From contig NZ_FMUH01000001.1 in assembly GCF_900101025.1 (NCBI RefSeq), positions 62,001-126,000 of the forward strand: a stretch of DNA of 64,000 nt. The letters run 5' to 3'. The number at the start of each line of letters is the position of its first letter. Position 1 is the first letter of the stretch. The notes under the pieces are model-generated. The model had not been told where the DNA came from. It ran no database searches and saw nothing but the letters and a program-made list of their open reading frames with translations. This document shows positions 1-64,000 of the stretch, piece by piece. This stretch comes from Klenkia marina (GTDB lineage: Bacteria; Actinomycetota; Actinomycetes; Mycobacteriales; Geodermatophilaceae). The position numbers and the translations under genes were made by a program.

Positions 1-126
1 GTGGGCCTGGCCGTCGAGCCGATGACCTGCCCGCCCGACGCGTTGAACACCGGCACCGACCTCGTCGTCCTGGCGCCCGGGCAGTCGCACACCGCCGCGT
101 GGGAGATCGAGGCGTTGCAGCCGTAG
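1..126 (+). CDS. Aldose 1-epimerase family protein, C-terminal end (partial)
   Basis: The window opens inside this gene, and only the last 41 residues before the TAG at 124-126 are visible. The tail reads GLAVEPMTCPPDALNTG and then a VLAPGQSHTAAWEI-type strand. This is the closing beta-strand pattern of galactose mutarotase/aldose 1-epimerase proteins, which interconvert alpha and beta anomers of hexoses. The catalytic His and Glu lie outside the window. The family call rests on the tail alone. Confidence 0.7.
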   Translation: MGLAVEPMTCPPDALNTGTDLVVLAPGQSHTAAWEIEALQP

Positions 127-129
127 CGT
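124..129 (+). promoter_or_regulatory. -10-like TAGCGT for the PPOX gene
   Basis: TAGCGT overlaps the stop codon of the upstream epimerase gene and ends 8 nt before the ATG at 138. No Shine-Dalgarno lies between. The spacing suits a very short or absent 5' leader, as at 5050, 24136, 38186 and 45477. Confidence 0.4.
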
Positions 130-137
130 CACCGGGC

Positions 138-536
138 ATGGACCTGCCCCCGGCGCTGCTCGACCTGCTCCGCTCCCCCGCCCCCTGCTTCGTCGCCACG
201 CTGATGCCCGACGGCGGGCCGCAGCTGACCCAGACCTGGGTCGACGCCGACGACCAGGGCCGGATCCGGGTCAACTCCGTCGCCGGGTTCCGCAAGGTGC
301 GCAACGTCGAGCGCGACCCGCGGGTGGCGGTCAACGTCGCCGACCCGGCCGACCCGTCGCGCTACTTCGCCGTGCGCGGGCGGGTCGTGGACATCACCGC
401 CGTGGGGGCGGTCGAGCACATCGAGCAGCTGTCGCAGAAGTACACCGGTGGGCCCTACCCCTGGTACGGCGGTCGCGACCAGCAACGGTTGGTGCTGACC
501 ATCGAGGCCGACTCCGTGCACTCGCCCCAGGGCTGA
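138..536 (+). CDS. PPOX-class (F420-dependent type) oxidoreductase
   Basis: A 132-residue split-barrel flavin/deazaflavin-binding protein of the pyridoxamine-5'-phosphate-oxidase-like superfamily. The N-terminal pattern CFVATLMPDGGPQLTQTWVD, the central FRKVRNVERDPRVAVNVADP and the end strand are typical of actinobacterial TIGR03618-type enzymes. Family members reduce diverse substrates with coenzyme F420H2. The ATG at 138 was preferred to an in-frame upstream start because it begins at the conserved region and sits just after a -10-like TAGCGT. The substrate cannot be read from sequence. Confidence 0.8.
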   Translation: MDLPPALLDLLRSPAPCFVATLMPDGGPQLTQTWVDADDQGRIRVNSVAGFRKVRNVERDPRVAVNVADPADPSRYFAVRGRVVDITAVGAVEHIEQLSQKYTGGPYPWYGGRDQQRLVLTIEADSVHSPQG

Positions 537-541
537 TCCCG

Positions 542-1555
542 GTGGACCCGACGACCCCGCTGCTGGACGCCCTGCCGCGACTGCCCAAGGCCGAGCTGCA
601 CCTGCACGTCGAGGGCACCCTCGAGCCGGAGCTGGCGTTCGCCCTGGCCCAGCGCAACGGCGTGGTGCTCCCCTACCCCGACGTCGCGGCACTGCGGGCG
701 GCCTACGACTTCGGCGACCTGCAGTCGTTCCTGGACCTCTACTACGCGTGCATGCCGGTGCTGCGCACGGCCGAAGACTTCCACGACCTCACCGCGGCCT
801 ACCTCGAGCGGTCCCACCGCGACGGCGTCGCGCACGCCGAGCTGTTCGTCGACCTGCAGGTGCACCTGGCCAACGGCATCCCCGCCGACGCCGTGCTCGA
901 CGGCATGCTGGCCGCGCTCGCCGAGGCCCGCCGCACGCGGGGCACCACGGGCGGGGTGATCCTCGCCGTGGTGCGCGACCGGCCGGTGGCCACCGCGCAC
1001 GAGGCGCTGGACGCCGTCGCCCACCGGGTGCACGACCTGGTCGGCATCGGCCTGGACTCGGCCGAGGTCGGCTACCCGCCCGCGCTGTTCGTCGAGGTCT
1101 TCGAGCGCGCCGCCGCCCTCGGCCTGCACCGCGTGGCGCACGCCGGCGAGGAGGGCCCGCCGTCCTACGTCGTCGAGGCGGTCGAGCTGCTCGGTGTCGA
1201 GCGGGTGGACCACGGCATCCGGGCCGTCGAGGACCCGACGCTGCTGGCCCTGCTGGTCGAGCGCGGCATCCCGCTCACGGTGTGCCCGTTGTCCAACGTC
1301 CGGCTGCGGGCCGTGCCCGACCTGGCCTCGCACCCGATCCGGGCCCTGCTGGACGCCGGGGTGGCGGTCACCGTGAACTCCGACGACCCGGCCTACTTCG
1401 GCGGGTACGTCGGGGCGAACTACGCGGCCCTGGTGCAGGTGGGGTTCACCGCGCCCGAGTTGGCCCGGTTGGCCGCGGCGTCGGTGCGCGCGTCGTTCGC
1501 CGACGACGCGCGCAAGGCCGAGCTGCTCGCGCAGGTCGACGCCTGGGCGGTGTGA
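542..1555 (+). CDS. Adenosine/adenine deaminase family, probably adenine deaminase
   Basis: A 337-residue TIM-barrel metallohydrolase with a GTG start 5 nt after the PPOX stop. Zinc-site motifs are HLHVEG (H20, H22), HAGEEGPP with the catalytic Glu, a VDHG His and NSDDPAYFGGY. Classical adenosine deaminases have HAGE-x-x-GP and N-T-D-DP. The HAGEEGPP plus SDDPAYFGGY pair is instead the signature of the Aah1/type-2 adenine deaminase branch, which hydrolyses adenine to hypoxanthine and ammonia in purine salvage. Family membership is very sure; adenine over adenosine is inferred from these motifs. Confidence 0.85.
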   Translation: MDPTTPLLDALPRLPKAELHLHVEGTLEPELAFALAQRNGVVLPYPDVAALRAAYDFGDLQSFLDLYYACMPVLRTAEDFHDLTAAYLERSHRDGVAHAELFVDLQVHLANGIPADAVLDGMLAALAEARRTRGTTGGVILAVVRDRPVATAHEALDAVAHRVHDLVGIGLDSAEVGYPPALFVEVFERAAALGLHRVAHAGEEGPPSYVVEAVELLGVERVDHGIRAVEDPTLLALLVERGIPLTVCPLSNVRLRAVPDLASHPIRALLDAGVAVTVNSDDPAYFGGYVGANYAALVQVGFTAPELARLAAASVRASFADDARKAELLAQVDAWAV

Positions 1556-1561
1556 CCCGCC

Positions 1562-2146
1562 GTGCCGTTCCTGACCCGCCCGCACGTCGAGCAGCTGGCC
1601 GGCGGTGAGTGGTCGCTGACCGAGCCGCTGGTCTACGCCGGCCGCAGCGAGCAGTGGATGGTGCCGACCGGCTTCGTCACCGACTTCGCCTCGGTGCCCG
1701 TGCCGGTGCGGTGGCTGATCCCGGCGGACGGGCCCTGGACGGCGGCCGCCGTCGTGCACGACTGGTTCTGCGAGGTCGGCATCGCCGCCGGGCAGGTCTC
1801 CAGCCGGGACGCCGACGGCGTCTTCCGCCGCATGTGCCGGGAACTGGGGACGCCGGTGCTGCGCCGCTGGCTGATGTGGGCCGGCGTGCGGTGGGGCGCG
1901 GTGGCCAGCCCGGTGCGCCGGCCCGGGTTAGCCCGCGACCTGCCCGCCGTGCTGGCCATCTCGGTGCTGGCCGTGCCGCTGGTGGTGCCGGTGTCGCTGG
2001 TGGTCGGCATCGGCCTGGCCGTCGACGCCGTCGTCGACCGGGCGCTGACGCTGGCGCTGCGCCTGACCGGCCACCCCGCCGACCCGCCCGGATCCTGGCT
2101 CGACGAGCGTGTCGTCCCGCCTCAGAGCAAGCCGGACAGCCGGTAG
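1562..2146 (+). CDS. DUF1353 family protein with C-terminal membrane segment
   Basis: A 194-residue protein starting at GTG 1562, 6 nt after the deaminase stop, so probably co-transcribed. Residues 1-100 carry the DUF1353 pattern: GFVTDFASVP, then WTAAAVVHDWFCEVG with the conserved His-Asp. Residues about 130-165 form a hydrophobic stretch likely to be one or two membrane helices. DUF1353 occurs in phage and bacterial proteins and has no settled function. The last 25 bases overlap the 3' end of the convergent methyltransferase remnant. Confidence 0.75.
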   Translation: MPFLTRPHVEQLAGGEWSLTEPLVYAGRSEQWMVPTGFVTDFASVPVPVRWLIPADGPWTAAAVVHDWFCEVGIAAGQVSSRDADGVFRRMCRELGTPVLRRWLMWAGVRWGAVASPVRRPGLARDLPAVLAISVLAVPLVVPVSLVVGIGLAVDAVVDRALTLALRLTGHPADPPGSWLDERVVPPQSKPDSR

Positions 2147-2427
2147 AGCACCAGTGACCCGGCGACGGCGACGTCCAGGCTGGAGCCGGTGCCGACCATG
2201 GGGATCTCGACGGCCAGGTCCACGAGTTCCAGCGCTTCCGGCGGCATGCCGGTCTGCTCGTGCCCGAGGACGACGACGGTGCGCGCGCGAGCAGCGGGGA
2301 GGTCGGCCAACCGGACCGACTCGTCGGTGAGCTCGACGCCGATCACCTGGGTGCCGTCGCGCCGCTGGCGAGCGAGCCAGCTCAACTGGTCCCCGGTGGA
2401 CGGCGCTCCGCGGCGCGCCGGGGCCAT
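2122..2427 (-). pseudogene. Truncated SpoU/TrmH-family RNA 2'-O-methyltransferase (C-terminal half)
   Basis: About 100 residues remain. They include the SAM-binding knot motifs VVVLGHEQTGMP, VEIPMVGTGSSLDVAVAGS and the closing helix LVLYRLSGLL, equivalent to motifs 2 and 3 of SpoU methyltransferases. The N-terminal half, with the first knot strand and its Asn-Arg motif, is missing. The 150 bases upstream hold no such sequence in any frame. A DUF222-HNH gene ends at 2578, just before the break. I read this as a remnant left by insertion or recombination. Confidence 0.65.
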
Positions 2428-2577
2428 CGTCGACGGAGGGTCTCGTCCCAGGCTTGCCCGCGCGACGCCTCGTTGCGCCTCGTTGCGCCGGGCACACGGG
2501 AAGCAGTCGATGACGGCGTCGGCGCGGCACCGACAGGCGGGCAGCGCGCAGCACCGGGCTCGTCCCAGTCGTCCGTC

Positions 2578-3798
2578 CTACTCGATGCGGGGGCCGATGA
2601 TGATCTCGGTGCCGTCGGGGCGGTGGGTGCGCCATCGGCCGCCGGGGTCGCGTTCGACGCGGAAGCCGTGGTGGACCTTGGTGTGGTGGGGTTCGCACAG
2701 CAACGCCGAGTTGGCCAGCGAGGTCTCCCCGCCGTGCGCCCAGTGCACGAGGTGGTGGACGTCGGCCCAGTGGTGCGGTGCGCCGCAGCCGGCGAACACG
2801 CAGGTCTTGTCCCGGGCCACCACCGCCCGCCGCAGCCCCGGGGTGACCACCCGGTGGGTGCGGCCCACGTCCAGCGGGGTCCCGTCGGGGCCCATGACGA
2901 TGCGGGAGACGGTGGCGTCGCAGGCCAGCCAGCGGGCGCGGGCGGCGGAGATGGTGGCCCCGAACCCCATCGCCGCGGTGGCGGGGCCGGTGCCGTCGGC
3001 GACCAGGTCCTCGACTCCGATGGTGACCACCACGTGCGGCTTCACGCTGCGCAGCACCGGCAGCCCGCCTGCGCCCAGCTGCCGGTCGGCCAACGCCACC
3101 AGCGCATCGGCCTGGCGCTGCACCCGCGTGCGCAGGTCGCCTTCGGGCCGGTCGGCCTGCACGATCGACTCCAACGCCGTCTTGACCTTCTCCCCACCGA
3201 CCGCATCGAGGTCGAACCGGCCGGTCACCGTCCCATCAGCGTGGGTGCTGATCGACAGCGCCCGCTGCTGCACCGGGTCCGGCTCCACCCCGTCAGGGTC
3301 CAGCGCCTCCACGAACGCGTGCACCGCGGTCACCAGCGCCCGGTGCGAGGACGTCACGGCCACCTCGGTCCAGGCCCGGTCGAACACGCCCAGGTCGATG
3401 CCCTGCAGCTGCGCCGCGGCGCGCTCGCGGTCCCCCACCGCCGAAGCCACCACATCGACCTGCGCGGCGGACACCGTGCCGTCGGTGAACGCCTCACCCA
3501 TGACCGGGAGATGCTCCACGGCACGGCCCACCCGCACGATCCGCGAGGCCTCAGCACCGGGCAGGTGCAGGTGCCCGATCAACCACGACCGCACCGACAC
3601 CAACCCGTCGACCTGCACCGCCTGCGTCAGCTCCGCATGCCGCGCCAACCGCGCCAGCACCGCATCCAGCCGGTTGCGCTCGGTCGCCAGCTCACGCATC
3701 TGGTCCAGCACCTGCACCGAGGACAGGTGGTGCAACGTCTCGACGTCGTCAACCAACAGATCCAGATCAGGGGCGGTGAGCACTGCCGACTCGCTCAT
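2578..3798 (-). CDS. DUF222 / HNH endonuclease (13E12 repeat family)
   Basis: A 406-residue protein. The first two-thirds is the helical DUF222 domain. The C-terminus is an HNH nuclease fold: CVFAGCGAPHHW, then DVHHLVHWAHGGETSLAN and ALLCEPHHTKVHHG, giving the His-Asn-His core and zinc-type cysteines. The start at 3798 is chosen because GGAGGGG sits about 5 nt upstream; a start at 3825 would lie inside the operator. The family is multicopy in actinobacteria, and M. tuberculosis REP13E12 copies serve as phage attachment sites. Upstream is a sigma-A-like promoter with a LexA-type box, so damage-inducible expression is likely. Confidence 0.9.
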   Translation of the reverse strand: MSESAVLTAPDLDLLVDDVETLHHLSSVQVLDQMRELATERNRLDAVLARLARHAELTQAVQVDGLVSVRSWLIGHLHLPGAEASRIVRVGRAVEHLPVMGEAFTDGTVSAAQVDVVASAVGDRERAAAQLQGIDLGVFDRAWTEVAVTSSHRALVTAVHAFVEALDPDGVEPDPVQQRALSISTHADGTVTGRFDLDAVGGEKVKTALESIVQADRPEGDLRTRVQRQADALVALADRQLGAGGLPVLRSVKPHVVVTIGVEDLVADGTGPATAAMGFGATISAARARWLACDATVSRIVMGPDGTPLDVGRTHRVVTPGLRRAVVARDKTCVFAGCGAPHHWADVHHLVHWAHGGETSLANSALLCEPHHTKVHHGFRVERDPGGRWRTHRPDGTEIIIGPRIE

Positions 3799-3817
3799 TC
3801 CTACCCCTCCAATCCGT

Positions 3818-3862
3818 TCGAACACCTGATCGAAGAATACTCGACGGCGGACGGCGCGACAA
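3818..3862 (-). promoter_or_regulatory. Promoter with LexA/SOS-type box for the DUF222-HNH gene
   Basis: Read on the minus strand, TTGTCG (3862-3857) and TATTCT (3839-3834) are separated by exactly 17 bp. TCGATCAGGTGTTCGA (3833-3818) follows at once, over the predicted transcription start. The box matches the mycobacterial/actinobacterial SOS consensus TCGAAC-N4-GTTCGA with one mismatch, and the symmetry extends one base on each side. Placement next to the -10 would let LexA block initiation. Some 13E12-family genes of M. tuberculosis are known LexA targets. Confidence 0.7.
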
Positions 3863-3905
3863 GACGAAAGGCGAGGTCAGAGCGTCATCACATGACCGCA
3901 CACCG

Positions 3906-5000
3906 TCAGGGGATGAGGCGCTCGGCGCGGTAGCGGTCGAACAGCCGCAGGAACGAGTCCTCGGTGCGCACGTAGCCGGTGAACCCGAGCAGCCGCGACC
4001 GGCTCATGTCGGCCAGCACCTCGATCTCGCGGCCGAGGTCGGAGTCGGTGTGCCACCACGACGCCACCCGCGCCAGGTCGGGCTCGACGAGGTCGTGCTC
4101 GGCGACGACCTGCGCCCACACCGGCTCGGCGTCGGCCATCTGCTGCTCCAGCGGCTGCGGCTCGGCCGGGAACCCGGCGGACTCGACGCCGAGGGCGTCG
4201 GCCAGCCGCGGCCACATGTTCCGCCAGCGGAAGACGTCGCCGTTGACCACGTTGAAGGCCAGGTCCGCCGCGGCCTCGGTGATCGACGCCCAGATCATGT
4301 GGTCGGCGAGCTGGCCGGCGTCGGTCATGTCGACCAGCGAGTCCCACTGCGTCCGCGAGCCCGGGAAGACGAAGGGCCGGCCCGTCGCCCGGCAGATCGC
4401 GGCGTAGGCGGCCAGCGTCGAGCCCATGTTCATCGCGTTGCCGACCGCGTGCCCGATGACGGTGTGCGAGCGGTGCACGCTCCAGGTGAAGCCCTGCTCC
4501 GCCGCGGCGGCGAACAGCGCGTCCTCCTGGGCGTAGTAGAAGTTCTCGACCGGCAGCCGGTCGGCGTCCTCGAGGAACGGGGTGTCGGGCATCTCGCCCT
4601 GCGCGTAGGCCTCGAACGGGCCGAGGTAGTGCTTGAGCCCGGTGACCAGTGCGACGTGCCGCAGGCTGCGGCCCGGCGCCAGCGCGGCGAGCAGGTCGGC
4701 GACCATCGCCTTGTTGACGACGATGTTCTCGGCCTCGGTGTCCTGCTTGGACCAGGCGCAGAAGAAGACGTGGGTGGGCCGCAGCTCCCCCAACGCCTCG
4801 GCCAGCGAGTCGGGCGAGCGCAGGTCGGCCCGGACGTGACGGGCCGACGAACCGGGCACCGGGTTGCGCGACAGGCCCGAGACCTCCCAACCGCCGGAGG
4901 TCAGCTTCTCGACCAGCGCGCTGCCGGTGATGCCGCTGGCGCCCACCACGAGGGCGTGCGCGCCGAGGAAGGGCGGGGTGGGGGTGCTGTCGATGCTCAT
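3906..5000 (-). CDS. PRISE-like SDR-family NAD(P)-dependent reductase/epimerase
   Basis: A 364-residue extended short-chain dehydrogenase. The Rossmann motif VVGASGITGSAL is near residue 17. Later come THVFFCAWSKQDTEAEN, VTGLKHYLG and NFYYAQEDALF, the progesterone-5-beta-reductase/iridoid-synthase-like (PRISE) arrangement with its own version of the Tyr motif. PRISE enzymes reduce enones with NADPH. ATG 5000 was chosen; GTG 5015 is in frame and adds five residues. The gene stands alone, back to back with the lipoprotein gene at 5063. Substrate unknown. Confidence 0.75.
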   Translation of the reverse strand: MSIDSTPTPPFLGAHALVVGASGITGSALVEKLTSGGWEVSGLSRNPVPGSSARHVRADLRSPDSLAEALGELRPTHVFFCAWSKQDTEAENIVVNKAMVADLLAALAPGRSLRHVALVTGLKHYLGPFEAYAQGEMPDTPFLEDADRLPVENFYYAQEDALFAAAAEQGFTWSVHRSHTVIGHAVGNAMNMGSTLAAYAAICRATGRPFVFPGSRTQWDSLVDMTDAGQLADHMIWASITEAAADLAFNVVNGDVFRWRNMWPRLADALGVESAGFPAEPQPLEQQMADAEPVWAQVVAEHDLVEPDLARVASWWHTDSDLGREIEVLADMSRSRLLGFTGYVRTEDSFLRLFDRYRAERLIP

Positions 5001-5049
5001 CCCCAGGGGCAGCACCGCCCGTCGTCCTGGTGTTCCGCACCCGGGCCGC

Positions 5050-5055
5050 TAGCGT
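5050..5055 (+). promoter_or_regulatory. -10 TAGCGT, leaderless-type promoter
   Basis: TAGCGT ends 7 nt before the GTG at 5063 and there is no Shine-Dalgarno, so transcription probably begins at or next to the start codon. Confidence 0.45.
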
Positions 5056-5062
5056 CGGCCGC

Positions 5063-5857
5063 GTGACGACGACCCGTGCGCTGCTGGCCGTGGCGCTCGC
5101 GGCGACGGTGCTGACCGGCTGTGCCGCCGACCGGGCGACGGTGCTGCAGCCGATCGCCACCCCGGTCGAGCGGTGGCTGGCCGCGGAGCCCTCGCTGATC
5201 GCGCACCGCGGTGGCAGCGCCGACTGGCCCGAGGGCACCACGTTCGCCTACGACCAGGCCGCCGCGTGGTCGCCGGACCTCGCGCTGGAGGCCCCCGTGT
5301 GGCTGACCGCCGACGGCGTGTGGGTCGTCTGCCACGACGCGACCACCGGCGCCGAGTTCGACGTCGACCTCGACATCGCCACCAGCACCTGGGCCCAGCT
5401 CTCGCAGCTGCGCACGGTCGACGGCGGCCAGCCGCTGGCCCGGCTGAGCGACGTGCTCGCCGCGCACCCCGACCGCGTGTGGCTGGTCGACGACAAGCCG
5501 AGCGCCGACGTCCCGGGGTTGCTGGACCTGCTCGACGCCGCCGGCGGTCCGGGTCGGTTCGTGGTGAAGGGCTTCTTCAGCGGCCGGGCGTGGACCGAGC
5601 AGGCCCGCGCCCGGGGCTACACGACGTGGGGCTACTACTACCCGACGAACATGGCCGACTTCGCCGCCACGCAGTCGGCGTGGGACATCGTCGCGCTGCA
5701 GTGGGACGCCCCGGCCGCCGACTGGACGACGGCGCTGGCGACCGGCAGGCGGGTGTTCGGGCACGTGGTGCGCGACGACGCCCAGGCGCAGCAGGCACTG
5801 GCCGCCGGGGCCACCGGTCTCATGGTCGCCGGGGTCACCGAGGTCGTCCCGCGCTGA
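5063..5857 (+). CDS. Lipoprotein, glycerophosphodiester phosphodiesterase-like
   Basis: A 264-residue protein with a lipoprotein signal: positive start, hydrophobic core, lipobox VLTGC at about residue 16-20. The mature part starts with LIAHRGGSADWPEGTTFAY, the HRG(G)-x-PE motif of GDPD enzymes. Further on are CHDATT (the second catalytic His-Asp pair of the family) and a terminal LMVAGVTEV barrel strand. It probably acts outside the membrane on phosphodiester lipids or teichoic-acid-type glycerophosphates. The acidic residue that usually follows HRGG at the metal site (E-N-T) is here PEGT, so metal binding may be altered. Confidence 0.7.
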   Translation: MTTTRALLAVALAATVLTGCAADRATVLQPIATPVERWLAAEPSLIAHRGGSADWPEGTTFAYDQAAAWSPDLALEAPVWLTADGVWVVCHDATTGAEFDVDLDIATSTWAQLSQLRTVDGGQPLARLSDVLAAHPDRVWLVDDKPSADVPGLLDLLDAAGGPGRFVVKGFFSGRAWTEQARARGYTTWGYYYPTNMADFAATQSAWDIVALQWDAPAADWTTALATGRRVFGHVVRDDAQAQQALAAGATGLMVAGVTEVVPR

Positions 5858-5914
5858 CCCTCCCGGGCGAGAGCACGGCGGGGCGGCTCGACGGGCGACG
5901 CGCGGGCGCCGACC

Positions 5915-6124
5915 ATGGGCGGCATGGACTACCTGCGGCAACTGCAGTCCGAACGCCCGCTGCTCTACATGCTCGTGCTGCTCGTGGGCTTCTTCATCGC
6001 GTTCCAGCTGATCATCTTCATCGCCCAGCTGATCCTCGGTCCCTTCGGCCTGCCCGGCTGGGCCCCGCTGGCGCTGGTGCTCGTCGTGGCCGTGGTCATC
6101 GCCCGCCGGCAGAACTCCCGGTAG
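5915..6124 (+). CDS. Small membrane protein, unknown function
   Basis: A 69-residue protein with two hydrophobic helices (about residues 16-42 and 47-62) and a basic tail ARRQNSR. ATGs at 5915 and 5924 are both possible; no clear ribosome site decides between them. Codon use is like its neighbours, so it is probably real. I recognise no family. Confidence 0.5.
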   Translation: MGGMDYLRQLQSERPLLYMLVLLVGFFIAFQLIIFIAQLILGPFGLPGWAPLALVLVVAVVIARRQNSR

Positions 6125-6154
6125 CTGCTCCCCCGCTGCGGACCGGTCGGCAGG

Positions 6155-7528
6155 TCAGCCCCGCAGGAGCTCGTCCAGCCGCCCGTCCGCAGCCAGGTCG
6201 CGCAGCCACGCCAGCGCGCCGTCCCGGTCGGTGAACGCCCCGTCGTCCTGGGCAGCCAGCGCGACAGCCAGGACGGCGCCGAACCCCGGGCCCGGGGCGT
6301 GCCCGAGGGCGACGAGGTCGGCGCCGCGCAGCAGGGGCCGGCCGGGACGGCGGTCCACCCCGGCCGTGGCGGCCAGCTCGAGCCACGCCGTGGTCGGGTT
6401 CGGACCGGACCCGGCGCCCCGGCCGGCGTGGTCGGCGCCGCACACCAACGACCACTCGGTCATCGTCGCCGGGACCAGCCGGCGGGCCAGCCGGCGCACC
6501 GCCGCACGGCTCGGGCCCTGCGCGGTGGTGGCCACCATGTGCTCACGCACGACGGGGACGACACGGTCCACCAGGGACGGCGGCGCGCCGATCCCGGTCA
6601 GCAGCTCGCGGGCCACGTCGGCACCGGCCTCGGCGTGGCCGTACGAGGTGATCCGGCCGTCGGCCCGGTGCTGCGTGTGGGTGGCCTTGCCGACGTCGTG
6701 CAGCAGCGCGCCGAGGACGACGACGGTGCGGTCGTCGCCGGTCAGCCCCGCCGCGTCGGCGAGCGCGGCGGCGGCGTCCCCGGCCAGTGCGGAGTGGGTG
6801 AGCACGTCGCCCTCCGGGTGCCAGCGCGGGTCCTGCGGCACGCCGGCGAGCCGGGCCAGCAGCGGCACGTGCGCGAGCCAGCCCGACGCCTCCAGCGCGG
6901 CGACCGCCGCGCTCAGGTGCCGGCCGGTCTCGCCGATGCCTCGCCACTCGCCCCAGATGCGCTCGACCGGCAGGTCGCCGAAGGGCAGCGTGCGGCACAG
7001 CTCCGCGGTCTCGCGGGCCAGCCGGAAGCCGAAGCGCGCCGCGAACCGGACGCCGCGCAGCACCCGCAGCGGGTCGTCGCCGAAGGCGGGCCCGGTGTGC
7101 CGCAGCACCCCGTCGCGCAGGTCGGCCACCCCGCCCACCGCGTCGAGCAGCTCCCCCGTCAGCGGGTCGACCATCAGCGCGTTGACCGTGAAGTCGCGCC
7201 GGCGGGCGGCGTCCTCGGGCCGGGCGCCCGGGCCTGTCGTGGGCACGGCGACGTCGAGGTCCTCGCCGTCCCGTCGGACCTTGAGGACGGCGAACGAGCG
7301 GCCCACCTCGTCGACCCGGCCGACGGTCTGCAGGGCGCGGCGCAGGTCGTCGAGCCCGAGGCCGAACACCTCGAGGTCGACGTCCTTGGGCGTGCTGCCG
7401 GGGGCGAGCAGGGCGTCGCGCACGCAGCCGCCGACCAGGTAGGGCTGCCCACCGGCAGCGCTGATCGCCCGCACCGCGGCGTCGGTCGCGCCGCTCAGCG
7501 GGAAATCGGCTGTCCGCACCGTGGTCAC
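6155..7528 (-). CDS. CCA-adding/poly(A)-polymerase-type tRNA nucleotidyltransferase with HD domain
   Basis: A 457-residue class II nucleotidyltransferase. Motifs in order are YLVGGCVRDALL, KDVDLEV (metal-binding Asp-x-Asp, near residue 50), ARRRDFTVNALM and DDPLRVLRGVRFAARFGF. An HD domain follows, with LLHDVGK near residue 265. This matches bacterial enzymes that repair or add the tRNA 3'-CCA end, with a hydrolase domain. It starts at GTG 7528, nine bases from the start of a second, unrelated nucleotidyltransferase on the other strand. Actinobacteria often have another CCA enzyme elsewhere, so this may be a paralogue. Confidence 0.8.
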   Translation of the reverse strand: MTTVRTADFPLSGATDAAVRAISAAGGQPYLVGGCVRDALLAPGSTPKDVDLEVFGLGLDDLRRALQTVGRVDEVGRSFAVLKVRRDGEDLDVAVPTTGPGARPEDAARRRDFTVNALMVDPLTGELLDAVGGVADLRDGVLRHTGPAFGDDPLRVLRGVRFAARFGFRLARETAELCRTLPFGDLPVERIWGEWRGIGETGRHLSAAVAALEASGWLAHVPLLARLAGVPQDPRWHPEGDVLTHSALAGDAAAALADAAGLTGDDRTVVVLGALLHDVGKATHTQHRADGRITSYGHAEAGADVARELLTGIGAPPSLVDRVVPVVREHMVATTAQGPSRAAVRRLARRLVPATMTEWSLVCGADHAGRGAGSGPNPTTAWLELAATAGVDRRPGRPLLRGADLVALGHAPGPGFGAVLAVALAAQDDGAFTDRDGALAWLRDLAADGRLDELLRG

Positions 7529-7537
7529 CCTGGGAGT

Positions 7538-8428
7538 GTGACGGCCGTGTCAGCCCGCATTCGGTCGTCGGTCGTGCTCGGGGACCGGTCGCTGCCGGCC
7601 GGGTACGACCACCCGCACGCCTCGGAGGAGGCCCGGCGCATCGCCGAGGAGGGCACGATCCTGCGGGTGCAGGTCGGGTCCGGGGTGCACGGGACGTCGA
7701 TCGGCGGGCAGGACGACCGCGACGAGATGGGCATCTGCCTGGAGCCACCGCAGTACGTCACCGGGGTGGCCCGGGTGGGCGACGGGATCCCGTTCGAGCA
7801 GTACCAGCGGCACACCGTGTGGGACCGGCCCGGCGGGCTGGCCAACCGGTCGGGCGCCGGCGACCTCGACGTGGTCGTCTACTCGGCGCGCAAGTGGGCG
7901 AGGCTGGCGCTGGCCGGCAACCCGACGGTCCTGCTGCTGCTCTTCGTCCCGGACGCCGAGGTGGTGCACCGCGACGAGGCAGGCGCGGAGCTGGTCGACA
8001 ACGCGCACCGGTTCGTGTCACGGCTGGCCGCCGACCGGTTCCTGGGCTACCTGACCGGCCAGCGTGCGGCGATGACCGGTGAGGTCGGCGCGCACACCAA
8101 TCGGCCCGAACTCGTGGCGCTGCACGGGTACGACACCAAGTACGCGATGCACGCGCTGCGGCTGGGGGTGCAGGGCGTCGAGCTGCTGAGCACCGGCCGG
8201 ATCACGCTGCCGGTGCCCGAGCCCGACCGCTCGTACCTGCGTGCGGTGCGCCGGGGCGAGGTGCCGCTGGCCGAGGTGGTCGCCGCCGTCGACGCCGCCG
8301 AGCAGCGGCTGATCGGGCTGCGGGAGAGCTCGACCGTCCCCGACGAGCCCGACCGGGCGTGGGTCGATGCCTGGCTGCACCGCAGCTACCTGGCCTCCTG
8401 GGCCAGGCAGCCGACGCTGCGCCGTTGA
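7538..8428 (+). CDS. RlaP/YcgL-type predicted nucleotidyltransferase (DNA polymerase beta superfamily)
   Basis: A protein of about 296 residues. GSGVHGTSIGGQDDRDEMG, near residues 48-66, is the GS-x-x-(H)G...D-x-D-like active site of the COG3541 (PF10127) nucleotidyltransferases, and DLDVVVYSARKW supplies the third acidic strand. A helical C-terminus with HTNRPELVALHGYDTKYAMH is conserved in the family. RlaP-like proteins have been linked to RNA repair, but the substrate here is unknown. GTG 7538 and GTG 7547 are both plausible starts; the gggag at 7532 fits the second better. Confidence 0.7.
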   Translation: MTAVSARIRSSVVLGDRSLPAGYDHPHASEEARRIAEEGTILRVQVGSGVHGTSIGGQDDRDEMGICLEPPQYVTGVARVGDGIPFEQYQRHTVWDRPGGLANRSGAGDLDVVVYSARKWARLALAGNPTVLLLLFVPDAEVVHRDEAGAELVDNAHRFVSRLAADRFLGYLTGQRAAMTGEVGAHTNRPELVALHGYDTKYAMHALRLGVQGVELLSTGRITLPVPEPDRSYLRAVRRGEVPLAEVVAAVDAAEQRLIGLRESSTVPDEPDRAWVDAWLHRSYLASWARQPTLRR

Positions 8429-8498
8429 TCGGTGGGCCGGTCGGGTGACGATCGAGCTGGGCGGTCGGCCTCGACGAGAAGCTGCACCGCACGACGAA

Positions 8499-8525
8499 GG
8501 CCGCCCACCCGGTGGGTGAGCGGCC
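8499..8525. terminator. Hairpin between the RlaP-like gene and tRNA-Ala
   Basis: Twelve-base arms GGCCGCCCACCC and GGGTGAGCGGCC with one mismatch enclose a 3-base loop. The hairpin lies just past the tRNA 3' end and downstream of the convergent gene, so it can serve both. It has no T-tract, as is usual at this GC. Confidence 0.5.
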
Positions 8526-8531
8526 AGTCGA

Positions 8532-8607
8532 TGGTGGAGCTGAGGGGACTCGAACCCCTGACCCCCACACTGCCAGTGTGGTGCGCTACCAGCTGCGCCA
8601 CAGCCCC
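8532..8607 (-). tRNA. tRNA-Ala (anticodon GGC)
   Basis: The reverse strand folds as a 76-nt cloverleaf with encoded CCA. Acceptor GGGGCTG pairs with CAGCTCC and contains the G3-U70 wobble that identifies alanine tRNAs. The D arm is GCGCAGCTGGTAGCGC. Anticodon stem CCACA/TGTGG holds loop CTGGCAG, giving anticodon GGC. The T arm is AGGGG-TTCGAGT-CCCCT. A hairpin follows at 8499-8525. Confidence 0.97.
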
Positions 8608-8674
8608 TTGCGACCCGGTCTGGTGTGTCCGAGCCGTTGACAACCATACAGTCCCCCGGCGGCCTCCCCGCAGG

Positions 8675-8711
8675 GGGGTCCCGGTCATCGGCGTGTCATG
8701 ACCGGGACCCC
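8675..8711 (-). terminator. Terminator of the kdp operon
   Basis: Perfect 14-base arms (GGGGTCCCGGTCAT and its complement) with a 9-base loop lie 7 bases past the kdpC stop on the minus strand. This is the strongest stem in the region. Confidence 0.65.
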
Positions 8712-8718
8712 GCACGGG

Positions 8719-9306
8719 TCAGCCGAAGGCGCGGTCCAGGGCCAGGTTGAGGTCCAGGACGTCGACGAACGGCGCCCCGATGAAGCCCAGGTCACGGCCG
8801 TGGGTCGCGGCGGAGACCAGCGCCTGGACCTCGGACGGCGACACCCCGCGAGCAGCAGCCACCCGGTCGACCTGGATCGCCGCGTAGGCCGGCGAGATGC
8901 CCGGGTCCAGCCCGGACGCCGACGTCGTCACCGCGTCGTCGGGCACCGCCGACTCGGGCACCCCGTTGAACGAGGCCACCTCCGAACGCCGGGACGCCAC
9001 CGCGTCGGCGAGCTCGGGTGACGACGGACCGAGGTTCGACCCCCCGGACGCCGCGCCGTCCCAGTCCCCCGCCGACGGCCGGGACTGGAAGTACTGCGGC
9101 AGCGGCGCGCCGTCGGCGTCCACGAAGCCCTGGCCGATCAGCGACGACCCGACCACCGTCCCGCCGGCCGACGTGACCAGCGATCCGTCGGCGCGCGAAG
9201 GCACCACCACCTGGGCGAAGCCGGTCATCAGCAGTGGATAGGCGAGGCCGAGCACCACCGTGGCGAGCAGCAGGGCACGGACAGAGGCGAGCAGTTGACG
9301 AGTCAT
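8719..9306 (-). CDS. kdpC: Potassium-transporting ATPase subunit C
   Basis: A 195-residue protein with one N-terminal membrane helix (about 5-28) and an extracytoplasmic domain. It has SLIGQGF, YFQSRPSAG, the TTSASGLDPGISPAYA motif and a closing VLDLNLALD, all diagnostic of KdpC. It stabilises the KdpFABC complex that imports K+ at very low external concentrations. Its ATG overlaps the kdpB stop (ATGA), so translation is probably coupled. It is the last gene of the operon and is followed by a strong hairpin. Confidence 0.97.
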   Translation of the reverse strand: MTRQLLASVRALLLATVVLGLAYPLLMTGFAQVVVPSRADGSLVTSAGGTVVGSSLIGQGFVDADGAPLPQYFQSRPSAGDWDGAASGGSNLGPSSPELADAVASRRSEVASFNGVPESAVPDDAVTTSASGLDPGISPAYAAIQVDRVAAARGVSPSEVQALVSAATHGRDLGFIGAPFVDVLDLNLALDRAFG

Positions 9307-11330
9307 CACGAGATCCCGGGAATCAGAGACACGAGCAGGTCGATGGCCTTGATCCCGACGAAGGGCAGCACCACGCCGCCGACGCCGTAGACCAGGAGGT
9401 TGCGGGAGAGCAGCGCGGACGCCGTCCCGGGTCGGTACCGCACACCGCGAAGGGCGAGCGGCACCAGCGCCACGATGATCAGCGCGTTGAAGACGACCGC
9501 GGAGAGGATCGCCGACTCCGGCGAGTGCAGGCGCATCACGTTGAGCGTGTCCAGCCCGGGGAAGACGGGCGCGAACATCGCCGGCAGGATCGCGAAGTAC
9601 TTGGCCAGGTCGTTGGCGATGGAGAACGTGGTCAGCGAACCGCGGGTGATCAGCAACTGCTTGCCGATCGCCACGATCTCGATGAGCTTCGTGGGGTCGC
9701 TGTCGAGGTCGACCATGTTGCCGGCCTCCTTCGCCGCCGACGTCCCGGTGTTCATCGCGACGCCGACGTCGGCCTGGGCGAGCGCCGGGGCGTCGTTCGT
9801 GCCGTCCCCGGTCATCGCGACCAGCCGGCCGCCCTCCTGCTCGCGAGCGATGAGCGCCAGCTTGTCCTCCGGCGTCGCCTCCGCCAGGACGTCGTCCACC
9901 CCGGCCTCGGCGGCGATCGCCCGGGCCGTGGCCTCGTTGTCGCCGGTGATCATCACGGTGCGGATGCCCATGCGCCGCAGCTCGTCGAAGCGCTCGCGCA
10001 TCCCGGGCTTCACGACGTCCTTGAGCTCGATGACGCCGAGCACCCGGGCGCCGTCCGGACCGTTCTCGGCCAGCACCAGCGGCGTCCCACCGGCGGTCGA
10101 GATGTCCGCCACGACCGTCCCCACCGAGGGGTCCACGGAACCCTCGAGGCCACGGACCCAGGCCTGCACGGCCCCGGCGGCACCCTTGCGCAGCTGCCGG
10201 CCCCCGGGCAGGTCGACCCCGCTCATCCGGGTCTGCGCGGTGAACTCCACGAACTCCGCCCCCGCCGGGCGGTCGACCGCTCCCCCGCCCAGGACGACGA
10301 CCGACCGGCCCTCCGGCGTCTCGTCGGCCAGCGACGCGAGCACGGCGGCGCGGGCCACCTCGTCGTCCGACGCCGAACCGACCGGCACGAAGCGGGCGGC
10401 CTGCCGGTTGCCCAGCGTGATCGTGCCGGTCTTGTCCAGCAGCAGCGTGCCGACGTCGCCGGCCGCCTCCACCGCGCGGCCGCTCATGGCCAGCACGTTG
10501 CGCTGCACCAGCCGGTCCATCCCGGCGATGCCGATCGCGCTCAGCAGCGCGCCGATGGTGGTCGGGATCAGGCAGACCACCAGCGCGATGAGCACGGTCA
10601 TCGACTGCCCGGCGCCCGCGTAGACCGCCACGGGCTGCAGCGTCACCACGGCGAGCAGGAACACGATGGTCAGCGACGACAGCAGGATGTTCAGCGCCGT
10701 CTCGTTGGGCGTCTTCTGCCGCGCGGCGCCCTCGACCAGCGCGATCATCCGGTCGACGAACGTCTCGCCGGGCTTGCTGGTGATCTGCACGACGATGCGG
10801 TCCGAGAGCACCGTCGTACCGCCGGTCACGGCGCACCGGTCGCCGCCGGACTCGCGGATCACCGGGGCGGACTCCCCGGTGATGGCCGATTCGTCGACAC
10901 TGGCGATCCCCGCCACGACGTCGCCGTCGCCGGGGATCTGCTGCCCGGCGACCACGACCACCCGGTCACCCGGGCGCAGGTCGGCGGCCGCGACCTCGCG
11001 GCCGTCCTCCGTGATCGCGACCGCGGTGGTCTTGGCCCTGCGCAGCGAGGCGGCCTGCGCCTTGCCACGGCCCTCGGCCACCGACTCGGCCACGTTGGCG
11101 AACAGCACGGTCAGCCACAGCCAGACCGCGATGGCCCAGCCGAACACCGTGGGTTCGAGCACGGCCAGCACGGTGGAGAACACCGAGCCGACCCAGACGG
11201 TGAACACCACGGGCTGGCGCACCAGCCCCCGCGGGTCGAGCTTGCGCACGGCGCCGGCCAGCGCCGGACCCCACTCGATGGTCGGCCGGGTCTGCTCGGG
11301 GGCAGGGGTCCGGTCCAGGACGGCGGTCAT
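9306..11330 (-). CDS. kdpB: Potassium-transporting P-type ATPase, subunit B
   Basis: A 674-residue P1A-type ATPase that hydrolyses ATP to drive K+ uptake by KdpA. Key motifs: ITGESAP (actuator loop, about residue 150), [13 protein letters not shown] with the phosphorylated Asp (about 300), KGA in the nucleotide domain, VMITGDN and [18 protein letters not shown] (hinge). Length and motif order are standard, with no lesion. It overlaps kdpA upstream and kdpC downstream by ATGA. Confidence 0.98.
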
Positions 11331-12946
11331 GAGAGCCCTTCGGCGAGCGGCCCGAGTGCGAGCACCGGGAAGTAGGTGAGACCGACGACCACGAGGACGA
11401 CGGCGGTGAGCAGCCCGGCGAACAGCGGGCGGTGGGTGGGCAGGGTCCCGGCGGTGACCGGCACCTTCCCCTGGGCGGCCAGCCGGCCGGCCAGCGCGAG
11501 CACCAGCACGATCGGCACGAAGCGGCCGAGCAGCATCGCCAGCCCGAGCGCGGTGTTCCAGAAGGGCGTGTTGGCACTGAGCCCGGCGAACGCCGAGCCG
11601 TTGTTGTTGCCGGCGGAGGTGAAGGCGTAGAGCACCTCGCTCAACCCGTGCGGGCCGCTGTTGAGCATCCCGGCCTGCCCGGCGGGCACCGCGACGGCGA
11701 CCGCCGTCCCGACCAGCACGATCGCCGGCGTGGTCAGGATGTAGAGGCTGGCCAGGGTCATCTCGCGGCGGCCGAGCTTCTTGCCCAGGTACTCCGGCGT
11801 CCGGCCGACCATGAGCCCGGCCACGAAGACCGCGACGACGGCGAGCACGAGCATCCCGTAGAGGCCCGAGCCGACCCCGCCGGGCGCGACCTCGCCCAGC
11901 ATCATGTTGAACAGCGTCACCATGCCGCCCAGCGGCGTGTAGCTGTCGTGCATCGAGTTGACCGCGCCGGTCGAGGTGAGCGTGGTGGCCGCGGCGAACA
12001 GCGACGAGAGCGGCCCGCCGAAGCGCACCTCCTGGCCCTCGGGCAGCGCCCCGGCCTGGAAGGTGCTGATCAGCGACACCGACACCGCGGCCAGCAGGCC
12101 CATCACGCCGAGGATCGCCAGCCCCTGCTTGCGGTCGCCGACCATGCGGCCGAAGGTGCGCGGGAGCGAGAACGGGATCAGCAGCATCAGGAAGACCTGG
12201 AACAGCGACACCCACGCGGTCGGCCCCTCGAAGGGGTGCGCGGAGTTGGCGTTGAAGAACCCGCCGCCGTTGGTGCCCAGCTCCTTGATCGCCTCCTGCG
12301 AGGCCACCGGACCGCCCGGCACGAACTGCGACCCCCCGGCCAGCGTGGTGACGTCGGTGCCGGCCGACAGGTTCTGGACGACGCCGCCGAGCACCATGAC
12401 GACCGTCGCGACCACCGCCAGGGGCAGCAGCAGCCGGACGACGGCCCGGGTGATGTCCACCCACGCGTTGCCCAGCCGGTCGGTGCCCCGGCGCAAGAAC
12501 CCCCGCACCAGGGCCACCAGGACAGCGAGGCCCACCGCGGCGGACACGAAGTTCTGCACCGCCAGGCCGGCCATCTGCACGAGGTGGCCCATCGTCGACT
12601 CGCCCGCGTAGCCCTGCCAGTTCGTGTTGGTCACGAAGCTGACCGCGGTGTTCCAGGCACTGGAGGGCTCGACGCCCGGCATGCCGTTGCCCAGCGGGAG
12701 CAGTGCTTGCAGTCGCTGCAACGAGTAGAGCAACAGCACGCCGACCAGCGAGAACGCCAGCACGCTGCGCAGGTAGGTGGGCCAGCGCTGCTCGGCGTCG
12801 GCGTCCACCCCGACCACGCGGTAGGCCAGCTTCTCCACCCGCCAGTGCTTCTCCGCGGTGAACACCCGGGCCATCCAGTCGCCCAGCGGCTTGTGCGCCA
12901 GACCGAGGGCCAGGACCAGGAGGCCGACCTGCAGCCACCCGGTCAT
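11327..12946 (-). CDS. kdpA: Potassium-transporting ATPase subunit A (K+ channel-like)
   Basis: A 539-residue polytopic membrane protein of the superfamily of K+ transporters. It has the four pore-loop signatures of KdpA, including [28 protein letters not shown] and [15 protein letters not shown]. It binds and translocates K+ in the KdpFABC complex. Its length is near the usual 550-560. The start overlaps the end of kdpF. Confidence 0.98.
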
Positions 12947-13035
12947 CAGAACCTCTCCGAGAACAGCAGGGAGGCCAGCAGGTAGCCGACCAGGCCCACC
13001 GCCACCGCCAGTCCGACCACATCGAGCGCAGTCAC
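12946..13035 (-). CDS. kdpF: KdpF small subunit
   Basis: A 29-residue single-span peptide starting at GTG 13035: [20 protein letters not shown] followed by LFSERF. This is the usual KdpF length and ends in the characteristic (F/P)-E-(R/K)-F tail. KdpF sits in the lipid-facing side of the Kdp complex and stabilises it. It overlaps kdpA by ATGA and the upstream 27-residue peptide by GTGA. Confidence 0.92.
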
Positions 13036-13115
13036 AGCTTCTCCACCCCTCGAACAGCCAGCGCCAGGAGTCCGAAGACCGCCAGCGTGAGGAGCACGTA
13101 GACCACGTCGGTCAC
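13032..13115 (-). CDS. 27-residue membrane peptide preceding kdpF
   Basis: A short frame from GTG 13115 to TGA 13032: [20 protein letters not shown] then VRGVEKL. It has one membrane helix and a charged end. GGAAGG lies 9 nt upstream, and the frame overlaps kdpF by GTGA, the same coupling as the rest of the operon. From memory, similar peptides precede kdpF in other actinobacteria and usually go unannotated. Function unknown; it may be an extra single-span subunit or a translational feeder for kdpF. Confidence 0.65.
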
Positions 13116-13136
13116 CGAGGATCGCCTTCCGCACCG

Positions 13137-13159
13137 GGGCCCGACCCGTCGTCGGGCCC
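13137..13159 (-). other. Strong hairpin in the kdp 5' leader
   Basis: Perfect 9-base arms GGGCCCGAC and GTCGGGCCC enclose a 5-base loop. It lies between the predicted kdpF-operon start (about 13165) and the GGAAGG ribosome site at 13130-13125. It could act as a 5' stabiliser or an attenuator-like element. Confidence 0.5.
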
Positions 13160-13171
13160 TCGCAGCCGGCG

Positions 13172-13260
13172 ACGCTAGGAGCGGCCGGGGCCGCTGCCCC
13201 CGCTCTTGACGCGTCCTTGACGCCGCGCTGCACCGCCCTTGACGCCGTCCTGACGTGGGC
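13172..13260 (-). promoter_or_regulatory. kdpFABC promoter with five 11-bp phased TTGACGC-like repeats
   Basis: On the plus strand TTGACG-like units begin at 13206, 13217, 13228 (weak: CTGCAC), 13239 and 13250 (CTGACG), exactly one helical turn (11 bp) apart. For the leftward operon, TAGCGT (13177-13172) is a good -10 and the repeats start just upstream of the -35 position (about 13195-13200). OmpR-family regulators bind direct repeats with 10-11-bp spacing, so this is the probable KdpE activator site. No direct data are available to me. Confidence 0.6.
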
Positions 13261-13365
13261 TGCCCGGCGACCGGGCAGTGGCGGCCGGCCCACCCGGCGT
13301 GCCGGCGCGAGCCGTCGACCGCAACTGCGCAATCAGCCCGGCGGCGTCACCCCGGACGGGGGATC

Positions 13366-13387
13366 CTGACGCGACCTTGACGCCGCA
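13366..13387 (+). promoter_or_regulatory. Second pair of 11-bp TTGACGC repeats, before kdpD
   Basis: CTGACGCGACC at 13366 and TTGACGCCGCA at 13377 repeat the kdpF-side motif at the same 11-bp period, 32 bases before the kdpD ATG. This suggests that KdpE also controls kdpDE. I could not find a convincing -10 between the repeats and the start. Confidence 0.5.
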
Positions 13388-13418
13388 CCCGGCCACCTCG
13401 GCCCCCCGCGGGGTGATC

Positions 13419-15902
13419 ATGGAGGGCATGGGTCGGGGAACGCTGCGCGTCTACCTGGGCGCCGCCCCCGGCGTCGGGAAGACCTTCGCCGCGCTCGGCG
13501 AGGCCCGCCGGCGCGCCGAGCGGGGTGCCGACGTCGTCGTCGGGGTCGTCGAGACCCACGGCCGCGACCGGACGGCGACCCAGCTCGAGGGCCTCGAGGT
13601 GCTCCCCCGCACCACCGTCACCCACCGCGGGGTGGCGCTGCACGAGCTCGACGTCGACGGCGTGCTGACCCGCCACCCCGAGGTGGTCGTGGTCGACGAG
13701 CTCGCGCACACCAACGCGCCCGGCTCGCGCAACGCGTACCGCTGGCAGGACGTCGAGGCGCTCGTCGCCGCCGGCATCTGCGTGATCACCACCGTGAACG
13801 TGCAGCACCTGGCCAGCCTCACCGACGTGGTCGCGCAGATCACCGGCGTCGTGCAGGGCGAGACGGTGCCCGACGAGGTGGTGCGCCGGGCCGACCAGAT
13901 CGAGCTGGTGGACATGAGCCCCGAGGCGCTGCGCCGCCGCCTGGCGCACGGCAACGTCTACCCCGCCGACCGCGTCGACGCCGCGATGGGCAACTGGTTC
14001 CGCATCGGCAACCTCACCGCGCTGCGCGAGCTGGCCCTGCTCTGGCTGGCCGACCGGGTCGACGAGGGCCTGCGCCGCTACCGCGCCGAGCACGACATCG
14101 ACCACGTCTGGGAGACCCGCGAGCGGGTCGTCGTCGCCCTCACCGGGGGTCCCGAGGGCGAGACGCTCATCCGGCGGGCCTCCCGCGTCGCCCGCCGGCA
14201 GGGCGAGGGCGACCTGCTGGCCGTGCACGTGCTGCGCTCCGACGGGCTCGTCGACGCCGGGTCCGCCGCGCTGCGGGCGCAGCGGGCCCTGGTCGAGTCC
14301 CTCGGCGGCAGCTACCACCAGGTGGTCGGCGACGACGTGGCCGCGGCGCTGCTGGAGTTCGCCCGAGGCGCCGACGCCACCCAGCTCGTCGTCGGCACCT
14401 CGCGGCGCAGCCGCTGGGCCCGGGCGCTGCGCGGCGGCGTCGGCGGAGCGGTGGTCGCCGGTTCCGGCGAGATCGACGTGCACATCGTCACCCACGCCGC
14501 CGCCGGCTCCCGCGGGCTGCGGCTGCCTCCCCTGACCGGGGCGCTGACCGCCCGGCGGCGCTGGGCCGGGCTGGCGCTCGCCGTCGTCGGCATCCCCGCC
14601 GTCACCGCCGTCTGCCTGGCGGCCGGCTCCGCCCTGTCGCTGGCCAGCGTGCTGCTGGTGTTCCTGCTGCTGGTGGTCGCCGTCGCCCTGGTCGGCGGGC
14701 TGTGGCCCGCGCTGGTGGCCGGCGTCGTCGGCGCCCTGGTCGAGAACTGGTTCTTCACCCAGCCCACCGGTCGCCTCACCGTGGCCCGGCTCGACGACCT
14801 GGTCGCCCTGGGGGGCTACCTCGTGGTCGCCGTCGCCGTGGCCACCGTCGTCGACCGCTCGGCGCAACGGGCCACCGTCGCCGCCCGCTCCCGCGCCGAG
14901 ACGGCCCTGCTGGCCTCGCTGTCGCGCTCGGTGCTGGCCGGCAACCGCGGCCTGCCGAGCCTGCTGGAGGAGGTGCGCGAGGCCTTCGCGATGCAGTCGG
15001 TGGCCCTGGTCGAGGCCGGCGCGGTGGTCGAGTCGTGCGGCGACCCGGTCGGCGACGTCGACGCCCTCGCCGTCACCGACGACCTCACCCTGCAGCTCAC
15101 CGGCCGGGCGCTGGCCCCGGGCGACCGGCGCGTGCTGGTGGCCTTCGCCGAGCAGGCCGCCCTCGCGCTGCAGCAGGGCCGGCTGGCCGCCGAGGCGCAG
15201 CAGATGTCCGCCGAGGCCGAGAAGCTGGCCGCCGGCAACAGCATGCGCACCGCCCTGCTGGCCGCGGTCAGCCACGACCTGCGCACGCCGCTGGCCGGGA
15301 TCAAGGCGGCGTCGTCGGCCCTGCGCTCCAGCCAGCTCGCGCTCACCGACGCCGACCGCGCCGAGCTGGTCGAGACCGTCGACGAGTCCGCCGACCGGCT
15401 GACCGGACTGGTCGACAACCTCCTGGACATGAGCCGCCTGCAGGCCGGGGCGCTCACCCCGGTCACCGCGCCGGCCGACCTGGTCGGGGTGGTGCACCGG
15501 GCGCTGACCTGGCTGGAGGACCCCACCCGGGTCACCGTCGCCGCCCCCGACGACCTGCCCCCGGTGCTCGCCGACCCCGGCCTGCTCGAGCGCGTGGTGG
15601 CCAACCTGGTCGACAACGCCGCCAAGCACGCGCCGACCGGCCCGCTCGCGGTCACCGCCGGCCGCCTGCCCGACCGCGTCGAGCTGCGGGTGGTCGACCG
15701 CGGCCCCGGCGTCGCCGTCGCCGACCGCGAGCGGGTGTTCGCGCCGTTCCAGCGGCTCGGCGACGCCCCCGCCGGGCACGGCGTCGGGCTGGGGCTGGCC
15801 GTCGCGCGCGGGCTGACCGAGGCCATGGGCGGCACGCTGGAGGCCGAGGACACCCCCGGCGGCGGGCTGACGATGGTGCTCTCCCTCCGGGTCGCCGCGT
15901 GA
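13419..15902 (+). CDS. kdpD: Osmosensitive K+ channel sensor histidine kinase
   Basis: An 827-residue sensor kinase. The KdpD domain (about 1-210) has Walker A GAAPGVGKT and VVVDELAHTNAPGSRN. A USP-like domain (about 230-370) follows, then four closely spaced membrane helices (DUF4118, about 380-480) and a short GAF-like segment. The DHp box AVSHDLRTPLAGIKA and HATPase motifs VDNAAKHAP and GHGVGLGLAVARGL complete it. It senses K+ limitation and phosphorylates KdpE. ATG 13419 was chosen; ATG 13428 is equally possible. The stop overlaps kdpE. Confidence 0.97.
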   Translation: MEGMGRGTLRVYLGAAPGVGKTFAALGEARRRAERGADVVVGVVETHGRDRTATQLEGLEVLPRTTVTHRGVALHELDVDGVLTRHPEVVVVDELAHTNAPGSRNAYRWQDVEALVAAGICVITTVNVQHLASLTDVVAQITGVVQGETVPDEVVRRADQIELVDMSPEALRRRLAHGNVYPADRVDAAMGNWFRIGNLTALRELALLWLADRVDEGLRRYRAEHDIDHVWETRERVVVALTGGPEGETLIRRASRVARRQGEGDLLAVHVLRSDGLVDAGSAALRAQRALVESLGGSYHQVVGDDVAAALLEFARGADATQLVVGTSRRSRWARALRGGVGGAVVAGSGEIDVHIVTHAAAGSRGLRLPPLTGALTARRRWAGLALAVVGIPAVTAVCLAAGSALSLASVLLVFLLLVVAVALVGGLWPALVAGVVGALVENWFFTQPTGRLTVARLDDLVALGGYLVVAVAVATVVDRSAQRATVAARSRAETALLASLSRSVLAGNRGLPSLLEEVREAFAMQSVALVEAGAVVESCGDPVGDVDALAVTDDLTLQLTGRALAPGDRRVLVAFAEQAALALQQGRLAAEAQQMSAEAEKLAAGNSMRTALLAAVSHDLRTPLAGIKAASSALRSSQLALTDADRAELVETVDESADRLTGLVDNLLDMSRLQAGALTPVTAPADLVGVVHRALTWLEDPTRVTVAAPDDLPPVLADPGLLERVVANLVDNAAKHAPTGPLAVTAGRLPDRVELRVVDRGPGVAVADRERVFAPFQRLGDAPAGHGVGLGLAVARGLTEAMGGTLEAEDTPGGGLTMVLSLRVAA

Positions 15903-16642
15903 GCCGCGTCCTCGTCGTCGACGACGACGTCCAGCTGCTGCGGGCGCTGCGGATCACGCTGCGGGCCGCCGGCCACGAGGTGGTCACCGCCCCCGACGGG
16001 ACGACGGCGCTGCGCGAGGCCGCGGCCAGCCACCCCGACGTCGTCGTCCTGGACCTCGGCCTGCCCGACCTCGACGGCACCGAGGTGCTGGCCGGCCTGC
16101 GCCCCTGGTTCACCGGCCCGGTGCTGGTGCTCTCCGCCCGCGCCGACAGCCGTGACAAGGTGGACGCGCTCGACGCCGGCGCCGACGACTACGTGGTCAA
16201 GCCCTTCGACATGGACGAGCTGCTGGCCCGGCTGCGCGCCGCGGTGCGCCGCCGCGTGCCCGAGGGCGGCGACCCGGTCGTCATCACCGAGCACTTCACC
16301 GTCGACCTCGCCGCCCGGCAGGTGACCGTGGACGGCGTCCCGGTGCGGTTGACCCCCACCGAGTGGGCGCTGCTCAGCGAGCTGGTGCGTGCGCCGGGCC
16401 GGCTGGTCGGGCAGAAGCAGCTGCTGCAGTCGGTGTGGGGCCCGGCCTACGAGACCGAGACCAACTACCTGCGGGTCTACCTGGCGCAGCTGCGCCGCAA
16501 GCTCGAGCCCGACCCGTCCACCCCGCGGTACCTGCACACCGAACCCGGCATGGGGTACCGCTTCGTGAAGGACCCCCCTGCCCCCCGCCACTCGCAGGCT
16601 CGCAGCGGGCCCCTGCAGGAGGGCCGGACGGGCGAGGACTGA
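15899..16642 (+). CDS. kdpE: Kdp operon response regulator
   Basis: A 247-residue OmpR/PhoB-type regulator. The receiver domain has VDDD, the phospho-acceptor Asp in VVLDLGLPDLDG, and Lys in VVKPF. The winged-helix domain has LTPTEWALLSEL, ETNYLRVYLAQLRRKLE and the closing TEPGMGYRF. It starts at GTG 15899 overlapping the kdpD stop by four bases. The C-terminus carries about 20 extra residues after GYRFVKDP. It should activate the divergent kdpFABC operon through the phased repeats between them. Confidence 0.97.
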   Translation: MSRVLVVDDDVQLLRALRITLRAAGHEVVTAPDGTTALREAAASHPDVVVLDLGLPDLDGTEVLAGLRPWFTGPVLVLSARADSRDKVDALDAGADDYVVKPFDMDELLARLRAAVRRRVPEGGDPVVITEHFTVDLAARQVTVDGVPVRLTPTEWALLSELVRAPGRLVGQKQLLQSVWGPAYETETNYLRVYLAQLRRKLEPDPSTPRYLHTEPGMGYRFVKDPPAPRHSQARSGPLQEGRTGED

Positions 16643-16653
16643 AGGCGGTGTCC

Positions 16654-17361
16654 CTAGAGGTCGACGCCGCGGTCGGCGAGCCACTCGACCGGGTCGACGC
16701 GCTCGCCGTCCATCCCGCCCTGGTGCACCTCGAAGTGCAGGTGCGGCCCGGTGGACTGGCCGCGGCTGCCCAGCAGGGCGATCGTCTGGCCGGCCTCGAC
16801 GGTGTCGCCGGCGGAGACCTCGATCTCCTCCATGTGCCCGTACACGGTGACGTCGCCGCTCACGCCCAGGATGTAGACCGCCTGGCCGTAGCCGCTGGCC
16901 GCGCCGGCCCGGAGCACGACGCCGTCCTCGACCGCGTACTCGGGGGTGAGCATGGGGGCGGCGAGGTCGACGCCCCAGTGCATCGCGCCCCAGCGCATGC
17001 AGAAGCAGGTGGTCATGCGGGCGCCGTCGACCGGGGCGACGACCGTCGGACGGGCGGCCTCGGCCGCCGCGGCGGCCTCGGCGTCGCGGGCGGCGCGGGA
17101 CGCCGCGACCTCGGCCAGCCGCTCCTGGGCCTGCGCCTCGGTGATCGCCATCTGCGGCAGCACCGCGGTCTCCTCGGCGAAGGAGGCGTACTCCGACGCC
17201 TGCAGGGCCTCGACGACCCCGGTGTCGGGGGCCGCGCCGGCCGGGGTGGGCGAGGGCAGACCGAGCACACCGGCCAGGACGCCGCCGAGGGCCAGCGCGA
17301 CCAGCAGCGCCGCCGGACGGCGCCGTCCCCCGAACAGCCCGATGGTGCCCCGACCCGCCAT
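16654..17361 (-). CDS. Secreted M23 (LytM-type) peptidoglycan endopeptidase
   Basis: A 235-residue protein with a signal segment or membrane anchor at about 9-45, an Ala-rich coiled-coil stretch (about 60-105) and a C-terminal M23 domain. Zinc and catalytic motifs are MHWGVDLAAP (His-x3-Asp), GHME and GPHLHFEVH, all intact. It cleaves peptide cross-links in the wall or activates amidases. ATG 17361 is preceded by GGGGGAC at a good distance. Upstream are GTSAC direct repeats resembling MtrA sites. The CFCMRW segment before the first His has two Cys that may form a disulfide. Confidence 0.88.
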   Translation of the reverse strand: MAGRGTIGLFGGRRRPAALLVALALGGVLAGVLGLPSPTPAGAAPDTGVVEALQASEYASFAEETAVLPQMAITEAQAQERLAEVAASRAARDAEAAAAAEAARPTVVAPVDGARMTTCFCMRWGAMHWGVDLAAPMLTPEYAVEDGVVLRAGAASGYGQAVYILGVSGDVTVYGHMEEIEVSAGDTVEAGQTIALLGSRGQSTGPHLHFEVHQGGMDGERVDPVEWLADRGVDL

Positions 17362-17402
17362 GCCGCGTCCCCCGTCGTCGCCCGATCTCTGCGGCGCACA
17401 AC

Positions 17403-17428
17403 GTAACGAGCCGTGACCCGGCTGTGAC
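17403..17428 (-). promoter_or_regulatory. GTCAC/GTTAC direct repeats, MtrA-like site
   Basis: On the minus strand GTCAC, GTCAC and GTTAC occur 11 and 10 bp apart, 42-67 bp upstream of the M23 gene. MtrA, which controls wall-cleavage genes in actinobacteria, binds direct GTNAC-type repeats. The assignment is by resemblance. Confidence 0.45.
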
Positions 17429-17519
17429 CCCCCGTTCGGCGCGTCGCCCGGGACACGCCGGAGAACGAATCCCATCGATGTCATTCGGGCCCGTTCGGGC
17501 CGCACGACGGAGGAGTCGG

Positions 17520-18434
17520 TCAGTGGTGCGGCGGGGGCGCCGGAGCCGGTGCGGGCACCGCCAGGGGCACCCCGGTGGCGTCGCGGGCGGCCGTGCGGCG
17601 GGCCAGCACCGCCACCCCGACCACCAGCCCGACGACGCCGACGACCTGGCCGGCGGTGGCCAGCGCGCCCGGCGCAAGCCGCTCGCCGTAGACCGGCGCG
17701 GCCAGCCCGACGGCGACCAGCGGCTCGAGCACCGCCATCACCGGCAGGCACTCGATGAGGGCACCGGACTGGTAGGCCCACTGCGCGAAGGTGATCGACG
17801 CGGCGCCCGAGAGCAGCAGCACGTAGAGGGTCCACGAGGTCAGCAGCTCACCCGGCGGGTGGGCGACGACGTCCTTGAGCAGCAGCCCGGTCATGCCGAA
17901 CCCGAAACCGGCCCCGCAGCCCAGGGCCAACGCCTTGTGCGGAGCTCCCGGCCGGAGCGCCCAGAGCGCGGCCAGCACCATCACCCCGGCGGCGGCGGCC
18001 AGGCACACCAGCAGCGGACCCGGGCGGGCGTAGGCCCCGCCGTGGTCGGGCCGGGCCGACACCACGAACAGCCCCAGGGTCACCGCCACGACCCCCGCCG
18101 AGATCCACTGGCCCTTCTCGGGCAGCAGCCGGTCGGGGTGCCGGCGGTCCACCAGCGCACCCAGGGCCAGCGAGATGACCAGCCCGCCCGAGAGCAGCGG
18201 TTGCACCACCACCACCGGGCCGAACTTCAGCGCCGCGGCGTGCAGCAGGAAACCGCTCAGGGCCGCGGCCTGCCCGCCGATCCAGGCGCGGTTGCGCACC
18301 AGCTTGCCGACCAGCCGCAGCACCGCGCCCTGCGGCAGGTCCTGCCCGGCGACGGTGGCCGCCCGGTGCTGCACGACGGTGGAGACGGCGAACGCGCACG
18401 CCGACAGCAGGGCCAGCAGCACCGCCAGCCCCAT
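17520..18434 (-). CDS. DMT-superfamily (EamA/NIPA-like) membrane transporter
   Basis: About 304 residues with eight to ten hydrophobic helices, two EamA-like halves and an Ala/Pro-rich cytoplasmic tail ending PAPAPAPPPHH. Motifs SACAFAVSTVVQHRAA and LEPLVAVGLAAPVYGERL are typical of actinobacterial DMT proteins. ATG 18434 is used; GTG 18491 would add 19 residues and lies 37 bases after the previous gene. It sits at the 3' end of the copper-type operon and may be co-transcribed, but nothing in it points to metal. Substrate unknown. Confidence 0.7.
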   Translation of the reverse strand: MGLAVLLALLSACAFAVSTVVQHRAATVAGQDLPQGAVLRLVGKLVRNRAWIGGQAAALSGFLLHAAALKFGPVVVVQPLLSGGLVISLALGALVDRRHPDRLLPEKGQWISAGVVAVTLGLFVVSARPDHGGAYARPGPLLVCLAAAAGVMVLAALWALRPGAPHKALALGCGAGFGFGMTGLLLKDVVAHPPGELLTSWTLYVLLLSGAASITFAQWAYQSGALIECLPVMAVLEPLVAVGLAAPVYGERLAPGALATAGQVVGVVGLVVGVAVLARRTAARDATGVPLAVPAPAPAPPPHH

Positions 18435-18528
18435 GTTCGGCGAGGCGCCCGACGGCGGCGCGGCCGCGGCGAGCACCTGGACCCCGTTCACGGCTGCGAG
18501 CCTGCCACGGTGCGCCCGGCTGCGCGGG

Positions 18529-19578
18529 TCACGCGGGGACCGTGGCCGATCCGGCGTCGCGGGAACGCCGCGCGGCGAGCACGCCACCCACGACCAGCCC
18601 GGCCCCGCCGGCCAGCAGCACGGCCACCGCGGCCCGGCCCAGCAGCGTCGGCCCGGTGGTCAGCACGTGCGCGGTCCAGAGCACGTCGACGTCGGGCAGT
18701 CCCTGCACCAGCAGCAGCCACCCGGCCACCACCGCCAGCACGCCGGTGAGCCCCCCGCGCCCGCGCCGCGCGGCGCGGACGCCCAGCACCGCCACCCCGG
18801 TGACGAGCAGGGCCGGCAGCAGCGCCGACAGCACCGCACCCAGGTGCCCGCCCTGGGTGACCGCCGGAGCCGGGGTGGCCAGCGCGTGCCACAGCGACGC
18901 CGCGGCACCCAGCCCGAGCGCACCCCCCAGCGCCGCCGGCCCGCGCAGCCCGGCGAGCACGACCAGCGAGAGGAGGACGACGTAGACCGGCCACAGCAGC
19001 CAGGCCGGCGGCGGGGGCGACCAGGTGAGCTCGCCGGCCACCTCGACGTCCCGCTCGCCGTAGGTCATGGGCACGGTCCAGGCGAACACGGTGTGGTCGA
19101 CCGTCGGGTCCGCGGCCACCGCCGGGGGCAGCTGGCCCTCGCTCATCCAGTGCGTGCGGTGGTCGTGCCAGGTGTACTGCGGCTGCGTGGACACCTGCAC
19201 CCAGTCCGGCTCCGCCGCCGGGTCGGGGTCCGCGTCGGCCGGCAGCGGCGTGCGGCCGTACCGGTCGAGGTTGATCGTGGTGGCCGGGCTGAGCCGGTTG
19301 CGCCAGACGCCGTCGGGCCCGATGCGCAGGTAGGGCTCGCCCGAGTAGCCGGGCACCTCGAGCTCGGTGCCGGTGCTGTTGACCACCTCGAGCTCGTCGC
19401 CGAACTGCAGCACCCGCACGGTGACCCCGGGCAGGTCCGGGGTCACCGACAGCACGGCGCCGTCGAAGTCGCTGCCCGCCCGGCCGTCGCCGACGTGCGC
19501 CGACGCCGGGCCGGCCAGCGCGAGGACCCCCACCACCCCGAGCAGGACGGCGAGCAGCCGGGCGCGCAACATGCTCAC
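18529..19578 (-). CDS. Secreted/membrane protein of the copper-type operon, unknown function
   Basis: A 349-residue protein with a signal peptide ending ASAHVGDG, so the mature N-terminus is near His. Residues 28-185 form an extracytoplasmic beta-rich domain with WHDHRTHWMSE, a His cluster that could bind metal. Five or so membrane helices follow. The start GTG 19578 overlaps the SCO stop. The gene follows SCO, YcnI and CopCD homologues, so a role in copper delivery or sensing at the membrane is inferred from context and from the His motif only. Confidence 0.6.
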   Translation of the reverse strand: MSMLRARLLAVLLGVVGVLALAGPASAHVGDGRAGSDFDGAVLSVTPDLPGVTVRVLQFGDELEVVNSTGTELEVPGYSGEPYLRIGPDGVWRNRLSPATTINLDRYGRTPLPADADPDPAAEPDWVQVSTQPQYTWHDHRTHWMSEGQLPPAVAADPTVDHTVFAWTVPMTYGERDVEVAGELTWSPPPPAWLLWPVYVVLLSLVVLAGLRGPAALGGALGLGAAASLWHALATPAPAVTQGGHLGAVLSALLPALLVTGVAVLGVRAARRGRGGLTGVLAVVAGWLLLVQGLPDVDVLWTAHVLTTGPTLLGRAAVAVLLAGGAGLVVGGVLAARRSRDAGSATVPA

Positions 19579-20237
19579 TCCGCGGCGACGAGGGCCAGGT
19601 CGTGGGCGATGTCGCGCGAGGTGTTGCCGGCGTCGAAGGCCACGCTGGCCTGCCCGTCGGTGCCGTAGAGCAGCAGCAGCGACGAGTGCTGCTGGCCCAT
19701 GTCCTCGGCCAGCGGTACCCCGGCGGCCAGCTGCGCGGCGTCGATCTGCGCCTGGTCACCGGTGAGCCCGACGATGGCCGGGGCCTGCCCGGTGCCGAAG
19801 CGGGCCAGGTACTCCCCCAGCACCTCGGGGTTGTCCCGCGCCGGGTCGGTGGTCACGAAGACCACGTGCGTCTTCTCCGCCACCGCCGGGTCGACCGACT
19901 GCAGCGCGATCGCGACGTCGGCCATGGTGGTCGGGCAGATGTCGGGGCAGTTGGTGTACCCGAAGAACAGCAGCGTGGGCCCGTCGGCCGTCTGCGCCGC
20001 GAAGTCGTAGGCGGCGCCGGTCTGGTCGGTGAGCGTGAACGCCGGCTTCTGGTACGGGCTCTGCAGGTACAGCCCGTCGTAGGGGTTGCTCGGGCCCGAC
20101 ACCGTGGCCGGCGCCTCGCCCGCGGAGTGGTCGTGGCCCCCGCCGCTGCTGTCGGCGTCGGCGGTGCCGCCGCATCCGGCCAGCAGCAGGCCCGCCGCCA
20201 GCAGGGCGGCGGCGAGGGGACGGCGTCGCGAGCTCAC
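19575..20237 (-). CDS. SCO1/SenC/PrrC-type copper chaperone lipoprotein
   Basis: A 220-residue thioredoxin-fold protein. Its signal has lipobox LLAGC (about residue 22), and a His-rich linker GGGHDHS follows. The SCO motif LLFFGYTNCPDICPTTM has the paired copper-binding Cys, and the distal His is in MGQQHSSLLLLY. SCO proteins insert copper into the CuA site of cytochrome oxidase or act as thiol reductases outside the membrane. It is coupled to YcnI by a GTGA overlap. Confidence 0.88.
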   Translation of the reverse strand: MSSRRRPLAAALLAAGLLLAGCGGTADADSSGGGHDHSAGEAPATVSGPSNPYDGLYLQSPYQKPAFTLTDQTGAAYDFAAQTADGPTLLFFGYTNCPDICPTTMADVAIALQSVDPAVAEKTHVVFVTTDPARDNPEVLGEYLARFGTGQAPAIVGLTGDQAQIDAAQLAAGVPLAEDMGQQHSSLLLLYGTDGQASVAFDAGNTSRDIAHDLALVAAE

Positions 20238-20974
20238 CCGCCCACCGTACGACGGCGTGCGCGCAGGCCGAGGGCCAGACCCGCGACACCGGCGACCAGC
20301 CCGAGCCCGCCCAGCACCAGGGCGGTCACGGCCAGCCCGTCGCCGTCGCCGGACTCGGCCGCCGACGCCGTCTGCGCGGTGTCCGTCCCGGTCGAGCCGC
20401 CGTGGTCCGAGCCGTGCGCGTCGGCCGCGCCACCGCCCTCACCGCTCAGCGAGAGCACCGGAGCGGGGTACTGGGGCTCGCCCTGGCCCTCGACGGTGGG
20501 CTCGATCCAGGCCGCCTCCGTGCCGTCGCTGTAGGTCTGCACGACGGGCAGCGTCACCTCGTCGGCGTCGGGGAAGGGCCCGCCCAGCAGCCGGAACTGC
20601 TGGAACTGCCCCGGCGCGATGCCGCCCCCGGCGTCGGCGGTGAACTGCACGACGCCGACCGCCTGGCTGATGGTGTCGCCGTCGCTCTCGACCGGCGGGT
20701 CCAGCTGCGTGGTGGTCTGGGTGATGGTCCAGCCGGCCACCGGCTCGGCCTGCACGAACGTCAGCGGGGTGTCGGTGGGCAGCTGGATGCGCAGCGACAC
20801 CGTGCTGGCCGTGTCGCTCTCGTTGGGCACCCGGAAGGTCATCACGCCGTAGCCGCCGGCGGTGGCGTCGTCGGAGGACACCCGGACGTGCGCGGAGGCG
20901 ATGCCGGTGCCGCCCACGAGGGCGACGGTGGTGGCCACCGCCAGGACGGCGGCGCGGCGGAGCGTGCGGGACAT
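20234..20974 (-). CDS. YcnI-like (DUF1775) copper-associated secreted protein
   Basis: A 246-residue protein with signal peptide cut before HVRVSS, which leaves His as the first mature residue, as in copper-brace-like sites. The YcnI domain spans about 30-170 (TFRVPNESD, VAGWTITQ, FQQFRLLGGPFPD). A His/Ser-rich linker (DAHGSDHGGS) and a C-terminal membrane helix with an Arg tail follow. GAGGAG lies at a good distance before the ATG. YcnI homologues bind Cu(II) and are usually found next to CopC/CopD, as here. Confidence 0.87.
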   Translation of the reverse strand: MSRTLRRAAVLAVATTVALVGGTGIASAHVRVSSDDATAGGYGVMTFRVPNESDTASTVSLRIQLPTDTPLTFVQAEPVAGWTITQTTTQLDPPVESDGDTISQAVGVVQFTADAGGGIAPGQFQQFRLLGGPFPDADEVTLPVVQTYSDGTEAAWIEPTVEGQGEPQYPAPVLSLSGEGGGAADAHGSDHGGSTGTDTAQTASAAESGDGDGLAVTALVLGGLGLVAGVAGLALGLRARRRTVGG

Positions 20975-21012
20975 GGTTCTCCTCGGTCTCGGGGGTGGGG
21001 CGGGCGTCCGGC

Positions 21013-22791
21013 TCAGCGGACGGGGAACGTGGTGTCGGCGGTCAGGGCGGTGAACTCGTCGAGCCGCACGGTGACCGTGACGGTCCAGGTGCCGGTGGTC
21101 GGGATCGCGGCGTCGCCGATCGAGTGGCCGGGGCCGGCGGGCTGCAGGTCGACGGCCAGCGGGCCGATGCCCTGCGCGGCCTCGGTGAGCGTCACCCGCA
21201 GCTCCTGCGGCTGGGCCAGCTGCCCCTGCTCGTCGAAGAGGTAGACGTGCAGGACGTTCGGCCCGGGCCGCGCCGGGTCCAGCGAGAGCTGCACGCTGCC
21301 CTCGGTGCCGGTGGCGCTCATCAGCGGGAGGGTGACGTCGACCGGCTGGGCCAGCGCGGCCTTGGCCGGCGGGGTGCCGACGAGCACCGCCGACAGCGCC
21401 AGCACCACCGCGCCGACGGCGACCTCGAGCAGCACCGACCGGCGGAACGGGCCCACGTCGGCCACGGCGGCCCGGGTGCGCGCGGCGGCCGCGTCGTCCA
21501 CCTCCTGCGCGAGGGCGTCCGACCCGTCGCCGGGCAGATCGTCGGAGGTCGCGCTGAAGGCGTGCGCGACCACGGTGCGCCGGCCCGGGCGGGGCGCCCC
21601 CAGCCGCTGCTGCACCCACACCCGGCTGACCCCGGCCACGGCCAGCACCGCCAGGACGAGCACCAGCTTGGCCACCAGCACCCAGCCGTAGGTGGTCGAG
21701 ACCAGCGCCTCGGGCGAGCCGACCTCGCGGACGCTCTGCACCACGCCGGTGACCACCAGCGCCGCGACCGACCCGGCGGCCAGCCGGCTGTACCGGGGCA
21801 GGGCGGCGGCCAGCTCGTCGCCGGGCACGCCGGGGCGCAGCACGGCCGCGAGCAGCACGGCGAGCCCGCCCAGCCAGACGGTCATGGCCGCGACGTGCAC
21901 CGCGGTGACCGCGACCGCCAGGCCCGGCAGCGCGCCGGCGACCGGGTGCCCGGTGGCCGCGGTGGTCAGCACGAGACCCGCGCCGAGGACGCCGCCGGCC
22001 ACCAGACCGGGGGTGCCGACCGTGCCGGCGCGGAGGGGGCCGCGCAGCAGGACGGCGGCCAGCGCCCCGGCCAGCACGACCCGCACCAGCAGCGTCGCCC
22101 CGTAGGCCGAGGACGCCGTGGTGCCCAGCAGCTGCGGGTCCACCGCGCCCAGGACGCCGGTGGCCGCGGCGTAGGGGCCCTGCAGCAGGAACGACAGCAC
22201 CGCCCCGCCGGCGACCGCGCCCAGCCCGCCCAGGGTCAACCGGCGGGCGCGGGGCGAGGCCCAGCCGGCCGGCCAGCACAGCACGAGGAACACCGGGACG
22301 CCCAGCCCCAGGGCGATGCCGCCGAAGCCCAGCCAGCGGGCCACGGGCAGCAGCGTGCCGACCACCAGGTCGACGTCGCTGCCGGCCTCCACCTCGGTGG
22401 TGGGCACCAGCTCGCCGTCGCCGACGACGAACGCGTAGGCCCCGGAGACGGGGTGCGAGTCGGCCGAGACGACCCGCCAGGTGACGACGTAGCTGGCGTC
22501 GGGGAGGTCCGCGCGCAGCGGGATGGTGAGCAGGTCGTCGGTGACCGAGGCCGCCCCGGTGTCCACCCGGTCGCCGTCGGCCCCCAGCACCCGGGCGTAC
22601 CCGGCCCCCAGCGACACCGACTCGTCGAACTCGACCGTCACCTCGTCGGGCGCGGCCTCCAGCCGGGCGCCGTCCGAGGGGGACGACGTCACGACGGTGG
22701 CGTGCGCGCTGGCCGGGCCGGCCGTGCCGAGCAGAACGGCCATCCCGGCCAGCAGCACCAGCACGAACCGGGCGGGGAGGGACCGCCTCAC
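21013..22791 (-). CDS. CopC-CopD fusion, copper resistance/import membrane protein
   Basis: A 592-residue protein. The signal peptide ends GPASA, and a CopC domain follows, starting HATVVTSSPSDGARLEAAPD. It has the N-terminal His and the SADSHPVSGAY Asp-x-His of the Cu(II) site. Eight or so membrane helices form the CopD part (about 140-470) and a C-terminal extracytoplasmic domain follows (about 480-592). The fusion is common in actinobacteria and takes part in copper uptake or handling. It is coupled to the upstream anti-sigma-like gene by GTGA. Confidence 0.87.
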   Translation of the reverse strand: MRRSLPARFVLVLLAGMAVLLGTAGPASAHATVVTSSPSDGARLEAAPDEVTVEFDESVSLGAGYARVLGADGDRVDTGAASVTDDLLTIPLRADLPDASYVVTWRVVSADSHPVSGAYAFVVGDGELVPTTEVEAGSDVDLVVGTLLPVARWLGFGGIALGLGVPVFLVLCWPAGWASPRARRLTLGGLGAVAGGAVLSFLLQGPYAAATGVLGAVDPQLLGTTASSAYGATLLVRVVLAGALAAVLLRGPLRAGTVGTPGLVAGGVLGAGLVLTTAATGHPVAGALPGLAVAVTAVHVAAMTVWLGGLAVLLAAVLRPGVPGDELAAALPRYSRLAAGSVAALVVTGVVQSVREVGSPEALVSTTYGWVLVAKLVLVLAVLAVAGVSRVWVQQRLGAPRPGRRTVVAHAFSATSDDLPGDGSDALAQEVDDAAAARTRAAVADVGPFRRSVLLEVAVGAVVLALSAVLVGTPPAKAALAQPVDVTLPLMSATGTEGSVQLSLDPARPGPNVLHVYLFDEQGQLAQPQELRVTLTEAAQGIGPLAVDLQPAGPGHSIGDAAIPTTGTWTVTVTVRLDEFTALTADTTFPVR

Positions 22792-23432
22792 GCGAGCACC
22801 CGCACGCCGGCCGCCGCCCGCCCGGCCCGCGGCCGGCGTCCCCGCCAGGCCTGGGCCGCCGTCAGCAGCAACCCGACGACGAGCAGCAGGTGACCGACGA
22901 CGCGGTCGGCGTGCACGTGCCCGGCCTCCAGGTCCCCGACCGTGGTCACGGTCAGCACCACGGTGAACGTGAGCAGGAAGGGCAGGGCACCCGCGGCCAG
23001 CCGGGGCAGCGCTGCGCAGGCCAGGAAGGCGGCGGCCAGGCCCAGGTTCCAGGCGCCGGTCTCGTGCGCCATGTGGACCGGGGCGCTCATCGCCCCGGCT
23101 CCGTGCAGCAGCGAGGGCGTGGCCAGGCCGATCTGCCCCACCCCGACGGCCAGCAGGGCCAACCGCAGGGCAGTGGAGACCAGTCGCGCACGGGCGGCGG
23201 CCGCGGCCCCCGGCAGGCGCGCGGGCAGGGCTGCCAGCACGGCCGCGGTCAGGTCGGGCACCGCCGGGGCGGGGGCCAGCCGGGCGCGCCGCGTGACCGA
23301 GGCGGCGGCGGACTCCCAGGACGCGCAGGCCGGGCACCCGGCCAGGTGCTCGGCGAGCGCGGCGGCCGGGACCGGGGAACCCTCGCCGTCCATCCGGGCC
23401 GAGGCCGCCTCGCGGAAGCGATCGCAGTGCAT
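22788..23432 (-). CDS. Zinc-finger (zf-HC2) membrane protein, probable anti-sigma factor
   Basis: A 214-residue protein. The N-terminal putative zinc-binding anti-sigma domain has MHCDRFREAAS and HLAGCPAC (His-x3-Cys-x2-Cys). About five membrane helices follow. Loops carry SAPVHMAHE and EAGHVHADRVVGH, Met/His patterns suited to copper. It is the first gene of the copper operon and divergent from a sigma factor 88 bp away. GGGAAC-N17-CGACC on the minus strand (23468-23441) resembles an ECF promoter. A copper-sensing anti-sigma is my inference. Confidence 0.7.
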   Translation of the reverse strand: MHCDRFREAASARMDGEGSPVPAAALAEHLAGCPACASWESAAASVTRRARLAPAPAVPDLTAAVLAALPARLPGAAAAARARLVSTALRLALLAVGVGQIGLATPSLLHGAGAMSAPVHMAHETGAWNLGLAAAFLACAALPRLAAGALPFLLTFTVVLTVTTVGDLEAGHVHADRVVGHLLLVVGLLLTAAQAWRGRRPRAGRAAAGVRVLA

Positions 23433-23520
23433 GGTGGGGTGGTCGCCGCCCGGGCCCGCGTGGTTCCCGGCGGGTCCGGGAGATCCGGTATGGGCTGGCT
23501 CACAGGTCACACTGGAGGGC

Positions 23521-24099
23521 GTGAGCGAACCCGTCGACGAGCTGGCCCGGGTCGCCGCGGCCGCCGCCACGGGGGACCCGGTCGCCGCCGCCGCGTTCGT
23601 GCGGGCGACCCAGACCGACGTCTGGCGGCTGTGCGCGCACCTCGGCGACCGGCAGTCGGCCGACGACCTCACCCAGGAGACCTACCTGCGGGCCTTCGGG
23701 TCGCTGCACCGCTTCGCCGGCCGCTCCACGGTGCGCACGTGGTTGCTGTCGATCGCCCGGCGCACCTGCGCCGACGCCATCCGCTCGCGGAAGCGGCGCC
23801 GGATGACCCTGGTCGGCGACGACGAGCTGCTCGAGCGCCCCGAGACCGCCGACCGGGTGGCCGAGGGCGCCGCGGTCGACGACCTGCTCGCCCGGCTGCA
23901 CCCCGACCGCCGCGAGGCCTTCGTGCTCACCCAGCTCATGGGGCTGCCCTACGCCGAGGCGGCCGAGGTGGCCGGCGTGCCGGTGGGCACGATCCGCTCC
24001 CGCGTCGCCCGGGCCCGCGCCGACCTCGTCGACGCCCTCGACGAACGCACCGACGAACGCACCGACGGCGGCACCGGGGAGACCCGCGCCGCCAGATGA
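23521..24099 (+). CDS. ECF-type sigma-70 family RNA polymerase sigma factor
   Basis: A 192-residue sigma factor with region 2 (RLCAHLGDRQSADDLTQETY, FAGRSTVRTWLLSIARRTCAD) and region 4 (LHPDRREAFVLTQLMGLPYA, VPVGTIRSRVARARADL), and no region 1 or 3. It ends in an acidic tail with a tandem DERT repeat. GTG 23521 is the only start consistent with region 2. Its divergent neighbour encodes a zf-HC2 membrane protein and the copper operon, so the pair is probably a sigma/anti-sigma module. M. tuberculosis SigC has been tied to copper acquisition, but I cannot establish orthology. Confidence 0.9.
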   Translation: MSEPVDELARVAAAAATGDPVAAAAFVRATQTDVWRLCAHLGDRQSADDLTQETYLRAFGSLHRFAGRSTVRTWLLSIARRTCADAIRSRKRRRMTLVGDDELLERPETADRVAEGAAVDDLLARLHPDRREAFVLTQLMGLPYAEAAEVAGVPVGTIRSRVARARADLVDALDERTDERTDGGTGETRAAR

Positions 24100-24135
24100 C
24101 GGGCGGGTGAACGGTTGGTGGAGGCAAGGGGGGCC

Positions 24136-24141
24136 TAGGCT
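24136..24141 (+). promoter_or_regulatory. -10 TAGGCT, leaderless-type promoter of the phosphate operon
   Basis: TAGGCT ends 6 nt before GTG 24148, with no Shine-Dalgarno between. This is the spacing expected for a transcript that begins at the start codon. Confidence 0.5.
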
Positions 24142-24147
24142 CCCCGC

Positions 24148-24765
24148 GTGCCCTTCAGCCTCACGCCCAAGGACTCGAGCTTCTACGAGATGTTCACCGC
24201 CTCGGCGCGCAACCTCGTCGAGGCCACCGCCGTCCTCGGGGACTTCGTGCACGACCACACCCGGCGCGACGAGCTGGCCAGCAAGCTGCGCGACCTAGAG
24301 CACGCCGGCGACGACGCCACGCACGCGGTCTTCCGGCAGCTGAACTCCAGCTTCGTCACCCCGTTCGACCGCGAGGACATCTACAACCTGGCCAGCGACC
24401 TCGACGACGTCATGGACGCCATCGAGGCCGCCGCCGACCTCGTCGTCCTCACCGGGCTGGGCACCCTGCCCGCCGAGATGGGCCAGCAGGTGGCCCTGCT
24501 GCAGCGCTGCGCCCAGGTCACCGCCGACGCCATGCCGCGGCTGAAGGCCATGAAGGGGCTCTCGGACTACTGGATCGAGGTCAACAGCCTGGAGAACGAG
24601 GCCGACAAGCTCTACCGCCGGCTGCTGTCCCGGCTGTACTCCGGGGAGTTCGACGCGCTGGAGATCCTCAAGCTCAAGGAGGTGGCCGACCAGCTCGAGG
24701 AGGCCGCCGACGCCTTCGAGCACGTGGCCAACGTCGTCGAGACCATCGCGGTCAAGGAGTCCTGA
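24148..24765 (+). CDS. DUF47 / PhoU-like Pit accessory protein
   Basis: A 205-residue all-helical protein of the DUF47 family, related to PhoU. It has the two metal-binding E-x3-D-type motifs (LEHAGDDATH near 50 and LENEADKLYRRLL near 150) and FDREDIYNLASDLDDVMD. These proteins partner low-affinity phosphate transporters and tune their activity. It lies 7 nt upstream of pit in the same operon. Confidence 0.9.
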   Translation: MPFSLTPKDSSFYEMFTASARNLVEATAVLGDFVHDHTRRDELASKLRDLEHAGDDATHAVFRQLNSSFVTPFDREDIYNLASDLDDVMDAIEAAADLVVLTGLGTLPAEMGQQVALLQRCAQVTADAMPRLKAMKGLSDYWIEVNSLENEADKLYRRLLSRLYSGEFDALEILKLKEVADQLEEAADAFEHVANVVETIAVKES

Positions 24766-24772
24766 CCCCGCC

Positions 24773-25774
24773 GTGGACGGGCTCTTCCTGGCGATGGTCG
24801 TCATCGTCGTCGTCGCGCTGGCCTTCGACTACACCAACGGCTTCCACGACGCGGCGAACTCGATCGCCGTCGCCGTCTCCACCAAGGCGCTGACCCCCAA
24901 GGTCGCCCTGGCGCTGGCGGCCGTGATGAACCTGGTCGGGGCGCTGATCTCCACCGAGGTGGCCAAGACCGTCGGCGCCGGGATCATCGACACCCCCAGC
25001 GGCTCCGGCGGGCTGCAGATCGTGTTCGCCGCGCTCATGGGCGCGATCACCTGGAACCTCATCACCTGGTACTTCGGGCTGCCCAGTTCGTCCTCGCACG
25101 CCCTCATCGGCGGGCTGGTCGGCGCCGCGCTGGCCGCCGTCCACTCGGTGCAGTGGGCCGGCATCGTCGAGAAGGTCGTCATCCCGATGGTGCTCTCGCC
25201 GCTGGTCGGGTTCGGGCTGGGCTACCTGTTCATGCTGGCCATCCTGTGGTCCTTCCGCGGCGCCAACGTCACCCGGGCCAACCGCGGTTTCCGGTACGCC
25301 CAGATCGTCAGCTCGGCGACGATGGCGCTGGGCCACGGCCTGCAGGACGCCCAGAAGACGATGGGCATCATCACCCTCGCGCTGGTCACCTCCGGCCAGA
25401 TCGACACCTTCGAGGTGCCGCTGTGGGTGGTCATCGCCGCGGCCCTGGCAATCAGCGCCGGCACCTACGCCGGCGGGTTCCGCATCATGCGCACCCTGGG
25501 CCGCCGGATCATCCAGCTCACCCCGGCCGGCGGCTTCTCCGCGCAGACGGTGGCCTCGACGGTCATGGTCACCACGGCGACGGTGTTCGCCGTCCCGGTG
25601 TCGACCACCCACATCACCACCACCTCCATCATGGGTGTCGGCGCGACCCGCCGGTTGTCGGCGGTGCGCTGGGGCGTGGCCGGGAACATCGTCGTGGCGT
25701 GGGTGTTGACGCTGCCGGCCGCGGGCACCGTGGCCGCGGGCGTCTACTGGCTGACGCACGCCGTCGTCGGCTGA
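24773..25774 (+). CDS. pit: Inorganic phosphate transporter, PiT family
   Basis: A 333-residue membrane protein with the duplicated PiT signatures: FDYTNGFHDAANSIA near residue 16 and the GLPSSSSHALIGG half, then the second repeat with GHGLQDAQKTMG and VSTTHITTTSIMGVG. It moves metal-phosphate with protons. It starts at GTG 24773 directly after the DUF47 gene. Nothing is truncated. Confidence 0.95.
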   Translation: MDGLFLAMVVIVVVALAFDYTNGFHDAANSIAVAVSTKALTPKVALALAAVMNLVGALISTEVAKTVGAGIIDTPSGSGGLQIVFAALMGAITWNLITWYFGLPSSSSHALIGGLVGAALAAVHSVQWAGIVEKVVIPMVLSPLVGFGLGYLFMLAILWSFRGANVTRANRGFRYAQIVSSATMALGHGLQDAQKTMGIITLALVTSGQIDTFEVPLWVVIAAALAISAGTYAGGFRIMRTLGRRIIQLTPAGGFSAQTVASTVMVTTATVFAVPVSTTHITTTSIMGVGATRRLSAVRWGVAGNIVVAWVLTLPAAGTVAAGVYWLTHAVVG

Positions 25775-25788
25775 ACCGGAGGCTCCCC

Positions 25789-27183
25789 GTGGCCGGTCTG
25801 CAGCTGGGCACGGCGCCGGCCCGGTGGACGCTGCTGGCCACCGTCCTCGCCTCGGCGATGGCCTTCCTGGACGCCACGGCGGTCAACGTCGCCCTGCCCA
25901 CCATCGGCCGCGAGCTCGACGCGTCGCTGTCGGGCCTGCAGTGGACGGTCACCGGCTACACCCTCGCGCTGGCCGCGCTCGTGCTGCTCGGCGGCGCCCT
26001 CGGTGACCGGTTCGGACGGCGTCGCGTCTTCGTCGTCGGCGTCGTGTGGTTCGCGGCAGCCTCGCTGCTGTGCGGCCTGGCCCCCTCGACCGGCCTGCTG
26101 GTCGCCGCCCGCGCGCTGCAGGGCGTCGGCGGGGCGCTGCTGGTGCCCGGCTCGCTGGCGATCATCCAGTCCTCGTTCGCGGCGGCCGACCGGGCCCGGG
26201 CGATCGGGCTGTGGTCGGGGCTGGGCGGCATCGCGGGGCTGGGCGGGCCCTTCCTGGCCGGCTTCCTGGTCGACACGGTGAGCTGGCGGTGGGTGTTCCT
26301 GCTGAACGTGCCGCTGGCGGTGGCCGTCGTCCTGGTGTCGGCGCGGCACGTGCCCGAGAGCCGGGACGCCGCCCACCACGGCCGCTTCGACGTCGCCGGC
26401 GCCGCGCTGGCCGCCCTCGCCCTGGGCGGCACCACCTACGCCCTCATCGACGCCGGCCGCGGACCGGGCACCTGGGTCGCGCTGGCCGCGGGGCTGGCCG
26501 GCGCCGTCGGGTTCGTGCTGCGCGAGCGCTCCGCGCCCGACCCGATGCTGCCGCTGGGCGTCTTCGCCGACCGGCAGTTCACCGGCGCGAACCTGACCAC
26601 CCTGGCGGTGTACGGCGCACTCGGGGGCTTCTCGTTCTTCCTGGTGCTGCAGCTGCAGACCGTGCTCGGCTACGACGCACTGGCCGCCGGCGCCGCGTCG
26701 GTGCCCTCGATCCTGCTCATCTCGCTGCTGTCCTCCCGCGCCGGCGCACTCGCCACCCGCATCGGCCCACGCATCCCCATGACGGTCGGCCCACTGGTCG
26801 CCTCCTCCGGCGTCCTGCTGCTGTCCTTCGTCGACGACGGCTCGCGGTGGGCCACCGGGGTGCTGCCGGGCACGGTGCTGTTCGGGCTGGGCATGGCCCT
26901 CACCGTGGCACCGCTGACCGCCACCGTGCTGGGCGCCGCCCCCGACCACCTCGCCGGGGTGGCCAGCGGGGTGAACAACGCCGTCGCCCGCGCTGCGCAG
27001 CTGCTCGCGGTGGCCGCGCTGCCCCTCCTGGTGGGTCTCGGCGGAGACGACTACGCCCGCCCCGACACGTTCACCGACGGCTACGCGCTGGCGATGCAGC
27101 TGTGCGCCGGGCTCATCGCTACGGGCGGCCTGGTGTCGCTGGTGACCATCCGGGACGACGTCCTGGAGCCCGATCCCACCTGA
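25789..27183 (+). CDS. MFS transporter, DHA2 (EmrB/QacA) drug:H+ antiporter type
   Basis: A 464-residue polytopic protein. It has AFLDATAVNVALPTI (motif D1), GDRFGRRRVF (motif A), RALQGVGGALLVPGSLAII (motif B) and GGIAGLGGPFLAGFLVD (motif C, typical of antiporters). Twelve to fourteen helices are predicted by eye. GGAGG lies 6 nt before GTG 25789. It probably exports a toxic compound; the substrate is unknown. It may share the phosphate operon's transcript, since the gap to pit is only 14 nt. Confidence 0.87.
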   Translation: MAGLQLGTAPARWTLLATVLASAMAFLDATAVNVALPTIGRELDASLSGLQWTVTGYTLALAALVLLGGALGDRFGRRRVFVVGVVWFAAASLLCGLAPSTGLLVAARALQGVGGALLVPGSLAIIQSSFAAADRARAIGLWSGLGGIAGLGGPFLAGFLVDTVSWRWVFLLNVPLAVAVVLVSARHVPESRDAAHHGRFDVAGAALAALALGGTTYALIDAGRGPGTWVALAAGLAGAVGFVLRERSAPDPMLPLGVFADRQFTGANLTTLAVYGALGGFSFFLVLQLQTVLGYDALAAGAASVPSILLISLLSSRAGALATRIGPRIPMTVGPLVASSGVLLLSFVDDGSRWATGVLPGTVLFGLGMALTVAPLTATVLGAAPDHLAGVASGVNNAVARAAQLLAVAALPLLVGLGGDDYARPDTFTDGYALAMQLCAGLIATGGLVSLVTIRDDVLEPDPT

Positions 27184-27269
27184 CGGGACGCACCATGCCC
27201 CGTTTGTTCATCGACCTGGTAGACATTGGCCTCGTGCCGACGTCCTGCCTGCTCCCGGGAGACCTCCTG

Positions 27270-27329
27270 GTGAGCCGCATCCACGTCGACCTCGGGCGCG
27301 TCACCACCGCCGGCTGTCCGGCCCGCTGA
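27270..27329 (+). CDS. Putative sulfur/cysteine-type leader peptide (19 residues)
   Basis: GTG 27270 to TGA 27329 encodes VSRIHVDLGRVTTAGCPAR, with GGGAG 7 nt upstream. The S-R-x-HVDL-x-R-x-x-(S/T)-x-x-C layout is that of the actinobacterial putative leader peptides placed before sulfur-assimilation and sulfur-transport genes. It ends near a Cys codon, as for cysteine-responsive attenuation reported in mycobacteria. The next gene is a TauE/SafE sulfur permease and two hairpins lie between. The peptide itself is probably not functional. Confidence 0.7.
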   Translation: MSRIHVDLGRVTTAGCPAR

Positions 27330-27336
27330 CCACCCC

Positions 27337-27380
27337 CAGGGCTCTGCTGCCCTGACCCCGGCGCGGGTGCGCGGCCGGGG
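27337..27380 (+). promoter_or_regulatory. Tandem hairpins between leader peptide and TauE/SafE gene
   Basis: CAGGGC/GCCCTG (27337-27342 with 27349-27354, 6-base loop) and CCCCGGC/GCCGGGG (27356-27362 with 27374-27380, 11-base loop) are perfect stems. They lie in the 89 bases between the leader stop and the permease start. They are candidate attenuator elements. Confidence 0.5.
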
Positions 27381-27418
27381 CGGACCCCTTCGCCACTCCC
27401 CCTCCCTGGAGCACCGCT

Positions 27419-28396
27419 GTGCGCACCCTCATCCTCTTCGCCCTCGTGGGCCTGGGCGCCCAACTGGTCGACGGCAGCCTCGGCATGGGCTACGGCGTCA
27501 CCTCGACGACGCTGCTGCTGGCCGTCGGCGCGAGCCCGGCCGCAGCCTCGGCCACCGCCCACCTGGCCGAGATCGGCACCAACCTCGCCTCGGGCGTCTC
27601 GCACTGGCGATTCGGCAACGTCGACTGGAAGGTGGTCTGGAAGGTCGGTGTGCCCGGCGCGGTCGGCGCCGCCGCCGGTGCCACCTTCCTGTCCTCGCTG
27701 GACACCTCGGTCGCCGCGCCGCTGATGAACACGATCCTGCTGGCCCTGGGCCTCTACGTGCTCGTCCGTTTCACCCTCCGCGGCCTCAACCGGCAGAACC
27801 TCGGCAAGCCGATGCGCCGCCGCTTCCTCTTCCCGCTCGGCCTGTTCGCCGGCTTCATCGACGCCACCGGCGGCGGCGGCTGGGGCCCGGTCGGCACCCC
27901 GGCCATCCTGGCCAGCGGCCGCATGGAGCCCCGCAAGGTGATCGGCTCGATCGACACCTCCGAGTTCCTGGTCTCGGCCTCCGCCTCGGTGGCCTTCCTG
28001 CTGGCGCTCGGCTCGCAGGGGATCGAGCTGGTCTGGGTGCTCGGCCTGCTCGCCGGCGGGTTGGTCGCGGCCCCGATCGCCGCCTGGCTGGTGCGGCACG
28101 TGCCGCCGCGGCTGCTCGGCTCCGCGGTCGGCGGGATCATCGTGTTCACCAACACCCGGTCGCTGTTCAACGCCTTCGAGGTCGCCGACGCCGTCCGCTG
28201 GCCGGTCTACGCGGTCATCGTGGTCGTCTGGGTCGGCGCGGTGGTCTGGTCGTGGAAGCAGTACCGGGCCGACACCGAGGCCGAGTCCGTCGAGGCCGCC
28301 CAGCGCCTGGAGGCCGAGCGCCGCGAGGAGCTCGTCCGCCGCCTGTCGCAGGAGGACGGCGTCCCCGCCGGTCGCCCCCAGGCCCCCCGCGACTGA
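27419..28396 (+). CDS. TSUP (TauE/SafE) family anion permease, probable sulfite/sulfur compound transporter
   Basis: A 325-residue protein with about eight helices in two TauE/SafE repeats. It has VDGSLGMGYGVTSTTLLL near residue 20 and the matching IDATGGGGWGPVGTPAIL near 140. Members export sulfite, sulfoacetate or similar anions or import sulfur compounds. The charged C-terminal tail (about 280-325) is cytosolic. GGAG lies about 7 nt before GTG 27419. The upstream leader peptide supports a sulfur role. Confidence 0.87.
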   Translation: MRTLILFALVGLGAQLVDGSLGMGYGVTSTTLLLAVGASPAAASATAHLAEIGTNLASGVSHWRFGNVDWKVVWKVGVPGAVGAAAGATFLSSLDTSVAAPLMNTILLALGLYVLVRFTLRGLNRQNLGKPMRRRFLFPLGLFAGFIDATGGGGWGPVGTPAILASGRMEPRKVIGSIDTSEFLVSASASVAFLLALGSQGIELVWVLGLLAGGLVAAPIAAWLVRHVPPRLLGSAVGGIIVFTNTRSLFNAFEVADAVRWPVYAVIVVVWVGAVVWSWKQYRADTEAESVEAAQRLEAERREELVRRLSQEDGVPAGRPQAPRD

Positions 28397-28418
28397 GCCC
28401 CCTCCCCCGCACGACCCG

Positions 28419-28488
28419 GTGATCATGGGGTCGTCGCCGGCGACTCGCCGTCGACCGGCGCGCCCCCGAGCGACAACCCCATGATCAC
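28419..28488. repeat. 70-bp intergenic palindrome with GTGATCATGGGGT arms
   Basis: Arms begin GTGATCATGGGGT and end ACCCCATGATCAC. The match continues after one mismatch (gtcgc/gcgac), and inner CGCCGG/CCGGCG arms form a second stem. It lies between convergent genes, and its right arm contains the stop codon of the epimerase gene at 28485. It may be a bidirectional terminator or a dispersed REP-like unit. No other copy is in the window. Confidence 0.6.
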
Positions 28489-29441
28489 GTCCGGGGCAGG
28501 GCCAGCAGGCGGGCCTCCAGGTCGGGCGGGAGGCCGGGGAGGTCGTCGCCGCCGGGTGCGCCCGCGGCCTGGAGCCACGCCCAGGTGTCAGCCACCGTGT
28601 CGCGCAGCGGGCGGCTGGGCAGGCCGAGCTCGCGGGCGCGGGTGGTGTCGACGTCCCAGGCGGTGCGGGCCGTGTCGGCCGGCAGCCACAGCGGCAGGTG
28701 GACCCACGGCTGCACGCCGGCCGCGAGCAGGTCGTCCTCGGGGACGACGACCCACTCCGCGTCGCCGCCGGTGACCTCCCGGCAGGTGTCCAGCAGGCCG
28801 CCGAGGGTGGTCATCCCGGCCGGCCCCGTGGCGTTGACCGGACCGGACACCTGCCCGCACGCCGCCACCAGCCAGCCGGCCAGGTCGCGGGCGTCGACCA
28901 GCGCCATCGGCTGGGCCAGGGCGTCGGGGACGACGACCGGGCCACCGGCGGCGATCCGCAGCAGCCACCAGCCCAGCCGGTGCACCCGGTCGTGCGGCCC
29001 CACCACGAGGCCGGCGCGCGCGGTGAGGAGCCGGTCGCCGAGGGCTGCGCCGAGCACCCGCTCGGCGTGCGCCTTGGCCGGCCCGTACTCGTCGTCGTCG
29101 GTGTCCCACGTGGGGTCGTGCTCGCTGCGCACCGGCCCGGGCGGCCAGTCCCGGTAGGCGTTCAGGCTGGACACGAACGCGTAGCCGGCCGGGTCCAGCA
29201 CCGCGGCGTGCTCACCGGCGGCCCGGGTGCGGCACGAGGTGTCGACGACCAGCTCGGGCGCCCAGGCCAGCACGTCGCCGGGCAGCGGCTGCTCCCGGTC
29301 GCCCCGGAACGCCCGGACGCCGTCGGGCGGGTCCCCGGACACCCCGCGGGTCAGGGTGGCGACGTCGTGGCCGGCGGCCAGCGCCGCGTCGACGACGTGC
29401 CGGCCGAGGAAGTGAGTACCGCCGAGCACCAGGACCCGCAT
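28485..29441 (-). CDS. NAD-dependent epimerase/dehydratase (extended SDR)
   Basis: A 318-residue protein with the Rossmann motif MRVLVLGGTHFLGRHVVDAAL at the N-terminus. The active-site Ser region is YAFVSSLNAYRDW. The Tyr-x3-Lys motif is DEYGPAKAHAE, followed by RAGLVVGPHD. The layout resembles actinobacterial reductases of the isoflavone-reductase/epimerase group. No sugar-nucleotide genes are nearby, so the substrate is open. ATG 29441 is the natural start before the glycine motif. Confidence 0.82.
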   Translation of the reverse strand: MRVLVLGGTHFLGRHVVDAALAAGHDVATLTRGVSGDPPDGVRAFRGDREQPLPGDVLAWAPELVVDTSCRTRAAGEHAAVLDPAGYAFVSSLNAYRDWPPGPVRSEHDPTWDTDDDEYGPAKAHAERVLGAALGDRLLTARAGLVVGPHDRVHRLGWWLLRIAAGGPVVVPDALAQPMALVDARDLAGWLVAACGQVSGPVNATGPAGMTTLGGLLDTCREVTGGDAEWVVVPEDDLLAAGVQPWVHLPLWLPADTARTAWDVDTTRARELGLPSRPLRDTVADTWAWLQAAGAPGGDDLPGLPPDLEARLLALPRT

Positions 29442-29563
29442 GACCCCACCCTCGGGTCGGTGGCCGGCCGGCGTCCAGCCGGTTCGCCGAGAGCCGATGC
29501 ATTGCGCGCGACCGACCGGGTAGGGGCTCCTCCGACGTGCACCCCACCAGGAAGAGGTCCGGC

Positions 29564-30235
29564 ATGCCGGTCATGGCCATCATCGGAGCAGGACGCGGGC
29601 TGGGCGCGGAGACCGCCCGCCGGTTCGGCAGGGAGGGCTACGACATCGCGTTGATCGCCCGCAACCAGCAGCGGGTCACCGACCTGGCGCAGGAGCTGTC
29701 GGGCGAGGGCATCACCGCCGGCGGGTTCGTCGCCGACGTCCGCGACCCCGACTCGATCACCCACACCCTCGACACCGCCGCCCAGGCGATGGGGCCGGTC
29801 GAGGTGCTGCAGTACAGCCCGCTGCCGGACAAGACGTTCCTGCGCCCGGTGCTGGAGACCACCGCGGCCGACCTCGTCGGCCCGGTGGAGTTCTCGGTCT
29901 ACGGGCCGGTCGCCGCCGTCCGGCAGGTGCTGCCGGGCATGCGGTACCTGCCCGACGGCGCACGGCCCTCGATCCTGTTCGTCAACGGCGGGTCGGCGGT
30001 CGTGCCCAACTCCGGCGTCGCCGGCACCAGCATCGCCTTCGCCGGGCTGACCGCCTACGCGCAGATGCTGCACGAGGTGCTCGCCGACGAGGGCATCCAC
30101 GTCGCCCAGCTGGTCATCCCGGGCGCGATGGTCGACGGCGACCCGGTGAAGGGCCCCGACGTGATGGCCGGCCACCTGTGGGGCCTGCACACCGGGCGCA
30201 GCGACTTCCGCCACCAGGTCGAGGGCTCGGACTAG
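29564..30235 (+). CDS. SDR-family protein lacking the catalytic Tyr-x3-Lys
   Basis: A 223-residue classical-SDR-like protein. It has an NAD-binding GAGRGLGAETARRFG, the ADVRD acidic loop, and the Ser strand ILFVNGGSAVVPN. Where YxxxK is expected the sequence reads GTSIAFAGLTAYAQML, with no Tyr/Lys pair in register. GAGG lies 6 nt before ATG 29564, which is preferred to a start at 29537. It is probably an atypical or non-catalytic SDR. Convergent with the DUF1684 gene. Confidence 0.75.
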   Translation: MPVMAIIGAGRGLGAETARRFGREGYDIALIARNQQRVTDLAQELSGEGITAGGFVADVRDPDSITHTLDTAAQAMGPVEVLQYSPLPDKTFLRPVLETTAADLVGPVEFSVYGPVAAVRQVLPGMRYLPDGARPSILFVNGGSAVVPNSGVAGTSIAFAGLTAYAQMLHEVLADEGIHVAQLVIPGAMVDGDPVKGPDVMAGHLWGLHTGRSDFRHQVEGSD

Positions 30236-30243
30236 GGGAAGGA

Positions 30244-30295
30244 CCCCGTCGCCCCCCGGATCACGCTGCGCGCGACCCGGGACCCTGCGACGGGG
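30244..30295. terminator. Convergent hairpin between SDR and DUF1684 genes
   Basis: CCCCGTCGC (30244-30252) pairs with GCGACGGGG (30287-30295), with a further CCGG-rich stem inside. It straddles the 3' ends of both convergent genes. Confidence 0.4.
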
Positions 30296-31145
30296 CCACG
30301 AGAGCTGCACGATCCAACTCGGCCCCGTCGTCGGTGGGGCGGGCGGCGCCGCGCACGGTCGGCGTCCGCTCCCCCGCCTCGACGGCGACCGGGAGCCGGT
30401 TCTCCGCCGGCGGGGTCGGGCAGGTGGCCAGGTCGGTGTAGGCGCAGGGCAGGTTGACCGCGCGGTTGAGGTCGACCTGCACGCTGCCGTCGGCGGCGGG
30501 CACCAGGTCCAGCGAGCGGAACGGGTAGGTGGTGTCACCGGACGTGGCGTCGGAGAACAGCACCATGACCGCCCCGTCGCCGTGCCCGGGGAAGGCGCGC
30601 AGCGCGTACGGGGTGCCGTCGAGGGTGAACTCCACGGTGCCCGGGGCGTCGTAGACGTGCTCGACCCCCTCCAGCACACCGGGGACAGCGGTCGGCCGCG
30701 GCGCGTCGAAGGCCACGAACCGGCCGGGCACCGACCACCGCGGGTCGGCCGGGAAGGCCGGCGTCCCGGGGTGGGCGGCGAGCAGGGGCGAGCGCGGGTC
30801 GCGCACCCGGACGACGTACCGCCCGCCGCGCTCGGCCACCTCGACGGCGACGTCGCCGTCGTGCAGCAGCCGGCTCTCGCGCAGACCGAGCTCACCGACG
30901 ACGTGCTCCCCGGTCACCCGGGTGCCCTCGACGACCAGCTCGTCCCCGTCGGCCAGCTCGACGACCACGCCGCGGGAGTCGGCCCACCAACGACCGGGTG
31001 AGCCCGGGGCGGCTACCGGGTGCTCGCCGAGCCAGGTCAGCGAGGTGACGGCGAGGAAGCCGTGCGGGTGGGTGAGCTGCTGCTCGCGGATGCGGTGCCA
31101 GGCGGCCCACTCGTCGGCGAAGGTCTGCGGCACGGTGCTGGTCAT
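30261..31145 (-). CDS. DUF1684 family protein
   Basis: A 294-residue beta-rich protein. The C-terminal half carries the DUF1684 hallmark YPFRSLDLVP, then VDLNRAVNLPCAYTDLATCP and PPAENRLPVAVEAGE. The N-terminal half starts with a helical DEWAAWHRIREQQLTHPHGFL and LTWLGEHP. These proteins are widespread in bacteria and have no known function. ATG 31145 was preferred to 31154. It lacks a signal peptide and is likely cytosolic. Confidence 0.8.
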   Translation of the reverse strand: MTSTVPQTFADEWAAWHRIREQQLTHPHGFLAVTSLTWLGEHPVAAPGSPGRWWADSRGVVVELADGDELVVEGTRVTGEHVVGELGLRESRLLHDGDVAVEVAERGGRYVVRVRDPRSPLLAAHPGTPAFPADPRWSVPGRFVAFDAPRPTAVPGVLEGVEHVYDAPGTVEFTLDGTPYALRAFPGHGDGAVMVLFSDATSGDTTYPFRSLDLVPAADGSVQVDLNRAVNLPCAYTDLATCPTPPAENRLPVAVEAGERTPTVRGAARPTDDGAELDRAALVAPSQGPGSRAA

Positions 31146-31180
31146 GCCCGGCACAACGACGCCGGGCCGCGCGGTAGTCC

Positions 31181-31687
31181 TCAGCCCGCGGTCTGCACCG
31201 GGATCTCGCCGGTGCGCAGCGCCGGGTGCTTCCCGGCGGCGGTCAGCACCGCGCGGGCGGTCAGCGCCGCGCCGGGGTGGGCGGCCATGCGCAGCGCGCG
31301 GGCGCTGAACAGCGCCTCGGTGCCCGGCGGGACGACGAGCAGTTCGAGGTGCTGGGCGTCGGGGCCGCAGGTCAGCGAGACCAGCTGCGGGTCACCGGTG
31401 GCGAACCCGCCGACCCGCACCAGCCGGTCGCCGACGGCGAGCTTGCGCGGGACGGCGTGCCAGGTGGCGAAGGGGTAGGTGAAGCGGGTGACCTGCACCC
31501 CGCGGCGCTCGAGCGCGGCGACCAGCTCGGGCAGCTCGACCGCGAGGTCGGTCGAGCGGGGCCACCACGCGCCGTGCAGGCCGGGGCCCGCGTCGGTGCG
31601 CAGGCTGACCCGCACGTCGATGCCTCCGCGGAAACCCGGGAGCTCCTGCTCCCCGATCCACGCCGCCCGGTCGGCCACCGGCACCAC
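31181..31687 (-). CDS. DUF5994 family protein
   Basis: A protein of about 168 residues with LHGAWWPRSTDLAVELPELV and VTRFTYPFATWHAVPRKLAVGDRLVRVGGF, typical of the small actinobacterial DUF5994 proteins of unknown role. The start is uncertain: ATG 31723 lies only 2 nt after a -10-like TAGCGT. I chose GTG 31687, which has GGGGGA about 9 nt upstream and lies downstream of the expected transcription start. Confidence 0.6.
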   Translation of the reverse strand: MVPVADRAAWIGEQELPGFRGGIDVRVSLRTDAGPGLHGAWWPRSTDLAVELPELVAALERRGVQVTRFTYPFATWHAVPRKLAVGDRLVRVGGFATGDPQLVSLTCGPDAQHLELLVVPPGTEALFSARALRMAAHPGAALTARAVLTAAGKHPALRTGEIPVQTAG

Positions 31688-31725
31688 ACCCCTTGCTCCC
31701 CCGGGACCACCGGCCCCGCTCATCC

Positions 31726-31731
31726 ACGCTA
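31726..31731 (-). promoter_or_regulatory. -10-like TAGCGT for the DUF5994 gene
   Basis: TAGCGT reads leftward from 31731. Transcription would begin near 31718 and exclude ATG 31723, which supports the start at 31687. Confidence 0.35.
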
Positions 31732-31853
31732 GGCCCGCCCGCACGGGACCTCCTACGGACACGCCACGTCCCATCCGCCCCATCACCCCCACGGGGAGCC
31801 GTCACGCGCTGTGACCACGCGGCTGCGATGGCCTCCGCTGAACCACCGTCATA

Positions 31854-31899
31854 CGACGCTGAGGCACCACTCCCGGCCGGAAGTGGTACCTCAGCGTCG
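31854..31899 (-). terminator. Long hairpin terminator after typA
   Basis: Eighteen-base arms (CGACGCTGAGGCACCACT and near-complement, one mismatch) with a 10-base loop lie 33 bases past the typA stop. There is no T-tract. Confidence 0.6.
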
Positions 31900-31931
31900 A
31901 ACGACGGCCCGCGTGGGCCGCTGATGGTCGG

Positions 31932-33827
31932 TTACTCGCCGACCTTGGGCTTCTTGTTGCGCTGGCGGCCGCGGACGGTCTGGTCCAGCTCGACCTTGCG
32001 GATGCGGACGACCGTCGGGGTGACCTCGACGCACTCGTCCTCGGCGCAGAACTCCAGCGCCTGCTCCAGGTTGAGCACGCGCGGCGGGATCAGCCGCTCG
32101 AGCTCCTCGGAGGTGGACTTGCGCATGTTGGTGAGCTTCTTCTCCTTGGTGATGTTCACGTCCATGTCGTCGGGACGCGAGTTCTCACCGACCACCATGC
32201 CCTCGTACACCTCGGTGCCGGGCTCGACCATCATCTGGCCGCGCTCCTGCAGCGAGAACATCGAGTAGGTGGTGGCCACGCCGGAGCGGTCGGCCACCAG
32301 GGAACCGGTGGGCCGCGCGCGCATCTCGCCCAGCCACGGCTCGTAGCCCTCGAGCACGTGGTTGAACACGCCGGTGCCGCGGGTCTCGGTGAGGAACTCG
32401 GTGCGGAACCCGATGAGGCCGCGCGAGGGGGCGATGTACTCCATGCGCGCCCAGCCGGTGTCGTGGTGCACCAGGTTCTCCAGCCGGCCCTTGCGGATGG
32501 CCAGCGCCTGGGTCAGCGTGCCGACGTACTCGCCGGGGGTGTCGATGGTGACGCGCTCGACCGGCTCGTGCAGCTTGCCGTCGATGGTCTTGGTGACCAC
32601 CTGCGGGCGGCCGACGGTCAGCTCGAAGTCCTCGCGGCGCAGCTGCTCGACGAGGATGGCCAGGGCGAGCTCGCCGCGGCCCTGCATCTCCCAGGTGTCG
32701 GGGCGCTCGGTGGGCAGCATGCGCACCGAGACGTTGCCGACCAGCTCCTGGTCGAGGCGGTTCTTGATCAGGCGGGCGGTGACCTTCTTGCCCGACTTGC
32801 CCGAGATCGGCGAGGTGTTGATGCCCATCGTGATCGAGATCGAGGGCTCGTCGACGGTCAGCGCCGGCAGCGGGCGCGGGTCGTCGGGGTCGGCCAGGGT
32901 GTCGCCGATGCCGATGTCCTCGATGCCGGCGATGGCGACCAGGTCGCCGGGGCCGGCGCTCTCGGCCGGCACGCGGGTGAGGCCCTCGGTCGACAGCAGC
33001 TCGGTGATCTTGACCTTGGTGATGGTGCCGTCGACCTTGCACCAGGCCACCTGCTGGCCGCGCTTCATCTCACCGGAGTGGATGCGCAGCAGCGCGAGGC
33101 GGCCGAGGAACGGGGAGGCGTCGAGGTTGGTGACCTGCGCGCGCAGCGGCTCCTCGGCGTCGTACTCGGGGGCCGGGATGGTCTCCAGCAGGGTCTTGAC
33201 CAACGGGCCGAGGTCGGGGCTGTCGGGCACCGTGCCGTTCTCGGGCTTGGTGAGCGAGGCCTGGCCGGTGCGGCCGTTGCAGTAGACGATCGGGAACTCG
33301 AGCGACTCGGCGGGCAGGCCGGCGTCCTCGAGGAGCTCCATGAAGAGCTCGTAGCACTCGTCGACGACCTCCTCGATGCGGGCGTCGCCACGGTCGGTCT
33401 TGTTCACCGCGAGGATGACCGGCATCCCCTTGCCGAGGGCCTTGCGCAGCACGAAGCGGGTCTGCGGCAGCGGGCCCTCGGAGGCGTCGACGAGGAGCAC
33501 GACGCCGTCGACCATCGACAGGCCGCGCTCGACCTCACCGCCGAAGTCGGCGTGGCCGGGGGTGTCGACGATGTTGACCACGACGGGGTTGCCCTCGTCG
33601 TCGGCCAGCCGGATGGCGGTGTTCTTGGCGAGGATGGTGATGCCGCGCTCGCGCTCGAGGTCCATGGAGTCCATGACCCGGTCCTGCGTCGTGTCGTTGT
33701 CGGTGCCTTCGCCCTTGGCGCGGCCGAGGGCGCCGGCCTGCCGGAGCAGGGCGTCGACCAGGGTCGTCTTGCCGTGGTCGACGTGGGCGACGATCGCCAC
33801 GTTGCGCAGGTCGTTGCGGGTGGGCAT
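31932..33827 (-). CDS. typA: Translational GTPase TypA/BipA
   Basis: A 631-residue ribosome-associated GTPase. G motifs: AHVDHGKTTL (14-23), RERGITI, DTPGHADFGGE and NKTD. EF-G-like domains follow, with MQGRGELALAILVEQLRREDFEL, then the BipA-specific C-terminal domain (FNHVLEGYEPW, YSMFSLQERGQM, KEKKLTNMRKS). It acts in 50S assembly and stress or cold adaptation. Length is standard. No Shine-Dalgarno is obvious before ATG 33827. Confidence 0.97.
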   Translation of the reverse strand: MPTRNDLRNVAIVAHVDHGKTTLVDALLRQAGALGRAKGEGTDNDTTQDRVMDSMDLERERGITILAKNTAIRLADDEGNPVVVNIVDTPGHADFGGEVERGLSMVDGVVLLVDASEGPLPQTRFVLRKALGKGMPVILAVNKTDRGDARIEEVVDECYELFMELLEDAGLPAESLEFPIVYCNGRTGQASLTKPENGTVPDSPDLGPLVKTLLETIPAPEYDAEEPLRAQVTNLDASPFLGRLALLRIHSGEMKRGQQVAWCKVDGTITKVKITELLSTEGLTRVPAESAGPGDLVAIAGIEDIGIGDTLADPDDPRPLPALTVDEPSISITMGINTSPISGKSGKKVTARLIKNRLDQELVGNVSVRMLPTERPDTWEMQGRGELALAILVEQLRREDFELTVGRPQVVTKTIDGKLHEPVERVTIDTPGEYVGTLTQALAIRKGRLENLVHHDTGWARMEYIAPSRGLIGFRTEFLTETRGTGVFNHVLEGYEPWLGEMRARPTGSLVADRSGVATTYSMFSLQERGQMMVEPGTEVYEGMVVGENSRPDDMDVNITKEKKLTNMRKSTSEELERLIPPRVLNLEQALEFCAEDECVEVTPTVVRIRKVELDQTVRGRQRNKKPKVGE

Positions 33828-33960
33828 GGGGGAACGGCACCTCAGGAGCTCGGGAGTGCGCAGCGCTGCACGCCGCGGGGTCGCCGTCCGGCGACCCTCC
33901 CATGGTACGCGGCGCGAGGCCCCCTCCCGGCGTGTGCGCGGTCACCCTCCCCCGCCGTGG

Positions 33961-35010
33961 TCAGGCCAGCAGGTCGTCCAGGGCCGCGGGCTCCGGGGTG
34001 GCCGCCAGCTCGCAGCGGGCGCCGACCACCTGTTCCTGCCCGGGCGGCTCGACGGCCAGCCGGTCGGTGCGCTCGTCCACCCGGACCTCGATGCCCGCGG
34101 ACACCGCCAGCTCGGGGTCCAGCCGGGCCAGCACGTCGCCGCAGGTGCCGGTGAGCTCGGCGCGGACGTCGTCGTCGAACCGCTCTCCCGGTGCCGGTCG
34201 CCGCCCCTCGGGCAGGGCCAGGTCCACGTACTGCTGCGCGGCGGCCTCGCCCAGGGTGCAGGTGGTGGGCGCGCCCACCGGGGACGTGCACGACTGCAGG
34301 CTGGGCGGCAGCGGCTGGTCGGCCGACACGGCCCGCACGTCGACCCCGCCGTCGATGGTCCGCCCGGTCGGCGCCAGGTACACGCAGGCCACCCAGCGCT
34401 CACCGGCGTCCCACTGCTCGCGGGTGGGCAGGCGCACGGCCGGGCGCAGCGCCCAGCTGCGCGCGAAGCCCGCACCCATCGCCAGGGCATGGGCCTCGAC
34501 GGCGTCGAACTGGGCGCGGCAGCCGGGGGTGGCGCGGCTGCGCAGCTCGGCCTCGTCGTTGGCCGTCCGCCGGTCCTCCAGGGTCCACAGCCCCTGACCG
34601 CTGCTGTCGAAGGCCAGGTCGGCCGGGGCGAACCCGTCCGCGCCGACCACCACACCGCCGTGGGCCGCGCCGCAGTCCGCCGGGTCGCCGACCCCGGCGC
34701 CGTTGAGGTACCCCACCAGGTCGGTCACCGGGGCCAGGCAGTCGCCGACGACGGGCACCTCGGACCCGACCGGGGCCACCAGCGGCGCGACGGCGTCGAG
34801 GCCGGCCGGTGCCGCGCCGACCAGTCCCCGACCGGCGGGGGCGTCCAGACCGGGGACCTGGACGTCGGCCCCGGAGGCGGCGGACCCCGTCGACCCGGTG
34901 GCCCGCTCGTCGGCGGGCGCCTCGGGGTCGGTGCAGGCCGACACCAGCGCCAGGGCCAGCAGCACGGCCAGCAGCGGCAGGGCGCGGTGCGCGGAGCGGG
35001 TCGTCAGCAC
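33961..35010 (-). CDS. Septum-formation family lipoprotein
   Basis: A 349-residue protein starting at GTG 35010, with GGAG about 6 nt upstream. A lipoprotein signal with lipobox LVSAC is near residue 26. A Gly/Ala/Ser linker leads to two Cys-containing repeats (VGDCLAPV, CGAAHGG, WVACVYLAP, CTSPVGAPTTCTLGEAA, GTCGDVLARL) that resemble the actinobacterial septum formation domain PF13845. It is likely anchored outside the membrane with several disulfides. The cell-division role is inferred from the family name only. Confidence 0.65.
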   Translation of the reverse strand: MLTTRSAHRALPLLAVLLALALVSACTDPEAPADERATGSTGSAASGADVQVPGLDAPAGRGLVGAAPAGLDAVAPLVAPVGSEVPVVGDCLAPVTDLVGYLNGAGVGDPADCGAAHGGVVVGADGFAPADLAFDSSGQGLWTLEDRRTANDEAELRSRATPGCRAQFDAVEAHALAMGAGFARSWALRPAVRLPTREQWDAGERWVACVYLAPTGRTIDGGVDVRAVSADQPLPPSLQSCTSPVGAPTTCTLGEAAAQQYVDLALPEGRRPAPGERFDDDVRAELTGTCGDVLARLDPELAVSAGIEVRVDERTDRLAVEPPGQEQVVGARCELAATPEPAALDDLLA

Positions 35011-35068
35011 TGTTCTCCTCGGACTCGGAGCGCCACTCTGCCCGATCGGACCCCGTCCGGCCGGGCGA

Positions 35069-35404
35069 TCAGCGGTCGGCCACAGCGTGGGAGATCCCGG
35101 CGGCCACCGCGGTGACCGTGCCGACGGCCAGCCAAGCCGGCCAGCCGACCCCGATGGCCAGCACGTGGGCGAGCACGAACGCGACGAGGTAGACCACCGC
35201 GAGCCCGGCCGTGACGGCCCAGCCGCGCCGGCGCCGCCACAGCCACCCGGCAGCCACGCCGCCGGCGACGAACACTGCACCGCCGAGCGCCCGCACGCCG
35301 GTGCCCTGCGCGATGGCGAACCCGGCGGCCAGGCCGACCGCGACCGGGAGGGCACTGGGTAGGTCACGGGTCAGCGAGGAACGGGTGGGCGTGCTGGTCG
35401 ACAT
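35069..35404 (-). CDS. Small four-helix membrane protein, unknown function
   Basis: A 111-residue protein with a polar N-terminus rich in Ser/Thr and about four hydrophobic segments (20-34, 40-55, 63-80, 86-107) separated by a WLWRRRRGW basic turn. I do not recognise a family. It lies between the DsbA-like gene and the septum-formation gene on the same strand, so it may belong to their operon. Confidence 0.6.
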   Translation of the reverse strand: MSTSTPTRSSLTRDLPSALPVAVGLAAGFAIAQGTGVRALGGAVFVAGGVAAGWLWRRRRGWAVTAGLAVVYLVAFVLAHVLAIGVGWPAWLAVGTVTAVAAGISHAVADR

Positions 35405-35422
35405 GGTGCCCAGTGTCCCCGA

Positions 35423-36202
35423 TCAGCCGCGCTGGGCGGCCTGGACGGCGGCCGTGAGGCCGGCGGCGGTGCGGTCGGTGAGCGTCGTGCCGTCGACGAG
35501 GATGGTGGGCGTCGAGGTCACGCCGTCCTTCGACGCCTGCTCGGTGGCCCCCTTCACCCACTCGCCGTAGACCAGGTCCGTGATGTCGGTGCCGACGTCC
35601 TCACCGGTCGCGCCGGCCTGCTGCGCGAAGGCGACCAGCTGGTCGTCGGTGAGGCCGGCGCCGTCCCGCTCGTCGGGCTGGTTCGCGTAGAGCAGGTCGT
35701 GGAAGGTCTCGTAGGCCTCCGGGCCGGCGGTGGAGGCGACGACGGCGGCCGCGTTCAGCGCGCGGGTCGAGTAGTCGTCGTTCTGCGCCGAGTCCAGGAA
35801 CGCCATGCCGTGGTGGACGATCTTCACCGTGCCGGCGGTCGCCAGCTGCTCGAGGGTCGGCCCGGCGGCGTCCTCGAACTGCTTGCAGACCGGGCACTGG
35901 AAGTCCTCGTAGAGGTCGACCGTGACCGGGGCGTCGGCCTGGCCGACGGTGAACGTGTAGCCGTTGCCGCCCGCGGACGTGTTCCCCGGCCGCGCAGCGT
36001 CGGCGGCCACCGAGGACCGCGAGGTCTGGACGACGATCGTGACCACCACGGCGATGACCACCAGCACGGCGCCGACCGCGCCGCCGATGCGCACGCGGGT
36101 GCGTCGCCGCTCGGCGGCCTGCGCGGCGGCCTCGGCGGCCCGCTTGGCGGCGATGCGCTGCCGGGCGGCTTCCTTCTTGCCTGCACTGCGGGACGTGCTC
36201 AT
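35423..36202 (-). CDS. Membrane-anchored DsbA-like thiol-disulfide oxidoreductase
   Basis: A 259-residue protein: an Ala/Lys/Arg-rich cytosolic N-terminus (1-36), one membrane anchor (37-60), then a DsbA-like thioredoxin domain. The active site YEDFQCPVCKQFE is near residue 103 and the cis-Pro loop is VTSTPTILVDG. It probably oxidises or isomerises exported thiols. The start overlaps the MauE-like gene stop (ATGA), which links the two. Related actinobacterial proteins pair with VKOR or MauE partners. Confidence 0.87.
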   Translation of the reverse strand: MSTSRSAGKKEAARQRIAAKRAAEAAAQAAERRRTRVRIGGAVGAVLVVIAVVVTIVVQTSRSSVAADAARPGNTSAGGNGYTFTVGQADAPVTVDLYEDFQCPVCKQFEDAAGPTLEQLATAGTVKIVHHGMAFLDSAQNDDYSTRALNAAAVVASTAGPEAYETFHDLLYANQPDERDGAGLTDDQLVAFAQQAGATGEDVGTDITDLVYGEWVKGATEQASKDGVTSTPTILVDGTTLTDRTAAGLTAAVQAAQRG

Positions 36203-36672
36203 GGGGTCGCGGTCTCCAGACGGGTGGCGAGGGCGAGACGGGAGTGCGGCCAGCGGGCCAGGGCGAGCGCGACCAGCAGCATCGCGGTGTCCCGGGCGAC
36301 CTCGGCCGGGTAGGCGGTGTCGGCGGCGTCGACCTGGCCGCCGCCGCCGAAGCAGCCGCAGTCGATCTGCAGCCCGCGCGCCCAGGCCGAGACGATGCCG
36401 ACGAGGAAGACCACCAGCAGCGCCGCGGTGGCGAGCGCCGCCGTCCGCACGAACAGCCCGGCCAGCAGCGCGAGGCCGACGGCGATCTCGACCACCGGCA
36501 GCCCGAAGGCGACCGGCCCGACCAGCCCCTCGGGGAGCAGCTGGTAGGCGCGCACCGCACGGGCGGCAGCGGCCGGGTCGGGGAGCTTCAGCGCCCCGGC
36601 GACGACGAGGACGCCGCCCAGCAGCAGCCGGGCGGCCAGCGCCAGCCAGGGGCGCGCGACATCGATCCGCAC
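36199..36672 (-). CDS. MauE/DoxX-family redox membrane protein
   Basis: A 157-residue protein with four helices. ARLLLGGVLVVAGALKLPDP near the start and GLQIDCGCFGGGG near residue 108 are signatures of MauE-like proteins. The vicinal C-x-C is thought to shuttle disulfides to partner thioredoxins. The ATGA overlap with the DsbA-like gene supports a redox pair in which this protein recycles the DsbA-like partner. Confidence 0.8.
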   Translation of the reverse strand: MRIDVARPWLALAARLLLGGVLVVAGALKLPDPAAAARAVRAYQLLPEGLVGPVAFGLPVVEIAVGLALLAGLFVRTAALATAALLVVFLVGIVSAWARGLQIDCGCFGGGGQVDAADTAYPAEVARDTAMLLVALALARWPHSRLALATRLETATP

Positions 36673-36718
36673 GACCCCACAGTCGTCGCCCGACCCCCAG
36701 GAGTTCCTGGGGGCAGCC

Positions 36719-37486
36719 TCAGAGATCGCTGGCGAACGCCCGCACGCGGGCTGCGAACCGCTCGGGCTCGCGCAGGTGCGGGTGGTGGCCGAGGTCGGCG
36801 CCGGTCCCGTCGGTCCAGTGCTCGACGACGGCGGTGGGGATGCGGGCCGTCAGCCAGGCCGCGTAGTCCGGGCCCGGGTCCAGCCCGTGCAGGGAGAGCA
36901 CGGGCACGCGGACGGCGGCCGCGGTGCGCTCGACGAACGCCTCCAGGTCGCCGGGCGACCAGTCCAGCAGCGGCGTCCAGATACCGGTGACCACGTCCTG
37001 CCGGGGACGGCGGCGCGCGGCCAGCGCGGCGGCCTCGTCGCCGGGGGTGCTGCCCTGCATCGAGGCGAACATGGCCGCCATGAACCCCTCGAACTCGGGC
37101 GTGGAGCCGCGCAGCAGCGGCGCGGCCTGCTGCACGCCCGCCTGCAGCCCGCCCAGCGCAAGCGGCTGGTCGACGTCGACGACGCCGCGCACGGGGTGCC
37201 GGGCAGCCAGCACGACGGCGAGCAGCCCGCCGAGGGAGTGGCCGACGACGAGCGGTGGCTCGTCGGTGCCCACCGCGGCGGCGACGTCGTCGGCCATGTC
37301 CTCGAGGTCGTAGCCCTCGGCGCGCGGGGAATCACCGTGCCCGCGCAGGTCGACCTGCACGACGGAGGCCCACGGGGTGAGCAGCGGGACGACCGGGGCC
37401 CAGAAGGTGCGGTCCTCGGTGATCCCGTGAAGCAGAACGAGGCGGGGGCCCGAGCCCTGGACGGCGGTGGCGAGCTCCACGGTCAT
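36719..37486 (-). CDS. Alpha/beta hydrolase
   Basis: A 255-residue alpha/beta-fold hydrolase. The oxyanion region is LLHGITEDRTFW, the nucleophile elbow VVGHSLGG (Ser near 83) and VDLRGHGDSP. A late Asp in LDPGPDY and a His in DLGHHPHLREPE complete a likely triad. ATG 37486 gives the standard N-terminus. Substrate unknown. It is separated from the upstream yceI gene by a terminator hairpin. Confidence 0.83.
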   Translation of the reverse strand: MTVELATAVQGSGPRLVLLHGITEDRTFWAPVVPLLTPWASVVQVDLRGHGDSPRAEGYDLEDMADDVAAAVGTDEPPLVVGHSLGGLLAVVLAARHPVRGVVDVDQPLALGGLQAGVQQAAPLLRGSTPEFEGFMAAMFASMQGSTPGDEAAALAARRRPRQDVVTGIWTPLLDWSPGDLEAFVERTAAAVRVPVLSLHGLDPGPDYAAWLTARIPTAVVEHWTDGTGADLGHHPHLREPERFAARVRAFASDL

Positions 37487-37508
37487 GCGCGCATGGTGCC
37501 GGACGCGC

Positions 37509-37544
37509 GAGAGCCCCGGTACCCATCGGGGTGCCGGGGCTCTC
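37509..37544 (-). terminator. Hairpin terminator after yceI
   Basis: GAGAGCCCCGGTACCC pairs with GGGTGCCGGGGCTCTC, 16 base pairs with a single G-T, and a short loop. It begins 11 bases past the yceI stop. Confidence 0.65.
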
Positions 37545-37554
37545 GTCAGCTGCG

Positions 37555-38109
37555 TCAGGCGGTGCGGAGCACGGCCTCGATCTCGAGCTCGACGGAGATC
37601 TTGTCGCCGACGACGACGCCGCCGCCGTCCATGGGCATGTCGATGTCGACGCCGTACTCCTTGCGGGAGATCTCGGTCTTGCCGGAGAAGCCGGCGCGCG
37701 TGCCGCCGTAGGCGTCGGGGCCGAAGCCGTTGAGCTCGAGCTTCAGCTCGGTGGGCTTGGTGATGCCCTTGATGGTCAGGTCGCCCTCGACCACCCAGTC
37801 GTCGCCCTTGGCCTTGACGCCGGTGGAGCGGAAGGTCATGACGGTGTGGTTGCCGGTGTCGAAGAAGTCGGCCGACTTGATGTGGGCGTCGCGCTGCTCC
37901 TGGCGGGTGTCGATCGAGTCCATGTCGATCGTGGCCTCGACGGTGGAGGCGGTGGGGTCCTCGGCGGTCACGACGACGCCCTCGAACTTCGTGAAGTAGC
38001 CGCGCACCTTGCTGACCATCATGTGACGGACCGAGAAGCCCACGGTCGAGTGGCTGGCGTCGATGTCCCAGGTGCCGGCGAGGTAGCCGGGGATCTGCGT
38101 GCTGGTCAT
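37555..38109 (-). CDS. YceI family lipid/isoprenoid-binding protein
   Basis: A 184-residue lipocalin-like beta barrel without signal peptide. It begins PGYLAGTWDIDASHSTVGFSVRHM and continues with GYFTKFEG, HIKSADFFD and LTIKGITKP, all YceI hallmarks. The start at 38109 is fixed by GGAGA 6 nt upstream. YceI proteins bind polyprenyl chains or amphiphiles and are often stress-induced. A MarR regulator is divergent and shares the promoter region, and it is likely the controller. Confidence 0.92.
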   Translation of the reverse strand: MTSTQIPGYLAGTWDIDASHSTVGFSVRHMMVSKVRGYFTKFEGVVVTAEDPTASTVEATIDMDSIDTRQEQRDAHIKSADFFDTGNHTVMTFRSTGVKAKGDDWVVEGDLTIKGITKPTELKLELNGFGPDAYGGTRAGFSGKTEISRKEYGVDIDMPMDGGGVVVGDKISVELEIEAVLRTA

Positions 38110-38125
38110 GGTGGTCTCCAAGTCG

Positions 38126-38191
38126 TTGAGCGTTTGACTGCTTCGCCGGACCGTAGCGTAGTTGAAGGCTTGAGCATTCCGCTAGTACCCT
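38126..38191. promoter_or_regulatory. yceI-marR divergent control region with two TTGA-N4-TTGA pairs
   Basis: TTGA-N4-TTGA occurs at 38126-38137 and 38162-38173. TTGAAG (38162) and TACCCT (38186-38191) are 18 bp apart and form a promoter for marR that ends 7 nt before its ATG. The second TTGA pair overlaps that -35. TACGCT (38160-38155) is a -10 candidate for yceI. The repeats are candidate MarR sites. Confidence 0.45.
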
Positions 38192-38198
38192 TCGGAGC

Positions 38199-38693
38199 AT
38201 GTCCGCAGAGGTGTCGGCTCCGTCACAGCCGCGTTGGCTCAGCCCCGACGAGCAGCGCGCCTGGCGCGCCTGGCTGTACAGCACCCTGCTGCTGCAGGAG
38301 CGGCTCGACCGCGACCTCACCCGCAGCACCGGGATCTCCCATGCCTACTACGAGATCCTGGTGCAGCTCTCCGAGGCCCCTGACCGGGCGCTGCGCATGA
38401 GCGACCTCGCCGACCGCTGCCTGTCCTCGCGCAGCCGGCTCTCCCACGCCGTGTCGCGGCTGCAGGAGCGCGGCTGGGTCGCCCGACGCACGTGCGAGAC
38501 CGACGGCCGCGGCCAGCTCGCGGTGCTCACCGACGAGGGGTTCGGGGCCCTCGAGCAGGCCGCACCGGTGCACGTCGAGAGCGTGCGCAGCCACCTGTTC
38601 GACCAGCTGTCGGCCGAGCAGGTGGCCGCCCTCGAGGACGTCGGCCGCACCCTGCTCGCGCACCTCGACCCGCCGGCGGCTCAGCCGAAGTAG
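38199..38693 (+). CDS. MarR-family transcriptional regulator
   Basis: A 164-residue winged-helix protein. ISHAYYEILVQLSEAPDRAL and MSDLADRCLSSRSRLSHAVSRLQERGWV form the recognition helix region. The wing has CETDGRGQLAVLTDEG. It is expressed without a 5' leader from the promoter at 38162-38191 and probably represses yceI and itself. The last 13 bases overlap the convergent molybdopterin subunit gene. Confidence 0.9.
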   Translation: MSAEVSAPSQPRWLSPDEQRAWRAWLYSTLLLQERLDRDLTRSTGISHAYYEILVQLSEAPDRALRMSDLADRCLSSRSRLSHAVSRLQERGWVARRTCETDGRGQLAVLTDEGFGALEQAAPVHVESVRSHLFDQLSAEQVAALEDVGRTLLAHLDPPAAQPK

Positions 38694-40750
38694 CGGTCCG
38701 GCGTGATCGGCAGGTCGCGCACCCGGCGGCCGGTGGCGTGCCAGTAGGCGTTGCCGATCGCCGCGGCCGCGCCGACGATGCCGATCTCGCCGATGCCCTT
38801 GGCGCCCAGCGGGTTGTGCGCCTCGTCGACCTCGTCGAGCCAGTGGATGTCCATCGCACCGACGTCGGCGTGCGCAGCCACGTGGTACTCGGCCAGGTCG
38901 TGGTTGGCGAAGTGGCCGCGGCCGGCGTCGAGCACCGTCTGCTCGTGCAGCGCCATCGACAGCCCCATGGTCATGCCGCCCAGGAACTGCGACCGGGCGG
39001 TCACCGGGTTGATGATCCGGCCGGCGGCGAACACCCCGGTCATCCGCGGCACCCGCACCTCGCCGGAGTCGCGGTCGACGCGCACCTCGGCGAAGTGCGC
39101 CCCGAAGGCGTGGCTGGACAGCTGCTCGGCCTCCTCGCCGGGGCCGCTGGACCCCGTGACGGTCAGCCCGCCCGGCGGCACCTCGCGGTCGCGGAGCTCG
39201 TCGGCCGCGGCCAGGATCGCCGGACCCCACGAGGTGATCCCGGTGGAACCGCCGGCCCCCGAGGCCTTCGGCAGCCGACTGTCGGCGATGCGCAGGTCGA
39301 CCTGGTCCAGCGGCACGCGCAGGGCGTCGGCGGCGATCTGGGTGAGCGCCGTGCGCGCCCCGGTGCCGATGTCGCTGGCGTCGATGCTCACCACGTACGG
39401 CTGCCCGGGCACGGCCTGGATCCGGGCCTCGGACGGACGACGCCGGGTCGGGTAGGTCGCCGCGGCCACACCGGTGCCCACCAGCCACCGGCCGTCCTCG
39501 CGCACGCCGGGCCGCGGGTCGCGGCCGGCCCAGCCGAAGCGCTGCGCGCCCTCGGTCAGGCAGGCCACCAGGTTGCGGGTGCTCCACGGCACGTCGCGCT
39601 CGGGGTCACGGGCGGGCTCGTTGCGCAGCCGCAGCTCGACCGGGTCGATGCCCAGCTCGACCGCGAGCTCGTCGACCGCCGACTCCAGCGCGTACATGCC
39701 CGGGGTCTCCCCCGGCGCCCGCATGATCGTCGGCGGCGGCACGTCGAGGCGGGCCAGCCGGTGCGTGGTGCGCCGGGCGGGGGCGGCGTACATGAGCCGG
39801 GTGGCCGTGGCGGTCTGCTCGGCGAACTCGGCGTTCTGCGAGGTGTGCTCGACGACCTCGTGGCTGATCGCGGTGAGCGTGCCGTCGGGCTGCGCGCCCA
39901 GCCGCAGCCGCTGGATGGTCGGCGTGCGGTGCCCGACCAGGGTGAACATCTGCTGCCGGGTCAGCTCGACCTTCACGGTGCGACCGGTGACCTTCGCCGC
40001 CATGCCGGCGATCAGCTGGTGGACGTGCGTGAACGCCTTGGACCCGAACGCCCCGCCGACGTGCGGCGAGGTGATGTGCAGCTGGTCGGCCGTGATGCCG
40101 AACGCCTCGGTGATGACCGGCACGAGGTTGTGCGGGCCCTGGTTGGCGTCCCACATGCGCAGGACGTCGCCGTCCCACCGGGCGACGGTCGCGTGCATCT
40201 CGATCGGGTTGTTGTGCTGCACCGGGGTCGTGTAGGTGACGTCGACCGACACGGGTGCGGCGGCCAGCGCGGTGTCGACGTCCCCGATCACGGAGTCGGT
40301 CTCGAACCCGGCCATGAGCTGCTCGGGGGCGTAGAGGTCGGTGCGGTCGGCGGTCAGGACGACGTCCGGGGCGCCGGACTCGTAGGTGACCTGCACCCGG
40401 GCGGCGGCGTCGCGCGCGACCTCCGAGGTCTCGGCGACGACGGCGGCCACCGGCTCGCCGACGTACTGCACCTGCGGGCCCTGCAGCACCCGCAGCTCCT
40501 CGACGACGTCGCCGAGTCGGGGCGCGTCCTCGTGGGTGAGCACCGCGAGCACCCCGGGGACGGCGGTGGCCGCCGCGCTGTCGATCGCGGTGATCCGGCC
40601 GCGGGCCACGGTCGACTGCACGAGCGCGACGAACACCGCCTGGGCGCCGAGCTCGTGCTCGTAGGCGTAGGGCGCCCGGCCGCGCACCTTGTCCGGCCCC
40701 TCGAGGCGGCGGACGTCGCTGCCGACGGCCCGCTCAGTGGTGGCGGTCAT
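38681..40750 (-). CDS. Aldehyde oxidoreductase, molybdopterin-binding subunit (PaoC/YagR-like)
   Basis: A 689-residue large subunit of the xanthine-dehydrogenase family. It has GPDKVRGRAPYAYE, HVGGAFGSK, APGETPGMYALESAVDELA and the active-site Glu in NPLGAKGIGEIGIVGAAAAIG. Length (about 690 rather than 750-800) and motifs fit the PaoC/YagR branch, which oxidises aldehydes to acids. It forms a translationally coupled operon with the FAD and 2Fe-2S subunits. No XdhC-like maturation gene is adjacent. Confidence 0.88.
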   Translation of the reverse strand: MTATTERAVGSDVRRLEGPDKVRGRAPYAYEHELGAQAVFVALVQSTVARGRITAIDSAAATAVPGVLAVLTHEDAPRLGDVVEELRVLQGPQVQYVGEPVAAVVAETSEVARDAAARVQVTYESGAPDVVLTADRTDLYAPEQLMAGFETDSVIGDVDTALAAAPVSVDVTYTTPVQHNNPIEMHATVARWDGDVLRMWDANQGPHNLVPVITEAFGITADQLHITSPHVGGAFGSKAFTHVHQLIAGMAAKVTGRTVKVELTRQQMFTLVGHRTPTIQRLRLGAQPDGTLTAISHEVVEHTSQNAEFAEQTATATRLMYAAPARRTTHRLARLDVPPPTIMRAPGETPGMYALESAVDELAVELGIDPVELRLRNEPARDPERDVPWSTRNLVACLTEGAQRFGWAGRDPRPGVREDGRWLVGTGVAAATYPTRRRPSEARIQAVPGQPYVVSIDASDIGTGARTALTQIAADALRVPLDQVDLRIADSRLPKASGAGGSTGITSWGPAILAAADELRDREVPPGGLTVTGSSGPGEEAEQLSSHAFGAHFAEVRVDRDSGEVRVPRMTGVFAAGRIINPVTARSQFLGGMTMGLSMALHEQTVLDAGRGHFANHDLAEYHVAAHADVGAMDIHWLDEVDEAHNPLGAKGIGEIGIVGAAAAIGNAYWHATGRRVRDLPITPDRYFG

Positions 40751-41760
40751 GAGCGAGCCTCCGTGGAGATCTGGAGCAGGGTGCGCGTGATCATGTTCGT
40801 CGCCATCGGGACCTTGAAGGCGTTGTCGGCCAGCGGCCGGGCGGCAGCCAGCTCGGCCTCGGCGGCGGCCGCGAAGGCCTCCTCGGTCGCCGGGCCGCCG
40901 CGCAGGGCGTCCTCGGCGACGGTCGCCCGCCACGGCGCGTGCGCCATCCCGCCGAGCGCGATGCGCACGTCGCGCACGCATCCGCCGTCGAGGTCCATCG
41001 CCGCGGCGACGCTGACCAGGGCGAAGGCGTAGGAGGCCCGGTCGCGCACCTTGCGGTAGCGCGAACGGGTGGCCCACGGCAGCGCCGGGACGTCGATGGC
41101 GGTGATCAGCTCGCCGTGGGCCAGAGTGGTGTCCCGGGACGGGTCGTCGCCGGGCAGCCGGTGCAGCTCGGCCATCGGCACGGACCGCTCGCCGCCGGCA
41201 CCCAGCACCCGTACCTGGGCGTCCAGGGCGCGCAGCGCGACCGCGAGGTCGGAGGGGTGCGTGGCGATGCAGGTGTGCGCCGACTCCGGGCCCTCGTCGG
41301 TGGCACCCAGCACGGCCAGGTTGCGGTGCAGCCCGGTGACGGCGCCGCAGCCCGAGCCCGGCGCCCGCTTGTTGCACGGCATCGTGGTGTCGGTGAAGTA
41401 GGTGCAGCGGGTGCGCTGCAGCAGGTTGCCGCCGGTGGTCGCCCGGTTGCGCAGCTGCCCCGACGCCCCGGCCAGCAGTGCCTGGGCCAGCAGCGGGTAC
41501 CGCTCGCGCACCCGGCGCTCGGCGGCGAGGTCGGCGTTGGGCACCGCGGCGCCGATGCGCAGCCCGCCGTCGGGGAGGTCCTCGACCTCGGTGGAGGTCA
41601 GCGTGCGGACGTCGACCAGGACGTCGGGGGTGGCCACGCCCAGCCGCATGAGGTCGACCAGGTTCGTGCCCCCGCCCAGGTAGGCACCCTCGGGCTCCCC
41701 GGCCAGCAGGGCCACGGCCCCCGCGGGGTCGGTGGCCTTCTCGTAGCGGAACTCCCTCAC
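40747..41760 (-). CDS. Aldehyde oxidoreductase, FAD-binding subunit with extra Cys cluster (PaoB/YagS-like)
   Basis: A 337-residue FAD subunit of the CO-dehydrogenase/xanthine-dehydrogenase type: YLGGGTNLVDLM near residue 27 and ATTGGNLLQRTRC near 110. Between about 115 and 165 it carries Cys in RTRCTYF, MPCNKR, GSGCGAV and AHTCIATHPSD. That insertion houses a 4Fe-4S cluster in E. coli PaoB, absent from ordinary family members. GTG 41760 is used. Coupled to both neighbours by four-base overlaps. Confidence 0.87.
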   Translation of the reverse strand: MREFRYEKATDPAGAVALLAGEPEGAYLGGGTNLVDLMRLGVATPDVLVDVRTLTSTEVEDLPDGGLRIGAAVPNADLAAERRVRERYPLLAQALLAGASGQLRNRATTGGNLLQRTRCTYFTDTTMPCNKRAPGSGCGAVTGLHRNLAVLGATDEGPESAHTCIATHPSDLAVALRALDAQVRVLGAGGERSVPMAELHRLPGDDPSRDTTLAHGELITAIDVPALPWATRSRYRKVRDRASYAFALVSVAAAMDLDGGCVRDVRIALGGMAHAPWRATVAEDALRGGPATEEAFAAAAEAELAAARPLADNAFKVPMATNMITRTLLQISTEARS

Positions 41761-42278
41761 GCGCGCACTCCCTGCTCGACGGCGACCTCGGCGATGGCCG
41801 GCACGATGTTCGCGTACGCCGCGCACCGGCACAGGTTGCCGCTCATCCGCTCGCGGATCTCGGCGTCGGTCAGCTCGGTGCGCTCGGCCACGAGGTCCTC
41901 GGTGACCGCGCTCGGCCAGCCCTGCGCCACCTCCGCCAGCACCCCGGCGGCGGAGGCGATCTGCCCGGGCGTGCAGTAGCCGCACTGGTAGGCGTCGTGG
42001 TCGACGAAGGTCTCGTGCAGCCGGTGCGGGCCCTCCCCCGCCAGCCCGTCCGACGTCGTCACCTGCGCCCCGTCGGCGGTCACCGCGAGCACCAGGCAGC
42101 TGTTGACCCGGCGGCCGTCCAGCAGCACGGTGCAGGCACCGCACTGGCCGTGGTCGCAGCCCTTCTTCGCACTCGTCACCCCCAGCCGTTCGCGGAGCGC
42201 ATCGAGCAGGGAGGTGCGGGTGTCGACGGTGGACGCCCGCCCGGCGCCGTCCACCTCGAGGGTGATCTCTCGGTCCAC
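41757..42278 (-). CDS. Aldehyde oxidoreductase, 2Fe-2S subunit (PaoA/YagT-like)
   Basis: A 173-residue protein with two 2Fe-2S sites. The plant-type ferredoxin loop is GCDHGQCGACTVLLDG with a further Cys in NSCLVL. The helical domain has CGYCTPGQI and the distant NLCRCAAYANIV. It passes electrons from the molybdenum centre to FAD. E. coli PaoA has a Tat signal, but no such signal is seen here, so this complex is probably cytosolic. The start GTG 42278 follows AGGA closely. First gene of the three-gene operon. Confidence 0.9.
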   Translation of the reverse strand: MDREITLEVDGAGRASTVDTRTSLLDALRERLGVTSAKKGCDHGQCGACTVLLDGRRVNSCLVLAVTADGAQVTTSDGLAGEGPHRLHETFVDHDAYQCGYCTPGQIASAAGVLAEVAQGWPSAVTEDLVAERTELTDAEIRERMSGNLCRCAAYANIVPAIAEVAVEQGVRA

Positions 42279-42319
42279 GGGTCCTGCGGTGCCCCGTCCG
42301 GGGGGTCGACGAAACGGCC

Positions 42320-43183
42320 TCAGGCCAGGTCGCCCGGTGGCTGCGGCCAGCCGAACCCGACGCCGTCCAGGGGCGCGGCGAACCGGGCGGGCCGCTTCTC
42401 CAGGAACGAGGCCACGCCCTCGGCGGCGTCGGCGCCCGACCCGAGCTCGACCAGCGCACGGGACTCGGCCCGGTGGGCGTCCCACGGGCTGGACGCCGAC
42501 AGCATCGACCACAGCAGCTGGCGACTGGTGGCCACCGAGACGCCGGAGGTGTTGTCGGCGATCTCGTGGGCCAGCCCGTAGGCGGTGTCGAGCAGCTCGG
42601 CGTCGGGGACGACGCGGGAGACCAGCCGGCCGCGCAGCGCCTCGGCAGCGTCGAACACCCGCCCCGTCGCCACCCACTCCATCGCCTGGCTGATCCCCAC
42701 GACCCGGGGCAGGAACCAGCTCGAGGCGGCCTCGGGCACGATGCCGCGGCGGGCGAACACGTAGCCGAAGCGCGCGGACTCCGCGGCGATGCGGATGTCC
42801 ATCGGCAGGATCATCGTGGCCCCGATGCCCACCGCCACCCCGTTGACCGCGGCGATGACCGGCTTGCGCAGCGCCGCGAACGGCAGTGCGCCGATGCCGC
42901 CCCAGTCGCGGGCCACGCCGTCGATGGTGCCGGCGCTGTCGGCCTGCGCGCTGCGGTCGAACGTGCCCGCCCGCTGCAGGTCGGCACCCACGCAGAAGTC
43001 CCGGCCCGCGCCGGTCACCACGACCACCCGGACGGCGTCGTCCGCGTCGGCGACCGCGGCCACCTCGGCCAGTTCGCGGGCCATGACCGGGGTGTAGGCG
43101 TTGCGCCGGTCGGGCCGGTCGAGGGTCAGCGTGCCGACCCCGCCGTCGACGGCCCAGGACACCTGCTCCCACTGCCGGCTCAC
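42320..43183 (-). CDS. Enoyl-CoA hydratase/isomerase (crotonase) family, altered active site
   Basis: A 287-residue crotonase. The oxyanion-hole segments are DFCVGADLQ and NGVAVGIGATMIL. At the position of the first catalytic Glu of rat hydratase the sequence has a non-acidic residue, and at the second it has Phe (RFGYVF). A Glu appears instead in GIVPEAASSW. It may be an isomerase or a hydratase with a different acid/base. It overlaps the upstream acyl-CoA dehydrogenase gene by GTGA and is the third gene of the operon that starts at 45386. Confidence 0.83.
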   Translation of the reverse strand: MSRQWEQVSWAVDGGVGTLTLDRPDRRNAYTPVMARELAEVAAVADADDAVRVVVVTGAGRDFCVGADLQRAGTFDRSAQADSAGTIDGVARDWGGIGALPFAALRKPVIAAVNGVAVGIGATMILPMDIRIAAESARFGYVFARRGIVPEAASSWFLPRVVGISQAMEWVATGRVFDAAEALRGRLVSRVVPDAELLDTAYGLAHEIADNTSGVSVATSRQLLWSMLSASSPWDAHRAESRALVELGSGADAAEGVASFLEKRPARFAAPLDGVGFGWPQPPGDLA

Positions 43184-44157
43184 GACAGCGCCCCGGCGAG
43201 CACGAGGCCGGCGACGACGTCGTGGTGCTCTGCGGCGTCGCCCAGCAGGAGCCGGTCGACCTTGGCCCGGCGCCAGTACAGGTGGGCGTCGTGCTCCCAG
43301 GTGAAGCCGGTGCCGCCGTGCACCTGGATGCAGGTCTCGGCGGCCCGCTCGAGCACCTCGGCCGCGAACGCGGTCGCCGAGGCGGCCGCCAGGGGCAGCT
43401 CGTCGGGGGCGGTGTCGGCGGCCCACGCGGCCCACCACACCAGCGAGCGCAGCTGCTCGACCCCGACCCAGGCGTCGACCAGCGAGTGCTTGACCGCCTG
43501 GTACGAGCCGATGGCGCGGCCGAAGGCGTGCCGCTCCTTCGCGTAGGCCACGCCGAGCTCGACCGCCCGCCCTGCGGTTCCGAGGTCCTCGGCAGCCAGC
43601 GCGACGAGCGCGACGTCGCGGGCCCGCGCCCACAGCTGCTGCGCGTCGGGGACCAGCACCCGGGTGCCGGTCAGCGTGACGACCCCCAGGCCCCGGGTGG
43701 CGTCCATCGGCCTGCCGGTCGTGACGTCCCCGCCGCCGACCACGAGGTCGCCGTCGACGAGGGCCAGGAAGGTGTCGGCGCCGACGGCGTCCAGCGCCGG
43801 GTGCTCGCCGTCCACCACGCAGAACGATCGCGACCCGTCGGCCAGCGCCGCGGCGAGCTCCGGCTGGTCGGCCAGCAGGACGGCGGCCCGCGCCGCGGTG
43901 ACCAGCGACGGGCCGGCCAGCACCGCGCCGGCCTGCTCGGCGACGACCGCGAGGTCGAGCACCGACCCGCCCGCACCACCGGCCGCCTCGGGCACGGTGA
44001 TGCCCAGGAAGCCGATGTCGGCCAGCGCCTGCCGGCCGGGGGCGAGCGGGCCGCCCTCGAGCGCCGCGCGGGCCTGCGCCGGGGACGAAAGGCCTGCGAA
44101 GAACTGCCGCGCGCCCGCCGCCGCGTCGAGCTGGTCCTGGTCGAGGTCGAAGTTCAC
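43180..44157 (-). CDS. Acyl-CoA dehydrogenase family, short subunit
   Basis: A 325-residue acyl-CoA dehydrogenase-like protein, shorter than the usual 380-400. The N-terminal helical domain has GFLGITVPEAAGGAGG. The middle beta domain is reduced. The C-terminal helices have YAKERHAFGRAIGSYQAVKHSLVDAW and QVHGGTGFTWEHDAHLYWRRAK. The size and pairing with a longer neighbour resemble the unequal subunits of heteromeric actinobacterial enzymes such as the FadE28/FadE29 type. Start GTG 44157 overlaps the previous stop. Confidence 0.85.
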   Translation of the reverse strand: MNFDLDQDQLDAAAGARQFFAGLSSPAQARAALEGGPLAPGRQALADIGFLGITVPEAAGGAGGSVLDLAVVAEQAGAVLAGPSLVTAARAAVLLADQPELAAALADGSRSFCVVDGEHPALDAVGADTFLALVDGDLVVGGGDVTTGRPMDATRGLGVVTLTGTRVLVPDAQQLWARARDVALVALAAEDLGTAGRAVELGVAYAKERHAFGRAIGSYQAVKHSLVDAWVGVEQLRSLVWWAAWAADTAPDELPLAAASATAFAAEVLERAAETCIQVHGGTGFTWEHDAHLYWRRAKVDRLLLGDAAEHHDVVAGLVLAGALS

Positions 44158-45386
44158 CGAGCGCTCCCGAAGGCGTTGAAGGGGCGGTGCTTGTCCTCGC
44201 GGGGCTCCGGGGGCAGGCCGAGCACGCGCTCGCCGATGATGTTGCGCAGCACCTCGTCGGTGCCGCCGGCGATGGCGATGCCCGGCAGCCAGGCCTGGTT
44301 GCGCTGCCAGCGGCCGGCGTCGTCGTCCCCCGGTCCGGCGGCGAAGACGGCGTCGTCGCCCAGCAGCCGCACCCCGGCGTCGGCGACAAGCTTCGCAGCG
44401 GCCGTGCCGGCGAGCTTGCCCGCGCTGGCCTCGGGACCGGGCAACCCGCCCTGGCTGATCGCGGTGAGCCGCCGGTAGCCGGTGTAGCGGTTGGCCAGCG
44501 CCGCCACCGCCGCCCGGCCCACCGCCTGGCGGGCCAGCACCTGCCGGTCGGCGGGCAGGCCCGGCAGCTTCGCGGTGGCCAGCCGGGCCAGGGACTCGAC
44601 CGACAGGCCCAGGTCGTTGCCCCCGCCGCCGACGGCCACCCGCTCGTTGAGCAGCGTGGTCAGCGCGACCCGCCAGCCCTCGCCGGGCTCGCCCAGCCGC
44701 TCGGAGTCGGGGATGCGGACGTCGTCGAAGAACACCTCGTTGAAGTCCGACTGCCCGCCCATCTGCCGCAGCGGCCGCACCGTCACCCCGGGGGCGTGCA
44801 TGTCGACCACGAACATCGTCAGGCCGGCGTGCTTGGGGCGGCCGGGATCGGTACGGGTCAGCAGGATGCCGAAGTCGGCGACGTGGGCCAGCGTCGTCCA
44901 GACCTTCTGGCCGTTGACCACCCAGTCGTCGCCGTGGCGGACGGCGGTGGTGCGCAGCGCGGCGAGGTCCGACCCGCTGGCCGGCTCGCTGAACAGCTGG
45001 CACCAGACGTCGTCGGCGCGCAGCAGGCGGGCCAGGTACCGCTCGTGCTGCTCGGGTGTGCCGTGCGCGATGACGGTCGGCCCGCACATGCCGATGCCGA
45101 TGTGGTTGATCAGGCTGGGCACCCGGGCGCGGGCCAGCTCCTGGCCGACGATCGCCTGCTGGGCCAGGCTGCCGCCCTGACCACCGTGCTCGGCGGCCCA
45201 CGCCACCCCGACCAGCCCGGCCTCGGCCAGCACGCGCTGGGTGCGGCGCAGCGCCTGCTCCTGCTCGCGGGGGTCGGCGGCCTCCTCGCCGGCGTCCAGG
45301 TGCACCAGCTCGTCGGCGTGCTCGGCCAGCGCCTGCCGGACGCGGGCCCGGTAGGCGGCCTCGTCGGGTGTGTCGTCGAAGTCCAC
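44154..45386 (-). CDS. Acyl-CoA dehydrogenase family, long subunit
   Basis: A 410-residue acyl-CoA dehydrogenase. FAD/acyl-CoA motifs are WCQLFSEPASGSDLAAL, WVVNGQKVWTTLAHVADFGIL, FNEVFFDDVRIP and the closing IAIAGGTDEVLRNIIGERVLGLP. It makes trans-2-enoyl-CoA, probably with the short neighbour as partner. First gene of a three-gene operon (two dehydrogenases, crotonase), divergent from a TetR gene, with the 18-bp palindrome at 45451 between them. Confidence 0.88.
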   Translation of the reverse strand: MDFDDTPDEAAYRARVRQALAEHADELVHLDAGEEAADPREQEQALRRTQRVLAEAGLVGVAWAAEHGGQGGSLAQQAIVGQELARARVPSLINHIGIGMCGPTVIAHGTPEQHERYLARLLRADDVWCQLFSEPASGSDLAALRTTAVRHGDDWVVNGQKVWTTLAHVADFGILLTRTDPGRPKHAGLTMFVVDMHAPGVTVRPLRQMGGQSDFNEVFFDDVRIPDSERLGEPGEGWRVALTTLLNERVAVGGGGNDLGLSVESLARLATAKLPGLPADRQVLARQAVGRAAVAALANRYTGYRRLTAISQGGLPGPEASAGKLAGTAAAKLVADAGVRLLGDDAVFAAGPGDDDAGRWQRNQAWLPGIAIAGGTDEVLRNIIGERVLGLPPEPREDKHRPFNAFGSAR

Positions 45387-45450
45387 GGGGGTGGCACCTC
45401 ATCCTCGTCGTCGAGTGGGGCTGCCCCGCATCCTCCGGTCGGGTGCACGA

Positions 45451-45468
45451 ACGGTCAACCCTGACTGT
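45451..45468. promoter_or_regulatory. TetR-type operator, copy 1 (ACGGTCAACCCTGACTGT)
   Basis: Imperfect palindrome AC-n-GTCA-N4-TGAC-n-GT in the divergent gap between the acyl-CoA dehydrogenase operon and its TetR gene. It overlaps the expected -35 of the TetR promoter. Near-identical copies lie at 46884 and 49398. Confidence 0.7.
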
Positions 45469-45476
45469 CCGGTCGG

Positions 45477-45482
45477 TACGAT
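45477..45482 (+). promoter_or_regulatory. -10 TACGAT of the TetR gene
   Basis: TACGAT ends 6 nt before ATG 45489, consistent with a leaderless transcript. The upstream -35 position falls inside operator copy 1, so the gene is probably autoregulated. Confidence 0.5.
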
Positions 45483-45488
45483 GACCCG

Positions 45489-46094
45489 ATGGAGACCCGC
45501 AGCCGCAGCGAACGGAGCGCCGACAGCCGCGCCCTGATCCTCGACGCCGCCGTCGCCTGCCTGGTGTCCGACGGCTACGCCGGAGCCTCCACGCTCGCCG
45601 TCCAGGCCCGGGCCGGGGTGTCCCGCGGGCGACTGCTGCACCACTTCCCCTCGCGCGAGGAGCTGCTGGTCGCGGCCACCTCGCACCTGGCCGAGGCCAT
45701 GCTCGCCGAGGCCGCCGACCACGCCGTCGAGGTCGGCGCCGGCATCAGCGACGAGGCCGAGCGGGTCGACCGGTGCGTCGAGCTGATCTGGGCCACGTTC
45801 TTCGAGCCGCCGTTCTGGGCGGCGATGGAGCTGTGGAACGCCGCCCGCACCGACGAGGCGCTGCGCGCGGCCCTGCGGCCCCAGGAGCGCCGTCTGCGGG
45901 TGGCGATCAGGGCGGTGGCCGACCGCATCTGGGGGCCCACCGTCACGGGCCACCCGCGCTACCCGGTCATCTCCGAGCTGCTGTTCACCTCGATGCGCGG
46001 CGTGGCGATGGCCTACGCCTTCGAGGACCGCCCCCCGGCCACCGACCCCCACGTCGTGCTGTGGCAGTCGATGGCCCGGGAGCTGCTGGTCTGA
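45489..46094 (+). CDS. TetR-family regulator of the acyl-CoA cluster
   Basis: A 201-residue TetR protein. The N-terminal helix-turn-helix is ILDAAVACLVSDGYAGASTL and AGVSRGRLLHHFPSREELL. The C-terminal ligand domain carries Trp/Phe-rich FFEPPFWAAMELW, suited to a hydrophobic effector such as an acyl-CoA. It sits among the catabolic genes and next to operator copy 1. I infer that it represses the three promoters carrying the GTCAACCCTGAC palindrome. Confidence 0.9.
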   Translation: METRSRSERSADSRALILDAAVACLVSDGYAGASTLAVQARAGVSRGRLLHHFPSREELLVAATSHLAEAMLAEAADHAVEVGAGISDEAERVDRCVELIWATFFEPPFWAAMELWNAARTDEALRAALRPQERRLRVAIRAVADRIWGPTVTGHPRYPVISELLFTSMRGVAMAYAFEDRPPATDPHVVLWQSMARELLV

Positions 46095-46850
46095 TCAGCG
46101 CGGCGCCATGCGGATGGCGCCGTCGAGGCGGATGACCTCGCCGTTGAGCATCGGGTTGGCCACGATGTGGGCCACCAGCTGGCCGTACTCGTCGGGCTCG
46201 CCCAGGCGGGCGGGGTGCGGCACCTGGGCGCCGAGGGAGGCCTTGGCCTCCTCGGGCAGCCCGGCCAGCAACGGGGTGTTGAACAGACCCGGCGCGATGG
46301 TGACCACGCGGATCGCCTCGCCGGCCAGGTCGCGGGCGATCGGCAGGGTCATGCCGACGATGCCGCCCTTGGACGCCGAGTAGGCCGCCTGCCCGATCTG
46401 GCCGTCGAACGCCGCCACGGAGGCGGTGTTCACGATGACCCCGCGCTCCTCGCCCTGCAGGTCGGCCGAGAGCATGCGCTGCGCGGCCAGCCGGATGACG
46501 TTGAAGGTGCCGACCAGGTTGACCTGGATGACCTTCTGGAACGCGTCGAGGGGGAAGGCGCCCTTCTTGCCCGCGGTCTTGATGCCGTTGCCGATGCCGG
46601 CGCAGTTGACCGCGACCCGCAGGGTGCCGAGCTCGGCGGCCAGGTCGAGAGCGGCGGTGACCTGCTCCTCGCTGGTGACGTCGCCGGCGGCGAAGTGCGC
46701 ACCGATCTCGGCGGCCACGGTCTCCCCCGCCGAGCTGGGCAGGTCGAGCAGCACGACCTGGGCGCCGGCCTCGCGCAGGCAGCGGGCGGTGGCCAACCCG
46801 AGGCCGGAGGCACCCCCGGTGACGACGGCTACGGCATCGGTGACGTCCAT
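46095..46850 (-). CDS. SDR, 3-hydroxyacyl-CoA dehydrogenase (HSD10-like)
   Basis: A 251-residue short-chain dehydrogenase: [15 protein letters not shown], acidic VVLLDLPSS for NAD preference, NCAGIGNG, Ser in [14 protein letters not shown], and YSASKGG. The overall pattern, with [16 protein letters not shown] and PGLFNTPLL segments, resembles type-2 (17-beta-HSD10) 3-hydroxyacyl-CoA dehydrogenases. These perform the third step of beta-oxidation. GGAG precedes ATG 46850. Divergent from the ligase gene, with operator copy 2 between them. Confidence 0.87.
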
Positions 46851-46883
46851 GGATCTCCTTCAGGCGGGCTCGGGCAGAGCGTG

Positions 46884-46901
46884 GCAGTCAGGGTTGACCG
46901 T
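46884..46901. promoter_or_regulatory. TetR-type operator, copy 2
   Basis: GCAGTCAGGGTTGACCGT is the reverse complement of copy 1 with one end base changed. It lies 34 bp upstream of the SDR start and 58 bp upstream of the ligase start, so it can control both. Confidence 0.7.
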
Positions 46902-46959
46902 AACGGATCGGCCGGGCGAGCATGACGCCCACCACATCCCCCTCCCCACGGAGTCCCCT

Positions 46960-48534
46960 GTGCAGCAGACCCGGCACGACAGCGGCTGGCGCGGCATGAC
47001 CATGAGCTCCCAGCTCGGCCGGCACGCGCGGTCGACCCCCGACGTCGTCGCCCTGCGCTTCGAGGGCCGCGGCCTCACCTACGCCGAGCTCGACGAGCGG
47101 GTCACCCGGCTGGCGCACGCCCTGGCCGACCGGGGCGTGCACGCCGGCGACCGGGTCGCCGTCCTGGCGCTGAACGGGCCCGAGGTCTGGGAGGCCTACC
47201 TGGCCGGCGTGCGGCTGGGTGCCGTCGTCGTCCCGGTGAACTTCCGGCTGGTGGCCGCCGAGGTCGCCTACGCCCTCACCGACAGCGGCGCCGTGGCGCT
47301 GGTGGTCGACGCCGCGCTGGCCGACGTGGCGGCCGCCGCGCGGGCCGAGGCGCCGGGCGTGGCGACGGTGCTGCAGATCGGCGCGGAGTACGAGGCGGCC
47401 CTGGCGGCTGCGTCGAGCGACCCGCTGGACGTCGAGGTCGACGAGTCCGCGCCCGCCTTCATCATGTACACCTCCGGCACGACCGGCCGTCCCAAGGGCG
47501 CCGTGCTGACCCACCGCAACCTGCTGATGCACGCCTTCAGCCAGGTGGTGACCAACGGCGTCGACCCGACGGCGGAGCGGGTGCACGCGCCGGGCACCCC
47601 GATGTTCCACATCGCCGGGCTGGCCGGCGGCCTCCCCCCGCTGCTGCTGGGCGGCACGCAGGTGGTGCTGCGGTCGGGCGGGTTCGACCCGGTGGCGACG
47701 CTGGACCTCATCGAGCGCGAGCGGGTCAACAGCATCTTCCTGGTCCCGGCGATGTGGGCGGCCGTCGTCGCCGTCCCCGGCATCGCCGAGCGCGACCTGT
47801 CGTGCCTGCGCCGGGTCAGCTGGGGTGCCGCACCGGCCTCGACGACCCTGCTGCGCACCTTGATCGACACGTTCCCGCAGGCCGAGGTGATGACCGCCTT
47901 CGGGCAGACCGAGTGCAGCCCGGTGACCACGCTGCTGCGCGGTGAGGACTCGATCCGCAAGCTGGGCTCGGTCGGCACCCCCATGCTCAACGTCGAGGTG
48001 CGGGTGGTCGACGAGCTCATGCGCGACGTGCCGCAGGGCGAGGTGGGGGAGATCGTCTACCGCTCGCCGATGGTGATGAGCGGCTACTGGGGCAAGCCCG
48101 CCGAGACCGCCGCGGCGTTCGAGGGCGGGTGGTTCCACTCCGGCGACCTCGTGCGCCAGGACGAGGACGGCTACTACTTCGTCGTCGACCGCAAGAAGGA
48201 CATGATCATCAGCGGCGGCGAGAACATCTACTGCGCCGAGGTCGAGGACGTGCTGGCCGCGCACCCGGGGGTGGCCGAGGTGGCGCTCATCGGCGTCCCG
48301 GACGAGCGGTGGGGTGAGGCGCCGCTCGCCGTCGTCGCCCCCCGCGACCCGGCGTCCCCGCCGACGTCGGCCGAGCTGACGGCCTGGTGCCGCGAGCGCC
48401 TGGCCCGCTACAAGTGCCCGCGCGAGTTCACGGTGGTCGGCGCCCTCCCCCGCAACCCCAGCGGCAAGGTGCTCAAGACCGACCTCCGGCGGGAGCACGC
48501 CGCGGGCTCGCTGGTCAGCGACCCCGCCGTGTAG
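46960..48534 (+). CDS. Acyl-CoA synthetase (AMP-dependent fatty acid-CoA ligase)
   Basis: A 524-residue adenylate-forming enzyme: P-loop-like YTSGTTGRPKGAVLTH near residue 170, FGQTECSP, GWFHSGDLVRQDEDGYYFVVD, RKKDMIISGGENIYCAEVE, and the catalytic Lys in NPSGKVLKTDL. It should activate the carboxylic substrate of the cluster for beta-oxidation. GTG 46960 is chosen because GGAG sits 7 nt upstream. The substrate is not deducible; chain-length determinants look FadD-like. Confidence 0.92.
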   Translation: MQQTRHDSGWRGMTMSSQLGRHARSTPDVVALRFEGRGLTYAELDERVTRLAHALADRGVHAGDRVAVLALNGPEVWEAYLAGVRLGAVVVPVNFRLVAAEVAYALTDSGAVALVVDAALADVAAAARAEAPGVATVLQIGAEYEAALAAASSDPLDVEVDESAPAFIMYTSGTTGRPKGAVLTHRNLLMHAFSQVVTNGVDPTAERVHAPGTPMFHIAGLAGGLPPLLLGGTQVVLRSGGFDPVATLDLIERERVNSIFLVPAMWAAVVAVPGIAERDLSCLRRVSWGAAPASTTLLRTLIDTFPQAEVMTAFGQTECSPVTTLLRGEDSIRKLGSVGTPMLNVEVRVVDELMRDVPQGEVGEIVYRSPMVMSGYWGKPAETAAAFEGGWFHSGDLVRQDEDGYYFVVDRKKDMIISGGENIYCAEVEDVLAAHPGVAEVALIGVPDERWGEAPLAVVAPRDPASPPTSAELTAWCRERLARYKCPREFTVVGALPRNPSGKVLKTDLRREHAAGSLVSDPAV

Positions 48535-48604
48535 CCCGCGGCGCACGGCTCATCGAGTGGCAGCTCGGCCCCGGCTGCGCTCAGCCGTCACGCGAGGTCG
48601 GCCC

Positions 48605-49369
48605 TCAGACGCCGCGCCAGACCGGGGGGCGCTTCTCGGCGAAGGCGCGGGCGCCCTCCTGCGCGTCGGCGGAGCTGAAGACCGCCTCGGTCACGGTCGC
48701 CTGGTGGTCGAGCAGGTCGCGGTCGGTCCAACGCACGGCGCCGGCGACCAGCTGCTTGGTGGCACGCAGGGCCAACGGCCCGTTGACCGCGATGCGCCCG
48801 GCCAGCTCGCGCGCCCCGGCCAGCGCCCCGCCGGGCTCGGTGAGCGCGTTGACCAGGCCGAACCGGTGCGCCTCGTCGGCGCTCATCGGGTCGCCGGTCA
48901 GCGCGAGCTCCATGGCCCGCTGGTAGGGCAGCGTCTTGGGCAGCCGCAGCACGCCGCCGCCGGCCGCCACGAGCGAGCGCTTGACCTCGGGGATGCCGAA
49001 CCGGGCCTCGCGCGAGGCCACGACGAGGTCGCAGGCCAGCACCAGCTCGAAGCCGCCGGCCAGCGCCCAGCCCTCCACCGCGGCGATGAGCGGCTTGGCC
49101 GGCGGCGCCTCGGTCAGACCGGCGAACCCGCGCCCGGGCAGGGAGGGCCGCTCGCCGCGGGAGAAGGCCTTGAGGTCCATGCCCGCGCAGAAGACGCCGC
49201 CGGCCCCGGTGAGCACGAGGACGGCGACGTCGTCGCGGGCGTCGAAGTCGTCCACGACGGCCGCGAGGGCCTGCGTCGTGGCCAGGTCGATCGAGTTCTT
49301 CGCCTCCGGGCGGTTCAGCGTGATCACGCCGACCCCGTCGGAGACCTCAGCGAGCACCGTGTCGGTCAT
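48605..49369 (-). CDS. Enoyl-CoA hydratase (crotonase family)
   Basis: A 254-residue crotonase with both catalytic Glu positions occupied: ALAGGFELVLACD and FGIPEVKRS. The oxyanion-hole motif is VFCAGMDLKAF. It should hydrate trans-2-enoyl-CoA. ATG 49369 is preferred to an upstream start, which would run into operator copy 3. It ends convergent with the ligase gene, with 70 bases between. It complements the atypical crotonase at 42320. Confidence 0.9.
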   Translation of the reverse strand: MTDTVLAEVSDGVGVITLNRPEAKNSIDLATTQALAAVVDDFDARDDVAVLVLTGAGGVFCAGMDLKAFSRGERPSLPGRGFAGLTEAPPAKPLIAAVEGWALAGGFELVLACDLVVASREARFGIPEVKRSLVAAGGGVLRLPKTLPYQRAMELALTGDPMSADEAHRFGLVNALTEPGGALAGARELAGRIAVNGPLALRATKQLVAGAVRWTDRDLLDHQATVTEAVFSSADAQEGARAFAEKRPPVWRGV

Positions 49370-49397
49370 GGCCGCATGTCTGCCAGGTGCAGCCGAG

Positions 49398-49415
49398 GCA
49401 GTCAACCCTGACCGT
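49398..49415. promoter_or_regulatory. TetR-type operator, copy 3
   Basis: GCAGTCAACCCTGACCGT, 29 bp upstream of the crotonase start. Its last base is the first base of the MFS gene's stop triplet. It has the same 12-bp core as copies 1 and 2. Confidence 0.7.
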
Positions 49416-50776
49416 CAGGAGGTGGGCGCCAGCTCCCGCTCGATGTCGGCCAGGCTTCGGTTCTTGGTCTCCGGCACCGCCTTGACCACGTAGACCAGCG
49501 ACAGGACGGTGACCACGGCGTAGAGGCCGAACGTGGCCGTCTCGCCGATGGCGGCGATGATCGACAGGTAGCTGACCGCGACGACGAAGTTGGCCACCCA
49601 GTTGGCCATGGTGGCCACCGACGACGCCCGGCCGCGCACCGCGAGCGGGAAGATCTCGCTGATCAGCAGCCAGACCACCGGGCCCAGGCTGATCGCGAAC
49701 GAGCCCACGTAGAAGGCCAGCACGACCGTGGTGACGACGGCCCCGGCGCCCTGGACGTCGAACAGGAACGCCACGGCCAGGCCGACCAGCCCCAGCACCA
49801 TGCCGCTCATGCCCCAGATCAGCAGCGCCCGGCGGCCCACCCGGTCGATCACCTTGATGGCCACGATGGTCATGACCACGTTGGTGAGGCCGACGACCAG
49901 CAGCGCGAGCAGCGCCGCCTGCGAGCCCAGGCCCGAGTTCTCCAGCACGGTCGGGGCGAAGTAGATGACGGTGTTCACGCCGGTGATCTGCTGGACGATC
50001 GCCAGCGTCACCCCGAGGACCAGCGCCGGCCGCAGCTTGGGCGCCAGCAGCGAACGCTTCTGGCCCTTCTCCTCCTCGGTCGCGGTGCCGCGGATGTCGT
50101 CGATCTCCTCGGTGATGGCGTCCTCGGAGTCGCGCAGCGTGCGCAGCACCTCGCGCGCCTCGTCGTCGCGGCCCTGCCGGACCAGCCAGGCCGGGCTCTC
50201 GGGCTCGCGGACCATCCCCAGCCCGAGGACGACGGCCGGCAGCAGGGCCAGCCCGACGCTGATGCGCCAGTCGCCGCTGCCGGCGAGGAAGTAGGCGACC
50301 AGCTGGGACACCAGGATGCCCAGCGTCACCGACAGCTGGTTGAGGCTGACGAGCGCGCCGCGCCGCTCGGGCGGGGCGATCTCACCGATGTAGACCGGGA
50401 CGACGAAGGACGCCGACCCCACCCCGACGCCGATGAGGAACCGCGAGAGCAGCAGCACCCAGAACGCCGGCGCGACGATCGACAGCAGCAGGCCGACGAC
50501 GAAGACCAACGAGGTGGCGATGATCGCCCGGCGCCGACCCAGGGAGTCGGCGACCCGGCCCGCGACCAGCGCCCCCACCGCGGCGCCGACCAGCAGGATG
50601 GACACCACGGTGCCCTGCAGGAACGGGGTGTCCAGGGTGAAGTCGTCGCTGATGTTGGGCAGGACGCCGCCGATCACGCCGGTGTCGTAGCCGAACAGGA
50701 TGCCGCCGACCGCGGTGAGCGCGGCGGCCTTGGTGACCGCCCGCCGGTGCGCGGCGGTGGCCTGGGGGGTCGTCAT
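49415..50776 (-). CDS. MFS sugar porter (sugar:H+ symporter family)
   Basis: A 453-residue, 12-helix transporter with sugar-porter signatures: GGILFGYDTGVIGGVLP, GRVADSLGRRRAI, PVYIGEIAPPERRGALVSLNQ, QQITGVNTVIYFAPTVLE (QQxTG-x-N hallmark), DRVGRRALL and the C-terminal VPETKNRSLADIE. ATG 50776 is preferred. It probably imports a hexose or polyol. Its 3' end carries operator copy 3, but the gene itself is not obviously part of that regulon. Confidence 0.92.
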   Translation of the reverse strand: MTTPQATAAHRRAVTKAAALTAVGGILFGYDTGVIGGVLPNISDDFTLDTPFLQGTVVSILLVGAAVGALVAGRVADSLGRRRAIIATSLVFVVGLLLSIVAPAFWVLLLSRFLIGVGVGSASFVVPVYIGEIAPPERRGALVSLNQLSVTLGILVSQLVAYFLAGSGDWRISVGLALLPAVVLGLGMVREPESPAWLVRQGRDDEAREVLRTLRDSEDAITEEIDDIRGTATEEEKGQKRSLLAPKLRPALVLGVTLAIVQQITGVNTVIYFAPTVLENSGLGSQAALLALLVVGLTNVVMTIVAIKVIDRVGRRALLIWGMSGMVLGLVGLAVAFLFDVQGAGAVVTTVVLAFYVGSFAISLGPVVWLLISEIFPLAVRGRASSVATMANWVANFVVAVSYLSIIAAIGETATFGLYAVVTVLSLVYVVKAVPETKNRSLADIERELAPTS

Positions 50777-50868
50777 GGTGGTCCCATCTCGTTGCAACTC
50801 TCAACTACCCGAGCATGGTGCGCCTGCGCGGCGCCCACGGCCACCCGAGGTCACCCGCACCGCCCCCG

Positions 50869-50923
50869 CACGACGCAGCAGCCGCGCCGCCCCGGTGCGG
50901 GGCGACGCGGCTGCTGCGTCGTG
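50869..50923. terminator. Very long perfect hairpin after the surface-protein gene
   Basis: Eighteen-base perfect arms (CACGACGCAGCAGCCGCG and complement) with an inner GCCCC/GGGGC stem, flanked by further near-complementary CCGCACC/GGGTGCGG. It lies 11 bases past the stop at 50935 on the minus strand. Likely terminator. Confidence 0.6.
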
Positions 50924-50934
50924 GGCGGGTGCGG

Positions 50935-52065
50935 TCAGCGGGCGGAACGGCGGGCGACGAACGTGGTCAGACCGCCCAGGCCGAGGAAGAGACCGGCGAG
51001 CAGCAGCAGGCCGGCCGGCTCGGCACCGGTGCTGGCCAGCGCGGCCGGGCGGGCCGGGTGGGCCGAGACGGGGACCACCGGGGCCGGGCTGGTGACCACC
51101 GGCGGGGCCGGGGCGACCGGCAGGGGCTGCGGCGCGGTGCACGCCCCGAGCTCGACGTCGTCGCCGCCGATGGTCGCCAGCGTGCGGCCGTCGACCACGA
51201 GGGCGACCCCGACGAAACCGGACAGCGGGACCGACCCGCTCAGGCTGACCAGGGGCAGGGTGCCGGCGAAGCCGGTGCCGGTGACCTCGACGTCCTGGCT
51301 GGCAAGCTCGACCACGCCGCCGTCGGCGGTCTCGCCGACGACCCCGATGCCGTAGACGCCGGGGGTGAGCCCGCGGACGTCGACGGTGGCCAGCACGGCG
51401 TCCGGTGCGGTGCAGTCGCGGGCCAGGGAGATCGCGGCCTGCGCGGTGCAGGCGTCGGCCGCGGCCGGCACCTGCACGACGTACGGGCCGAACGCCTGGT
51501 CGCCGACCAGGACGCCGAGGGTCAGCTCGGTGACGCCGTCGAGCACCTCGGGGGCGATGCGCACCGGGATGCCGCCGTCGACGACCAGCGACGGGACGTC
51601 GACCGTGCCGCCGGGCAGCAGGACCTGGACGACGACCTCGGTGCCGTCGGCGAGCTCGGTGCCGCTGACCACCACGGAGAGCTCACCGAGGCAACCGCGC
51701 ACCGGCGTGGCGGTACCCCGGGCGCCCGCCGGGCTCGAGCCCGAGGCGGTGGCCGGCGTGCTCGACGACGTGGTCGAGGTCGACGAGGTGGAGGTCGACG
51801 AGGTGGTGGAGGTCGTCGTGGCCGGAGACGTGGTGGCCGAGCTGGTGGCCGGCGTGCCGGACGTCGTGGCGGCCGGGGTCGTCGTGGCGGGCGAGGAGTC
51901 GCCGGACGAGGAGCTGCTGGCCGAGGAGCTGCTGGGCGAGGAGCTGCTGGCCGAGGAGCTGCTGGGCGAGGAGGACCCGTGGGCCGCCGCGGCCCCCGCA
52001 CCGCCGAGGAGCATCCCCGCGGTCACCACCGCGGCGACCGTCGTCCGTACTGCGAGAGCCCGCAC
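50935..52065 (-). CDS. Secreted cell-surface protein with LAxTG-type sorting signal
   Basis: About 376 residues: signal peptide (LAVRTTVAAVVTAG to GAAAAHG), a Ser/Thr-rich low-complexity stalk (about 30-115), a Cys-containing domain (about 120-335) with two similar beta-rich halves, then a Pro/Val stretch. It ends LASTGAEPAGLLLLAGLFLG-type helix and RRSAR. LA(S)TG plus helix plus basic tail matches class E sortase substrates of high-GC Gram-positives. GTG 52065 has AGGTGG 5 nt upstream; GTG 52074 is the alternative. Stalk length is set by a DNA tandem repeat. Confidence 0.75.
   Translation of the reverse strand: MRALAVRTTVAAVVTAGMLLGGAGAAAAHGSSSPSSSSASSSSPSSSSASSSSSGDSSPATTTPAATTSGTPATSSATTSPATTTSTTSSTSTSSTSTTSSSTPATASGSSPAGARGTATPVRGCLGELSVVVSGTELADGTEVVVQVLLPGGTVDVPSLVVDGGIPVRIAPEVLDGVTELTLGVLVGDQAFGPYVVQVPAAADACTAQAAISLARDCTAPDAVLATVDVRGLTPGVYGIGVVGETADGGVVELASQDVEVTGTGFAGTLPLVSLSGSVPLSGFVGVALVVDGRTLATIGGDDVELGACTAPQPLPVAPAPPVVTSPAPVVPVSAHPARPAALASTGAEPAGLLLLAGLFLGLGGLTTFVARRSAR
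51908..51967. repeat. Four tandem 15-bp units encoding the Ser stalk
   Basis: GAGGAGCTGCTGGSC is repeated four times head to tail, with the 13th-14th positions alternating cc/gc. On the coding (minus) strand it gives SSSAS/SSSPS blocks. Copy number may vary between strains. Confidence 0.85.
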
Positions 52066-52124
52066 GGAGCCCACCTTTCGTCAGCCCCGGGAGGAGGGCG
52101 GGTCGCGGGCCGGATGGCCCGTCG

Positions 52125-52139
52125 GTGACGGACCGTGAC
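52125..52139 (-). promoter_or_regulatory. GTCAC direct repeat, MtrA-like site
   Basis: GTGAC at 52125 and 52135 (GTCAC on the coding strand) are 10 bp apart, 60-75 bp upstream of the surface-protein start. Five more GTSAC words lie between 52191 and 52281. The layout resembles the site before the M23 gene (17403-17428). Confidence 0.4.
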
Positions 52140-52302
52140 AGCACAGCGGCCGCACAGCCACTCCGATGGGCGTCCCGACCGGGTGAACCCGTCACGCTTC
52201 ACTCCCGGACTCGCGTGCCGTCACCGGGCGTGACCGAGACCTGACGAGCAACGTCACACCCCGGGCTCGACAACGGATGTGACCCGGGCCACCCTGGGCC
52301 AG

Positions 52303-54009
52303 GTGACCGACGCTTGGCCCGCCGACCTGCCCCGCTCCCTCGACTACCCGGCGGTGCCGGTCGGGTCCGTGCTCCGGGCGGGTGTGCGCCGGTGGGACGA
52401 CCGCACCGCGTTCGTGCACCACGGCACCGCGCTGACCTTCACCGAGCTGGGCCGGCGGGCGCACGCGGTGGCCGCCGGGCTGGTCGAGCGCGGGGTGGCG
52501 CGGGGGGACGTGGTCGCGGTCCACCTGCCCAACTGCCTGCAGTACCCCGCCGTCTACTACGGGGTGCTGCTGGCGGGGGCGACCTTCTCCCCCACCAACC
52601 CGCTGCTCACCCCGACCGAGCTGGCCCACCAGCTGGCCGACTCCGGCGCCCGCACGCTCATCACGTGGGAGGCCTGCCTGCCGGCGGTGCGTGCGGCGCT
52701 GCCGGGCACCGCGGTGACCACCGTCGTCGTCACCGGTCCGCAGCAGATCGCCGACCCCGGGGCGCCCGTCGAACTGCCCGAGGGCGCCGTCGACCTCGCC
52801 GACCTGCTGCGCGCCGACCCGGCCGACGCCCACCACGACGCGGGCCTGGACCCCGCATCGGCCCTCGCGCACCTGGCCTACACCGGGGGCACCACCGGCG
52901 TCAGCAAGGGCGTCGAGCTGCCGCACCGCCAGGTGGTGACCAACATCCTGCAGTCGGCCTGCTGGTCGACGGGGTCGCTGCCGGTCCTCGACGAGCACGG
53001 CGACGTGACGCTGGACCAGGTGGGCCCGGCCGAGGAGTACCCGGTGCGGCTGGGCACCGCGTGCGCGATCAACCTCACGCCCTGGTTCCACGCGATGGGG
53101 GTCATCGGCTACCTCAGCGGCCAGGTGCTCTGCGGGTCGACCGTGGTGATCCACGACCGCTTCGACCCCGTCGCCTACGTCGCCGACGCGGTCGCCCACC
53201 GGGTCACCGGCATCGGCGGCGCCCCACCGGTGTTCGCCGCCCTGCTCCAGGTGCCCGGCATCGACGAGGCCGACCTGTCCGGCGTGCGGGGCATCTCCAG
53301 CGGCGCCGCGCCGCTCGCGGTCCCCCTCATCGAGCGGCTGCGTGCGCTGCTGCCGCAGGCGGTGATCGGTGAGGGCTACGGGCTCACAGAGGTGACCATG
53401 CAGGCCACCGGCAACCCGTCGGCCCGGTCGGGGCTGCGAAAGGCCGGCACCGTCGGGCTCCCCGTGTTCGACACCGAGGTCAGCATCCGGGCGCTGGACA
53501 CCGGCGAGGAGGTGCCGGTCGGCGAGCGTGGCGAGATCTGCATCCGCGGACCGCAGGTGATGCGCGGGTACGCCCACCGCCCCGACGCCACCGCGCAGTC
53601 CATCGACGCCGAGGGCTGGTTCCACAGCGGCGACGTCGGCGTGCTCGACGAGGACGGCTACCTGGCCGTGGTCGACCGCACCAAGGACATGCTGCTGCAC
53701 AAGGGCTACAACGTGTTCCCGCGCGAGCTCGAGGAGATCCTGCTGGGCGTGCCGGGCATCGCCGGGGCCGCGGTCGTCGGCCGGCCCGACCCGATGGCCG
53801 GCGAGCTGCCGGTGGCCTACGTGGTCCGGCGGGACGACGAGGCCGGCGCCGACCTGACCGAGGCCTCGGTGATGGCCGCGGTCAACGACCGGGTGACGCC
53901 CTACAAGCGCCTGCGCGACGTGGTGTTCACCGACGCCATCCCGGTGTCGGCGGCGGGCAAGGTGCTCAAGCGGGTGCTGGCCGAGCGCGAGCGGGCGGCC
54001 GTCGGCTGA
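52303..54009 (+). CDS. Long-chain fatty acid-CoA ligase-type AMP-dependent synthetase
   Basis: About 568 residues of adenylate-forming enzyme: YTGGTTGVSKGVELPH (P-loop), GEGYGLTEVTM, GWFHSGDVGVLDEDGYLAVVD, RTKDMLLHKGYNVFP and the catalytic Lys in VSAAGKVLKRV. The usual Ser-Gly of the P-loop is Gly-Gly. GTG 52303 was chosen over GTG 52279, which is in frame. It is isolated from the acyl-CoA cluster and lacks the GTCAACCCTGAC palindrome. Substrate unknown. Confidence 0.87.
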   Translation: MTDAWPADLPRSLDYPAVPVGSVLRAGVRRWDDRTAFVHHGTALTFTELGRRAHAVAAGLVERGVARGDVVAVHLPNCLQYPAVYYGVLLAGATFSPTNPLLTPTELAHQLADSGARTLITWEACLPAVRAALPGTAVTTVVVTGPQQIADPGAPVELPEGAVDLADLLRADPADAHHDAGLDPASALAHLAYTGGTTGVSKGVELPHRQVVTNILQSACWSTGSLPVLDEHGDVTLDQVGPAEEYPVRLGTACAINLTPWFHAMGVIGYLSGQVLCGSTVVIHDRFDPVAYVADAVAHRVTGIGGAPPVFAALLQVPGIDEADLSGVRGISSGAAPLAVPLIERLRALLPQAVIGEGYGLTEVTMQATGNPSARSGLRKAGTVGLPVFDTEVSIRALDTGEEVPVGERGEICIRGPQVMRGYAHRPDATAQSIDAEGWFHSGDVGVLDEDGYLAVVDRTKDMLLHKGYNVFPRELEEILLGVPGIAGAAVVGRPDPMAGELPVAYVVRRDDEAGADLTEASVMAAVNDRVTPYKRLRDVVFTDAIPVSAAGKVLKRVLAERERAAVG

Positions 54010-54052
54010 CCCGTTCGAGCGGTCCGGGGGCGCCCCACGGCGGTGGGCTCAC

Positions 54053-54058
54053 TACTGT
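54053..54058 (+). promoter_or_regulatory. -10 TACTGT before the K+ channel gene
   Basis: TACTGT lies 18 nt before ATG 54077. A GTG at 54066 runs into a stop after five codons, so the ATG must be the start and the leader is about a dozen bases. Confidence 0.4.
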
Positions 54059-54076
54059 CCCTGCGGTGACCACGGG

Positions 54077-55081
54077 ATGCTGAGCGACCACGGCGGTGTG
54101 CAGCTCGCGCACACCGAGCAGTCCCCGTTCCGGCAGGTCGGCAAGCGGGTGGTCATCGCCACCGTGGTGCTGGTGGCCACCGTGCTGATCGTCTACTTCG
54201 ACCGCGACGGGTACCGCGACAACAACGGCGGTGAGCTCTCGCTGCTCGACGCCACGTACTACGCGACCGTCAGCCTCTCCACGACCGGCTACGGCGACAT
54301 CACCCCGGTCACCGCCAGCGCCCGGCTGGTCAACATCCTGCTCATCACGCCGCTGCGCGTGCTCTTCCTGCTCATCCTCATCGGGACCACCCTCGAGGCG
54401 CTGACCGCGCGCTCGCGGGAGGAGTTCCGGGTCCGTCGTTGGAGGTCCACCGTGCGCCAGCACGTCGTCGTGTGCGGGTACGGCACCAAGGGCCGCAGCG
54501 CCATCCGTGCGCTGCTGGCCAACGGCACGGACAAGGAGCACATCATCGTCGTCGACCCGAGCCCGACCTCGATCGACGAGGCCAACTCGATCGGGCTCAC
54601 CGGCATCGTCGGCGACGCCGGCCGGGCCGACGTGCTGCGCCGCACCTCGATCGAGAAGGCCCGGGCCGTGGTGGTGGCCGCCAACCGCGACGACACCGCC
54701 GTCCTCATCACCCTCACCGTGCGCCAGCTCAACCCGAGCGTGCCCATCACCGCCAGCGTGCGCGAGGAGGAGAACGCCAGCCTGCTGCGGCAGAGCGGGG
54801 CCGACTCGGTCATCACCTCCTCCTCGACGTCGGGCCGCCTGCTGGGCCTGGCCACCGACAGCCCGCGCGTGGTGGCGGTGGTCGAGGACCTGCTCACCGC
54901 CGGGCACGGCCTGGACCTCACCCAGCGCACGGTCACCAGCGCCGAGGTGGGCATGGGTGCCCGGCAGCTGCGCGACGTGGTGCTGTCGGTGACCCGGGGC
55001 GGGCGCACGCTGCGCTTCGACGACCCCGCGATCGGCACGCTGCAGAGCGAGGACGTGCTGGTCGTCGTCCGCTCGAACTAG
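54077..55081 (+). CDS. Potassium channel with TrkA/RCK domain
   Basis: A 334-residue two-helix K+ channel subunit. The first membrane segment is about 24-41. The pore has selectivity filter TTGYGD (69-74; Thr replaces the commoner Val), and the second helix is about 85-105. An RCK N domain (HVVVCGYGTKGRSAIRALL, then VVDPSPTSIDEAN) and an RCK C domain follow. It probably gates K+ in response to nucleotide or ion binding. Stop codons of this gene and the convergent cyclase overlap in a shared CTAG. Confidence 0.92.
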   Translation: MLSDHGGVQLAHTEQSPFRQVGKRVVIATVVLVATVLIVYFDRDGYRDNNGGELSLLDATYYATVSLSTTGYGDITPVTASARLVNILLITPLRVLFLLILIGTTLEALTARSREEFRVRRWRSTVRQHVVVCGYGTKGRSAIRALLANGTDKEHIIVVDPSPTSIDEANSIGLTGIVGDAGRADVLRRTSIEKARAVVVAANRDDTAVLITLTVRQLNPSVPITASVREEENASLLRQSGADSVITSSSTSGRLLGLATDSPRVVAVVEDLLTAGHGLDLTQRTVTSAEVGMGARQLRDVVLSVTRGGRTLRFDDPAIGTLQSEDVLVVVRSN

Positions 55082-56604
55082 ACCCGCACCCAGGTCGTCG
55101 TCGGCTCCGACCGACCCCGCAGCACCACCTCGTCCGCGCGCCGCCAGTGCGCGCGCTCGGCCGGGTCGGCCGCCTGCACCGCCTCCTCGCTGGCCACCGC
55201 CCGGCCGTCGTGGTCCTTGGCCAGTTCCGTGAGCCGGGCGGCGGTGTTCACCGCGTCGCCGATGACGGTGTACTCCGACCGGCTGTCGGCCCCGATCTGC
55301 CCGGCGACGACGTCGCCCCAGGCCACCCCCACCCCGACCTCGACCTCCCCGGCCTCGGCCACCGCCGCGCAGATCGCCCGGGCCGCCCGCAGCGCCGACC
55401 CGGCGGCGTCGGGCAGGGCCTGCGGGGCCCCGAAGACGCACAGGGCGGCGTCGCCCTCGAACTTGTTGACCAGCCCGCCCTCGGCCTGGGTGGCGTCGAC
55501 CACGACGGCGAAGAACCGGTTGAGCAGTCCGACCATCTCCTGCGGGCCGAGCCGCTCGGCCAGCGAGGTGGAACCGGCGACGTCGACGAACAACGCGGCG
55601 ACGGTGCGGGTCTCCCCGCCGAGCTCCACGCCGTTCTCCAACGCGCGGCTGGCGACGTCGGCCCCGACGTGCCGGCCGAAGAGGTCCCGCAGCCGCTCGC
55701 GCTCGGCGAGCCCGGCGGCCATCGTGTTGACGCCGTTCTGCAGCAGCCCGATCTCGCCGGCGTCGTCGACGACCAGGTGGACGTCGGTCTCGCCGTCCCC
55801 GATCCGCTGGACGGCGTGCCGCAGCTGGCGCAGCGGCGTGCCGACGCCGCGGGCCACCAGCAGCGTGCCCAGCAGGCCGACCACCAGGCTGACCCCGGGC
55901 AGGAACAGCGCGGTGAACGTGCTGGGGGTGCCCTGCCCGGTCGGGTCGAGCACCAGCAGCATGAGGCCGACCATCGGGACGCCGCTGGTCAGACCCCAGG
56001 TCAGCAGCATGCGCCGGCGCACGTTCAGGGTGCGCGGCTGGTCCGGCGGGTGGGCGGCCAGGGCGCGGGCGGTGACGTGCCGGGCGGCCCGGGCGACCAG
56101 CAGGTAGCTGACGCCGGCGGTGACGAAGCCGCCGAGGACGACGGAGATCCCGATGCGCAGCCCCACCAGCGGCTCGGGGTAGACCGAGGCGGAGACGACG
56201 CCCAGGCCGACCGCGGCCACGGCCCAGGTCCAGGCCACCAGCCGGGCGATGTCGGCGGGCATGCGCAGGGCGATGACCACCTCCTCGGGAGTGGGGGTGC
56301 GTCCGGCCCACAGCCAGCGGTTGGTGCGGCGCTGCTTGTGCAGGCCCAGGGCGACGCCGACCGGCAGGGCGAGCACCAGGTACCCGGCGCCGACGATGCC
56401 GGTGACGAGCCGGCCGGTGGGCGACTCGACGTCGCCGCCGCCGTTGACCCCGAGCAGCAGCACCGCCACGACCGCCGCGCCGACGACGTTGGCGACGACC
56501 ACCAGCAGCGCGATGCCGGGGGCGACGACGCGGTCGGCGGGTACGACCCGGCGGATGCCGGGCACGACGACGCGCAGCACGCCCCGGGCGACGCGGGTGA
56601 TCAC
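55078..56604 (-). CDS. Membrane-bound class III adenylate cyclase with HAMP domain
   Basis: A 508-residue protein with six membrane helices (about 12-40 to 240-265), a HAMP linker (RGVGTPLRQLRHAVQRIGDG) and a cyclase domain. The layout is that of mycobacterial Rv1318c-type enzymes. Catalytic motifs: VDVAGSTSLAER (metal Asp), NKFEGDAALCVFG (substrate Lys and second metal Asp) and YTVIGDAVNTAARL (Asp/Asn/Arg). All seem present, so it should make cAMP. GTG 56604 is the start. Confidence 0.9.
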   Translation of the reverse strand: MITRVARGVLRVVVPGIRRVVPADRVVAPGIALLVVVANVVGAAVVAVLLLGVNGGGDVESPTGRLVTGIVGAGYLVLALPVGVALGLHKQRRTNRWLWAGRTPTPEEVVIALRMPADIARLVAWTWAVAAVGLGVVSASVYPEPLVGLRIGISVVLGGFVTAGVSYLLVARAARHVTARALAAHPPDQPRTLNVRRRMLLTWGLTSGVPMVGLMLLVLDPTGQGTPSTFTALFLPGVSLVVGLLGTLLVARGVGTPLRQLRHAVQRIGDGETDVHLVVDDAGEIGLLQNGVNTMAAGLAERERLRDLFGRHVGADVASRALENGVELGGETRTVAALFVDVAGSTSLAERLGPQEMVGLLNRFFAVVVDATQAEGGLVNKFEGDAALCVFGAPQALPDAAGSALRAARAICAAVAEAGEVEVGVGVAWGDVVAGQIGADSRSEYTVIGDAVNTAARLTELAKDHDGRAVASEEAVQAADPAERAHWRRADEVVLRGRSEPTTTWVRV

Positions 56605-56691
56605 GAGGGCTCCACGGCCTGACCCAACGACAGATCGGCCCCGCGGACACTCCGACGCGCCGGATGCGCCCGGGAGGACCACCCTGGGCCG

Positions 56692-58035
56692 GTGACCGAT
56701 CAGGACCGGAACCCGTCCGACCGCGAGGGCGGCACCGCGCTCAAGCGGGCCATCAGCGGCAAGCTGCTCTACGTCTTCGTCCTCGGCGACGTGCTCGGCG
56801 CGGGCATCTACGCGCTGATCGGCGAGGTCGCCGGCGAGGTGGGCGGCGCCGTGTGGGTGCCGCTGCTGGTCGCACTGGCCCTCGCGATGCTCACCGCGGC
56901 CTCCTACGCCGAGCTGGTCACCAAGTACCCGCGGGCCGGCGGCGCCGCGGTCTTCGCCGAGCGGGCCTTCGGGGTGCCGCTGGTGTCGTTCCTGGTCGGG
57001 TTCTGCATGCTCGCCGCCGGGGTGACCAGCGCGGCCGGGCTGGCCCTGGCGTTCAGCGGCGACTACCTGACGGTGTTCCTCGACGTCCCCGCCGTCCCGG
57101 CGGCGGTCGTGTTCCTGGTGCTGGTCGGGCTGCTCAACGCCCGCGGCGTGCAGGAGTCGATGCGGGCCAACCTCGTGATGACCTGCGTCGAGGTGAGCGG
57201 GCTGGTGTTGGTCGTCGTCCTGGGCGCGATCGTCCTCGGGCGGGGGGACGGCGACGCGTCGCGGGTGACCCAGTTCCCCGAGGGGGTGTCCGCGGGGTCG
57301 GCGGTGCTGGCCGCCGCGGTGCTGGCCTACTACTCGTTCGTCGGCTTCGAGACCTCGGCGAACATGGCCGAGGAGGTGCGCGACGTCCGGCGGGTCTACC
57401 CGAAGGCGCTGTTCGGGGCGCTGCTGACCGCCGGCGCGGTGTACGTGCTGGTCGGGCTGGCCGCCTCGGTGGTGCTGGCCCCCGATGAGCTGGCGTCGTC
57501 CTCGGGCCCGCTGCTGGCGGTGGTGCAGGCCAGCGGCGTGGGCATCCCCGACCAGGTGTTCTCCGCCATCGCGCTGGTCGCGGTCGCCAACGGCGCGCTG
57601 CTCACGATGATCATGGCCAGCCGGCTGGTGTACGGGCTGGCCGAGGAGCGTCTGCTGCCCCCGGTGCTGTCGCGGGTGCTGCCGCGCCGCCGCACGCCGT
57701 GGGTGGCCATCGTCGTGACCACGGTGGTGGCCATCGGGCTCACGCTCACCGGCGACCTGGCCACGCTGGCGACGACCGTCGTCCTGCTGCTGCTGTTCGT
57801 CTTCCTGTCCACGAACATCTCGGTGCTCGTGCTGCGCCGCGACCACGTCGAGCACGACCACTTCACGGCGCCCGTGGTGCTGCCCGTCCTGGCCATCGCC
57901 TCGTGCGTGCTGCTGCTGTGGCAGCAGGAGGCGGGCACCTGGCTGCGGGCGGCGATCATGCTGGCCGTCGGGGTGGTGCTGTACCTGCTGGCCCGCGTGA
58001 CGCGCACCTCTACCGCGGAGACGCCCGGGCGGTGA
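56692..58035 (+). CDS. APC-superfamily amino acid permease
   Basis: A 447-residue, 12-helix transporter. VLGDVLGAGIYALIGEVAG in helix 1 holds the unwound Gly motif that binds amino acids. YAELVTKYPRAGGAAVFAERAFG in helix 3 and YYSFVGFETSANMAEEVRDVRRVYPKAL are APC landmarks. GTG 56692 is the start. It is 9 nt upstream of the GH63 gene and likely co-transcribed. The natural substrate is unknown. Confidence 0.9.
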   Translation: MTDQDRNPSDREGGTALKRAISGKLLYVFVLGDVLGAGIYALIGEVAGEVGGAVWVPLLVALALAMLTAASYAELVTKYPRAGGAAVFAERAFGVPLVSFLVGFCMLAAGVTSAAGLALAFSGDYLTVFLDVPAVPAAVVFLVLVGLLNARGVQESMRANLVMTCVEVSGLVLVVVLGAIVLGRGDGDASRVTQFPEGVSAGSAVLAAAVLAYYSFVGFETSANMAEEVRDVRRVYPKALFGALLTAGAVYVLVGLAASVVLAPDELASSSGPLLAVVQASGVGIPDQVFSAIALVAVANGALLTMIMASRLVYGLAEERLLPPVLSRVLPRRRTPWVAIVVTTVVAIGLTLTGDLATLATTVVLLLLFVFLSTNISVLVLRRDHVEHDHFTAPVVLPVLAIASCVLLLWQQEAGTWLRAAIMLAVGVVLYLLARVTRTSTAETPGR

Positions 58036-58044
58036 GGATGGGTC

Positions 58045-59460
58045 ATGCCGGTCGCCCAGCCCACGCCGCACGACATCGCGCTCATGGCCGGGCGGGCCGG
58101 CTACGTGCTCAAGGCCAACGACCGCGGCCGGTTCACCGTCGCGTCGCCGACCCTGTACCCGCACATGTGGAGCTGGGATGCCGGGTTCGTCGCCCTGGGC
58201 ATCGCCACCGTCTCGGTGCCCCGGGCCCTCGACGAGCTCCGCACGCTGCTGACCGGGCAGTGGGGCACCGGGATGATCCCGCACATCCTGTTCCACTCCC
58301 CCAGCGACTACTTCCCCGACCCGGACCGCTGGCGCACCCAGGTGGCCGCGGCGCGCCCGGCCGGTGTGCTCACCAGCGGCATCACGCAGCCGCCCATCCA
58401 CGTCATCGCGCTGTCGCGGATCCTGCACGACGCCCGGCGGCGGGGCGGGGGCGACCAGGAGCTCGCCGAGCGGTTCGTGCTGGACACCTTCCCGCAGTGG
58501 CTGGCCTGGCACCGGTACCTGGCCACGGCCCGTGACCCCCATGAGCACGGCCTGGTCGAGATCCACCACGGCTGGGAGTCCGGCATGGACGACTCGCCCC
58601 GCTGGGACGCCCCGTACTCCCGGGTGCACCCGGGCGCGATGCCACCGTTCACCCGCCGCGACCTCGCGCACGTCTCCGACCCCTCGCAGCGGCCCTCGGA
58701 CGCCGAGTACGCCCGCTACCTGTGGCTGGTCGAGCAGAAGGTGCTCACCCGCTACGACGACGCGGCCTACCGGGCCACGGGCGACTTCGTGGTCGGCGAC
58801 GTGCTGGTCTCGGCGCTGCTGGCCGCCGCCTCGGACCTGCTCGCCGACATGGGAGCCGAGCTCGGCGCCGACCCGGCCGGCATCGAGGAGTCCCGCGCGA
58901 TCGCCCGCCGGTTCCGCACCGGGGTGCTGCGCACGGTCGACCCGGCCACCGGCCTGGCCCGTGACCTCGACCTGCGCACCGGTGAGCACCTGGACGTCGA
59001 GTCCGCCGCCGGGTTCGCGCCCCTGCTGTGCGGCGGGGACGACGCCCTGCTGCGCCGCCAGCGCGACCTGTTGCTGGGGCCGAGGTGGTGCGGGCACTCG
59101 CGGCTGCGGTGGCCCGTCGTCCCCTCGGTGTCCCCGGCGTCGCCGGCCTTCCGCGAGCGCACCTACTGGCGGGGCCCGCAGTGGCCGGTGCTCAACTGGC
59201 TGATGGCCTGGGCGCTGAACCGGTCGGGCGAGCAGGAGGCGGCCAACGCCCTGCGGCTGGCCGGGCTCGCCCAGCTGGTCGACTGCGACTTCGCCGAGTA
59301 CTACGAACCGCTCACCGGTGAGCAGCTGGGCTCGCGGGACCAGTCCTGGACGGCGGCCATCGCGCTGGACTTCCTCGCCGCCCGCCGTCCCGGTCGCCGC
59401 AGGCACGTGCGCCTGCTGACCGCGGAGCTACCCGCGGTCACCCCCGCCGGCCCCCGCTAG
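58045..59460 (+). CDS. GH63-type hydrolase, probable glucosylglycerate/mannosylglycerate hydrolase
   Basis: A 471-residue (alpha/alpha)6-barrel glycoside hydrolase. YPHMWSWDAGFVALG near residue 38, GITQPPIHV, GWESGMDDSPRWD (likely general-acid Asp, near 180) and YEPLTGEQLGSRDQSWTAA near 420 (candidate catalytic base Glu) match the family of glucosylglycerate hydrolases described in mycobacteria and Thermus. These release glucose or mannose from the compatible solute made under nitrogen or salt stress. The synthesis genes are not in the window. The 3' end overlaps the convergent hydrolase gene by 33 bp. Confidence 0.82.
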   Translation: MPVAQPTPHDIALMAGRAGYVLKANDRGRFTVASPTLYPHMWSWDAGFVALGIATVSVPRALDELRTLLTGQWGTGMIPHILFHSPSDYFPDPDRWRTQVAAARPAGVLTSGITQPPIHVIALSRILHDARRRGGGDQELAERFVLDTFPQWLAWHRYLATARDPHEHGLVEIHHGWESGMDDSPRWDAPYSRVHPGAMPPFTRRDLAHVSDPSQRPSDAEYARYLWLVEQKVLTRYDDAAYRATGDFVVGDVLVSALLAAASDLLADMGAELGADPAGIEESRAIARRFRTGVLRTVDPATGLARDLDLRTGEHLDVESAAGFAPLLCGGDDALLRRQRDLLLGPRWCGHSRLRWPVVPSVSPASPAFRERTYWRGPQWPVLNWLMAWALNRSGEQEAANALRLAGLAQLVDCDFAEYYEPLTGEQLGSRDQSWTAAIALDFLAARRPGRRRHVRLLTAELPAVTPAGPR

Positions 59461-60279
59461 GAACCCCTCGACCGCGTCCGCCAGCGGCCCCAGGACGGCG
59501 GGTGGCAGCGCATGGCCCATGCCCGGGATCCTCACCAGCCGGGCGTCGCCGAACGCGTCGGCCAGGCGCTGCGCGTTGGGCGGCGGGTAGGCCGGGTCGG
59601 CGGGGGCCTCGACCACGAGCACCGGGACGTCGACGGCGGCCAGCTCGGCGCCCCGGGCCAGCCCGCCCTGGTCGGCGACGGCGTGCGGGGTGGCCGGCAG
59701 CAGCCCGCCGGAGTGCGCGGCCACCCGCTGCTCCAGCGCCACCCACTCGCCCGGGTCGACGTCGAGCTGGTCGCCGTTGAGCCGCCGCCAGTGCTCGGCC
59801 CGCCACGCGAGCTCGGCGGCGTCGTCCCGTGGCTCGGCCATGGTGGCCCAGAAAGCCAGCAGCTCGTCCGACGGCGGCGGTGCCGGGTCACCCGCGGCCC
59901 CGCCGAGCGGACCGGTGCAGAACAGCGTGGCGCTCCGCAGCCGGTCGGGGTGGTCGAGCAGCAGCAGCTGGGTGAGCAGGCCGCCCATCGACATGCCGAC
60001 CACGTGCGCGCGGTCGATGGCCAGGCCGTCGAGCACGCCGACGGCGTCGGTGGCCAGGTCGCGCAGGGCGTAGGTGGTCCCCCGCGTCGACCGGCCGGTG
60101 TCGCGGTGGTCGTAGCGCACCACCCGGTGCGTCCGGGCCAGCCGGTCGACCAGCGCGTCGGGCCAGACCAGCCCGGACGACGCCGCCCCCATCACCAGCA
60201 GCACGGCGGGCGCGGCCGGGTCCCCGCGCTCCTCGACCCACAGCTCGACCCCGTCGGCGACCGGCACGGTGCGTTCCAT
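59428..60279 (-). CDS. Alpha/beta hydrolase
   Basis: A 283-residue alpha/beta hydrolase. The oxyanion region is VLLVMGAASSGLVWPD, then RYDHRDTGRST, the nucleophile elbow VVGMSMGGLLTQ (Ser near 95), Asp in VVEAPADPAYPP and His in IPGMGHALPP. The DHRDTGRS motif is typical of actinobacterial esterases or aclacinomycin-methylesterase-like enzymes. ATG 60279. Substrate unknown. Confidence 0.85.
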   Translation of the reverse strand: MERTVPVADGVELWVEERGDPAAPAVLLVMGAASSGLVWPDALVDRLARTHRVVRYDHRDTGRSTRGTTYALRDLATDAVGVLDGLAIDRAHVVGMSMGGLLTQLLLLDHPDRLRSATLFCTGPLGGAAGDPAPPPSDELLAFWATMAEPRDDAAELAWRAEHWRRLNGDQLDVDPGEWVALEQRVAAHSGGLLPATPHAVADQGGLARGAELAAVDVPVLVVEAPADPAYPPPNAQRLADAFGDARLVRIPGMGHALPPAVLGPLADAVEGFLAGAGGGDRG

Positions 60280-60323
60280 GCAGCCGACCGTGCCGGACGC
60301 CGGTGCCGGGCGCGAGCGGTTTC

Positions 60324-61394
60324 TCAGACCTCGGTGGCCAGCAGCTCCGTCAGGTTCGCGTCGACCGCGGCCAGGTAGGCCGGCTCGAACCCGAACAGGC
60401 CGAAGTGGCCGGCGATGCTGGGCAGCACCCGGACCTCCGCGCCCGGGACGAGCTCGGCCTCGCGGCGGCAGTCGCGGGGCGGGAAGAACATGTCCTCGTC
60501 GATCGGCATGACGAAGGTCTTCGCGGTCACCCGGCTCAGCGCTGCGGCGAGGTCGCCGTCGGTGTGCCGGGCGACGTCGCCGCGCTGCCACTTCCAGCCC
60601 ATCGACAGCAGCGCGTTGGGGTCCATGGCGCCGAACACGGCGCGGGTGAACCGTTCCTGGAACTCGGTGAAGGTGTCCCAGCTGGTGTCGGGCAGCTCGA
60701 TGCCCTTCCAGAACCCGGACCGCCAGAACTCGGTCGACAGGCCCATGATCGCCCAGATGTCGGCGTGCCGGGCCAGGCCGGCCGCGACCTCGGTGTGCGA
60801 CGTGTACTCACCCCCGTTCCACCCGGGGTCGGAGGTGATGGCGTCCATGAGGGTCTGGGTGAACAGGAAGTCGTGCGGGGTGTTCTGCGCGGTGCCGGCG
60901 ATGGGGGCTGCCCGCAGCACGGCGTCGGGGTAGCGCACCGCCCACTCGTAGGTCTGCTGCGCGCCCATCGATCCGCCGACGACCAGCGCCCACCGGTCGA
61001 TGCCGAACAGCTCCTGGGTGAGCTGCCGCTGCGCCCGGACGTCGTCCCCGATGCGCACCTTCGGGAACCGCGACATCGCGATGCTGGGGTCGTCGGTGGT
61101 GTGCGGGGACGTCGAGAGCCCGTTGCCGATCTGGTTCACCACGACGATGAAGTACCGCTCCGGGTCCAGCGCCCGGCCCGGCCCGATGTAGACCTGCCAC
61201 CACGTCGCGTGGGTGCCGCTGAACCAGGTCGGGACCAGGATCGCGTTGTCCTTCGCCTCGTTCAGCTGACCGTAGGTGGCGTAGGCCAGCTGGAGGTCGG
61301 GGATCGTGCCGCCCTCCTCCAGGTCGAAGGCGCCCAGGGAGTGCAGGTGGTAGGCGCCCTGCACCTCGGGTGAGTAGAACGGGTTCTCGATCAC
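60324..61394 (-). CDS. MetX-like alpha/beta hydrolase (homoserine O-acetyltransferase superfamily)
   Basis: A 356-residue protein with the triad in VVGGSMGAQQTYEWA (Ser), MPIDEDMFFPP (Asp) and IAGHFGLFGF (His). The overall layout is that of MetX-like proteins, but homoserine-binding residues of true MetX are not evident. It may instead be an esterase or other acyltransferase. The start GTG 61394 is fixed by GAGGAG 6 nt upstream; a start at 61445 would lack a ribosome site. Its neighbour is a MetE-like enzyme, which keeps methionine metabolism open. Confidence 0.75.
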   Translation of the reverse strand: MIENPFYSPEVQGAYHLHSLGAFDLEEGGTIPDLQLAYATYGQLNEAKDNAILVPTWFSGTHATWWQVYIGPGRALDPERYFIVVVNQIGNGLSTSPHTTDDPSIAMSRFPKVRIGDDVRAQRQLTQELFGIDRWALVVGGSMGAQQTYEWAVRYPDAVLRAAPIAGTAQNTPHDFLFTQTLMDAITSDPGWNGGEYTSHTEVAAGLARHADIWAIMGLSTEFWRSGFWKGIELPDTSWDTFTEFQERFTRAVFGAMDPNALLSMGWKWQRGDVARHTDGDLAAALSRVTAKTFVMPIDEDMFFPPRDCRREAELVPGAEVRVLPSIAGHFGLFGFEPAYLAAVDANLTELLATEV

Positions 61395-61489
61395 GAGCAG
61401 CTCCTCGTCGAGCCGGATGGGGTGACGCCGCTCACCATGGCCCATGACCGGCCCGACCGACAGACCTGCCGTCGGGCAGGATCGTGCCC

Positions 61490-62524
61490 ATGCCCCGCCC
61501 GTTGCCGAAGCTGCCCACCACCGTCGTCGGGAGCCTCCCGCAGCCCGGCTGGCTGATCGACCGCGACCGGTTGGGCCACCAGTTCCCGCCGCGGGTGCGC
61601 GCCGCCGAGCTGTGGCGCATCCCGGCCGACCAGCTCCACGAGGCCCAGGACGACGCCACCCTGGTCACCATCCGCGCCCAGGAGGAGGCCGGGCTGGACA
61701 TCATCGGCGACGGCGAGATCCGGCGGGAGTCCTACTCCAACCACTTCGCCACCGCGCTCGAGGGCATCGACCTGGACAACCCGGGCACGGTGCGCAACCG
61801 CTCGGGCCTGGACATCCCGGTGCCGCGGATCAGCGGCCCGATCACCCGGCCCCGCCCGGTGCAGGCCGACGACGTCCGGTTCCTGCGCGCGCACACCGAC
61901 CGGGCCGTGAAGATCACCGTGCCGGGTCCGTTCACGATGGCCCAGCAGGCGCAGGACGACCACTACGGCAGCGACCGCGAGCTGGCCCTGGCCTACGCCG
62001 ACGTCGTCCGCGCCGAGATCGCCGACCTGTTCGCCGCCGGTGCGGACATCGTGCAGCTCGACGAGCCGTGGCTGCAGGCCCGCCCCGACGTCGCCCGGCA
62101 GTACGGCGTCGAGGCGCTGAACCGGGCCCTCGAGGGCGCAGCCGGCACCACGCACGTGCACCTGTGCTTCGGCTACGCCGCGATGGTCGCCGAGCGGCCC
62201 GACGGCTACTCGTTCCTTCCCGAGCTGGCCGACGTCGCGTGCGACGCCGTCTCGGTCGAGACCGCCCAGTCGCACCTGGACCCGACCACGCTGGAGCCCC
62301 TGCGCGGCAAGGGCATCGCGCTGGGCGTGCTCGACCTCTCGACGCCCGAGGTCGAGACGCCCGTGCAGATCGCCGACCGCGTGCGCCGGGCGCTGGACCA
62401 CGTCGACGTCGAGAAGCTGGTGCTCTCCAGCGACTGCGGCCTGAAGTACCTGCCGCGCGAGGCGGCCGCGGGCAAGATGCGGGCCCTGACGACGGCGGCC
62501 GAACTGGTGCGCGGCGAGCTGTAG
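61490..62524 (+). CDS. MetE C-terminal-like (cobalamin-independent) methyltransferase
   Basis: A 344-residue single-barrel protein like the C-terminal half of MetE: PTTVVGSLPQPGWL near residue 8, GLDIIGDGEIRRESY, VQLDEPWLQARPD, VHLCFGYA (His-x-Cys zinc ligands), a Glu in VSVETAQSHLD and the last Cys in SSDCGLKYLPRE. All zinc ligands are present. It lacks the N-terminal folate barrel, so like other short MetE-like proteins it may use a different methyl donor. ATG 61490 or GTG 61484. Confidence 0.85.
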   Translation: MPRPLPKLPTTVVGSLPQPGWLIDRDRLGHQFPPRVRAAELWRIPADQLHEAQDDATLVTIRAQEEAGLDIIGDGEIRRESYSNHFATALEGIDLDNPGTVRNRSGLDIPVPRISGPITRPRPVQADDVRFLRAHTDRAVKITVPGPFTMAQQAQDDHYGSDRELALAYADVVRAEIADLFAAGADIVQLDEPWLQARPDVARQYGVEALNRALEGAAGTTHVHLCFGYAAMVAERPDGYSFLPELADVACDAVSVETAQSHLDPTTLEPLRGKGIALGVLDLSTPEVETPVQIADRVRRALDHVDVEKLVLSSDCGLKYLPREAAAGKMRALTTAAELVRGEL

Positions 62525-62526
62525 CG

Positions 62527-62895
62527 GTGGCCCTGCTGACCTTCGCAGGCAGGCTGACCGCCGACCCGGTCGTCGACCGGTCCGACCGGACCCTGTCCGC
62601 GGAGTTCGTGGTGGCCGAGTCGACCGGGGCCTACGTCCGGGGTGAGTGGGTGCCGCACGCGGTGCCCACCACCCGGTGGGTGCGCACCCCGCACCAGCTC
62701 ACCGACGCGGTGGCCGCCACCCTGCGGTCCGGCGTCCACGTCGTCGTCACCGGCCGCGAGCACACCGAGCTGCGCGGCCGGCACGAGGTGCGGGTGGTCG
62801 AGGCGGTCCGGGTCGGCGTGCTGCTCGCCGCGGAGCAGACGGTCACGGTGCACCCGCACCCCGGGCCGGGCAGCTGGTGGCCCACGGACGTCTGA
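62527..62895 (+). CDS. Small OB-fold-like protein, possibly SSB-related
   Basis: A 122-residue protein starting at GTG 62527, 2 nt after the MetE-like stop. LLTFAGRLTADPVVDRS, a strand AEFVVAES, TTRWVRTPH and VHVVVTGREHTELRGRHEVRVVEA recall the strand order of single-stranded-DNA-binding proteins, though the signature aromatic residues are not clear. The Pro/Trp end PGPGSWWPTDV is distinctive. Tight linkage with the methyltransferase may be simple co-transcription. Confidence 0.5.
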   Translation: MALLTFAGRLTADPVVDRSDRTLSAEFVVAESTGAYVRGEWVPHAVPTTRWVRTPHQLTDAVAATLRSGVHVVVTGREHTELRGRHEVRVVEAVRVGVLLAAEQTVTVHPHPGPGSWWPTDV

Positions 62896-62902
62896 GCCGT
62901 GC

Positions 62903-63484
62903 TCAGCCGGCCCGGGCCTCGGCGACCTGGGCCAGGGCGACGTCGAGCGAGCGGACGGCACCGTCGGGGTCGACCCGGGCCAGCGCGAACGCGGCCACCA
63001 CCAGCGAGGTGCAGGTGTCGGCGAGCGGCCCGGGATCGCGGGCGGGGAACCGCGCTGCCACACCGCGCTCGAACGCCGTCCGCAGCTCGGCGCGGTAGCC
63101 GGCCACGACGGCGCGCACGGCGGCGTCGGCGCCGATCGGCGCGGTGGCCGCGTTGACCAGCAGGCACCCCTGCCCGGCCCCGGCCGGGTCGGCGGCCGCG
63201 ATCGCCGCCCGCAGCCCGTTCAGGTACCCGACCAGCGCGTCGGGGGCGACGACGTCACCGGTCAGGACGGCGAGGCGCGGGCGGACCACCTCGTCGAGGT
63301 AGCTCTGCACGGCGGCGTCGAAGAGCCCCCGCTTGCTGCCGAACGCGTGGTAGATGCTCGACCGGTTCAGCCCCGTGGCGCGCTCGAGCTCGGGCACGGA
63401 GGCGCTCTCGTACCCGTGGGTCCAGAACACGTCGCGGGCCGCACGGACGGCGGTCTCGGTGTCGTAGGCCTGCGGTCGGGCCAT
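62903..63484 (-). CDS. TetR-family regulator, divergent from the DUF1304 gene
   Basis: A 193-residue TetR protein: RDVFWTHGYESASVPELERATGLNRSSIYHAFGSKRGLFDAAVQ at the N-terminus (only the fold is important here), then a small-ligand domain with CLLVNAAT. The shape resembles NemR/AcrR-type repressors. GGAGGA precedes ATG 63484. A 56-bp inverted repeat in the divergent gap contains -10 boxes for both genes, so the protein likely represses itself and the DUF1304 operon. Confidence 0.9.
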   Translation of the reverse strand: MARPQAYDTETAVRAARDVFWTHGYESASVPELERATGLNRSSIYHAFGSKRGLFDAAVQSYLDEVVRPRLAVLTGDVVAPDALVGYLNGLRAAIAAADPAGAGQGCLLVNAATAPIGADAAVRAVVAGYRAELRTAFERGVAARFPARDPGPLADTCTSLVVAAFALARVDPDGAVRSLDVALAQVAEARAG

Positions 63485-63499
63485 GGTTCCTCCTCGTTC

Positions 63500-63555
63500 T
63501 GGACCTTCCGTTGCAGGATAGTCGGCTCGCGCGCTATCGTGCAACGGTCGGTCCA
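63500..63555. promoter_or_regulatory. 56-bp inverted repeat with divergent -10 boxes (TetR operator)
   Basis: The left arm TGGACCTTCCGTTGCAGGATAG (63500-63521, given here in two parts: TGGACCTTCC and GTTGCAGGATAG) matches the complement of the right arm (63534-63555) except at three positions. TATCCT (63520-63515, minus) and TATCGT (63535-63540, plus) lie in the two arms, so one regulator could shut both promoters. Confidence 0.7.
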
Positions 63556-63571
63556 CAACCCGGAGGTCAGC

Positions 63572-63958
63572 ATGGTCGTCGCAGGTCTGGTGCTCGTCGG
63601 CGTCGCTGCCGCGATCCACCTGTACATCTTCGTGCTCGAGTCGCTCGCCTGGACCGGCGAGAAGGCCCGGGCCACCTTCGGCACCACGCCCGCCGAGGCC
63701 GAGGCCACCCGGTCGATGGCCTTCAACCAGGGCTTCTACAACCTGTTCCTGGCCGTCGAGATCGCCGCCGGCATCGTCGTCGTCGCGGCCGGGGCCACCG
63801 CCGTCGGCGCCACGCTGGTGTTCGTCGGCGCCGGCTCGATGGTCGCCGCCGGGCTGGTCCTGCTGACCAGCGACCGCTCCAAGACCCGACCCGCCCTGAT
63901 CCAGCTCACCCCTCCCCTGCTCGGCATCGCGCTCCTCGCGGCCGGGCTCGCCCTCTGA
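63572..63958 (+). CDS. DUF1304 family membrane protein
   Basis: A 128-residue protein with four helices. AAAIHLYIFVLESLAWTGEK near residue 12, FNQGFYNLFLAVEIAAG and the QLTPPLLGI end are typical of DUF1304. CGGAGG lies 6 nt before ATG 63572. Such genes are commonly found with TetR or MarR regulators and a partner enzyme. Function unknown. It is followed by another start at 63973 in the same direction. Confidence 0.87.
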   Translation: MVVAGLVLVGVAAAIHLYIFVLESLAWTGEKARATFGTTPAEAEATRSMAFNQGFYNLFLAVEIAAGIVVVAAGATAVGATLVFVGAGSMVAAGLVLLTSDRSKTRPALIQLTPPLLGIALLAAGLAL

Positions 63959-63972
63959 CAAGGAGACACGTC

Positions 63973-64000
63973 ATGACCGAGAGCACCCAGATCCAGCTGG
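63973..64000 (+). CDS. Start of a downstream gene (partial, unknown)
   Basis: ATG 63973 with AAGGAG about 8 nt upstream opens MTESTQIQL and runs off the window. It is 14 nt after the DUF1304 stop, so it is probably in the same TetR-controlled operon. Nine residues are too few to name it. Confidence 0.5.

Follow-up and report, generated by a model that had tools for sequence, protein, structure and literature searches.

A predicted bipartite operator of an autoregulated TetR-type switch in front of a DUF1304-reductase operon in Klenkia

The described regulator most similar to the TetR-type protein analysed here is CifR of P. aeruginosa (6nsm, 6nsn, 6nsr), which is closest by sequence, at or near the top by fold and shares the position of Cys107. 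CifR is reported to bind between cifR and its operon and to be released from the DNA by epoxides, with the cif epoxide hydrolase, morB and a gene for a transporter as its targets; a title states that the system uses two binding sites, like the switch predicted here. NemR of E. coli and AltR of Pantoea are reported to be autoregulated TetR proteins in which a conserved cysteine is critical and which control a detoxification target. In the altR promoter, a single perfect 8-6-8 inverted repeat is reported, further boxes being located at other places of the cluster, unlike the two 16-bp sites on overlapping divergent promoters at this locus. CssR of C. glutamicum is reported to be an actinobacterial TetR protein that represses its own gene as well as a divergent operon, the promoters of which putatively overlap; it differs by having one 25-bp motif, TAA(G)TGN13CA(G)TTA, an ABC-transporter as target, and cysteines at other positions that are reported to have no redox role. 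Two dimers per operator region are found for QacR, the cooperative complex of which (1jt0) is a fold match of the TetR protein analysed here, and are likewise reported for CprB. No prior description of the operator presented below was found in the literature searched, which covers few subscription journals.

The locus lies at the end of the window, i.e. the whole stretch of 64,000 nucleotides of Klenkia marina DNA that was analysed. A putative repressor gene, tetR (62903-63484, minus strand, 193 aa), and a divergent gene encoding a DUF1304 protein (63572-63958, plus strand, 128 aa) are separated by an 87-bp gap containing an inverted repeat, and both have a Shine-Dalgarno-like GGAGG (63489-63493, minus strand, for tetR; 63562-63566, plus strand, for DUF1304). 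The partner gene starting at 63973, the identity of which the earlier note had sought, encodes a CurA/PTGR-like NADPH-dependent reductase of 334 aa on the plus strand (L007:1974-2978), of which positions 63973-64000 lie in the window and the remainder beyond it. We consider it likely that the repeat constitutes the bipartite operator of an autoregulated TetR switch controlling the DUF1304-reductase operon, with induction by electrophiles as we infer from the comparison with the systems above.

The TetR protein shows the TetR_N domain (PF00440, 51.2 bits, cut-off 24, 1.1e-13), and its AlphaFold2 model (mean pLDDT 88.4) is all-helical and matches TetR structures. The closest solved sequence is CifR (6nsn; phmmer 1.3e-19, the best of 23), Foldseek places CifR-operator complexes at ranks 1-5 with about 32% identity, and in VIA-align CifR, with a Z of 17.8, is tied with SCO4454 (3g7r) at 18.2; reduced NemR is a fold match with 16-18% identity. 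Sixteen of 75 TetR sequences entered the fold analysis. Cys107 is invariant in all 75 TetR orthologues and aligns to the Cys in the GCL of CifR, which is listed as mutated (C107S) in the title of 6nsm. With CifR being the nearest relative and released by epoxides, Cys107 being invariant, and AltR and NemR being cysteine-dependent, an electrophile-sensing thiol switch is by analogy the likeliest mechanism of this TetR protein.

The reductase contains the domains ADH_N_2 (PF16884, 1.8e-37) and ADH_zinc_N (PF00107), both above cut-off, and scores 344.9 bits against NF058644, the model of the curcumin/dihydrocurcumin reductase CurA, i.e. under the cut-off of 440, so that it is related to CurA and not filed as such; its best solved relative is the Double Bond Reductase 7e4d (1.8e-90). 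The domains, the CurA score below cut-off and the double-bond reductase as best solved relative support the prediction that the 63973 gene encodes a CurA/prostaglandin-reductase-like NADPH enone reductase of the PTGR/CurA medium-chain group. This distinguishes the locus from the CifR system, the operon here consisting of DUF1304 and a CurA-like reductase instead of a cif epoxide hydrolase operon. The DUF1304 protein (PF06993, 111.1 bits, cut-off 26.9, 3.6e-32) is modelled by AlphaFold2, at a mean pLDDT of 95.6, as four long helices forming a bundle, and its hydrophobic sequence indicates that it is probably a small membrane protein. In published expression tables, DUF1304 appears with a log2FC of 0.62 under imipenem in A. 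baumannii, and a further row gives -2.01 for S. aureus with BC; neither row bears on the switch described here. A fold search with the DUF1304 model returned 23 matches at E up to 10 and none at 0.001, so its function is not derivable from the structure. DUF1304 faces TetR in 58 of the 75 loci.

Many TetR regulators bind their ligands non-covalently. This fact, together with the score of the reductase under the CurA cut-off, favours a reading according to which the TetR protein senses a lipid, fatty acid or drug non-covalently, and the substrate of the reductase is an intermediate of catabolism or of fatty-acid metabolism and not a toxic electrophile; the invariant Cys107 may in that case be structural. 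We regard this as the most serious alternative, if a rather doubtful one, as the nearest structures are those of CifR, in which according to their titles Cys107 is among the residues mutated, NemR is among the fold matches, and the reductase type recurs: a CurA-like gene follows or faces TetR in 59 of the 75 loci, and of the 16 loci lacking a CurA match, ten have a quinone-reductase-like frame recognised by eye and six have none in the stretch examined. The loci taken from the genome searches extend 1.5 kb past the match, a missing gene thus being a gene missing from that stretch. At L159, a locus of the TetR encoded away from DUF1304 in the Cellulomonas genomes treated below, the TetR protein faces a 325-aa quinone-reductase-like gene, whose best model, of the PIG3 type, reaches 107.6 bits, below its cut-off of 296.8.

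The earlier note had described two 22-bp arms with three mismatches around a 12-bp centre, and this geometry is borne out, with 19 of 22 positions paired between 63500-63521 (TGGACCTTCCGTTGCAGGATAG) and 63534-63555 (CTATCGTGCAACGGTCGGTCCA). The window contains four repeats of such quality (arms of 22, at least 19 paired, gap of at most 30), vs. 0.13 on averaging over 30 resampled sequences of 64 kb, the control being an order-1 resample rather than an exact shuffle. Elsewhere in the window, we observed a gapless, near-perfect 44-bp palindrome at 31855-31898 (20/22 paired), which overlaps a mechanical plus strand frame and precedes a minus strand frame at 31932-33827; a 22-bp inverted repeat at 50873-50919 (21/22 paired, 3-bp loop), which lies within overlapping mechanical reading frames and is not followed by a T run; and an inverted repeat at 28419-28488 (19/22, gap 26) with the ends GTGATCATGGGG and CCCCATGATCAC, bridging the gap between two minus strand frames.

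Conservation of the arms in relatives, on which the earlier note had made its reading depend, holds for the outer parts and fails for the inner ones. At the positions of the window arms, 14 of 22 are paired in K. soli (L009) and 13 of 22 in a further locus of the genus (L103), a loss that rules out the 22-bp palindrome as the conserved unit, while the 16-bp outer parts stay. Pairing of the innermost 6 bp amounts to 5/6 in the window and to 1/6 in both sisters, and the extended palindrome is thus probably a chance result of the two -10 boxes being alike. Sequence comparison instead suggests as regulatory unit two 16-bp pseudo-palindromes of the pattern TGNAMYGRYCRKTNCA, a left operator at 63500-63515 (TGGACCTTCCGTTGCA) and a right operator at 63540-63555 (TGCAACGGTCGGTCCA), with each being the predicted site of one TetR dimer and the centres being 40 bp apart. 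Among the three Klenkia loci L007 (the locus studied here), L009 and L103, the columns are invariant at 13 of 16 positions in the left and 14 of 16 in the right site, vs. 4 of 24 in the spacer.

We compared 82 TetR loci, drawn from the DUF1304 relatives treated below and from TetR relatives in further genomes. Removal of seven duplicate records of the same genomes left 75 intergenic regions; as these represent 73 distinct strings in which near-duplicates remain, the key counts were repeated on 48 representatives. A palindromic motif search started from random seeds converged on the 16-bp motif TG-N-A-[AC]-[CT]-G-[AG] plus its mirror (17.7 bits) in the 75 regions. In the 48 representatives, a motif model free of any symmetry constraint shows a correlation of 0.983 to its reverse complement; its score is 1289, vs. 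392, 390 and 353 for three shuffled sets. Counted in the same loci on which the motif was trained, at least one site of at least 5 bits is present in all 75 regions, two sites are present in 41, and the weakest best site has 11.8 bits; four sites of at least 10 bits occur in 320,791 bp of flanking DNA. With a Klenkia-free matrix, which gives a ranking that is not wholly independent because its starting matrix had included Klenkia sites, the right operator (19.7 bits) is the best site in the window and the weaker left operator (9.7 bits) the third. The second-best site (14.2 bits at 10504) lies in coding sequence, within a frame which we take by eye to be kdpB-like. A wider regulon in this genome was rejected: the strict operator pattern matches at four places, which include the right arm, and four matches were also obtained with the reversed control.

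The TetR group is distributed patchily, being present in 4 of 396 sampled genomes of the phylum and in 5 of 112 genomes of the family, all five belonging to Klenkia (5/9 of the genus); it is found in 39 of 249 genomes of the family of G324, of which 30 of the 39 TetR matches were taken as loci, and in 22 of 59 genomes of the G306 genus. A plasmid search with the TetR sequence at E up to 1e-25 gave no match.

Both -10 boxes that the earlier note had placed in the arms, TATCCT and TATCGT, are present, and their register relative to the operators recurs in relatives. In the -10-like TATCGT of the DUF1304 promoter (63535-63540, plus strand), the last T doubles as the opening base of the right operator, and in the -10-like TATCCT of the tetR promoter (63515-63520, minus strand) as that of the left operator read on the minus strand. 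A TANNNT hexamer sharing exactly its last base with the start of the rightmost operator is present on the DUF1304/reductase side of 58 of the 75 loci, vs. 14 for the next commonest offset; these 58 comprise 34 of the 41 loci with two sites and 24 of the 34 with one. For the tetR side, the equivalent offset is found in 35 of 75. The register is missing in 17 of 75 loci on the plus strand and in 40 of 75 on the minus strand. The representatives yield 38 of 48 and 26 of 48 for the DUF1304/reductase and tetR sides, respectively, the latter including 21 of 24 two-site representatives. TACTTT and TAGATT, the tetR -10 boxes of L009 and L103, seem by eye to be displaced by one base. Neither promoter was found in a scan with a strict sigma-70 consensus (0 matches), and the -10 assignment is accordingly based on the comparative register.

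Each -10 box is preceded at 18 bp by a -35-like box, TTGCAG at 63511-63516 (plus strand) for the DUF1304 promoter and TTGCAC at 63539-63544 (minus strand) for the tetR promoter, and the TTGCA of the left arm is kept in all three Klenkia loci L007, L009 and L103. The TTGCA of each operator can serve as -35 of the opposite promoter. With the boxes placed in this way, each operator overlaps one -35-like box and one expected start region: for the left operator these belong to the DUF1304 and the tetR promoter, respectively, and for the right operator to the tetR and the DUF1304 promoter.

The centres of paired sites are spaced by 24 bp in 17 loci, 25 bp in nine, 28 bp in six, 40 bp in six, 26 bp in two and 22 bp in one. 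Of the six loci in the 40-bp class, three belong to Klenkia and three to the family of G324. In QacR, the dimers occupy sites that overlap within a single palindrome. The sites at the loci studied here, unlike those of QacR, do not overlap, and a centre spacing varying from 22 to 40 bp argues against a fixed dimer-dimer contact of the QacR type. At the 5-bit threshold, 34 of the 75 loci have a single site, and these include two of the five from Klenkia (L102 and L104); the circuit thus does not require two dimers.

The single-site loci, 24 of 34 of which have their site directly behind the DUF1304/reductase-side TANNNT, and the difference in score between right and left operator in the window are what would be expected if only the right operator mattered, a dimer at 63540-63555 repressing DUF1304 and the left arm being a weak or decaying copy. 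We judge this to be unlikely: the left site retains 13 of 16 columns in three Klenkia loci, unlike the spacer, it scores 14.3 and 14.7 bits in the other two of these, and it stands in the minus strand TANNNT register in nearly all of the two-site representatives, as given above. A mainly structural role of the repeat as cruciform or as terminator or attenuator hairpin, for which a long palindrome adjoining two divergent starts could speak, is very improbable and was rejected, as the scan found no terminator-like site, the extended palindrome is lost in the sister species with the 16-bp sites being kept, and two Gordonia loci keep both sites without any long inverted repeat (9/11 in L052 and 5/5 in L083 being the best).

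The occurrence of the operators was compared with that of the TetR gene. Among the best 80 of 195 DUF1304 relatives, 18 have a divergent TetR and 62 have no TetR relative at the locus; six of these 62 show a site of at least 8 bits within 300 bp upstream of the match, of which three (L010, L016 and L019) reach 12 bits near the DUF1304 gene. In the two Cellulomonas loci L010 and L019, the unlinked DUF1304 gene keeps the operator and TetR is encoded elsewhere in both genomes, with sites in front of these TetR genes (20.0 bits in one, 12.5 and 17.1 bits in the other). The DUF1304-CurA locus of Specibacter cremeus (L016) carries two sites of 20.8 and 12.3 bits, 24 bp apart at about 2938-2977, and despite these two operators upstream of DUF1304 no TetR match was found in its genome. 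In the Klenkia loci L102 and L104, which have no DUF1304 in the locus, TetR faces the reductase and one strong site stays. The genome of K. terrae (L008) shows no TetR match, and its locus is without operator and reductase, with DUF1304 directly behind a methionine-synthase-like gene. Taken together, the predicted operator tends to follow TetR.

Two side observations concern neighbouring genes. By eye, a DsbA/FrnE-like frame lies downstream of the unlinked DUF1304 gene in both Cellulomonas loci, possibly representing another thiol-linked partner. In the window, a 122-aa frame at 62527-62895, situated between the methionine-synthase-like gene and tetR, resembles by eye a single-strand-binding protein and has no match in Pfam; K. 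terrae has no room for such a frame because DUF1304 starts directly behind the methionine-synthase-like gene.

The operators, the fixed -10 register, the linkage to TetR and the identity of the operon are all shown comparatively, and this is consistent with a model according to which two TetR dimers would bind the two 16-bp pseudo-palindromes, each dimer thereby occupying the -35 box of one promoter together with the -10 edge and the start region of the opposite one. As each dimer would touch both promoters, both divergent promoters would be shut together and the repressor would limit its own synthesis. The proposal of the earlier note that one TetR protein covers both arms as two dimers and shuts both promoters gains comparative support in this way, a complete 16-bp site being present in each arm; it is further backed by the site starting on the last base of the -10 box, holding the TTGCA of the other promoter and tending to follow TetR. 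In this model, the TetR protein would bind the operators and repress until a reactive electrophile, presumably an enone, a quinone or an epoxide, reacts with or binds near Cys107 in a mode as in CifR/NemR-type repressors. The induced operon would then reduce the electrophile, and DUF1304 would probably act as a small membrane protein of the same response.

In a wider sense, we tentatively put forward, as a proposal slightly more doubtful than probable, that DUF1304 represents the membrane arm of an actinobacterial electrophile response under a distinct thiol-switch TetR, that the operator follows this TetR even if DUF1304 is unlinked, and that the spacing classes (22-26, 28 and 40 bp) arise from promoter geometry and not from dimer-dimer contact.

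As a summary, what had been seen as a single palindrome becomes a defined operator rule for a TetR group that occurs patchily in several actinobacterial genera. The DUF1304 family is tied to enone/quinone-type reductases, which offers a handle on its function. Provided that the inducer is confirmed, the clean pair of TetR and operator, with its small operon, could be used as a sensor for electrophiles.
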